From: Fimbriimonas sp.
GTDB taxonomy: Bacteria; Armatimonadota; Fimbriimonadia; Fimbriimonadales; Fimbriimonadaceae
Reading direction: 5' to 3'
Assembly: GCA_031292555.1 (NCBI GenBank)
Contig: JARLGV010000002.1
Coordinates: 1 to 35,755, forward strand
Length of the DNA stretch: 35,755 bases
Position numbers and translations under genes: made by a program. This document shows positions 1 to 35,755 of this stretch, piece by piece. The notes beneath the pieces are model-generated. The model ran no database searches. It saw only the letters and a list, made by a program, of their open reading frames with translations, and was not told the DNA's origin. How positions within the stretch are numbered: position 1 is the stretch's first letter; each line of letters starts with the position of its first letter.

Positions 1-343
1 CCGGGCTCAGCGTGTCGCCGACCCATTGGTCGACGCCGAACTTAAGGGGAATATCGACGTCGGTCTCAAACGCCTCCAGACCGCCGATCCGCACGAAGGA
101 GAGCACGTAATCCGCACCGTCCAACGCCTCCCGCCGGTCAAGCGTCGTGGTTATCTTCGCGGGAACCCCGTTTGCCGCGATGTCGCGCTCCATCAGTTGC
201 GCAACCATATCCAGGTTGTGCCCGTTTATGTCGTGGTAGGCGAAGTGAGTGTCTTGGAGTTCTGGGACGGTGAGAATGTCCCGCGAAATGCCCCGAGTGA
301 ACCCAACGCTGCCGGCGCCGATAACCGCGATCTTGATGCCCAT
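1..343 (-). CDS. Glycoside hydrolase family 4 (alpha-galactosidase/alpha-glucosidase type), N-terminal part
   Basis: This is the first 114 residues of an NAD(+)-dependent GH4 enzyme; the rest lies left of the window. The protein begins MGIKIAVIGAGSVGFTRGIS, a Rossmann GxGSxxF motif. Asp/His residues of the nucleotide fold follow, then VLSFVRIGGLEAF near residue 85 and QWVGDTLSP at the edge, which matches the Q..GDT(L)GPGG segment of MelA-type GH4 proteins. GH4 enzymes cleave glycosides by an oxidation-elimination mechanism using NAD(+) and a divalent metal in the cytoplasm. I chose ATG at 343 because it gives the conserved start of the Rossmann strand; an ATG at 350 is out of frame. A TAACAT box ends 5 nt upstream of the start, so the mRNA may be leaderless. 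The gene is divergent from rpiB. Substrate specificity cannot be told from this fragment. Confidence 0.85.
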   Translation of the reverse strand, partial: MGIKIAVIGAGSVGFTRGISRDILTVPELQDTHFAYHDINGHNLDMVAQLMERDIAANGVPAKITTTLDRREALDGADYVLSFVRIGGLEAFETDVDIPLKFGVDQWVGDTLSP

Positions 344-348
344 GGCCC

Positions 349-354
349 ATGTTA
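349..354 (-). promoter_or_regulatory. -10 box (TAACAT) of the GH4 gene
   Basis: On the minus strand TAACAT is followed by 5 nt and then the ATG at 343. This fits the TANNNT-then-start pattern seen at several other genes in the window. No ribosome binding site is visible. It is a sequence-based guess. Confidence 0.4.
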
Positions 355-427
355 GCCCAACGGTTAACGCGTTTGAGTCATCGATATCGGTGACATGACC
401 GGCAGGCCGTCAGGTAAGGTTCCACTC

Positions 428-433
428 TATAAC
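428..433 (+). promoter_or_regulatory. -10-like box (TATAAC) of the pentose-phosphate cluster
   Basis: TATAAC lies 4 nt before the rpiB ATG, and no Shine-Dalgarno sequence precedes that ATG. If used, transcription would begin at or just inside the start codon. No clear -35 element is visible. Confidence 0.35.
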
Positions 434-437
434 AACC

Positions 438-914
438 ATGAAAATCGCACTCGGATCCGATCACGCGGGCTTTGAGCTGAAGGAGTATCTGTCCGGCAAA
501 ATATCCGCCCTGGACCATGAGGTTATCGACCTGGGCGCCCATTCGTACGATCCCCACGACGACTACCCGGACTTCGCCGAACGAGTCGGGCAGGCAGTTG
601 CTACCCATGAAGTGGACCGCGGCGTCGTGATCTGCGGGAGCGGCGTCGGCGCCTCGATCGCAGCCAATAAAATCGTGGGCGTGCGAGCGGGCATTTGCAC
701 CGATACCTACTCGGCGCATCAGGGCGTCGAACACGACGACATGAACGTCCTGGTGCTAGCTGCGCGGATCACGGGCATCGAAGTGGCCAACGAGATCCTC
801 GTCAACTTCCTTCGCGCCGAATTCTCGGGCGAAGAACGACATGTCCGTCGCCTCAACAAGGTGCTTCTGATCGAACGCAACTCCCTCGAGGGCCTCGAAC
901 ACATCGAGGAATAA
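438..914 (+). CDS. rpiB: Ribose-5-phosphate isomerase B (RpiB/LacAB family)
   Basis: A 158-residue cytoplasmic sugar-phosphate isomerase that interconverts ribulose 5-phosphate and ribose 5-phosphate in the non-oxidative pentose phosphate pathway. The sequence shows the N-terminal MKIALGSDHAGFELK motif with D8-H9, the catalytic cysteine loop ICGSGVGASIAANK (C66) and the EHDDMNVL segment with H99 at the position of the ring-opening histidine in RpiB proteins. The C-terminal tail, after about residue 140, is slightly longer than in the shortest family members. The gene heads a cluster with gnd, zwf and pgl, and the gap to gnd is 43 bp. The family also contains LacA/LacB galactose-6-phosphate isomerase subunits, but the pentose-phosphate neighbours and the single gene favour RpiB. 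The start has a TATAAC box 4 nt upstream rather than a ribosome binding site. Confidence 0.95.
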   Translation: MKIALGSDHAGFELKEYLSGKISALDHEVIDLGAHSYDPHDDYPDFAERVGQAVATHEVDRGVVICGSGVGASIAANKIVGVRAGICTDTYSAHQGVEHDDMNVLVLAARITGIEVANEILVNFLRAEFSGEERHVRRLNKVLLIERNSLEGLEHIEE

Positions 915-957
915 GCGGCCCTCATCCCTTCCCGCACACTTCTTTAGGATCGTCCCA

Positions 958-2373
958 ATGGCAGATACTCTTTACGATTTCGGCATGGTCGGACTTGGCA
1001 CGATGGGCCGAGCCCTCCTTCTCAACATGGCGGACCACGGGTTCGCAGTCGCGGGCCTGGATACCGATACCGGCAAGGTCGACGCCCTGCACAGCGAAGG
1101 CGCCGGCAAACCGGTCAAGGGCTTCGGCGATGCGGCCGCGTTCGTGCAGGCAATTCGCAAACCGCGCGCGATCATGATGCTCGTGCCGGCGGGGGCACCC
1201 GTCGATTCGGTCATCCACAGCCTTTCGCCGTTCCTCGAAGAGCGTGACTTTCTGATCGACGGCGGTAACAGCTACTTCAAAGACACCGATCGGCGCGCGC
1301 TTGAACTCACTGCGAAAGGCCTTGGCTTTATTGGTATGGGCGTATCAGGCGGAGAGAGCGGGGCGCGCCATGGACCGAGCATGATGCCTGGCGGCACGGA
1401 GGCGAACTACGCGCGCATCAAGCCGATCGTGGAGTCGGTTGCCGCTCATTTCGACGGCGAACCGTGCGTGGCGTTGATGGGCTCCGGTTCTGCCGGACAC
1501 TACGTCAAAACCGTCCACAACGGCATCGAGTACGCGGTGATGCAGATGATCTCCGAGGTTTACGACGTCATGAAACGCGGCCTCGGCCTATCGAATGCGG
1601 CGATCGCGGACACATTCGACGCATGGAATCATGCGGAACTCCAGAGCTTCCTCGTGGAGATCACGACCGTTGTCCTCCGCTACAAGGACGAAGCAACGGG
1701 CAAGGAACTCGTTGAACTCATTTCGGACAAAGCGAAGCAGAAGGGCACCGGCAAGTGGACATCTCAGGACGCAATGGACCTCGGAATGCCGATTCCAACG
1801 GTCGACGTCGCGGTTGCCGCAAGGGAGATGTCCGGCCTCAAAGCGGAGCGCGTCGAGGCCGCCAAAGTCCTAAAGCCTTCAGGCGAGGCACTTCCCTACT
1901 CGGGCGACGAGGCGATCGAGTGTCTTCGACACGCGCTGTACGCAGCGGTCCTCATCGCCTATGCCCAAGGTTTGGCGCTCCTGAAAGAGGCGTCCCGGGA
2001 GTACGGCTACGGGACCAACCTCGAAACGGTCGCAAAGGTATGGCGGGCAGGGTGCATTATTCGATCCCGCTCGCTGGAGACCATCCGGGCCGCCTACGCG
2101 GCGAATCCGGATTTGGCGAATATCCTGGTTGATCCGACCATTTCCAAGATCGTGCTCGAGCACGAGTGTGCGCTTCGCAAGGCGGTAATGGGCGCGATCC
2201 AGGCATCGATCCCCGTTCCCAGCCTGAGCGCAAGCATCGCGTACCTCGACGGCTACCGCAGCGAGATTCTGCCTGCAAACCTAATTCAGGGCCAGCGCGA
2301 TCTGTTCGGCGCCCATACCTATGAGCGCACCGATAAAGAAGGGGCGTTTCACACTCAATGGGAGCAAGCATGA
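958..2373 (+). CDS. gnd: 6-phosphogluconate dehydrogenase, decarboxylating
   Basis: A 471-residue enzyme of the oxidative pentose phosphate pathway. It oxidises 6-phosphogluconate to ribulose 5-phosphate and CO2 with reduction of NADP(+). The N-terminal Rossmann motif is [14 protein letters not shown]. The substrate-binding loop is [18 protein letters not shown], followed by [15 protein letters not shown]. The long all-alpha C-terminal domain contains [20 protein letters not shown] and the typical end [16 protein letters not shown]. This is the full-length form of about 470 residues, not the short 300-residue GntZ/YqeC type. The start ATG is preceded by TAGGAT ending 7 nt upstream. That sequence can be read either as a weak AGGA ribosome binding site or as a TANNNT -10 box. 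The stop codon overlaps the zwf start by 4 nt (ATGA), which implies translational coupling. Confidence 0.97.
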
Positions 2374-3878
2374 ACACTATACAGGCCAAACCTGCGATCA
2401 TCGCCATCTTTGGAGCGACTGGCGATCTGACCAAGCGCAAGCTGATGCCGGCGCTTTACAACCTGTTCCTCGACAAGGGCCTTCCCCCGAAGTTCGCGAT
2501 CATCGGCGTGGCTCGCGATGGAGAGGAAGCTTCGTTCCGCTCCTACATGCAAGATGCGATGGCCCAGTTCTCGCGACGCGGAGCGGTCGAAAGCAACAAG
2601 TGGGACGAATTCGTCTCCCGCGTTTCGTTCGTCTCGGGTGAGTTCACCGACGCCAATACGTTCACGAAGTTGGCCGACAAGATCAAGAAGCTCGAAACCG
2701 AGATGGGCGAACCGGCTACGAACGTTTTTTACTTGTCGACACCTCCGTTTATTTTTGCTACGATTGCCGACGGACTTGGCGCAGCCGGACTCTCGAGTGA
2801 CCCAACTCGACAGCGGATCGTCATCGAGAAACCGTTTGGGCGAGACTACGATTCGGCGGAAGCACTCAACAGCGAACTGCTCAAGTCGTTCGAAGAGAAG
2901 CAGATTTACCGAATCGACCACTACCTAGGCAAGGAGACGGTTCAGAACATCCTTGCCTTCCGATTCGCAAATGCCCTCTACGAGCCCGTCTGGAATCGAC
3001 GCTACGTCGACCATGTCCAGATCACAGTCGCGGAGGACGTGGGAGTCGAAAAGCGCGGAAGCTATTACGAAACGTCGGGCGCACTTCGGGACATGGTCCA
3101 AAACCATTTGCTCCAGATCATGAGCATGGTGGCGATGGAGCCGCTTGTGTCATTCGACGCCGACGAGGTGCGGAACAAGAAGGTCGACGTGCTGCGGGCG
3201 GTGCGTCCGTTCACGAAGATGAACCCTCATGACTACTCGGTGCGTGGTCAGTATGGCGCCGGAATGGAAAACGGACAGCCCGCGCTCGGGTACCGGCAAG
3301 AGGAGGGAGTCGATCCGCAATCGACGACTGAAACATTCGTTGCTCTCAAATTGTTTCTGGACAACTGGCGATGGCAGGACGTGCCTTTCTATCTCCGAAC
3401 CGGCAAACGAATGGCGCGCAAGTATTCGCAGATCGTCATCGTCTTCCGTCCGGTCCCACACCTGATGTTCGCGAACGACGTTCCTGATTTGCTAGAGCCG
3501 AACCGATTGATCATCAACATTCAGCCGGAGGAAGGGATCATCCTGAAATTCCAGGCGAAGGAGCCAGGAACGGGCATGCGGCTGAGCACGGTTTCAATGG
3601 GGTTCGACTACAATCAGGCGTTCCACGCCCAGAACCGGGAGGCATACGAGACCCTGATTCAGGAGGTCGTCTGGGGTGACACGACCCTGTTTATGCGCGA
3701 CGACCAGGAACGGGCGGCTTGGACGATTATCGAACCGCTGCTCGATGCATGGGAGTCACGGCCGGCAAACACCTTCCCCAACTACTCGGCCGGCTCATGG
3801 GGCCCAGAGGTCTCCGACATTCTGTTGGCACGGGACGGCCGCTCGTGGCACAACCCGATGATGTACCAGTCGGGCTAA
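2370..3878 (+). CDS. zwf: Glucose-6-phosphate dehydrogenase
   Basis: A 502-residue dehydrogenase that commits glucose 6-phosphate to the oxidative pentose phosphate pathway and makes NADPH. The N-terminus has the nucleotide-binding motif [20 protein letters not shown]. The active-site signature [19 protein letters not shown] lies near residue 180. The C-terminal domain carries the usual FYLRTGKRM segment. I place the start at 2370 instead of 2358. GGGAG at 2360-2364 sits 5 nt before this ATG as a good ribosome binding site, the ATG overlaps the gnd stop as ATGA, and the resulting N-terminus matches the family. The gene lies between gnd and pgl, so all oxidative-branch enzymes come from one transcript. 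Confidence 0.97.
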
Positions 3879-3887
3879 GGAGTTTTC

Positions 3888-4595
3888 ATGAACGTATGCG
3901 ACGACCTTGAGCAACTCAGCCGCACGGCCGCGGTCCGCTTCGTCTCCCTTTTCGAAGAAGCGATCGCCCGGCACGGCCGATTCGACGTCGCCCTTAGCGG
4001 GGGCAGTACGCCGAAGCGGATGTATGAGCTACTCGCCTTGCCGGAGTATTCGCTCCCAGTCGATTGGACGCAGGTTCATCTTTTTTGGAGCGATGAGCGG
4101 TACGTTCCGCCAACCGACCCGCAGAGCAACGAGCACATGGCGCGTGCCGCCTTAATCTCGCAAATTCCAATTCCGGAGGGGAACGTGCATGGCATGTACG
4201 TCGAGGGCGGCGTCGAGTCGGCGGCTCATCGGTACCAGAACCTGTTGCGTGAGCAGTTGGGCCTGGAGTCAGCCCTGGACTTGACGATGTTGGGCCTCGG
4301 TCCGGATGGGCATACCGCTTCCCTATTCCCCGGTGAACCGGCGGTGCATGAGACGGAGCGGATCGTAGTGGCGGGCCTCGGTCACGCTGGCGTTTCCGAG
4401 CGGATCACAATGACGCCGCCGATGCTCAACCGATCGCGATTCATTATGTTCCTGGTCTCGGGGGCCGACAAAGCCGCTCCACTTTGTCGGGTGCTGGCCG
4501 GCCCCGAAGACTGGGATGGCACGCCGGCCCAAGCGATCGCCCGACATGCGCCGAACGTCGAGTGGTTTGTCGATCGAGCGGCCTGCCCCTCGTGA
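3888..4595 (+). CDS. pgl: 6-phosphogluconolactonase (DevB/SOL type)
   Basis: A 235-residue enzyme that hydrolyses 6-phosphogluconolactone to 6-phosphogluconate, the step between Zwf and Gnd. It shows the family motifs VALSGGSTPKRMYELL (about residue 35), VHLFWSDERYVPPTDPQSNE (about 63-85) and LGLGPDGHTASLFPG near residue 140. Length and motifs fit the NagB-like fold of the DevB family and not the beta-propeller YbhE type. AAGGAG at 3877-3882 overlaps the zwf stop and lies 5 nt before the ATG, a strong ribosome binding site. The gene follows zwf by 9 bp and closes the cluster. Confidence 0.95.
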   Translation: MNVCDDLEQLSRTAAVRFVSLFEEAIARHGRFDVALSGGSTPKRMYELLALPEYSLPVDWTQVHLFWSDERYVPPTDPQSNEHMARAALISQIPIPEGNVHGMYVEGGVESAAHRYQNLLREQLGLESALDLTMLGLGPDGHTASLFPGEPAVHETERIVVAGLGHAGVSERITMTPPMLNRSRFIMFLVSGADKAAPLCRVLAGPEDWDGTPAQAIARHAPNVEWFVDRAACPS

Positions 4596-4705
4596 GGTTA
4601 TTTCCCACGACAGATCGAATATTGCCAAGTTATACGCACTTACAGACCAATTAAAGACTGCGCCTTGCAGTAATCTTAGTGCCACAGTCACCGGCGACTG
4701 AAGGC

Positions 4706-4717
4706 GTTCAATTGAAC
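4706..4717. promoter_or_regulatory. 12-bp perfect palindrome upstream of the propeller/Ig protein
   Basis: GTTCAATTGAAC reads the same on both strands. It lies about 40 nt before the start at 4756, in a 160-bp gap that otherwise shows only a TATTTT box at 4739-4744. It could be an operator half-site pair. This is a weak inference from symmetry and position. Confidence 0.25.
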
Positions 4718-4755
4718 AACTGGATCGCTCCAGGGCTGTATTTTTTCGGCAGTCA

Positions 4756-7700
4756 ATGTCTATGCACGCTATTCGTCTGGCTCTCGTTGGGTTGGTTGCC
4801 CTTCTTACGTCGTTTGCTTTCGGTCAACTCGGTAACACGCCATGGCCCAAGTTTCACAACAACAACCTGAATACAGGTATTTCCAAGAATGGAGGTTCAA
4901 ACGGGCTTTACCGTTGGAAATGGATCGGAGGAGTAGGCACAAACCTGGACAGCGGAGTTGCTCTTGCCAGCGACGGAACCGCGTACGTGGTTAGCAACGA
5001 CAATAACCTCTATGCGATCAAGCCGGATGGCACCAAGAAGTGGGCAACCCAGCTGTTCGACTCGCTTGGCACTCCAACTATTGCCGCTGACGGAACCATC
5101 TACGTCGGAACGAGAATCGGAGTCTTCTCAGTATCTCCCACTGGATCGATAAACTGGGAGTATGCGCTGTCAACCGACTTCCAGTCGTCACCCGTGATCC
5201 TCTCCGATGGTTCGATCGCCATCTGCGGGGTTGACGGCAAGCTCCGTATTCTGAACAATACGGGAACCCTCAGATGGTCGATGGCGCTGACTAGCGATTC
5301 AATAGGAAACATCGCTGTGGCATCAGACGGCACGATGTACGTGCCGAGTTCGACGGGCGCCCTCTACGCAGTCTCTCCTACCCAGCAGATCAACTGGACG
5401 TTCACCGCGCAAGGCCCCATCCAAAGCTCCCCCTGCGTCGGCTCCGATGGAACGATCTACTTCGGCTGTGACGATTACAACCTTTATGCCGTCGACTCAA
5501 ACGGTAAAAAGAAGTGGACTTACAAGGTTGGAGATTCAGTGGAGTCCAGCCCAGCCATCGCTCCAGATGGTTCGATTGTCTTTGGTTGCACCGACAACTA
5601 TATCTATTGCCTCAATCCCAGTGGCAGCCTCAAGTGGAAATACAAGGCTTATGAAATGGTAGGGGCGCCCGCCATCGGTGCGGATGGGACCGTCTACATC
5701 GGAGCGTCCGACGACAATCTGTATGCCATCAATCCCGATGGCAGTCGTCAGTGGATTTACTCGACCGGTCTCAACATCAATACCTCACCGGCAATCGGTT
5801 CGGATGGCGCCATCTACGTCAACGCAGGCAACACCCTCTTTGCGATCGGCACAGAGGTGAACACGGTTTCGGCTACCTCTTTGAGCCTCAAGCCGGCGAC
5901 CGTGACTGGCGGAAACGCTTCGACGGCGACGATTACGCTAGACCAGAACGCTCCATCGGGAGGCGACGTCGTGGCGCTTTTGTCGAGCAGTTCCGTGGTC
6001 ACGGTACCGCCTTTCGTCATCGTCCCTTCAGGTAGCTCCAGTGCAACTTTCACGGTCAGCACCCAAGCGGTCCTCTCGACGATCACCGCAACGATAACCG
6101 CGACCTCTGGTTCGAAGAACGACACCGCCGTTTTGGCGGTCGTGCCGCCGAGCGTGTCCTCGGTTTCGGTGTCGCCGACTTCCGTAACTGGCGGTGCAAG
6201 TTCAACGGGTACGGTCACCCTAACGGGTCCGGCTCAAGTAGGTGGCGATCAGGTTCTCTTGTCCTCTAGTGACACCAATGCCACGGTTCCGACATCGGTT
6301 GTTATTCCTGCGGGGTCCTCGACGGGCACATTCACGATCACGACTGTTCCAGTAAAGGCAGCGGTCACGGCATCGATCATTGCGTCGATCGGTACCAGTT
6401 CAGCCTCGACCACCTTAACGATCAATCCGCCGAAGCTCTCTTCTCTCTCCCTATCTCCAAAGGCTGTTGTTGGAGGCAATCCCTCTACAGCCACAATAAC
6501 CCTCACCGGTCCAGCCCCATCCGGAGGTTATGTCGTGGCTACGTCGTCGGTCAATCCCAATGCGACGACACCCGGGCTCGTTACCATACCAGAGGGAGCG
6601 ACCTCAACAACATTTACGGTCAACACCGACGGCGTTCCACAGGTAATCATAACCGAAATCGATGTCGTCTACTCGACCCAGACAGTGGGAGATACTCTAA
6701 CGATCAATCTCACGTCGCTTAAGGGCCTCGCTGTATCGCCAAACATCGTAACAGGTGGAACTTCGTCAACGGGTACGGTTACTCTCGACGGGATGGCATC
6801 AATCATGGGTCTTGTCGTGAATTTGTCTTCGGACAACGTCGCGGCTACCGTCCCCGCTCACTTCACTATTCCTCCGAACGCCAAATCGGGCACGTTCACC
6901 ATCACCACTCAGCCGGTTGCGACCTCGACGATCGCCAACATTTCTTCCAGTCTGGGTACGGCGACGATCGCCACCACACTGACCGTTCAGCCGCCGGGTG
7001 TTAAGTCGGTGACCCTGTCTCCGAGCACGATTGAAGGCGCCATGAAATCCACTGGCACGGTGACCCTGACAGGGCCCGCGCCGTCGCCGGGAATCGACGT
7101 CGTCTTAACCTCCGACAATGCCGCCGCGACGGTTCCCGTTTCGGTTCTCGCCGCGGGAGGGGCCACGACGGTTCCATTCACCGCAACCGGTTCGCCGGTT
7201 TCCGTTACCACGAAAGCAACGATCACGGCCAAAATCGGATCATCGTCTCAATCCGCAGTCCTTACGATCGCACCTCCGATCATCGTCGGCCTGTCCTTCA
7301 GCCCATCTGTCGTAGAAGGCACACAGGGCTCTACGGGAACGATCACCCTATCGAGTCCGGCCGCAAACGGCGGGTTTGTCATCAAATTGACTTCCAGCGA
7401 CTCCCATGCAGTCCCGCCCTCTTCGGTTACGGTTCCGTCAGGAGCGAGCCAAGCGACGTTCACGGTGTCGACTTCCTCCGTCACGAGCCTGACGATTGCC
7501 TACATTACTGCGGCAGCCTACGGATCGACCATTCAGACGAGCCTAGGTCTAGTGCCGGTAAAGGTGTCCTCGCTCTCCCTGAATCCGGCATCTGTCGAAG
7601 GGGGCGTCAGTTCTACGGGAACTCTGACCCTCGACAACCCGGCGCCCGCCGGAGGAATCACCGCGTCCCTATGGACAAACAGCCGGGCCGCGACAGCACC

Positions 7701-9258
7701 GGCCTCCATCACGATCCCGGCCGGTTCGACAACAGGTACGTTTTCAGTAACGACAACGCCGGTTTCGTCAACGATAGGCGTTGTCATTCAAGCGACGTAT
7801 GGCGGTTCCGTATCGGCAACTCTGACCATCACCCAACCTAAGGTGAAGTCGGTAACCATCGCTCCCGTAGAAGTTGTCGGAGGTGCGTCGGCGGGCTGTC
7901 TCGTCACAATCGACAATCCGGCGCCAGTTGGTGGGGTCGTCCTTGCCCTGACATCCGATTCGGCATCCGCCGCCCTGCCGGCTCAATTGACCGTTCCGAG
8001 TGGATCGACCACGGCGACATGCACAATAACCACCTCGGTCGTCAACTCCATTACCACGGCCAATATCAGCGCATCGAGCGGCGGGGCATCCGCGCAAGCT
8101 CCGCTAACGATCGATCCTCCCGGAGTCGCGTCGGTCTCGGTGAGCCCAGTCTCGACCCTCGGGGGATACCCAGTCACCGGTACTGTGAACCTCAATGTGA
8201 GCGCACCAAGCGGAGGAATGACCGTCTCTCTCTCTAGTTCGAGCACTTCGGCCCCCGTTCCCGGTTCGGTCACTGTACCGGCAGGGTCGAATACCGCCAC
8301 CTTTGTCATCACGACGATTCCCGTCGACGCCTCGATCGTTGCCACCATCACGGCCTCGACGGGTTCGCTAAGCAAGACGTGTACGCTGACTATCGGACCT
8401 CCCTATCTCGGCCCCTGTTCGCTCTCGACAGGCCACGTCGTTGGGGGATCGCCAACCGTCGTTACCGGCACGGTTCGTCTCTATTCTCCTGCCGGTCCCT
8501 CGGGCGCCAAGGTGAGCCTAACCAGTTCGAACCCGTCAGCTGCCTCAGGCCCGGCAACGGTCGTGATCCCCGCGGGTTCCCAGACGGCTACCTACTCGAT
8601 CACGACCTATCGCGTCACGACCTCAACCCAGGTAGCTTTCACGGCATCCTTCAACGGGTCCACCGCAACCAATACTCTCGGCGTCGATCCCTACACCGTT
8701 TCGATCAGTCTCAACCCAACAACCGTGAACGGGGGATCGACCAGCGATTGCACGGTCACTTTGAACGGTCCGAGCCCTTCATCTGGTATGGTGGTCAGTT
8801 TAGGAAGTAGCTCATCATCGGCAAAGGTACCGTCATCCGTCAAAGTCGCATCCGGCGGATCGTCGACCAGCTTCTCTGTATCGACGACACCAGTCCTTTC
8901 GACGACGACCGCTTTAATTCAGGCATGGCTGGGATCGAAGCCATCTAGCCCGTCGTCTGCGACGCTGACGATTGCCAGCCCTGTGATCCTCGACACGCTC
9001 TTCGTGCCAGACGGAGTAACCGCTGGTTCGTCCACAACCCTCTATGTCGTCTTTAGTTCACCGGTCCCATCTCGGTCCAGTTTGGCGGTGAGTTCGAGTT
9101 CTACCCGACTCAAAGTCGGCAACTCCCTCCTAATGGTCGGTAATCAGTCCGTCCAGGCGTTCAAACTGCCAACAACCAAGGGTCCGGCCACTCAAGTTGC
9201 CGTAACCGTGTCCTTCGGCGGCTCTACCGGCACGGCGACCCTGAACATTACGTCATAG
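4756..9258 (+). CDS. Secreted PQQ-like beta-propeller protein with twelve Ig-like repeats
   Basis: A 1500-residue exported protein. Residues 1-23 (MSMHAIRLALVGLVALLTSF and AFG) form a Sec signal peptide, with cleavage likely before Q24. Residues about 45-365 hold eight PQQ-type propeller blades of about 38 residues, each with DGT(I/V)Y...LYA(I/V)..DG...W. From about residue 369 to the end there are twelve Ig-like (beta-sandwich) repeats of about 94 residues. Each shows the pattern S.SP..V.GG..STGTVTL..PAP.GG..V.L.S......VP.SV.IP.GS.T.TF.ITT.PV. The twelfth is the most divergent. There is no catalytic motif, sorting signal or C-terminal membrane anchor. It is probably an extracellular or outer-surface adhesion or structural protein. 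Function is not established. The ATG at 4762 is an alternative start two codons on. Confidence 0.85.
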   Translation: MSMHAIRLALVGLVALLTSFAFGQLGNTPWPKFHNNNLNTGISKNGGSNGLYRWKWIGGVGTNLDSGVALASDGTAYVVSNDNNLYAIKPDGTKKWATQLFDSLGTPTIAADGTIYVGTRIGVFSVSPTGSINWEYALSTDFQSSPVILSDGSIAICGVDGKLRILNNTGTLRWSMALTSDSIGNIAVASDGTMYVPSSTGALYAVSPTQQINWTFTAQGPIQSSPCVGSDGTIYFGCDDYNLYAVDSNGKKKWTYKVGDSVESSPAIAPDGSIVFGCTDNYIYCLNPSGSLKWKYKAYEMVGAPAIGADGTVYIGASDDNLYAINPDGSRQWIYSTGLNINTSPAIGSDGAIYVNAGNTLFAIGTEVNTVSATSLSLKPATVTGGNASTATITLDQNAPSGGDVVALLSSSSVVTVPPFVIVPSGSSSATFTVSTQAVLSTITATITATSGSKNDTAVLAVVPPSVSSVSVSPTSVTGGASSTGTVTLTGPAQVGGDQVLLSSSDTNATVPTSVVIPAGSSTGTFTITTVPVKAAVTASIIASIGTSSASTTLTINPPKLSSLSLSPKAVVGGNPSTATITLTGPAPSGGYVVATSSVNPNATTPGLVTIPEGATSTTFTVNTDGVPQVIITEIDVVYSTQTVGDTLTINLTSLKGLAVSPNIVTGGTSSTGTVTLDGMASIMGLVVNLSSDNVAATVPAHFTIPPNAKSGTFTITTQPVATSTIANISSSLGTATIATTLTVQPPGVKSVTLSPSTIEGAMKSTGTVTLTGPAPSPGIDVVLTSDNAAATVPVSVLAAGGATTVPFTATGSPVSVTTKATITAKIGSSSQSAVLTIAPPIIVGLSFSPSVVEGTQGSTGTITLSSPAANGGFVIKLTSSDSHAVPPSSVTVPSGASQATFTVSTSSVTSLTIAYITAAAYGSTIQTSLGLVPVKVSSLSLNPASVEGGVSSTGTLTLDNPAPAGGITASLWTNSRAATAPASITIPAGSTTGTFSVTTTPVSSTIGVVIQATYGGSVSATLTITQPKVKSVTIAPVEVVGGASAGCLVTIDNPAPVGGVVLALTSDSASAALPAQLTVPSGSTTATCTITTSVVNSITTANISASSGGASAQAPLTIDPPGVASVSVSPVSTLGGYPVTGTVNLNVSAPSGGMTVSLSSSSTSAPVPGSVTVPAGSNTATFVITTIPVDASIVATITASTGSLSKTCTLTIGPPYLGPCSLSTGHVVGGSPTVVTGTVRLYSPAGPSGAKVSLTSSNPSAASGPATVVIPAGSQTATYSITTYRVTTSTQVAFTASFNGSTATNTLGVDPYTVSISLNPTTVNGGSTSDCTVTLNGPSPSSGMVVSLGSSSSSAKVPSSVKVASGGSSTSFSVSTTPVLSTTTALIQAWLGSKPSSPSSATLTIASPVILDTLFVPDGVTAGSSTTLYVVFSSPVPSRSSLAVSSSSTRLKVGNSLLMVGNQSVQAFKLPTTKGPATQVAVTVSFGGSTGTATLNITS

Positions 9259-9262
9259 ACTC

Positions 9263-9307
9263 GCGGGTGCATCGTCTTTTCAACCCTTGGCGGCACGATG
9301 CACCCGC
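9263..9307 (+). terminator. 13-bp perfect hairpin after the propeller/Ig gene
   Basis: GCGGGTGCATCGT (9263-9275) and ACGATGCACCCGC (9295-9307) are exact complements around a 19-nt loop. The hairpin starts 5 nt after the stop of the large secreted protein. No U-tract follows, so it may act as a Rho-dependent or 3'-end-stabilising structure. It covers the ATG at 9298, which argues that the next gene starts further on, at 9346. Confidence 0.6.
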
Positions 9308-9345
9308 CAGTTCGTCATCGGCCCGTTCTACCTCGTAGTAGAGAT

Positions 9346-10245
9346 ATGACTTCAAAGAGCATGGCGCCTCTGCCTGCATCTACAAGGATTGAGCTTGTCG
9401 CTCTCTCAGTCTCGGACATTGAGCTTTCCGAGCGGTTCTATGCTCGTAATCTGGGCCTGACGCCTCTGGAAAGGAGCGAGCGGTCGGTGACTCTGGGAAC
9501 GGGCTTAGGGCGTCCCCTTGTCGAACTCGTTCACGAGCCGGATGGCGTGGAGCCGGGGCGTCGATCTCCTGGCCTTTTTCATCTCGCGATCCTGCTTCCC
9601 GATCGAATCGCGCTGGGGCGCTCGCTGTCTCGCCTTTGGCAGTCGGGCTGGCAATTGAGCGGCGCAGGCGACCATTTGGTCAGCGAAGCTCTCTATTTGG
9701 ACGATCCCGAGGGCAACGGAATCGAGCTCTATTGGGACCGTCCAAAGGACTCATGGAAGGTCGTCGACGGCATGGTTCAGATGGACACTTTGGCAGTCGA
9801 CATCGAGTCGCTTCTGGAGGAGGGATCGAAGGACTTGTCGCCATGGGACGGAATTCCCGAGGGCTCGACGATGGGTCACGTCCACCTAAAGGTCTCGGAC
9901 CTCGATGCGGCAAGGGATTTCTACACCGAGGTCATTGGCTTCGAACTCGTCTTCTCGATGCCACAAGCCAACTTCCTGTCGACAGGCGCCTACCACCACC
10001 ACCTCGGCTTGAACACTTGGATGTCGTCCGGCGGCCCTCCTCCGCCACCCAATGCGTTGGGCTTGCGGAACTTCACGGTCATGCTTCCTTCTGCGGAGGA
10101 AATCGGAGCCGTTCGCGGCCGGCTAGAACATGCGTCGATCGCATACCGGTCCGAAGGTGGCGGGATTCTCCTTTTAGATCCTTCGGGAAACGGTTTGTTA
10201 ATCAAGAGCGCACCGGAATCGTTGATTGGTCGCACGGTCGAATGA
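9346..10245 (+). CDS. Two-domain VOC protein, catechol-2,3-dioxygenase (CatE)-like
   Basis: A 299-residue cytoplasmic protein with two vicinal-oxygen-chelate modules. Module 1 (about residues 12-140) contains LVALSVSDIELSERFYARNL, GLFHLAILLPDR and SEALYLDDPEGNGIELYWDRP. Module 2 (about 170-290) contains MGHVHLKVSDLDAARDFY, GAYHHHLGLNTW and LLLDPSGNGLLIKS. This layout matches Bacillus CatE-type extradiol dioxygenases and related glyoxalase-family proteins. The first module has Ala where a first-strand histidine is common, and the second has Leu where a terminal glutamate ligand is common, so the metal site may be split or altered. I chose 9346 because 9298 lies in the hairpin; 9361 is also possible. 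The reaction and substrate are unknown. The only neighbours are the convergent GH116 gene and the upstream structural protein. Confidence 0.75.
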   Translation: MTSKSMAPLPASTRIELVALSVSDIELSERFYARNLGLTPLERSERSVTLGTGLGRPLVELVHEPDGVEPGRRSPGLFHLAILLPDRIALGRSLSRLWQSGWQLSGAGDHLVSEALYLDDPEGNGIELYWDRPKDSWKVVDGMVQMDTLAVDIESLLEEGSKDLSPWDGIPEGSTMGHVHLKVSDLDAARDFYTEVIGFELVFSMPQANFLSTGAYHHHLGLNTWMSSGGPPPPPNALGLRNFTVMLPSAEEIGAVRGRLEHASIAYRSEGGGILLLDPSGNGLLIKSAPESLIGRTVE

Positions 10246-10469
10246 TGGATCAGTGAGTCGTCGCTCTTTCAAGTCACCTTCCTCGGTTGTAAACCGTGGC
10301 TAAGGGTTTCATTACAGGTACCTGGGGCCTGTGGACTTTACCGGTCGTTGCGCGAGAACGATCATCCCGTAGCTCGCGATTTCAGGTTTCTGCCCACATT
10401 ATGATCGTTCACCCTTCGCGTCCCCCATTAAGGAGAGCGATGACTTGACCGTATCGTCACTCGGCCCTA
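10246..10469. other. Convergent intergenic region with a 10-bp inverted repeat
   Basis: This is a 224-bp gap between two convergent genes. GAACGATCAT (10356-10365) and ATGATCGTTC (10401-10410) are perfect inverted repeats 35 nt apart. A good AAGGAG sequence at 10431-10436 precedes ATG ACT TGA, a start followed almost at once by a stop, with no gene behind it. I see no clear U-tract terminator for either flanking gene. Confidence 0.4.
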
Positions 10470-13400
10470 TCACTCGAGGTAGCGAAGCCAAACTTCCAAA
10501 GTCTGTCCTGTTGCGATCGTTTTAGGTTTCGGTAAAACCACGAGCACTCTTGAGCCTTCCACGGCGAGCTTGGCGTCGACCTTCTTCCCGTTCAAGCGGA
10601 CTCCCACTCCTTTCGGCGCGACCTCTCCCGTTTCGAAGGCAAGGCGCTGAACGGTGAGGCTTCCGTACCTCAATTGAATCTCACATTTCTGGGCGTCGGA
10701 GGTGCGCTTCTGGGAATACGTGCCCCACCCTTCGGCGCTCGTGAACGGAGCGCGGAAGTCTTCTGGCGTCAACCGTGGCGAGAAACCGATCGTTTGCAAT
10801 GGGCCGTTGTGTTCGAAGCCGCAGATCGAGATAAAGCTGCCATAGCTGGCCATCGCTCGGGCATAGTGATCGGAGCATTCGATCTCGTTCCATGGATTCC
10901 TGAAATCGGCGCGGTAACGATCGTGAATGGCCCGCGTGACGATCAGCCCCTCTTGGACCATCCCTTCCGCAATCATATGGGCAGCGACCTGATGCTCGAA
11001 TCCGCTCATGCACTCGTTGAAGTAACCGTATTGCCAAGCCGATGCGTCGCCAAAGGCGTCCTTCTCCTGCTTGGGGTTGGTTGTCATTACCATGCCGCCG
11101 TCCCCTGGCATCGCGTACCATCTTCCCTCTTTGTGCGCATCGCGCCAGGGCCCGACGTCGGGCGTGAAGTTGTACTTGTATAGCGCCTTGAGAGCCGAGA
11201 TCGTGTGAACTCGATTCAGAACGCGTCCCAAGCCGACCTGCCAAGCCCATCCCTGCCCCATCACTTGGTCGATATGGCAGCAATCGTAGGTCCCTAGCGC
11301 CTTCGGGTGTTCGGGGTCGCGGGTCTGGATGTAGTACTCGCCATTGAACAGCTCGCGGTCGATATTCGCGGTTCCCTGCTGGAAGATCCCTCGGCACCGC
11401 TTGGCAAACTCGACGTCGTTCAGTTCGAGCGCCATGGCCTCGCCCGCCCGAAGTGCGGCCAGGTACAGGGAGGTGATCCAGGCGATCTTGCCGTACCATG
11501 CCGCGTCGAGAGTGTTCTCTTGCGGCCCCTGGAGGATGCCTTCCACGTTACGGTCCAGGCTGATCAGATACTCGATCGAATGCTTCACTTTGGGCCACAA
11601 GGGCATCAGGAAGGCATAGTCGGTGGACATCTGATGCTCGCGATAGACGCGCAGAATCGTGCCTGCTTGACCGTCGGCAGCAGCATGACGGTCGTATTCG
11701 GCGCGGTTGCCGATCTCGCCATTCTTCTCGTTGAACGCAAGCTCGTAGTCGACGTGAGCGCGGGTGTCACGCTCCAACTCAGGAAAGATTCGACCCATCG
11801 CCTGGGCGTACTGCCAGACGTGGCAGCAAGTGCCGGCACAGCACCCGACACCCTCCCAGGCATAGAAACGCCCCGAACCGAAGCGGTGGGCGGTCGTAGT
11901 CGCCAGACATGACGTGTTCGCAAACGTGCGGTCCAAGAACCAATACGGCAAGGTGGAGTCGTACCAGGTCGAGTGCCACATGCGAGTCTGCTCGGCGAGC
12001 CGCTTGTGGTTCTTCGCGATGTATCGCACGACCGCGGCGACACCATCAAATCTCTTCGCATAGTAGCGGCCGGACGTATCGTCGGGAAGGCCCAGGCGCA
12101 AGTTCGGAAAGTGCCACGCGACCACGAAGGCGATCTCTCTCTTCTCTCCCGGCGCCAGTGTGAGCCGGTGCGACACTGAACCGGTATGCCCAGGCTTCCA
12201 GTCCGGTTCTGCCGACCCGTCGTCAAGAACCGCGATCGCCATCGAGCCATAGTCGGCCAGTTCGTGCACCGGCACGCCGTTCGGGATCGTATCGGACTGA
12301 ACGATCCGTCCCACCCCGATGTTGCCCCACGGTCCCCCCTGCTCGTCGACGATCTCGATATGGGCTTGCTTGCCAGCGAACTCCTTCACTTTGAAGAAGT
12401 CGCTGTGCATCTTGTTCTCGTCCTTGCCGGTCGCCGATAGGACGACCTTGCCATCGACAACGAGGTTGAGGCACGTCTTGCCGGCGTGATTGCCACCCCC
12501 GATCCAGAACGTCAGGTAGTCGCGCTCGATCGTAAACTCCCGACTCGTAAGCTTCCCGGTTGCATCGTCCTTCTCCCCGACCGATTTGCCGGGGGCAGTA
12601 GCGTGCGAGTTCACTACGCGGTCGCCCGGCCCGCCAAGGTCGCCCTGATAGTCAGGGATCTTCGACTTCAGGATTGGTCCCGTTCCGAAGGCGACTCCGT
12701 CCACCTTCCACCCTTCGTAGGTGTCGCGGTCCCACGTCTCGAATGGGAGGTCGAACCGCTTGTTCTCGCTGGCTTTGACCTCACCCGCCCGGCAGACCAC
12801 CATCGCCAGTCCGGCCTCATGGACTGATTCGTTGATGAGCTGGTAGGTACCCTCCACTCCGTTCGAGGCGCAGACGGCGTTCTGCAGCCAACCGCGTAGC
12901 ACCACGTTGACCGATCGATCGGTTCGGTTACGAACGGTGTAATGCATCAGCGTGGCGGGAAGGCTGCTGTCATCCACGTTCAGCGGGATGAAGGGCGAAA
13001 ACGCCTCCAGTTCCACTTCGACCTTTGGGTGATCGAGATATCGAGCCTGTCCCACCGGATATTCGCCGACGAAGCGGATGTCGCTGAAGCCTTGGCGGTC
13101 AAGCGTTCGCGGCGCTTCGTCATCGACCTCGATCGCGAATCCCTGATCGAAAGGCAGAATCTGATCGGGAGGCGCCACGTAGGCCGAGCCGCCACCGGCA
13201 TTGAGATCGGTGCCCCGGTAGTTCACCGGCTTCTGCATGATGCCGAACTTGTTGGCGTTGAAGATATCCCACAGCCACAGACGTCCATCGCCGCCGAGAT
13301 AAAGGCCGCCGGCACAGATCCCGCCGATCGGCATGCCGATTTTGGCCAACTGCTTGCCCCGGTATTCGGATCGCTTTCCACGTGCCGTCAGCGAATGGAC

Positions 13401-13583
13401 CCACTCTGGTCGCAGCTTCTTGTCCATCGGGATCGCGAACTGAAAGTCAGATGCCTGAAACGGACCGGCAAACACCCACTCTGGGGCAAGCAGACCGAGC
13501 GTGGTGGCTCCTGCCAGCTTCAAGAACTTCCTGCGAGGCAGGCCATTGGGTTCGCAGCAACCTTGATTCTCACCGCAATTCAT
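10470..13583 (-). CDS. Glycoside hydrolase family 116 protein (GBA2-like) with Tat signal
   Basis: A 1037-residue exported glycosidase of the GH116 type, which acts on beta-glucosides, beta-xylosides or glucosylceramide in characterised members. The N-terminus carries a twin-arginine signal, LPRRKFLKLAGATTLGLLAP, after a short Cys-rich leader. The N-terminal beta-sandwich includes IGGICAGGLYLGGDGRLWLW. The catalytic (alpha/alpha)6 part includes NEKNGEIGNRAEY, ADGQAGTILRVYREHQMS, QGPQENTLDAAWYG, SLYLAALRAGEAM and YDCCHIDQVMGQGWAW, all in GH116 order. A segment near residues 290-420 looks like an extra carbohydrate-binding insertion. The start at 13583 is preferred over 13643: it places the Tat motif near the N-terminus and has TAGCCT 7 nt upstream. 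The specific substrate cannot be read from the sequence. The gene is divergent from the zinc-ribbon gene. Confidence 0.85.
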   Translation of the reverse strand: MNCGENQGCCEPNGLPRRKFLKLAGATTLGLLAPEWVFAGPFQASDFQFAIPMDKKLRPEWVHSLTARGKRSEYRGKQLAKIGMPIGGICAGGLYLGGDGRLWLWDIFNANKFGIMQKPVNYRGTDLNAGGGSAYVAPPDQILPFDQGFAIEVDDEAPRTLDRQGFSDIRFVGEYPVGQARYLDHPKVEVELEAFSPFIPLNVDDSSLPATLMHYTVRNRTDRSVNVVLRGWLQNAVCASNGVEGTYQLINESVHEAGLAMVVCRAGEVKASENKRFDLPFETWDRDTYEGWKVDGVAFGTGPILKSKIPDYQGDLGGPGDRVVNSHATAPGKSVGEKDDATGKLTSREFTIERDYLTFWIGGGNHAGKTCLNLVVDGKVVLSATGKDENKMHSDFFKVKEFAGKQAHIEIVDEQGGPWGNIGVGRIVQSDTIPNGVPVHELADYGSMAIAVLDDGSAEPDWKPGHTGSVSHRLTLAPGEKREIAFVVAWHFPNLRLGLPDDTSGRYYAKRFDGVAAVVRYIAKNHKRLAEQTRMWHSTWYDSTLPYWFLDRTFANTSCLATTTAHRFGSGRFYAWEGVGCCAGTCCHVWQYAQAMGRIFPELERDTRAHVDYELAFNEKNGEIGNRAEYDRHAAADGQAGTILRVYREHQMSTDYAFLMPLWPKVKHSIEYLISLDRNVEGILQGPQENTLDAAWYGKIAWITSLYLAALRAGEAMALELNDVEFAKRCRGIFQQGTANIDRELFNGEYYIQTRDPEHPKALGTYDCCHIDQVMGQGWAWQVGLGRVLNRVHTISALKALYKYNFTPDVGPWRDAHKEGRWYAMPGDGGMVMTTNPKQEKDAFGDASAWQYGYFNECMSGFEHQVAAHMIAEGMVQEGLIVTRAIHDRYRADFRNPWNEIECSDHYARAMASYGSFISICGFEHNGPLQTIGFSPRLTPEDFRAPFTSAEGWGTYSQKRTSDAQKCEIQLRYGSLTVQRLAFETGEVAPKGVGVRLNGKKVDAKLAVEGSRVLVVLPKPKTIATGQTLEVWLRYLE

Positions 13584-13590
13584 GGCGACT

Positions 13591-13596
13591 AGGCTA
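13591..13596 (-). promoter_or_regulatory. -10 box (TAGCCT) of the GH116 gene
   Basis: On the minus strand TAGCCT is followed by 7 nt and the ATG at 13583, so transcription would start at the A of the start codon. No ribosome binding site is present. It lies 28 bp from the opposing TACGCT box of the zinc-ribbon gene, which makes this 54-bp gap a compact divergent promoter. Confidence 0.5.
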
Positions 13597-13624
13597 CCAG
13601 GCAGGCAGCACGATCCGGTGCGGG

Positions 13625-13630
13625 TACGCT
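13625..13630 (+). promoter_or_regulatory. -10 box (TACGCT) of the zinc-ribbon gene
   Basis: TACGCT is followed by 6 nt and the ATG at 13637, so the predicted transcript begins at the start codon. There is no Shine-Dalgarno sequence. Confidence 0.5.
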
Positions 13631-13636
13631 GATTCC

Positions 13637-14356
13637 ATGGCATCTGCGGAATTGCAGCGACTTTGGAAACTGTGCCGGATCGACACCGGCCTCGTCGAGA
13701 TCCGCAAGCGGGCAGCCGCCCTCGATCCGGGCCGGCAGGTCATGGCCGAGTTGGAAGAACTCAAGAAGCAGGATCAAGAGGTGGGAGGTCGCGCGCGCAA
13801 GTTGTCGTCCGAACTCACCGACTTGGAACTGGCACAGAAGGGCATCGACGACAAGCTAAAGAAGATCGACAAGGAGCTGTACGGCGGCAAAGTCGTCAAC
13901 CCGCGTGAAGTCGAAAACCTGGAGAAAGAGATCGCGATCCTCAAGCGGCATCGAGGCGCGAACGACGAGAAGATCCTTGAGCTTTGGGAGACGTTGCCGC
14001 CAGCCAAGGAAGCCGCCGCCAAGATAGACGCCTTGATTCAGGAAAAGCAGAAGCAGCTCGTCGAACGAAAGAAGGCGGCCATGGCGCTCAAGGCAACCCT
14101 CGAAGCGGAGTTCGCCCGGCTGACCCAGCTCCGGCCGGAAGCGACGAAGGGGATCCCCCCAACGTTAATGGCCCGATACGATGTCATTCGACAGCGCAAC
14201 GACGGAATCGGCATGACGGAAGTGACCAAAAAACAAACTTGCGGGAATTGTGGAACCGTCCTTCCTGAACGGACTGTTCAAGGGCTTAGGGACGAAAAAG
14301 TTATCTCATGCGAAGCTTGCCACACAATTTTGTACTTGTCGGAAGGCGTAGTCTAA
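13637..14356 (+). CDS. C4-type zinc-ribbon coiled-coil protein (CT398/CdsZ-like)
   Basis: A 239-residue cytoplasmic protein. Residues about 10-165 form a charged antiparallel coiled coil rich in Lys/Glu, with segments such as MAELEELKKQDQEVGGRARK and NPREVENLEKEIAILKRHR. The C-terminus is a zinc ribbon with CGNCGTVLP and, 20 residues later, CEACHTILY, giving two CxxC knuckles. This architecture is typical of the bacterial family formerly called DUF164. Members have been linked to secretion chaperoning in Chlamydia and to nucleic-acid-related roles elsewhere, but no general function is settled. I start at 13637 because the upstream in-frame extension lies antisense to the GH116 N-terminus and has no family similarity, and because TACGCT sits 6 nt before the ATG. 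Confidence 0.85.
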   Translation: MASAELQRLWKLCRIDTGLVEIRKRAAALDPGRQVMAELEELKKQDQEVGGRARKLSSELTDLELAQKGIDDKLKKIDKELYGGKVVNPREVENLEKEIAILKRHRGANDEKILELWETLPPAKEAAAKIDALIQEKQKQLVERKKAAMALKATLEAEFARLTQLRPEATKGIPPTLMARYDVIRQRNDGIGMTEVTKKQTCGNCGTVLPERTVQGLRDEKVISCEACHTILYLSEGVV

Positions 14357-15123
14357 GGGCTTCCGCTCTCATCGTCCTGGCCGCTAGTTGCGGAAGCTGT
14401 GCCCGGTTCCCTTCGAATAGCGGAGCCGGAAACTTCACCGCGATCACGTTCTCCTTCTCCGTCGCCGGCAAGATAAACGACACCGTCAGTTCGAACGGCG
14501 TGTCGAACTACATTTACGACGTCGCAATTGCGGCATCGCCACTCCCAAACCCGGATATTGCGCTGGCGCCTGTTCCCGTGATCAACTCCAGCAGCCCGAA
14601 CGGTCGGGTTGCCGGCTCGCCCAACGTTTTCGTCGAGTTCAACTCCCTCAACCCGACCACATCGCTTCCGTTCAGCCTTTATCGATTCGCGCTTGCGAGC
14701 GAGGTGCCCAACCCGAACGACCCCACGAACCCGGTGAATCTGGGCGTCTACACGAATTCGACGCGCGGTCAGATCATAAACTTCACTACACCGGAGACGG
14801 GCGGCGACGCCTCGACGTTGACGTTCACACTCTATACTAACGAACTCGCTGACACCGACGCCGAAGCCAAAGCGCTTCAGACGCTCTACGTGAACATCCT
14901 GACGATGACCCGCCCCGCGAACCAGGGCTCCGGAACCCGAGTCATCGACGCCCTCGGTGACAGCCGAACTGTCAATGGTCTGAACAACTTCCTCGCCATC
15001 AACCTCTTAAAAAGTGGTTCCTACACCAACGCCGCCGGCTTCGAGCCCACCGGCGATACGTTCGGCGGCACCGAGCCCGACGTAGACATCGTCAACTACA
15101 CGATCACCGTGACGCCACCTTAG
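14308..15123 (+). CDS. Putative exported lipoprotein, function unknown
   Basis: A 271-residue protein I do not recognise. The N-terminus has arginines at 13, 14 and 17 and a short hydrophobic stretch ASALIVLAAS. C28 follows in a lipobox-like context (LAAS-C), which suggests export and lipidation. The mature part is rich in Asn, Thr, Ser and Pro and looks beta-rich, with FTAITFSFSVAGKINDTVSS near the start and a tail VDIVNYTITVTPP. No catalytic motif is visible. The ATG overlaps the end of the zinc-ribbon gene by 49 nt in another frame; later in-frame starts would remove part of the signal. A hairpin follows the stop immediately. The coding assignment is supported by the signal sequence and by lack of stops over 270 codons. 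Confidence 0.7.
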   Translation: MRSLPHNFVLVGRRSLRASALIVLAASCGSCARFPSNSGAGNFTAITFSFSVAGKINDTVSSNGVSNYIYDVAIAASPLPNPDIALAPVPVINSSSPNGRVAGSPNVFVEFNSLNPTTSLPFSLYRFALASEVPNPNDPTNPVNLGVYTNSTRGQIINFTTPETGGDASTLTFTLYTNELADTDAEAKALQTLYVNILTMTRPANQGSGTRVIDALGDSRTVNGLNNFLAINLLKSGSYTNAAGFEPTGDTFGGTEPDVDIVNYTITVTPP

Positions 15124-15141
15124 GGCGAAGCGCCCTTCGCC
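15124..15141 (+). terminator. Hairpin between the lipoprotein and GT2 genes
   Basis: GGCGAAG-CGCC-CTTCGCC forms a perfect 7-bp stem with a 4-nt loop directly after the upstream stop codon. It abuts the TATAAT box of the next gene. No real U-tract follows, so it may be a weak terminator or a structure that also covers the spacer of the next promoter. Confidence 0.45.
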
Positions 15142-15147
15142 TATAAT
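15142..15147 (+). promoter_or_regulatory. Consensus -10 box (TATAAT) of the GT2 gene
   Basis: A perfect TATAAT is followed by 7 nt and the ATG at 15155, so the expected transcription start is the A of the ATG. There is no room for a ribosome binding site. This is the clearest leaderless promoter in the window. Confidence 0.65.
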
Positions 15148-15154
15148 ATCGGCA

Positions 15155-16066
15155 ATGCCTCGCGTCTCGATTTTGCTGACGTGTTTCAATCACGTCAAAT
15201 ACTTGCCTGCTTGCTTGGAGGGGGTTCGGCGGCAGGGGTTTCGGGACTTTGAGGTGTTGGCGATCGACGACGGGTCGACGGACGGCAGCCGGGAGTGGTT
15301 GGCGGAGCAGGCCGATATCCTGTGCATCTTCAACGAATCGAACCTGGGCACCTACGAGACGCTGAACGTGGGGCTCAAGGCGGCGAGCGGCGAATTCATC
15401 GCGGTGCTCAACGACGACGACCTATGGGAGCCGGACAAGCTCGTCCGGCAACTCGACCTTCTCGACAGCCACCCGGACGTCGGCCTGGTTCATACGGGCG
15501 GCACGTTCATCGACGGTGAAGGCAATCGGCGGGACGGGAATCCTCTCGGCTTTGCCTTTCCCCGCTTTCAGACCGGCGACATTCTGCTGGGGCTGGTTTA
15601 CGAGAACAAGATCATCGCCAGCGCGGCTTTGGCCAGACGAGAGTGCTTCGACAAGGTCGGTCCCTTCAACTCGGCCTATTTCGGCTCGGGCGACTGGGAA
15701 ATGTGGTTCCGAATCGCCGAACGTTACCAAGTCGGATTTGTCGACGAGCCCTTAACCCACTACCGGGTTCACGGCGCCAATGCGAGCCACAAACTGGAAC
15801 GAATCTGGAAGGATGACGAACGGCTCCGCGAGTGGATCGCCCCGCGCCTGGACGGGTTGGAGTCTCGCTTCCCCGCTTCCGACATCCGAAAGGCGAAGGC
15901 TTTCAACCAAGCTGCGCTGGGAACGGTGAAGACTCTCAACGGCAACGCCGCTGCCGGTCGGGCCGCCTATGCAGCGTCGATTCGCCTCGATCCGGCGCGA
16001 TGGAAATCGTATGCGCGTTACGCGGCGACCTTCCTAGGCGCCAAGGCATTCCGCAAGCTGCTCTAG
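15155..16066 (+). CDS. Family 2 glycosyltransferase
   Basis: A 303-residue soluble GT-A glycosyltransferase. The N-terminal strand and nucleotide-binding region read VSILLTCFNHVKYLPACLEG and AIDDGSTDGSREWL. The DxD-like metal motif is AVLNDDDLWEPDK near residue 90. The acceptor/catalytic region GSGDWEMWFRIAERY follows near residue 187, with YRVHGANAS after it. The last 80 residues are a helical tail with no membrane span. Such enzymes usually transfer a sugar from an NDP-sugar during polysaccharide or glycan assembly, but donor and acceptor cannot be predicted. It is followed after 21 bp by the cysteine desulfurase gene, which has its own -10-like box. Confidence 0.88.
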   Translation: MPRVSILLTCFNHVKYLPACLEGVRRQGFRDFEVLAIDDGSTDGSREWLAEQADILCIFNESNLGTYETLNVGLKAASGEFIAVLNDDDLWEPDKLVRQLDLLDSHPDVGLVHTGGTFIDGEGNRRDGNPLGFAFPRFQTGDILLGLVYENKIIASAALARRECFDKVGPFNSAYFGSGDWEMWFRIAERYQVGFVDEPLTHYRVHGANASHKLERIWKDDERLREWIAPRLDGLESRFPASDIRKAKAFNQAALGTVKTLNGNAAAGRAAYAASIRLDPARWKSYARYAATFLGAKAFRKLL

Positions 16067-16073
16067 TCGCGGA

Positions 16074-16079
16074 TACACT
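16074..16079 (+). promoter_or_regulatory. -10-like box (TACACT) of the cysteine desulfurase gene
   Basis: TACACT is followed by 8 nt and the ATG at 16088, which fits a leaderless start. The intervening AGGGA at 16082-16086 could instead be a ribosome binding site, but it is almost too close to the ATG. Confidence 0.4.
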
Positions 16080-16087
16080 CTAGGGAA

Positions 16088-17257
16088 ATGCGGCCGAGCA
16101 CCCCCACCGATCGGATCTATCTGGACCACGCCGCCACAACTCCGCTTTGCCGGGAAGCTCGTGAAGCGATGCTGCCCTGGCTTACGGACTCATACGGAAA
16201 CCCGTCGAGTCTCCACCGCGAAGGACGGCACGCCAAAGACGCCATCGATTCGGCCCGAGAAACCGTCAGTAAAGCGCTCGGATGCCTCTTTGCGGAAGTT
16301 CTATTCACGTCCGGCGGGACCGAGGCAGCCAATCTCGCGATCGTGGGAGCTGCCCTCCAATATCGCGATGCAGGACGTGACACGATCCTTCTCGGGGCTA
16401 GCGAGCATCACTGCGTGCTCCACACCGAGGCGATCCTCTCTGCGCTCGGGTACCGAGTGACGCTTGTTCCGGTGGATCGCGAGGCGCGCCTCGATCGAGA
16501 TGCGCTGGATTCATTGGTGGACGAGCGGGTTCTACTCGTTAGCTGCATGCACGCGAATAACGAACTGGGCACTATCAATCCCATACGGGAGATCGCCGAC
16601 CGAGTCCACCGAGTTGGAGCCCTCCTGCACTGCGACGCGGTTCAGACCTTCCACGCACCCGGTCAAGGGTGGACGGCGCAGGATCTCGATGCGGACATCT
16701 TGACTGCATCCGGCCACAAGATCTACGGGCCAAAGGGGATCGGCGCGATCTACATCCGAGCCGGCGTCAAGCTCAAGCCGCTAATCGCCGGAGGAGGTCA
16801 GGAGCGCGATGTCCGCGGAGGCACCGAGAACGTCGCCGCAATTGCCGGCTTCGCGGCAGCGGTCCAGCTCGACTCTCCCGACCCTGGCCCCATCCGAGCG
16901 GCCCGCGATCGGTTTGTGGAGTTGCTTCGGCCCCATGGGGCAATGGAGTCGGTAGCCGGCTATGCTCGCGTGCTTCCTGGTCACGCTCACGTGAGGTTCG
17001 CCGAGATCGATGCCGAGTCCATGCTCATCGTTCTCGATCGCATGGGCTTGAGTGCGAGTAGCGGGTCCGCCTGCTCCAGCGGCAGCATCGAGCCCAGTCA
17101 CGTTCTGCTCGCCTGCGGATACTCCGATCTGGAATCGCGCATGGGTCTGCGGTTCACCTTCGGCAGAGGGGCCTCTGTTGAGTTGGCAGCCCAAGCGGCC
17201 GAGCGAGTGATCCGGGCGGTTGAACAGATACGAGGCTCGCGATCCAGCCGGAGGTAG
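16088..17257 (+). CDS. Cysteine desulfurase (NifS/IscS family)
   Basis: A 389-residue PLP enzyme that removes sulfur from L-cysteine as an enzyme-bound persulfide for Fe-S clusters, tRNA thiolation or cofactors. The fold-type I start is IYLDHAATTPLCREAREAM. The PLP-lysine lies in ASGHKIYGPKGIGAIYIR (K211) and is preceded by HCDAVQTFH. The active-site cysteine is C329 in SSGSACSSGSIEPSH. This spacing matches class I NifS/IscS enzymes rather than the SufS class. No iscU, iscA or thiolase gene is adjacent, so its acceptor is unknown. Symbol nifS or iscS would both be guesses. Confidence 0.92.
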   Translation: MRPSTPTDRIYLDHAATTPLCREAREAMLPWLTDSYGNPSSLHREGRHAKDAIDSARETVSKALGCLFAEVLFTSGGTEAANLAIVGAALQYRDAGRDTILLGASEHHCVLHTEAILSALGYRVTLVPVDREARLDRDALDSLVDERVLLVSCMHANNELGTINPIREIADRVHRVGALLHCDAVQTFHAPGQGWTAQDLDADILTASGHKIYGPKGIGAIYIRAGVKLKPLIAGGGQERDVRGGTENVAAIAGFAAAVQLDSPDPGPIRAARDRFVELLRPHGAMESVAGYARVLPGHAHVRFAEIDAESMLIVLDRMGLSASSGSACSSGSIEPSHVLLACGYSDLESRMGLRFTFGRGASVELAAQAAERVIRAVEQIRGSRSSRR

Positions 17258-17296
17258 AGCAGTTTGCCAAACGGATCGCTGGCCATCCTGCGCCCG

Positions 17297-17302
17297 TATA
17301 CT
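17297..17302 (+). promoter_or_regulatory. -10 box (TATACT) of the small membrane protein gene
   Basis: TATACT lies 10 nt before the ATG at 17313, and the expected transcript would have a leader of only about 3-4 nt. No ribosome binding site is seen. Confidence 0.45.
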
Positions 17303-17312
17303 GCATCCATGC

Positions 17313-17759
17313 ATGACCGAAGAACTAGGGATGTTGGTTAAGCAGCCTCCTAACGGCAAGGCGATTGAACTGCCGTTTCGGCAGTGGCGATTCTGGGCAT
17401 GCGCATTCGGCATGGTTCCACTTGCCTATGCGAACATCGTGCTCGTCTGGCTCTATTTCGACTCTTACATGGCCTTTCCCAGCGGGGCGGTCGTGCTTGC
17501 CGGCGCCTTCCTCCAAGTCCTGGCATGCATATGGGCAGTCGTTGCGAGCATACGCATGCTCTTGTGGGCAAAGGCGAAGCGCAAACGAGGGGCTCCGTCC
17601 GGGCTGTCGTACCTAAGGCTGTTCCTCTGCATTGCCGCGATCGTCTCCGTTCAGGCGCCGTTTATCGTTCTCGGGGCACGTCTCTCCGCTCCCAGAATCT
17701 CCGATGCTACATGGACGAAGGCAGCTTTCGGGTGGCGCCAAAAGAACCTCGGATTCTGA
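17313..17759 (+). CDS. Small multi-span membrane protein, unknown function
   Basis: A 148-residue protein with three clear hydrophobic segments: FWACAFGMVPLAYANIVLVW (about 28-50), VVLAGAFLQVLACIWAVVAS (about 60-82) and LRLFLCIAAIVSVQAPFIVL near 102-122. A basic loop KAKRKRG lies between the second and third. I recognise no family. The start at 17313 is chosen because TATACT lies just upstream and the residues before it have no membrane-protein character. It lies between the cysteine desulfurase and tRNA-Arg with no sign of an operon. Confidence 0.7.
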   Translation: MTEELGMLVKQPPNGKAIELPFRQWRFWACAFGMVPLAYANIVLVWLYFDSYMAFPSGAVVLAGAFLQVLACIWAVVASIRMLLWAKAKRKRGAPSGLSYLRLFLCIAAIVSVQAPFIVLGARLSAPRISDATWTKAAFGWRQKNLGF

Positions 17760-17820
17760 TCCTTTCGGGTTCGACCATCGGGCCGTCTACTTGGCGCTGC
17801 CAGCTTTGAGGTTCGCCGGG

Positions 17821-17826
17821 TACAAT
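17821..17826 (+). promoter_or_regulatory. -10 box (TACAAT) of tRNA-Arg
   Basis: TACAAT lies 11 nt before the mature 5' end of the tRNA, giving a leader of about 5 nt. No good -35 hexamer is visible at 17-bp spacing. Confidence 0.5.
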
Positions 17827-17837
17827 CTACGACCTGA

Positions 17838-17913
17838 CCGGACGTAGCTCAATGGATAGAGCATCAGTCTTCGGAACTGAGGGTTGGGGGTTCGAGTCCC
17901 TTCGTCCGGGCCA
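17838..17913 (+). tRNA. tRNA-Arg (anticodon TCG)
   Basis: A 76-nt cloverleaf with encoded CCA. The acceptor stem CCGGACG pairs perfectly with CGTCCGG, the D stem is GCTC/GAGC, and the anticodon stem TCAGT/ACTGA encloses the loop CTTCGGA. The T arm is GGGGG-TTCGAGT-CCCTT with two G-T pairs. An A in the D loop at the A20 position and the G discriminator fit an arginine tRNA. It ends 3 bp before the stop codon of a convergent gene. Confidence 0.95.
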
Positions 17914-17916
17914 AAT

Positions 17917-20900
17917 CTACCGCTTACTCCTTCCCGGTAACCTGACCGTTCCCTTGCGATCGACCTTGCCCCAACCTTGTCGATTGCCGCCGAGGGCCCG
18001 AAGAATCGACCGGTAGACGACACCGTACATGATCTGCCGATAGGCGAACCTCTGTAGGAACAGCCACCAGAGCGCACCATACCTCTGCCTTTCCAGACGG
18101 TAGGCCAGGAAGCCGGCCGCAAGTTCGGTCAGGAAAAAAACGGCGTAGAGGAAGCCGACTTGCGCCATCGAGGCCGATGCCGCCGGCAGGGCGGACAACT
18201 CGGCAGTCGGGTGCATACGATGATCGACGTACGCGCTCACATAACCGAAGAGTGAGTAGACAAGCTGCAGGTCAACCAATGGCGCAATCGCCTGGAAGAT
18301 GATCTGAAAGAGCCACAGCGCGGGAAGTGCGAGCCGCCCAAAGAATCCATAGTGGAAGAGGGCCCCTCGGTGTTTCCACAGGCACTGGAGCGTCCCGTAG
18401 GCCCATCGGAAACGCTGACGGAAGAATGCCCGAATGCTCTCCGGAGCTTCCGTATAGGCGAGCGCCTGCGCCTCGTTCTCCAACCGGAAACCCGCCCGGC
18501 GGAGCCGCCATGTCAGATCCATGTCCTCGGCGAGGGTATCGGTGACGTACGATCCGACTTCAAGAACCGCCGACTTCCTCCAGGCTCCAATCGCACCGGG
18601 AACGACCGTTATCGCATTCAAGAGCGCATAGGCGCGGCGGTCGATATTTTGGCTTGTCGTGTACTCGACCGCCTGCCATTGCGTGAGGATGTTCACCTCG
18701 TTGCCAACCCGTACGTTCCCCGCCACGGCCGCGATCTTCGAATCCTCGAAATGGCGGACCAAGAAGCCGACTGCATGGGAATCCAACTGAGTATCGGCAT
18801 CGAGCGAGACGATAATCTCTGAATGGCTGGCCTCGATGCCGTCGTTTAGGGCGGCAGACTTCCCACCGTTCGGCCGCTGAATCAGCCGAACCCTTGGTTC
18901 GGTTCCGAAGGCGGCAATCACGGCGTCGGCGGTGCCGTCGGTCGAGCCGTCGTCGACGACGATCAATTCGGCAAGCGGGTATTGCGAGCCCAGGACGCTG
19001 GCGATCGTGCGCGCGATAACGGCCGCTTCGTTGTACGCGGCAATCACGACCGAAACCGTTGGCTGATAGGTCGCCGAAAAGACCCGCCGTTTCTGACGGA
19101 CCTGGTAGACGATCGCCAACGGCGTGATCAGCCCCATGCGAAGGAACCCAAGCCAGATAGCGCCAAGAAACCCGATCGCAAGAAGCCAATCCGACGTAAA
19201 GACCAGCTCAAACACGATTCGGTCGAGGAAGATGGTCGACCTTTCGGCGGACGTGATGTCCGGCATGATTTGCTTCGGCGAGCGGCCCAGGAGCTTCGCG
19301 ATACTTACGAAGCGGTAGCCTTGGGACTCTAGCTTCGGCACAAACATCCTCATCGCCGCCACTGTCGCCGTGCGATCTCCGCCTGCGTCGTGGAGAAGTA
19401 TGATGTTGCCCTCGTCGTTGGTCGCTTCGCTCCGCCTTATCTGCGACAACACGTCGTCGACAATGTCCTGCGCCGTCTTCGGCCGATATTGGTTGTTGCC
19501 CAGATCGACCTTAAGGTTCCAATCTTGCGGGTCGATCTTTTCTCCCACCGTGACGTAGTGGAGTTGGTCCGCAAGCGTCACCGGAATCAGTTCTTCCCGG
19601 TTCGAAGGCTCGGAGTCGGCGTTGTACGGCGGCCGAAACAGAATCGTCGACTTGCCCAAGATCGTTTCAAGCGCCCGTTGCGTCGCGTTGATTTCGAGAT
19701 TCGCCCTAAACGTGCCTACTTCACCCAAATTGACGTGAGTGAACGTATGGTTCCCAATCTCGTGGCCCTCGTCGTATTCGCGCTGGATCAGGTTCGAGTG
19801 CTCCTCAGCGTTCTTGCCGACCACGAAGAACACAGCAGGCACGTGAAGGTCCTTGAGAGCATCCAGGATGATCGGCGTATACGTCGGGTCTGGCCCATCG
19901 TCGAAGGTGAGACACAGCTCCTTCTTGACGTACCCGGTATGGCCCAAAACATAGGGAAACGCGTATTTCCGGTATGTCTGGCCGATGATCAAACCGGTCT
20001 CCGGATCGAGCTTGAACTCGCGCTTGCCTGACGTAGGCAGGTCCTTCACTTCGAGGATTTCGCCCTTCCCCTCGTTTGCAATGAAGTAGGGGAACTTCAC
20101 GTCTTCCAGCGGCTTCACAGTCATTTTCTTTGTGAAGCCGCTCGGGCCAAGGAACGACCAGATGCCGGGATCCTCCTGGCCGAGATCCCAGACTCCGGCC
20201 CCCCGAATGCGATAGTCGCGGGCAAGCAGCCATTGGTTATAGGCCGACGCGGCATCCAACATCCACACGGTGTGTTTTACGTCGTCGTCGTCTTCGTACT
20301 GGAATGTGCTGTTCAGGCTGTCGTCATCGAAATGAATAACCTTTTGAGGAGGCGCGTCTTCGTACCCTTTTGCGGTGTCCAGAGCCTCCTGATAGCTGAG
20401 GCTTTCCGCCGTCTTCTTCTTGGGGCTCCAGTCGTAGGCGTAGCTTCCGATTCCAAGAACGAGTTTGTCGGGCGGTATCGCTTGCAGGGCTTTGCTGAGA
20501 ACATTCTCGCACCAGTCGATGCTTGCGATCGGCCCGACGGGGTCGTCCTCCGCATGCTCGTCATACGCCATGAGCAGAATCCAGTCGCACGGCTCCGCGA
20601 TCTTATTCTGGTTCTTCGCCGGAAGCTCCGCCTCGACATCGGCGGTTACCCGAAGGTCCTTCGGTTCAAATACCTCCCGAACAAGGGCCAGAAACTCGGC
20701 AAGGCGGTCGTAATCCGATCCCGCCAGGTTCTCCAGATCAATGTTGATGCCCTGAAAGCTGTTCGCCAAGAGCCAGTCTCTGAGCTTGATGGCGATGTCG
20801 AACTGACTCGCCTTGGAGGCGAGCAGCTTGTGCGCGACATCGGGATTCCAGACTCCTTGCCGGCTGTTACTAAGGAGAGGAACGATTCGCAAGTCGGCTC

Positions 20901-21396
20901 CATGGGCCAGGGAAAGAACCGTAACGTTCTTTGGGTTCTCTTCGAGGTCGAAGTCGGAGAAGTCGATACCCTTGCCGTCAGGCGTCAAGGTCAACCACGC
21001 CGGGATCAGGTGGGTTAAGTGGGATTTGTACGCGTTCAGCGAGTGAATGCCAGACTCTTCCCATGGCGCGTAGAACCCGGCCATGATCTTATCGACCCGC
21101 TCGGGAGGCTTCTTGGGCTTCGCCTTCGAACGGGCGATTTCAGCGTAGAGGTCCTTTCGAATCCGGCTGCTTTTCAGGATCGCGGCCGACGAACTGACGT
21201 CTCTGAGGTTGGCAAGCAGGCCGGCGTTTCGGTGCAATTTGGCCTCTGGCTCCCGGAGTGACGGGATGGTGAAGCAGAGGATGAGCGCAAAGAGAGTGCT
21301 CGTAACCGCGGCAACCGAACTGATCACGGCGGCTATCCGAGACATTCGCACGCTGCGCTTGCCGTGCGGGTCGTAAAAAACCGGTTTGGATTCCAT
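17917..21396 (-). CDS. Trifunctional fusion: GH18-like domain, NodB polysaccharide deacetylase, processive GT2 synthase
   Basis: A 1159-residue inner-membrane protein. Residues about 17-47 are an N-terminal membrane span. Residues about 105-425 are a GH18 chitinase-like barrel with GINIDLENL near residue 217, which keeps the catalytic DxE end of the DGxDxDxE motif. Residues about 490-705 are a CE4/NodB deacetylase with TFDDGPD, HTFTH, RPPYN and ILLHDAGG. A membrane span follows near residues 730-755. The GT2 domain runs from about 780 with VVIAAYNEA, VVDDGSTDGT, SLDADTQ, TLAEDMDLTWR and QRFRW, the synthase motifs of PgaC/NodC/hyaluronan-synthase-like enzymes, and ends in several membrane helices. 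The inference is one protein that polymerises a beta-linked GlcNAc-type polymer inside and deacetylates and cleaves it outside. No ribosome binding site is obvious; pgi lies upstream on the same strand. Confidence 0.9.
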   Translation of the reverse strand: MESKPVFYDPHGKRSVRMSRIAAVISSVAAVTSTLFALILCFTIPSLREPEAKLHRNAGLLANLRDVSSSAAILKSSRIRKDLYAEIARSKAKPKKPPERVDKIMAGFYAPWEESGIHSLNAYKSHLTHLIPAWLTLTPDGKGIDFSDFDLEENPKNVTVLSLAHGADLRIVPLLSNSRQGVWNPDVAHKLLASKASQFDIAIKLRDWLLANSFQGINIDLENLAGSDYDRLAEFLALVREVFEPKDLRVTADVEAELPAKNQNKIAEPCDWILLMAYDEHAEDDPVGPIASIDWCENVLSKALQAIPPDKLVLGIGSYAYDWSPKKKTAESLSYQEALDTAKGYEDAPPQKVIHFDDDSLNSTFQYEDDDDVKHTVWMLDAASAYNQWLLARDYRIRGAGVWDLGQEDPGIWSFLGPSGFTKKMTVKPLEDVKFPYFIANEGKGEILEVKDLPTSGKREFKLDPETGLIIGQTYRKYAFPYVLGHTGYVKKELCLTFDDGPDPTYTPIILDALKDLHVPAVFFVVGKNAEEHSNLIQREYDEGHEIGNHTFTHVNLGEVGTFRANLEINATQRALETILGKSTILFRPPYNADSEPSNREELIPVTLADQLHYVTVGEKIDPQDWNLKVDLGNNQYRPKTAQDIVDDVLSQIRRSEATNDEGNIILLHDAGGDRTATVAAMRMFVPKLESQGYRFVSIAKLLGRSPKQIMPDITSAERSTIFLDRIVFELVFTSDWLLAIGFLGAIWLGFLRMGLITPLAIVYQVRQKRRVFSATYQPTVSVVIAAYNEAAVIARTIASVLGSQYPLAELIVVDDGSTDGTADAVIAAFGTEPRVRLIQRPNGGKSAALNDGIEASHSEIIVSLDADTQLDSHAVGFLVRHFEDSKIAAVAGNVRVGNEVNILTQWQAVEYTTSQNIDRRAYALLNAITVVPGAIGAWRKSAVLEVGSYVTDTLAEDMDLTWRLRRAGFRLENEAQALAYTEAPESIRAFFRQRFRWAYGTLQCLWKHRGALFHYGFFGRLALPALWLFQIIFQAIAPLVDLQLVYSLFGYVSAYVDHRMHPTAELSALPAASASMAQVGFLYAVFFLTELAAGFLAYRLERQRYGALWWLFLQRFAYRQIMYGVVYRSILRALGGNRQGWGKVDRKGTVRLPGRSKR

Positions 21397-21450
21397 GTTT
21401 CTTGCGAATCGCTACATGAAGTAGGGTGAGCCGTCGCCGATCATGACGAA

Positions 21451-21468
21451 AGGCCGCCGAGGCAGCCT
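21451..21468 (-). terminator. Possible terminator of pgi
   Basis: On the minus strand AGGCTGCC and GGCGGCCT form an 8-bp RNA stem with one G-U pair and a tight loop, followed by TTTCGT. It lies about 90 nt after the pgi stop and ahead of the fusion-protein gene. The U-tract is short, so the call is tentative. Confidence 0.4.
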
Positions 21469-21560
21469 AACGAGAAGAGCCCCTCAATACACTCCTCAAA
21501 CTGCGACGCGACTTGCTCCAACCGCTACGCAATACTACCTGGCATCGTCCTGGGAACCGA

Positions 21561-23240
21561 TTATCGAAGATCGGCGGAGCCCTTTCGATACCGATTCATA
21601 AGAGTCGCCGTCGAACTGTCGTGGGGCGCCCCGCCGTTCGGCTTCCCTTCAAACTCGTCGAGGATCCGCATCGCCAGCTTCTTGCCGAGCTCCACTCCCC
21701 ACTGGTCGAACGAATCGATTTGCCAGATCGCGCCCTGGGTAAACACGATGTGCTCGTAGAGGGCAATGAGTTTGCCAAGCGTACGCGGCGTGAGCTTGTC
21801 GACAAGGATCGTGTTCGAGGGGCGGTTACCTTCGAACGTCTTGTGAGGTACGAGATCTTCTTTCTCGCCGCTCCTTCGCACTTCTTCGGCGGTCTTGCCG
21901 AAAGCCAACGCCTCAGCCTGGGCGATCGCATTCGCGGCAAGGATGTCGTGATGACGCCCCAGCGGGTTCAAAGACTGCAGGAACAGGATGAAGTCGCACG
22001 GAATGAGCCGAGTGCCCTGATGAATTAATTGGTAGAAGGAATGTTGACCGTTCGTACCCGGCTCTCCCCAGTAGATCGGCCCCGTCATGTAGGACACCAC
22101 GGCGCCGGACTTGGTCACGCGCTTGCCGTTGCTCTCCATCGTTAGCTGCTGGAGATAGGCTGGAAAACGCTTGAGGTACTGCTCGTAGGGTAGGACGGCG
22201 CTCGTATGGGCGCCGAGGAAGTTGCTGTTCCAGATGCTGAGCAGCCCCATCAGCACCGGCAGGTTCTGCTCGAACGGCGCGGTTCGGAAGTGCTCATCCA
22301 TCTCGCGAAAGCCTTCAAGCATCTTTCGGAAGTCCGCCGGCCCAATCGCGAGCATTGTGGAAAGACCGATCGAGGAGTCCATCGAATATCGGCCACCGAC
22401 CCAATCCCAGAATCCAAACATGTTGGCCGGATCGATTCCAAATTCCCTGACTTTCACCTCGTTCGTCGAGACCGCGACGAAGTGCCGCTTGATCGCGTCT
22501 TCGTCCTTCAGTTTTGCGAGCACCCAGGCCCGGGCGGACAACGCGTTCGTCATCGTCTCGAGAGTCGTAAACGTCTTGGAGGACACTACGAACAGCGTGC
22601 TATCCGGTTCCAAGTCGTGAGTCGCTTCCACGAAATCGGTCCCGTCCACATTCGACACGAACCGGAAGGTCAGATTTCGAAGGCTGTAGGGTCGGAGCGC
22701 CTCGAAGGCCATCACCGGGCCAAGATCCGAGCCGCCGATGCCGATATTCACGATCGCCCGGATCGGCTTGCCGCTATGGCCGCGCCAGACGCCGGCCCGG
22801 ACCTTATCGCAGAAATCCGCCATCTGATCCAGAACCTTGTGCACGCCTGGAACGACATTGACGCCATCTACGAAGATCTCCGCATCCTTCTTGGCCCGAA
22901 GGGCGGTATGCAGGACGGCGCGCCCCTCGGTGGTATTTATCTTCTCGCCGGTGAACATCTTCTCGATCTCCGCGCGAAGACCGGACTCCTCGGCCAACCG
23001 GTGCAGGAGAGCCAGAGTAACGTCGGTCACCCGGTTCTTGGAGTAGTCGAGGTAAATTCCCGCGCCCTCCGCCACCAATCGCGCGCCGCGCTTCTTGTCT
23101 TCCGCGAATAGGTCGCGCAGGTGTAGTCGCTGAACCGCGGGAGCGTGTGCGTTAAGGGCGGTCCAAGCCGGGAGATCGGTTAAAGATGGCACCCCCTTTT
23201 TGTACCCGCATTCGTCGAGCGATATTCGCCCCGGAGCCAT
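21561..23240 (-). CDS. pgi: Glucose-6-phosphate isomerase
   Basis: A 559-residue enzyme that interconverts glucose 6-phosphate and fructose 6-phosphate. Diagnostic segments are [41 protein letters not shown] and [20 protein letters not shown], the PGI signature 2 region. The C-terminus has [14 protein letters not shown] start at ATG 23240 ([11 protein letters not shown]), because the in-frame extension to 23384 lies antisense to nothing homologous and overlaps the end of mutM. A purine-rich GAGAGA precedes the start. The gene follows mutM by 46 bp on the same strand, so the two may be co-transcribed. It is functionally linked to the zwf-gnd-pgl cluster 17 kb away. Confidence 0.95.
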
Positions 23241-23286
23241 TCTCTCGCACTTGACCAAGGGACCGATTGGCCCACATTCTTGACGA

Positions 23287-24129
23287 TCAGCTTTGCCGGC
23301 TCGGGATCCAGGCGGTCGTTCGTCCGGCGACCGTCTCCCGTCGAATCGCCTGACCGTCGATCTCGGAACTTCCCTTATGCCCACCCCATCGATGGGTAAA
23401 CAGCCATCCTTCTGGAAATCGGGCCGAATCGGCGTCGACCTCGACGGCGATCCGAATTACCTGTTCAATCGCTCGATGAAGCGCGCCGACCTCTTCCCCG
23501 CTCAGGTCGCAAGCAAGTCGCTGAGGAGCAATTCCCGCATGGTAGAGGACCTCGTCGGCAATCCAGTTCCCCACGCCGGCAAACACCGACTGATCGAGCA
23601 GCACGCCCTTGATAGCAACCTTGCGCTTGGCGAGGATGGTCCCGAGGATTTTTGGATCGGGAAGGCTGTTCATCACATCGAAGCCAAGCCGTTTGACCCG
23701 AGCGTCCGTTTCGGGGCCTTCCGACAGCCAGAGTCTGCCCAGTCGGCGGCCGTCAGTAAATGCAATTCGACGGCCATCTTCGGCAGTCAAAAGCAACTTC
23801 AGGAACTTCGGCGCCCCCTCGGCATCGTCCAGCGGAGCTTTGCCGTGGGAATGCAAGCGTAGGGATTCCGCGCCTACCTCGCGAATCCAGCCGCTCATGC
23901 CGAGGTGGCCAAAAAGCCATGGCTTCTCCTCCAGTTCCAACCACCAGAACTTTCCCTTTCGCCCGACTCCAGTCACCGTTTTGCCTAACAGGCACTCGAC
24001 ATATGCTTCGACCGGCGCACCAGATAGCACGATCGGATCGGGCATAACGACCGCTTCGGCAATCCTCTTCCCAATTAGGACTCGGCGCATGAGACGGCAC
24101 ACCGTCTCGACTTCGGGCAATTCGGGCAT
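23287..24129 (-). CDS. mutM: Formamidopyrimidine-DNA glycosylase/endonuclease VIII family, zincless
   Basis: A 280-residue base-excision repair glycosylase/AP lyase that removes oxidised bases such as 8-oxoguanine. The start [16 protein letters not shown] supplies the catalytic P2 and E3. [11 protein letters not shown] holds the conserved beta-hairpin lysine. The helix-two-turn-helix is [22 protein letters not shown]. The C-terminal finger, normally four cysteines, here reads [14 protein letters not shown] and then [13 protein letters not shown], with no cysteine but with the conserved arginine kept, as in the zincless fingers of NEIL1 and plant Fpg. The ATG at 24129 is fixed by P2; the longer in-frame version starting at 24180 would block the catalytic N-terminus. 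Substrate preference (Fpg versus Nei) is uncertain. Confidence 0.88.
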
Positions 24130-24221
24130 GGTAGAGAGGATGCCCGATCGAACGTCGTTGCGGCTACCGGCGATGGCCATTGCCGGGCAGGATCGTTAGC
24201 GGCGAAAGTCGTGAATGATTG

Positions 24222-24227
24222 TATGAT
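24222..24227 (+). promoter_or_regulatory. -10 box (TATGAT) of the exported methyltransferase gene
   Basis: TATGAT lies 24 nt before the ATG at 24252, within the 122-bp divergent gap to mutM. No convincing -35 hexamer is seen. Confidence 0.35.
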
Positions 24228-24251
24228 GAGTTCAGACTCCCTCCGGTCGTC

Positions 24252-24971
24252 ATGAAGAAACTCGTCCCGTCCCTGATCGTCCCTTGCTTCCTGGTATTCG
24301 GATTGGCTCTGGCTGCCCAATCTTCGCACCCTCCTTACGTCAAGATGTCGGACCACGATCCAGACGGGATCGGCGTGTCCTACCTGGGTCGCGAGATCGC
24401 GCAAGTGATGGGTCACGAGGCGGCCGACTGGCTCGACCGGCCAGAGCGCGAAGCCGAAGAAGCCCCATCCATGCTGGTCAAATCGCTCAAGCTCCAACCG
24501 GGTATGACGGTCGCCGACATTGGCGCCGGAAGCGGCTACCTGTCGTTCATGATGGCCAAGTACGTCGGCTCGAACGGCAAGGTCTATGCCGAGGACATCC
24601 AGCCGGAGATGCTCGACATCGTCAAGCAGAAGGCCAAGGAAGCCGGCGTCAAAACCGTGATCCCCTGGCTCGGCACCACGATCGACCCGAAGCTGCCCGC
24701 CAAATCGGTGGACCTGATGATCATGGTGGACGTCTATCACGAATTTGACAAGCCCTATGAGATGATCTCCAACATGGTCCCCGCGCTCAAGAAAGGCGGC
24801 CGTCTCGTGTTCGTCGAGTATCGAAAGGAAGACCCGAGCGTGCCGATCAAGGAAGTCCACAAGATGTCGGTGGCTCAGGTGAGAAAGGAGATGGCGATCT
24901 TCCCGCTCGACTACCGGGAAACCAGTGAGGTCCTCCCGCGCCAGCACATCATCGTTTTCGTCCGCCGGTAG
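24252..24971 (+). CDS. Class I SAM-dependent methyltransferase with signal peptide
   Basis: A 239-residue protein. Residues 1-22 (MKKLVPSLIVPCFLVFGLAL, then AA) are a Sec signal peptide followed by QSSHPPY. The methyltransferase fold starts near residue 70 with GREIAQVMGHEAADWLDRPE ahead of it. Motif I is TVADIGAGSGYLSFMMAKYV, the acidic ribose-binding end of the next strand is VYAEDIQPEM, and motif IV is LMIMVDVYHEF. The C-terminal strand reads HIIVFVRR. The fold is complete, so it should bind SAM. Related exported methyltransferases occur in several environmental phyla, and their substrate is unknown. The start at 24252 is chosen because it puts MKK directly before the hydrophobic core. It lies 47 bp upstream of another exported protein. 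Confidence 0.82.
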   Translation: MKKLVPSLIVPCFLVFGLALAAQSSHPPYVKMSDHDPDGIGVSYLGREIAQVMGHEAADWLDRPEREAEEAPSMLVKSLKLQPGMTVADIGAGSGYLSFMMAKYVGSNGKVYAEDIQPEMLDIVKQKAKEAGVKTVIPWLGTTIDPKLPAKSVDLMIMVDVYHEFDKPYEMISNMVPALKKGGRLVFVEYRKEDPSVPIKEVHKMSVAQVRKEMAIFPLDYRETSEVLPRQHIIVFVRR

Positions 24972-24974
24972 TGG

Positions 24975-24980
24975 GATAAT
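24975..24980 (+). promoter_or_regulatory. -10-like box (GATAAT) upstream of the metallopeptidase-like gene
   Basis: GATAAT begins 3 nt after the methyltransferase stop and about 38 nt before the ATG at 25019. It could give the downstream gene its own promoter. There is no strong -35 element. Confidence 0.3.
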
Positions 24981-25018
24981 CCAGACGTCGCCGCCCGGCG
25001 ACTCCGGATGGTCCGTCG

Positions 25019-27775
25019 ATGATTCTTTCACTTCTCGCCGCTACTGCCGCTCTCGCCGTGGGCCAGGGCACTCCGCCATACGCAATCCAGGTTGCCCCGT
25101 TCACGGACGCCAAGTTGCCCGATGCCGCAATCCTCGCGATGGGCAGCGCCGCCTATCGGGAGGGTGGCACGGTGGGCGAGAACGTCGATGCGGCGACCCC
25201 GATTGAGCTGTCCGGGCTAAAGCTGAACCCGGTCGAGGGGATGATCGAGGTTTGGATTCGACCGCGATGGTCAGGCAACGACGGCCGCCGCCACCTGCTG
25301 TGGTCGACCGAAGAGGCGGCCGGTCGCCAACTCCTTTTGGAGAAGTCCGAACTCGGATTGCTTCGGGCTGTCATCAAAACGCCGGGCGGTCTCACCGTTT
25401 CAAGAGCCGATGTGTCTGGCTGGAAGCCGGGAACCTGGCATCATGTCGCCGTCGGCTGGACCAGCCACAACGGGGCCAACGTCGGACTGCCGCTATGGAT
25501 CGACCGCGTCGCGGTGGACGGGCAGATCACGACTCACGGCGTATGGACTGCCACCAGCTTGCCCTCGCACCTTACGCTGAGCGACGCCGAGTTCGACGAG
25601 TTGGTCGTGCGACCGAAACTCGACGCGGAAGGGGGATATGGCATGGTCGCATGCGTCTATCGGGACTACTTCCGAACCGCGCCGATCTCTTCGATCCGTA
25701 TCGACACGGGGGCGACTCAAGTGCCGTCCGACCCGCGCGCCGTGGCCGGCTACGCCAAGCAATTGGGGTTGTCGATCCTGAGTCAAGGAAAGTGGCAACC
25801 GGTCATCGAGAACGTCGTTCGATACAGCCAATGGGGGTACTTCGACGCCAGGCGACAGATCCAGTGGCGGTCTAGCAACGACAAGGTGGCGACAGTCGAC
25901 TCGGCGGGAAGGCTCAACGCGATTCGCGAAGGACACTGCACGATTTGGGCGACGTTCCACAACATCGAAGCCCAGTTTCCGCTGACCGTGATCTCGTCTG
26001 ACAAGCCGGATCTCGACGCGATCGGGATTGAGCTGCTGCCCCGATTCCGAAGCGATGCCGTCGCCGATCGCTTGCGACCAGGCGATTCGGTGAACGCTCA
26101 AGTTCGGATCGGCAACTTCGGGCTGGCTCCTCTCCCGGCTGGCGCCACAGTGCGGTTCTCGCTGATCCGCCGGCGTAACGGGGACTTCCACACTGCTCCA
26201 AAGGCGAAGCCGGATGCTGTATTCGAGCAAACGATCGGCGAGCTCAAACCGGGCAAGGAGACGGTTGCCGAATTCAAGTGGAGTTACCCGGCGCAGTCAA
26301 CATGGATGAAGGTCGAACTCGATCCGGAGAACAAGGTGGACGAGTTGTGCAAGGCCAACAATACGATCGAGGAGTTGACCGACGCCCGGCCGATCCATAT
26401 GGGCTTCAACCCCCGCTACCGCCACGAGGAGTTCGACAAACACGAACTCAACCACATCGGATCGTTCAGCTACTACGATTGGGTGCGATCCGAGAAACTA
26501 CGCATGGACGTGATGCTGCGAGACGCCGTCTTCCCGACGACGAGCGAATTTGGAGTTCAGGAAGCGTATCGGATCGACAAGTTCACCGCCCTCGAGTCGA
26601 TCGCCTGGGACGACGAACCCTTCAACAAAGAGTCCACCATGTTTGACGGCGGCTATCCGGTCAACGAGAAGGTGGACCTGGCCAGCATCGACTGTGCGAT
26701 CATCCACGAACTCGGCCACACCGTCCTCAGCCAACCGGACCTCTACGGTTACGGCACGGTCGCAAAGAACGTGTTCGTCACTGACGACGAAGGCAAGCTC
26801 GTGGCGGGGACGCCGGAATTCCCGGTCGTTTCGGGGGATGACAATCTGCCCTCGCCGCCCGCAACGAACGTGCCGTGTGCGGCTGGCTACCCGTCGCTCA
26901 TGGACGGCTGCCAGTTGTGGCTTCCCTCCTCGATGGCCGGACACATCATGTACTACCGTGGGTATCGGCCCGACCGATTCTGGGGAACCCAAGGGCGTTT
27001 GGTGCCGACTCGCGCGAATTGGCTGCTGGTGTCCGACGCCTACGATCATCCCCTCAAGCAGGCCGCCGTGTACGTGTACCACGTCACCCAGGCGCCAGTC
27101 CAGGACAGCGGGGCCAAGTACTTCGCAGACCGGCCCAAGTTCGTCGGGCAGACCGACGACGAGGGTAGATCCATCTTTCCGAACGAAACCGACCAGGACT
27201 GGGACGATCCCAAGACGGACGAAGTCGAAGGAACGAGGAGCGTCGGGAACCCGTTCGGAACCGCCACGACGGATTCCGCGTTTACTCCCAACGTCTGGGA
27301 GGTTGAGGGCCTGCTGCTCGTGCGAGTCGTCTCCGGCAAGCACTCGGAATACCGGTTCATGGACCTGACCCAGTTCAACGACGAGTTCCTCGCCGGGCAT
27401 ACCGTTTGCGGGGTCTACCGTCTTCGAACGAGCCTCGAGCCGTCGCCAACTCCGACAGCGGTGGTCCGCAAGCCGATTCCAGACGCGATCCGCACCGTGA
27501 ACAAGGCGCCGGTGGCCGTCGCTCCCGCCGAGATCACCGTGAAGTGCGGCGAGACGTATACGATCGACGGGTCGAAGAGCTACGATCCCGAGGGTCAGCC
27601 GCTCATCTATCGTTGGAACGTCGGCGAGGGCTGGCTGCGGGGCAGCGTATCTCAGGCGGCGAAGCTGCAGTTGCGAGCGCCGGACAAGCCCCAGGAACTG
27701 TCATTCAAGTTCTGGGTGATCGACGGCATCCGGTGCAGTCAACCGGTTCAGATCAAGGTCCACGTCAAGTCGTAG
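25019..27775 (+). CDS. Secreted multidomain protein with M6-like zinc metallopeptidase motif, LamG and PKD-type domains
   Basis: A 918-residue exported protein. The signal peptide is MILSLLAATAALAVG. Residues about 40-210 resemble a LamG/concanavalin-like domain (EVWIRPRWSGNDGRRHLLWS, GTWHHVAVGW). Residues about 265-325 resemble a Big_2 domain (IQWRSSNDKVATVDSAGRL). Residues about 330-455 resemble CARDB (RLRPGDSVNAQVRIGNFGLAPL, ELDPENKVDELCKANNTIEEL). The central region has IIHELGHTVLSQPDLYGYGT with HELGH at 563-567, similar to the HExxH..G.PDLY pattern of M6 immune-inhibitor-A peptidases but with altered spacing. The last 90 residues look PKD-like (TYTIDGSKSYDPEGQPLIYRW). The start has no clear ribosome binding site. 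Peptidase activity is inferred from one motif only. Confidence 0.75.
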   Translation: MILSLLAATAALAVGQGTPPYAIQVAPFTDAKLPDAAILAMGSAAYREGGTVGENVDAATPIELSGLKLNPVEGMIEVWIRPRWSGNDGRRHLLWSTEEAAGRQLLLEKSELGLLRAVIKTPGGLTVSRADVSGWKPGTWHHVAVGWTSHNGANVGLPLWIDRVAVDGQITTHGVWTATSLPSHLTLSDAEFDELVVRPKLDAEGGYGMVACVYRDYFRTAPISSIRIDTGATQVPSDPRAVAGYAKQLGLSILSQGKWQPVIENVVRYSQWGYFDARRQIQWRSSNDKVATVDSAGRLNAIREGHCTIWATFHNIEAQFPLTVISSDKPDLDAIGIELLPRFRSDAVADRLRPGDSVNAQVRIGNFGLAPLPAGATVRFSLIRRRNGDFHTAPKAKPDAVFEQTIGELKPGKETVAEFKWSYPAQSTWMKVELDPENKVDELCKANNTIEELTDARPIHMGFNPRYRHEEFDKHELNHIGSFSYYDWVRSEKLRMDVMLRDAVFPTTSEFGVQEAYRIDKFTALESIAWDDEPFNKESTMFDGGYPVNEKVDLASIDCAIIHELGHTVLSQPDLYGYGTVAKNVFVTDDEGKLVAGTPEFPVVSGDDNLPSPPATNVPCAAGYPSLMDGCQLWLPSSMAGHIMYYRGYRPDRFWGTQGRLVPTRANWLLVSDAYDHPLKQAAVYVYHVTQAPVQDSGAKYFADRPKFVGQTDDEGRSIFPNETDQDWDDPKTDEVEGTRSVGNPFGTATTDSAFTPNVWEVEGLLLVRVVSGKHSEYRFMDLTQFNDEFLAGHTVCGVYRLRTSLEPSPTPTAVVRKPIPDAIRTVNKAPVAVAPAEITVKCGETYTIDGSKSYDPEGQPLIYRWNVGEGWLRGSVSQAAKLQLRAPDKPQELSFKFWVIDGIRCSQPVQIKVHVKS

Positions 27776-27797
27776 CGCGAGGTTTGGCGGCGTCAAG

Positions 27798-27803
27798 TAA
27801 GCT
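27798..27803 (+). promoter_or_regulatory. -10 box (TAAGCT) of the TIGR03790-like gene
   Basis: TAAGCT is followed by 6 nt and the GTG start at 27810. The transcript would begin at the initiator codon itself, in a 34-bp gap with no ribosome binding site. Confidence 0.45.
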
Positions 27804-27809
27804 CTCGCG

Positions 27810-30227
27810 GTGCAATTACGCTTGAGTTTGCCGGTGGCATTGTCCACGATTTGCCTGGGAATATTGGGCTCATCCAAAGCCGGCTTGGGGCCGGAGAACG
27901 TGGCGGTTGTTGTCAACGGCGATAGCTGGGCTTCGCTCACAGTCGCCAACGAGTACGCCCAGTTGAGAGGCATCCCCGCCAACAACTTCATCGTCCTGCA
28001 CGGCCTTTCCGCCGTAGAAACGACCGACGTCGACCACTTCCGCGCCGAAATCCTCGGGCCCGTCTTCAAAGCGATCGGGCAGCGGGGGCTCACCAATCAG
28101 ATCGACTGCGTCGCGTACAGCGTGGATATTCCGTACGCGGTGAACGTCACAAGCGACATGGCGGGAAGGAAGTTCTCCATGGTCATCACCGGGATGGCGT
28201 CCACCAACGGCCTGACCTACCTACACGAGTGGGTAGAGAAGAAAGACACCGACTATCTGCGCCTCGACATCAACCGATACGATCGGCGCACCCTCCCGCT
28301 GCCGATGGGTTCCGGCCTGAGCAAGGCCGAGAACGAGATCTTGGCGCAGGGCATGAGCCTCTACGAGCAGAAGCAGTACGTCAAAGCGGCCGAACTACTG
28401 AGTGGGCTGTTGACTCAGCAGAGAAGCGATCCCGATATCGCCTACAACCTGGCGTGCTGCCAAGCCTTGGCCGGCCAGCCCGACAAGGCGATGGACGCCC
28501 TCCGATCGGCGGTTGCTTCCGGTTGGAGGAACGCGTATCAATTGACCTCGGACCCCGACCTCGTCTCCCTTGCGAAGCGCGACGACCTCAAGCAGTTGAT
28601 CGAAAGGGTGAAGGCGATGCCGGTTCGCGTGCAACCGGGCGTCCCGTTCCGATCGCGGTACGCTTGGAGCCCTTCCGGCGAGCCGGCATCCAGCGGACCG
28701 CACTACATGCTGTCGACCTTCCTCGGCGTCACGGCAGGGCGAGGCAATTCGGTCAAAGAGGTTCTCGATTGCCTCCAGCGATCCGCCGCCGCCGATGGAA
28801 CCATGCCCAAAGGCACGATCTACTTCCCCAAGAACGGAGACGTTCGCTCGACGACCCGCCAGTGGGCGTTCAAGGCAGCGGCGGATGAGCTCAAGCAGAT
28901 GGGCGTGAACGCAATCGTCGAGGATGGCGTCCTTCCTCAAAACCGCTCCGACGTCGCAGGGGCAACGATCGGCATCTCCGACTTCGACTGGAAAGGCTCC
29001 AAGAGCACGGTGCTGCCCGGGGCGATCATCGAGCACCTGACCAGCTTCGGCGGCATCATTTCGGAGCGGGCGGGCCAATCTCCGTGTACCGACTTCATCC
29101 GCGCCGGCGCATCCGGGTCGTCGGGCACCGTCACCGAGCCCTACGCGCTCCAGCAGAAGTTCCCCACCGCCTTTATTCACGTGCAGTACGCGCAGGGGTT
29201 CACCCTGGCGGAGTCGTTCTATCAGTCGCTCTACGGGCCATATCAGCTTCTCGTGATCGGCGACCCTCTGTGCAAGCCTTGGTTCAAGCCCACCCGCTTT
29301 TCGCTGGCTGGCCTGTCCGACGGAGCGCCGATCAAAGGCAAGGTCATGCTGAGTCCCAAGGCTGCCGGAACCGCGGCGATTGCCGTCTTCGAGTTCTATG
29401 TAGACGGCAGGCTCTTGGCGACCGCCGCTCCCGGTACTCCGGTCGCGTTCGACACGCGGACGGTGCCGGATGGCGCCCACTCGATCTCGGTCGAAGCGAT
29501 CCTCAAAGGGACTTCGGCCGGCTGCAGCCGGTCGAGCGTGACCGTGCGAGTCATCAACCAGAAGCATGCGGTGTCGGCATCGGCTGAGAAGCCTGCCGGC
29601 TGGACGTTGGGCGAGCCGATCGCGGTCAAGGTGCGATGCGAAGGCGCGACGTCGATCGGCCTGATGCACCTCGGCCGGAGCGTCGGTTCGGTTTCCGGTG
29701 CTTCCGGAACGATCGAAGTGCCGACGATTTCGCTCGGAACGGGTATCTCGAATCTCGTCCCGGTCGCCCAGTTCGCGAGCGGGGCTTCGGCAGTAGGTTC
29801 GGCAATGACGGTTTCGGTCGCCCCTCCATCGGCCAACGCCGTCTCGGCAAGCGCTTCGCCTTCCGGCTTGACGCTTTCGGTCGATGGAGCCGCCCCGGTA
29901 ACGGTCAAAGACACGATCGACTGGGATTGGCTCGCCAAGCTCGCGCCGGGCGCGAGCCGCCATTTCACCCTCGTCGGGGATTTCGATGTTCCGGCCGCCG
30001 ACCTATATCAGGTCCAGGTTAAGACGAACACTGGCGCGTCCGTCGCCATCGACGGCGTCGGTCTAGCCCACTCGAACGACGAGTCCCAACAACTCGCGCC
30101 CGTCATGCTCTCTACTGGCCGGCACCGCCTAAAAGTGATCGGAATCACCCCCGCCAACCCCACCCTAGACATCCGCCTGGGCGCCGCCGGCGCCTTCCAC
30201 CTAACCGACGCCATGTTCAAGCATTAG
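27810..30227 (+). CDS. Secreted TIGR03790-like protein with inserted TPR segment
   Basis: An 805-residue exported protein starting at GTG. The signal peptide is MQLRLSLPVALSTICLGILG and a few more residues. The domain VAVVVNGDSWASLTVANEYA with LRGIPANNFIVLHGL matches the start of the TIGR03790 family, and its end is at YGPYQLLVIGDPLCKPWF near residue 485. Between them, residues about 170-265 form a helical TPR-like insert (EQKQYVKAAELLSGLL, DIAYNLACCQALAGQPDKAM, DPDLVSLAKRDDLKQL). The C-terminal 300 residues are Ig-like and beta-rich (FEFYVDGRLLATAAPG, VPDGAHSISVEAI). TIGR03790 proteins are of unknown function and typical of environmental bacteria with large secretomes. It follows the metallopeptidase-like gene by 34 bp. 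Confidence 0.75.
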   Translation: MQLRLSLPVALSTICLGILGSSKAGLGPENVAVVVNGDSWASLTVANEYAQLRGIPANNFIVLHGLSAVETTDVDHFRAEILGPVFKAIGQRGLTNQIDCVAYSVDIPYAVNVTSDMAGRKFSMVITGMASTNGLTYLHEWVEKKDTDYLRLDINRYDRRTLPLPMGSGLSKAENEILAQGMSLYEQKQYVKAAELLSGLLTQQRSDPDIAYNLACCQALAGQPDKAMDALRSAVASGWRNAYQLTSDPDLVSLAKRDDLKQLIERVKAMPVRVQPGVPFRSRYAWSPSGEPASSGPHYMLSTFLGVTAGRGNSVKEVLDCLQRSAAADGTMPKGTIYFPKNGDVRSTTRQWAFKAAADELKQMGVNAIVEDGVLPQNRSDVAGATIGISDFDWKGSKSTVLPGAIIEHLTSFGGIISERAGQSPCTDFIRAGASGSSGTVTEPYALQQKFPTAFIHVQYAQGFTLAESFYQSLYGPYQLLVIGDPLCKPWFKPTRFSLAGLSDGAPIKGKVMLSPKAAGTAAIAVFEFYVDGRLLATAAPGTPVAFDTRTVPDGAHSISVEAILKGTSAGCSRSSVTVRVINQKHAVSASAEKPAGWTLGEPIAVKVRCEGATSIGLMHLGRSVGSVSGASGTIEVPTISLGTGISNLVPVAQFASGASAVGSAMTVSVAPPSANAVSASASPSGLTLSVDGAAPVTVKDTIDWDWLAKLAPGASRHFTLVGDFDVPAADLYQVQVKTNTGASVAIDGVGLAHSNDESQQLAPVMLSTGRHRLKVIGITPANPTLDIRLGAAGAFHLTDAMFKH

Positions 30228-30434
30228 CCGGGGTTCAGGGTGCGGGGTTCGGGGTTTTGTAGCCCTGAAAGGGCGGGACTCTGCCAGCCCAGTGGCGTCA
30301 GCCTGTCAACAACCACGTCTCCAGTGGACGTAGTGAGCAGGTGAATTCGACCCCAGCAGGGGTCGGATCGCGATCGCGCCACTGTGCTGGCAGGGGCTCG
30401 CCCCGTTGGGGCTGCTGATGCATCTCTGCCCCTA
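30228..30434. repeat. Structured REP-like intergenic element
   Basis: This 207-bp non-coding stretch has nested palindromes. The outer arms are 30279-30297 and 30377-30395, complementary over about 19 bp with a mismatch and a wobble. Inside are GCCCT-GAA-AGGGC near 30262 and GACCCC-AGCA-GGGGTC near 30349. The right edge has alternating GGGGC and GCCCC runs, and the left edge has short tandem GGGGTTC units. It sits between convergent genes, where mobile short repeats often lie. Only one copy is in the window, so repeat status is inference. Confidence 0.5.
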
Positions 30435-30478
30435 GAAACGGCAAGAAGCCCCTCGGATGAGGGGCTTCTTGCCGTTTC
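30435..30478. terminator. Bidirectional intrinsic terminator, 20-bp perfect stem
   Basis: Arms 30435-30454 and 30459-30478 are exact complements around the loop GGAT. The core is AAGAAGCCCCTC/GAGGGGCTTCTT, flanked by GAAAC and GTTTC. It lies between the convergent TIGR03790-like gene and the transhydrogenase genes and can terminate both. Confidence 0.85.
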
Positions 30479-30490
30479 AGGATGGAGAAT

Positions 30491-32266
30491 CTACTGGCTG
30501 GAGCCTAACTCTTTTACAAGGTCGCCGACGAACTTCTTGGCGTCGCCAAAAAGCATGAGGGTGTGATCCATCGTGTAGAGGGGGTTGTCGATGCCGGCGA
30601 AGCCGGCGGACATCGATCGCTTGATGACCATGACCGTGCGGGCCTTGTCGGTATCGATGATCGGCATGCCATAGATCGGGCTGGTGGGGTCGTTGCGGGC
30701 ATCCGGGTTCGTCACGTCGTTCGCGCCGATGACCAGCGCGACGTCGGTCTGAGGCATCTCCGGATTGATGTCGTCCATTTCAACCAACTTGTCGTACGGA
30801 ATATCCGCCTCGGCAAGAAGCACGTTCATGTGGCCGGGCATACGTCCCGCAACCGGGTGAATCGCGAACTGGACGTTCACACCCTTCTTGGTGAGAGCAT
30901 CGTACAACTCGCGAACCTTGTGCTGGGCCTGGGCGACGGCCATACCGTACCCCGGGACGATCACGACCGAAGTCGAGTTGCCGAGAATGGCAGCGGCCTC
31001 TTCGGCGCTTGCGCTCCGAATCGGCTTTTCCTCGCCAAGCGCCTTCCTCTCCTGCGGCTTGCCGAACGCGCCGAACAGAACGTTCGCGAACGACCGGTTC
31101 ATCGCCTTGCACATGATGATGCTGAGGATCAAACCGCTGGAGCCGTCGAGGGCGCCGGCGATGATCAGCATCGGGCTGTTCAAAACAAAACCCATCGCAC
31201 AGGCGGACAGACCGGCATAGGAGTTCAAGAGGGAGATGACGGTCGGCATGTCCGCGCCACCGATCGGGATGACCAAGAGAACACCGAACAGAAGCGCCAA
31301 GGAACAGAATCCGACGTACAGGGGCCAGGTCGTCGGGCTGGCGACAACGCCGCCGATGCAGACCACGGCAACCGCGAATAGCACGAGGTTAACCGCATTC
31401 TGCCCCTTGTAGGTGATCGGACGGCCGGGCAGAATCTCCGCGAGCTTTCCGAACGCGATGAGCGAACCGGTGAAGGTGACGAAGCCGAGGAGGACTTCGA
31501 AGCCGATGATGCCGACGGTGACATTGCTGATTGCGAGGTCGCCGGTTCTTCCGATTCCCAGGAAGTATTCGGACGTACCGACCAGGCCGGCGGCCAAACC
31601 GCCGAATGCGTGGGAGAACGCGGTTCGTTGCGGAACGGCGGTCATCGGAACAAGGGAGATCGGATAGCCGATGATGGCGCCAAGCGCGAGAGCGGCGGCG
31701 ATGTATCCGTAGGCGGGAGTGTGTCCCAGGCGGGTCAATTCGGGATCGTTCGAGAGCGCGAGCAGCGTGCCGCCGATCGCCATGAACATGGCGAGCTCAC
31801 CCGCGGCAACGCTCTTGCGAGCGGTCGTCGGGTGGTTCATCCATTTCAGCGACATCACGAATAGGCCGGAGGCGACCAGGTAGGTGAGGTCAGTCGTCCA
31901 TTGAGACTGAACGTCGACCGTCCCGGAGGCTAACGCCGCCAGCACGAAGACTGGGAAGATCACACCGTGAGCCGCCCCGGCGCCCGGTGTGCGCGTCTTG
32001 AACATCTTGAGCATTCGGTCGGTGATCAAGAAGCCGGAGACGACGTTCGTCATCGATGCGACGACCGCGATCGCGCCAAGGGTGATGGACAACGTATTCT
32101 CGGCCCGGCCGAGAATCGTCAACGAACCGACGAGCGAGATAGCCGAGATGGCGTTCGTCAGCGACATCAAGGGCGTGTGCAGCAGCGGAGACACACGGCG
32201 GATGACTTCGAGACCCAAGAAGGTCGCAAGCAGGAAAATAAACAGGTTGGAAAAAAGGGCACTCAT
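30491..32266 (-). CDS. pntB: NAD(P) transhydrogenase, fused PntAB-PntB (domains II and III)
   Basis: A 591-residue membrane protein of the proton-translocating transhydrogenase, which reduces NADP(+) with NADH using the proton gradient. Residues 1-105 match the short PntAB subunit (LFIFLLATFLGLEVIRRVSP, LHTPLMSLTNAISAISLVGS, NVVSGFLITDRMLKMFK). From about residue 115 the sequence is PntB: several membrane helices including MTAVPQRTAFSHAFGGLAAG. The NADP(H)-binding domain III then follows with VVIVPGYGMAVAQAQHKVRE, GRMPGHMNVLLAEADIPY and MIIKRSMSAGFAG-like VIKRSMSAGFAGIDNPLY. Its ATG overlaps the pntA stop by 1 nt (TAATG). In Rhodospirillum rubrum AB and B are separate, and in E. coli AB is joined to PntA, so this join is a different arrangement. 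Confidence 0.93.
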   Translation of the reverse strand: MSALFSNLFIFLLATFLGLEVIRRVSPLLHTPLMSLTNAISAISLVGSLTILGRAENTLSITLGAIAVVASMTNVVSGFLITDRMLKMFKTRTPGAGAAHGVIFPVFVLAALASGTVDVQSQWTTDLTYLVASGLFVMSLKWMNHPTTARKSVAAGELAMFMAIGGTLLALSNDPELTRLGHTPAYGYIAAALALGAIIGYPISLVPMTAVPQRTAFSHAFGGLAAGLVGTSEYFLGIGRTGDLAISNVTVGIIGFEVLLGFVTFTGSLIAFGKLAEILPGRPITYKGQNAVNLVLFAVAVVCIGGVVASPTTWPLYVGFCSLALLFGVLLVIPIGGADMPTVISLLNSYAGLSACAMGFVLNSPMLIIAGALDGSSGLILSIIMCKAMNRSFANVLFGAFGKPQERKALGEEKPIRSASAEEAAAILGNSTSVVIVPGYGMAVAQAQHKVRELYDALTKKGVNVQFAIHPVAGRMPGHMNVLLAEADIPYDKLVEMDDINPEMPQTDVALVIGANDVTNPDARNDPTSPIYGMPIIDTDKARTVMVIKRSMSAGFAGIDNPLYTMDHTLMLFGDAKKFVGDLVKELGSSQ

Positions 32267-33393
32267 TAGGAACCGGCCTCCCCTAAGCCGAGCTTCTGGC
32301 GAACTTGCGGATGAACGACTTCGCCATCCTTCGCGATCAACGAGCCCGAAACGATGGGATCCTCAAGATTCAGTGCCAATTGGCCGTCCTTGACCATGTT
32401 CAGGAGAAACGTCTGAATGTTCTTGCTGAATAGCTGACTTGCGTGGGTCGCCAGGTTCGACGACAGATTGACCGGACCGCAAATCTTGACGCCGTTATGC
32501 ACGATCGTCTTCCCTGCTTCGGTCAGCTCGCAGTTTCCGCCGCGCTCGGCGGCGATATCAACGATCACCGAGCCGGGAGCCATGCGCTCGGCCATAGCCG
32601 TAGTGATCAGGATCGGCGCTTTCATGCCGGGGATCGCCGCCGTCGTGACGACGAGATCCATTTCCGCAAGCACGTCTCCAAGGAGTTGGCGCTGCTTCGC
32701 GTAGAACTCTTCGCCCATCGCCTTGGCGTATCCTCCGGCCGTTTGGGAGTCGCCCGTTTCCAGAGGCAGCTCGACGAATCGAGCGCCCAAGCTCTCAACC
32801 TGCTCTTTCACAACCGGACGCACGTCGTATGCGGCGACAACCGCACCAAGGCGCCGCGCGGTAGCGATCGCCTGCAAGCCGGCAACACCGGCTCCGAGAA
32901 TCAGAGCTTTGGCGGGGGCCAGGGTTCCGGCCGCCGTCGTCATCATCGGCAGGATCTTCTTGAGTTCGGTCGATCCGATGAGAACCGAGAGATATCCGGC
33001 GAGGTTCGCCTGAGAGGAGAGCACGTCCATTGCCTGGGCGCGCGTCGTGCGCGGAACCATGTCGAGGGAGAAAATCGTCGCTCCCGTCGCGGCTGGCACT
33101 TCGGACGGAAGAGAAAGCGGATCGAATACCGCGATGCTCAACTGCCCCTTCTTTAGCGGGATCGTCGGGGGTCTGATCGAAACGAGCACATCGGCACGGT
33201 TCGCAATATCTTCCTTGGTTACGACTTCAGCGCCATTATCCTTGTACGCTTGATCCAGGATGCCTGCGGAAACTCCTGCGCCGGATTCCACCAGGACATC
33301 GAGCTTTGCCTTCTTGAGTGCGGCGACGCCAACAGGCACCAGCGCCACCCTTTGTTCGCCTGCGGCAACTTCACGCAACACGCCGACTATCAT
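32266..33393 (-). CDS. pntA: NAD(P) transhydrogenase subunit alpha, NAD-binding domain I (PntAA)
   Basis: A 375-residue soluble subunit that binds NAD(H) and hands hydride to domain III of the partner. It starts MIVGVLREVAAGEQRVALVP and has the Rossmann motif LILGAGVAGLQAIATARRLG with AAYDVRP near residue 190. The RQD-loop-type region KQRQLLGDVLAEMDLVVTTA and VIVDIAAERGGNCELTEAGK follow. There is no membrane segment at the C-terminus, unlike E. coli PntA, because that part is on the downstream protein. GGAGG at 33400-33404 lies 6 nt before the ATG, one of the strongest ribosome binding sites in the window. It is the first gene of a two-gene operon. Confidence 0.95.
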   Translation of the reverse strand: MIVGVLREVAAGEQRVALVPVGVAALKKAKLDVLVESGAGVSAGILDQAYKDNGAEVVTKEDIANRADVLVSIRPPTIPLKKGQLSIAVFDPLSLPSEVPAATGATIFSLDMVPRTTRAQAMDVLSSQANLAGYLSVLIGSTELKKILPMMTTAAGTLAPAKALILGAGVAGLQAIATARRLGAVVAAYDVRPVVKEQVESLGARFVELPLETGDSQTAGGYAKAMGEEFYAKQRQLLGDVLAEMDLVVTTAAIPGMKAPILITTAMAERMAPGSVIVDIAAERGGNCELTEAGKTIVHNGVKICGPVNLSSNLATHASQLFSKNIQTFLLNMVKDGQLALNLEDPIVSGSLIAKDGEVVHPQVRQKLGLGEAGS

Positions 33394-33501
33394 ATATATC
33401 CTCCATCGTCAACCCCTCGTTGGGCTCCCGTCCGTCCACTCGGCTTCGAGTGAATTTTTGAAGCAGAAACTCAACGCATTTTGGACATCCGAGTCGGTTC
33501 A

Positions 33502-33510
33502 AGCATATCA
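33502..33510 (-). promoter_or_regulatory. Possible extended -10 promoter of pntA
   Basis: On the minus strand TGATATGCT fits an extended -10 element (TGnTATNNT), about 110 nt upstream of pntA. No good -35 is seen. The long leader would leave room for regulation. Low confidence. Confidence 0.3.
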
Positions 33511-33588
33511 CACCGCAAAAGACTATAAGTTCTTGCCTAAAAATAGAGTGCGACGAAGCACCCATTACTTTTGACTTATGCCACGAAA

Positions 33589-33819
33589 ATGTCGGGAGAT
33601 GCATTTAACGAACGCAGACGGAAAGTCCGGGAGATTGGACGGAGGGCCAATGCGATTGTTGCCGCCGTATCTCACCAATTCGCCGAAAACCTAACGGCAT
33701 TCCGAAAGACCGGAAAAACTGCGGGCTCTCGCAGCGGCGATGAGGGCCGGAGAAATCGCCAAACCACCCACGCGCCCTGGGCGTGGGCCGCTCATCTCGG
33801 CGGCTATGCAAAGCGATGA
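33589..33819 (+). CDS. Doubtful small hypothetical protein
   Basis: A 76-residue frame beginning MSGDAFNERRRKVREIGRRA. The first 45 residues could form a basic amphipathic helix; the rest is Arg/Gly/Ser-rich and ends GGYAKR. An in-frame TTG lies at 33571. There is no ribosome binding site and no third-position GC bias, and I recognise no family. It may be chance. Confidence 0.2.
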   Translation: MSGDAFNERRRKVREIGRRANAIVAAVSHQFAENLTAFRKTGKTAGSRSGDEGRRNRQTTHAPWAWAAHLGGYAKR

Positions 33820-33943
33820 TCCGGACGTGGTCCTAAATCCGAATGCGCGAATGCGCCCAAGATGCCGCAACATCCATTCGGGAGTTCCGAATACAGTACT
33901 AGCGGCAATACGCGCCGGAGGGAGCGATGAGGTCGCGATGGTT

Positions 33944-34336
33944 TCAATCGGGTGGAGCGATGCGAGCCCGCACGGTTCGGGTGACCTCGATGAGGGCAGA
34001 GAACTCGACTGGCTTCTGCAGGTAGGCCATCACGCCGAGTTTCGTCATACCGTCCCTTTCCTCGGGCGATACGTCCCCGCTGATGATCACCACCGGTATC
34101 GACGCGGTTTCAGGGTCACGCCGGAGCCTCTCCAAAACGTCTCGGCCGTGGACTCCGCGTACATGGAGATCCAGCAAAACGAGGTGCGGCTCAACTTCAT
34201 GCACCAAGCTCATACCGGTCTCGACATCTGGGGCCGCATAGCACCGAAAGTCGTCGAGATACTCGAACAGCTTGACGATGACCTTCCGGTTCAACTCGTC
34301 GTCTTCGATATAGATCACGCGGAGGATTGAGTCCAT
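33944..34336 (-). CDS. Single-domain response regulator (receiver domain only)
   Basis: A 130-residue stand-alone receiver. It begins MDSILRVIYIEDDELNRKVI, which gives the acidic pair E-D-D. The phosphoacceptor aspartate is in LVLLDLHVRGVHGRDVL, the conserved Ser in VVIISGD, and the lysine in AYLQKPVEFSAL. All switch residues are present and there is no output domain, so it likely acts in a phosphorelay or by protein contact like CheY or Spo0F. I start at ATG 34336; a TTG two codons earlier (34342) is the alternative. No kinase gene is in the window. It lies just downstream of the terminator of the small-peptide gene and so has its own promoter. Confidence 0.9.
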   Translation of the reverse strand: MDSILRVIYIEDDELNRKVIVKLFEYLDDFRCYAAPDVETGMSLVHEVEPHLVLLDLHVRGVHGRDVLERLRRDPETASIPVVIISGDVSPEERDGMTKLGVMAYLQKPVEFSALIEVTRTVRARIAPPD

Positions 34337-34406
34337 TCCCAAAGTGCCGTCGGAGTCCCGTGCCCAATAGGATGATAATGCACAGATCGACTTTTCGAGT
34401 CTCTAG

Positions 34407-34448
34407 AAAAAAAAAGAGTCTGCGGACCCAACGCTCGGCTCCGCAGAC
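34407..34448 (-). terminator. Strong intrinsic terminator of the 27-residue peptide gene
   Basis: On the minus strand GTCTGCGGA and TCCGCAGAC (arms 34440-34448 and 34418-34426) form a perfect 9-bp stem with a 13-nt loop, followed after 2 nt by nine T residues (34407-34415). It begins 11 nt after the stop codon of the tiny gene at 34460. This is a textbook Rho-independent terminator. Confidence 0.9.
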
Positions 34449-34459
34449 CAGATATCCCT

Positions 34460-34543
34460 TTAGTTTCCTTTACCAGTGCCTGTATCGGTCGCACCGGCAT
34501 GTTTCTTAACGTCTGCAGACCTGAGAGTTCTCTTACCATCCAT
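34460..34543 (-). CDS. 27-residue hydrophilic peptide, unknown function
   Basis: A very short gene read on the minus strand. The peptide begins MDGKRTLRSADVKK, continues HAGA and ends TDTGTGKGN. It is basic, lacks hydrophobic segments and cysteines, and has no signal peptide. The case for translation is strong for its size: AGGGAGG at 34552-34558 lies 8 nt before the ATG, and a strong terminator follows the stop by 11 nt, so the transcription unit is neatly closed around it. It could be a peptide signal, a leader peptide, a RiPP-like precursor, a ribosome- or RNA-binding micro-protein, or part of a dual-function sRNA. No maturase or transporter lies nearby. It sits between a response regulator and a small membrane protein. 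Confidence 0.6.
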   Translation of the reverse strand: MDGKRTLRSADVKKHAGATDTGTGKGN

Positions 34544-34649
34544 TTCCGCTGCCTCCCTGGCGAAGAAGCGCATACGAATCGGTCGAAATCGTTGCTCGTG
34601 CCGGCCGGGGTTCCATTTGACTCACGATCATGCGGCTGGATCCAATACG

Positions 34650-34787
34650 CTAATTCGCCCGGCGTGATAGGGCAATGAGTATCACGCCAATCCCAAATGC
34701 GAGGGCCGTGACCCAAGCGAGCACAGGTAGAAAGTCGAGAGTCCTATCGAGCCCATAGCCGTTGTCTGGATTCAGCTTTGCGATCAT
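34650..34787 (-). CDS. 45-residue single-span membrane protein
   Basis: A small gene on the minus strand. The N-terminal 20 residues are polar (MIAKLNPDNGYGLDRTLDF). They are followed by one hydrophobic helix, LPVLAWVTALAFGIGVILIAL, and a basic end SRRAN. The positive-inside rule predicts the N-terminus outside and the C-terminus in the cytoplasm. There is no good ribosome binding site before the ATG; a GTG lies one codon upstream. It is 106 bp upstream of the 27-residue peptide gene on the same strand, so the two may share a transcript. I recognise no family. The coding claim rests on the membrane segment and clean frame only. Confidence 0.45.
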   Translation of the reverse strand: MIAKLNPDNGYGLDRTLDFLPVLAWVTALAFGIGVILIALSRRAN

Positions 34788-35184
34788 CACGAGGCGAACC
34801 GCAACTGGGCTGCTGCAGGAAGCCTGGCAAGAACGATACGACAGAAAATGGGGCTATGCCAAGAGCGTCCATCGCCGCCAATCGGTCTGTCCTGAGGCGC
34901 CGTTGGCGCCGGCGTCGCAGCACTTGCACAGGCCTTCCCGCACGAACCCTATGCGCCCTTTGCTCCACTTTACGTACCACATTACTTTTCACGCCAACTG
35001 CCACCTCCGCCGACCATGTTGGGCCAGTCCAAAGCGGCAAGCTTGGGGCACGCAAAGACGCGATGAGCGCAAAGGAGATGCCGCCTGATGGAACCGCCCT
35101 TCGCAAGGGTAATGTGCTTGTCAGGTCGGGTGAGGAAACGTTGCCCCACGAATGGCGTAGTGCCGCGTTTGTACCCAAAAGGAG
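34788..35184. other. Gap between the small membrane gene and tRNA-Phe, no confident gene
   Basis: A 397-bp stretch downstream of the tRNA pair. A plus-strand frame from 34853 encodes 117 residues with a basic start and a weakly hydrophobic segment. It runs antisense into tRNA-Phe, has only a weak GGGG before its ATG and shows no family similarity, so I do not call it. Minus-strand frames here also enter the tRNA. A promoter for the small genes could lie here but none is obvious. Confidence 0.4.
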
Positions 35185-35260
35185 TGGTGCCACAGCCCGG
35201 ACTTGAACCGGGGACCCTAGCATTTTCAGTGCTATGCTCTACCGACTGAGCTACCGCGGC
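35185..35260 (-). tRNA. tRNA-Phe (anticodon GAA)
   Basis: A 76-nt tRNA with encoded CCA on the minus strand. Acceptor GCCGCGG pairs with CTGTGGC with two G-T pairs; the D stem is GCTC/GAGC. The anticodon stem TAGCA/TGCTA encloses CTGAAAA, and the T arm is CCCGG-TTCAAGT-CCGGG. The discriminator is A, as usual for Phe. It follows tRNA-Asp by 15 nt and is probably cut from the same transcript. Confidence 0.97.
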
Positions 35261-35275
35261 ACACAAAAGGAAAAG

Positions 35276-35351
<76 letters not shown>

Positions 35352-35362
35352 GAACGAATAAA

Positions 35363-35391
35363 AGTATGGCAGGGTCGGTCCTAAATGTCAA
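35363..35391 (-). promoter_or_regulatory. Sigma-70-type promoter of the tRNA-Asp/tRNA-Phe unit
   Basis: On the minus strand a perfect TTGACA (35386-35391) is separated by 17 bp from CATACT (35363-35368). The mature tRNA-Asp begins 11 nt beyond the -10 box. Spacing and hexamers are close to consensus. Confidence 0.8.
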
Positions 35392-35492
35392 GCCCTAAGC
35401 CCTAACAAGCGTGAAACTACTCTCGACGGGCATAGTTTGCAAGCAACCAGCAAATACACCAGGCGCGCAATCGATTTAGGTTCAGATACCAA

Positions 35493-35521
35493 AATGGGCC
35501 GGACAAAACGCCCGGCCCATT
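35493..35521 (-). terminator. Intrinsic terminator of the right-edge response regulator
   Basis: AATGGGCCGG and CCGGCCCATT form a perfect 10-bp stem with a 9-nt loop. On the minus strand it is followed by a run of four T residues (TTTTGG context). It lies 30 nt after the stop of the response-regulator gene and separates it from the tRNA promoter. Confidence 0.8.
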
Positions 35522-35550
35522 CAGCCACTCTTCCCCACCTGGCGCGTGGC

Positions 35551-35755
35551 CTAGGCCAACATGCGTTCGGGAGTAGTGCGGTTGAGGAGAAGCCAATACA
35601 TCGCCACCTGCAGCACCATCTCCGTGTACTCCGACGGGTCAGTTGGCTTCTGAACGAAGGAGTTGACTCCCAGCGCGTAGCTCTCTTCCACTTGCCCTTC
35701 GTCTTCCGATGAAGTGAGGACCACGACCGGAATCCGGCGGGTGCGCTCGTCGGCA
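35551..35755 (-). CDS. Response regulator receiver domain, C-terminal part
   Basis: The last 67 residues of a receiver domain whose N-terminal half, including the phosphoacceptor Asp, lies right of the window. It reads RIPVVVLTSSEDEGQVEESY with the conserved Thr/Ser switch position, then GVNSFVQKPTDPSEYTEM with the conserved Lys, and ends VAMYWLLLNRTTPERMLA. The segment LTSS...D...Y.LGVNSF..KP...  and the WLLLN end resemble Rcp1/CheY-like single-domain regulators partnered with phytochrome-type or other histidine kinases. No output domain follows. A terminator lies just downstream. Confidence 0.85.
   Translation of the reverse strand, partial: ADERTRRIPVVVLTSSEDEGQVEESYALGVNSFVQKPTDPSEYTEMVLQVAMYWLLLNRTTPERMLA

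Follow-up and report, generated by a model that had tools for sequence, protein, structure and literature searches.

Is the 27-codon open reading frame that ends just ahead of an intrinsic terminator in this Fimbriimonas genome a small protein gene, part of a regulatory RNA, or an accident of sequence? The window, i.e., the whole stretch of DNA that was analysed, is 35,755 nt long and makes up one whole contig of a genome of 6.46 Mb in 140 contigs.

Signals of the minus-strand unit

The sequence-only reading had described AGGGAGG 8 nt before an ATG, 27 codons, a TAA and, 11 nt past the stop, a perfect 9-bp hairpin with nine U residues. All of these elements are present, and all lie on the minus strand, which that reading had not named. 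The Shine-Dalgarno (SD)-like AGGGAGG, read directly at 34552-34558, stands 8 nt 5' of the start codon of the ORF MDGKRTLRSADVKKHAGATDTGTGKGN (34460-34543; ATG at 34543, TAA at 34462-34460), and 11 nt separate the stop codon from the terminator stem. The AGGGAGG:anti-SD duplex has a calculated energy of -10.9 kcal/mol, which in the window only pntB equals (-11.3 kcal/mol), with pntA next (-9.3 kcal/mol), and the duplexes of most window genes are weaker than -5 kcal/mol; the translation signal is thus, as had been claimed, among the best in the window. Among the long genes, pntA and pntB (30491-33393, minus strand) have the strongest SD sites, most others being weak. An alternative in-frame start, ATG 34573, would extend the product to 37 aa and has no SD sequence before it.

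SD-led short ORFs are not rare, with six in the window when both strands are considered and genes are counted in. The geometry is far less common: an ATG ORF of 8-60 codons with an SD of equal strength that ends no more than 60 nt from the stem occurs in 0.55% of dinucleotide shuffles, and in 1.15% if GTG and TTG starts are also allowed. Because a strong-SD ORF is found just before the terminator in so few shuffles, a small transcription unit is likely here. Two other frames occur on the same strand. A 133-codon open frame (34315-34716) overlaps the 27-codon ORF in another frame, crosses the terminator and ends within the downstream response regulator gene; it is probably a chance frame. Upstream, a 46-codon GTG ORF (34650-34790) includes one strongly hydrophobic stretch (MMIAKLNPDNGYGLDRTLDFLPVLAWVTALAFGIGVILIALSRRAN) and yields no significant family match.

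The terminator hairpin (34418-34448) consists of a perfect 9-bp outer stem, GTCTGCGGA (34448-34440) paired to TCCGCAGAC (34426-34418), enclosing a loop region of 13 nt in which a further 4-bp helix is predicted; the stem is followed by TC and then by nine T residues, read directly at 34407-34415. Folded with its tail (34404-34448), it has a predicted energy of -23.0 kcal/mol vs. -10.3 ± 2.4 kcal/mol for shuffles (z -5.3), and on the complementary strand no T tract follows the hairpin. Under our strict criteria, no other terminator of this grade lies outside the coding sequences of the 35.8-kb window, in line with the earlier claim that the termination signal ranks with the best there. Since the same criteria return only about 20 terminator-like matches in the window and the genus DNA combined (353 kb), and several comparable genus terminators sit some 20-50 nt past the stop codon of a gene, the signal is meaningful, and its predicted stability makes the hairpin a convincing intrinsic terminator. 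Published 3' terminators average -20.2 kcal/mol and 7.6 bp, and 5' regulatory terminators -16.5 kcal/mol and 7.0 bp (PMC2965389); next to these means, a 9-bp, -23 kcal/mol stem looks more like a 3' terminator. A search of the genome contigs for the exact stem gave no match.

The coding frame itself is less typical of the host. Its GC3 is 38% vs. 73% for the genes of the window, 96% of 26-codon fragments of real genes have a higher codon score, and shuffles without stops reach the score of the frame in 17% of cases; at 26 codons, the codon-usage test is a weak one. Such atypical codon usage speaks weakly against a gene that has long been coding; a young ORF, a leader peptide or the absence of any gene would all fit it.

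A scan of the region for sigma-70-like promoters returned two matches vs. 0.9 expected; the tRNA-Asp/Phe operon lies 740 nt upstream of the unit on the same strand; the scan detected no good promoter close upstream of the unit, and promoter types used in this phylum may fall outside its scope. As the scan gave no such promoter and a response regulator gene follows on the same strand after 70 nt, the unit may not be the self-contained gene that had been proposed.

An accessory interval and its neighbours

The 27-codon ORF had been placed beside one single-domain response regulator, with another at the window edge, and both are there. RR1 (33944-34336, minus strand; start ATG 34336 or TTG 34342; Pfam Response_reg, E 2.2e-17) is a plain receiver domain encoded 70 nt downstream of the T tract; RR2, at the edge, is conserved in relatives. 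The relatives also retain pntAB and the tRNA-Asp/Phe pair; the flanks are conserved, and the ORF region is absent. In the relative G019, RR1 was not found at the syntenic place, and the genes in the interval from the tRNAs to pntA resemble, by our own reading of the sequences, threonine synthase, homoserine kinase and transporter genes; they take the place of RR1 and the ORF. Because G019 has other genes here, sequence comparison marks the 1.8-kb interval from pntA to tRNA-Phe as accessory. When the DNA from 33400 to 35500 was searched in the genus, only the tRNAs, an insertion sequence (IS) remnant and the edge of pntA matched. Homologues of the response regulator were considered as a source of related leaders; they are at most 44% identical (best segment, named genomes) and are scattered over phyla, so they offer no orthologous leader for comparison. 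Another contig of the same genome (G000:C121:1-89, L168) starts with a 99% identical tRNA-Asp; either the gene is present twice, or the assembly broke at a repeat.

Searches of 61 relatives and of 291 phylum genomes (20 genomes of the genus among these) gave no homologue of the peptide, and neither did phages, plasmids or PDB sequences; the peptide matches no family in Pfam, PHROGs or NCBIfam. Matches at E 0.04-2 within the genus, family, order and phylum were rejected as chance, some of them containing internal stops. No Rfam family scores above its gathering score in the unit, the best below it being Xoo2 (E 1.5); a covariance model (R1) built from the single sequence of the unit matched convincingly only in its own genome, and the ORF/terminator arrangement has no convincing match in the 19 other genomes of the genus. 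The sequence-only reading had looked to tblastn for a frame conserved beside response regulators and to a covariance search for the stem in related genomes. Neither expectation was borne out: no homologous locus turned up in the genus or phylum, and the conserved-frame test, with no frameshifted copy to count against the peptide either, therefore neither supports nor formally refutes a micro-protein. The proposed signalling or regulatory micro-protein is left without support, nothing having tested positive for it, and is not formally refuted either; a cellular function of the peptide is likewise not supported. Since no relative carries the ORF, an ordinary young small gene, a small RNA or a leader is probable, rather than a conserved signalling peptide.

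On the tRNA side, 60 bp at 35106-35165 are what remains of an ISL3-family IS at its 3' end, assigned by a Pfam DDE_Tnp_ISL3 match (E 5.6e-12) in L186, and because this remnant adjoins the tRNA, the region appears to be rearranged. The 27-codon ORF was considered as a part of such an element and rejected, as the likeness of the remnant to other copies stops short of the ORF. Six genomes of the genus have this IS end, or the 25-bp motif that terminates it, at a distance of approximately 4-330 nt on the downstream side of tRNA genes (window 35106-35165; L169, L172-L175, L178, L180, L182, L184-L192, L195-L197), behind Val, Phe, Ala, Leu, Gln, Tyr/Thr, Ile, Ser, Pro, Gly and Lys isotypes. Its orientation is one and the same wherever a tRNA is in reach; these ends are often found at contig ends, and several of the genus members that carry them 3' of tRNA genes have large genomes. 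This ISL3-family element seems to prefer tRNA-downstream sites.

Alternative readings of the unit

With RR1 encoded in the same orientation 70 nt further on, a leader or attenuator role also comes into question. A segment within the ORF, TCTGCAGAC (34511-34519, minus strand), is a possible antiterminator: apart from one mismatch it resembles the terminator's 3' arm, and its predicted duplex with the 5' arm spans 9 bp, one of them G-U. The stretch GGTCTGCAGAC, in which this segment lies, and GGTCCGCAGAC in the 3' arm are identical but for a single base. Such a near-repeat arises in 0.035% of ORF shuffles, by a criterion chosen post hoc, and the strength of the duplex with the 5' arm is reached in 1.3% (ORF) to 3.9% (131-nt leader) of shuffles. 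In the predicted folds, a transcript ending before the 3' arm adopts the antiterminator and the complete transcript the terminator; the nascent RNA could form either. A ribosome crossing the ORF would cover the segment 34519-34511 and free the 5' arm, leading to termination; with no ribosome there, or a stalled one, transcription would more readily read through into RR1. Like the leader-peptide attenuators of trp, his and ilv operons, the locus combines an SD-led short ORF, a predicted overlapping alternative pairing, an intrinsic terminator and, further down the same strand, a gene that it might regulate. Unlike them, this unit has no run of control codons (KK is the only pair), a terminator stabler than typical 5' terminators, no covariation or conservation found in the search for it, and, in the place of their downstream biosynthetic operon, a single-domain response regulator. 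Moreover, the leader minus its terminator is no more structured than shuffles (z -0.96), and another terminator candidate in the window, one within a coding region, is preceded by a duplex that is just as strong. An attenuator of RR1 is thus unlikely, and the specific proposal that the 3' arm of the terminator is copied within the micro-ORF, whose translation decides transcription of the response regulator, is slightly more doubtful still.

A transcript with no functional ORF, in which the 27-codon frame is a chance occurrence, is nearly as likely as the small-gene reading. The RNA could be a small RNA or a read-through end closed by a real terminator, for instance that of the tRNA-Asp/Phe operon, which lies upstream on the same strand and has the region's best promoter-like match. 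The non-host codon usage, the lack of a peptide homologue in the genomes searched, the chance origin of SD-led short ORFs and the rearranged region marked by the ISL3 remnant beside the tRNA all fit such a transcript. Against it stand the low odds (0.6-1.2%) that an SD-led ORF would by coincidence stop so shortly, 11 nt, ahead of the terminator, the failure of the unit to match a known RNA family, and an RNA that, outside the terminator, has no excess structure. Dual-function and stand-alone small RNAs share with this locus a short terminated transcript, here a predicted one, with an SD-led ORF; unlike for them, no promoter, target or RNA family came to light for it. That everything is chance, with neither transcript nor peptide being real, is very improbable: no conservation and no promoter were found, but a terminator at z -5.3 with a nine-T tract, in a genome with few terminators, argues strongly against it.

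A proposed species-specific small gene

The reading that we prefer, tentatively, is a species-specific (young or orphan) small gene: a short minus-strand unit with a strong-SD 27-codon ORF and a genuine intrinsic terminator, sitting in the accessory 1.8-kb stretch between pntA and tRNA-Phe. It has the layout of orphan small protein genes with their own terminator, namely, a strong SD, an ATG, a short frame, a stop and a terminator 11 nt on; unlike in those genes, the codon usage departs from that of the host, and translation of the ORF is a prediction. In this small gene, a short minus-strand transcript would run through the ORF and stop at the terminator, the ORF would probably be translated whenever its RNA is made, and the terminator would hold transcription of the unit back from RR1, 70 nt downstream. 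We infer transcription, translation and this insulation of RR1 from the placement of the signals.

Were the attenuator to prove true, it would bring translation-coupled control of a response regulator to a phylum with little RNA biology. If the 27-codon ORF of the small gene is translated, the locus would add one lineage-specific microprotein. For now, the locus mainly illustrates that local signals, however good, do not amount to a functional peptide when conservation is missing.
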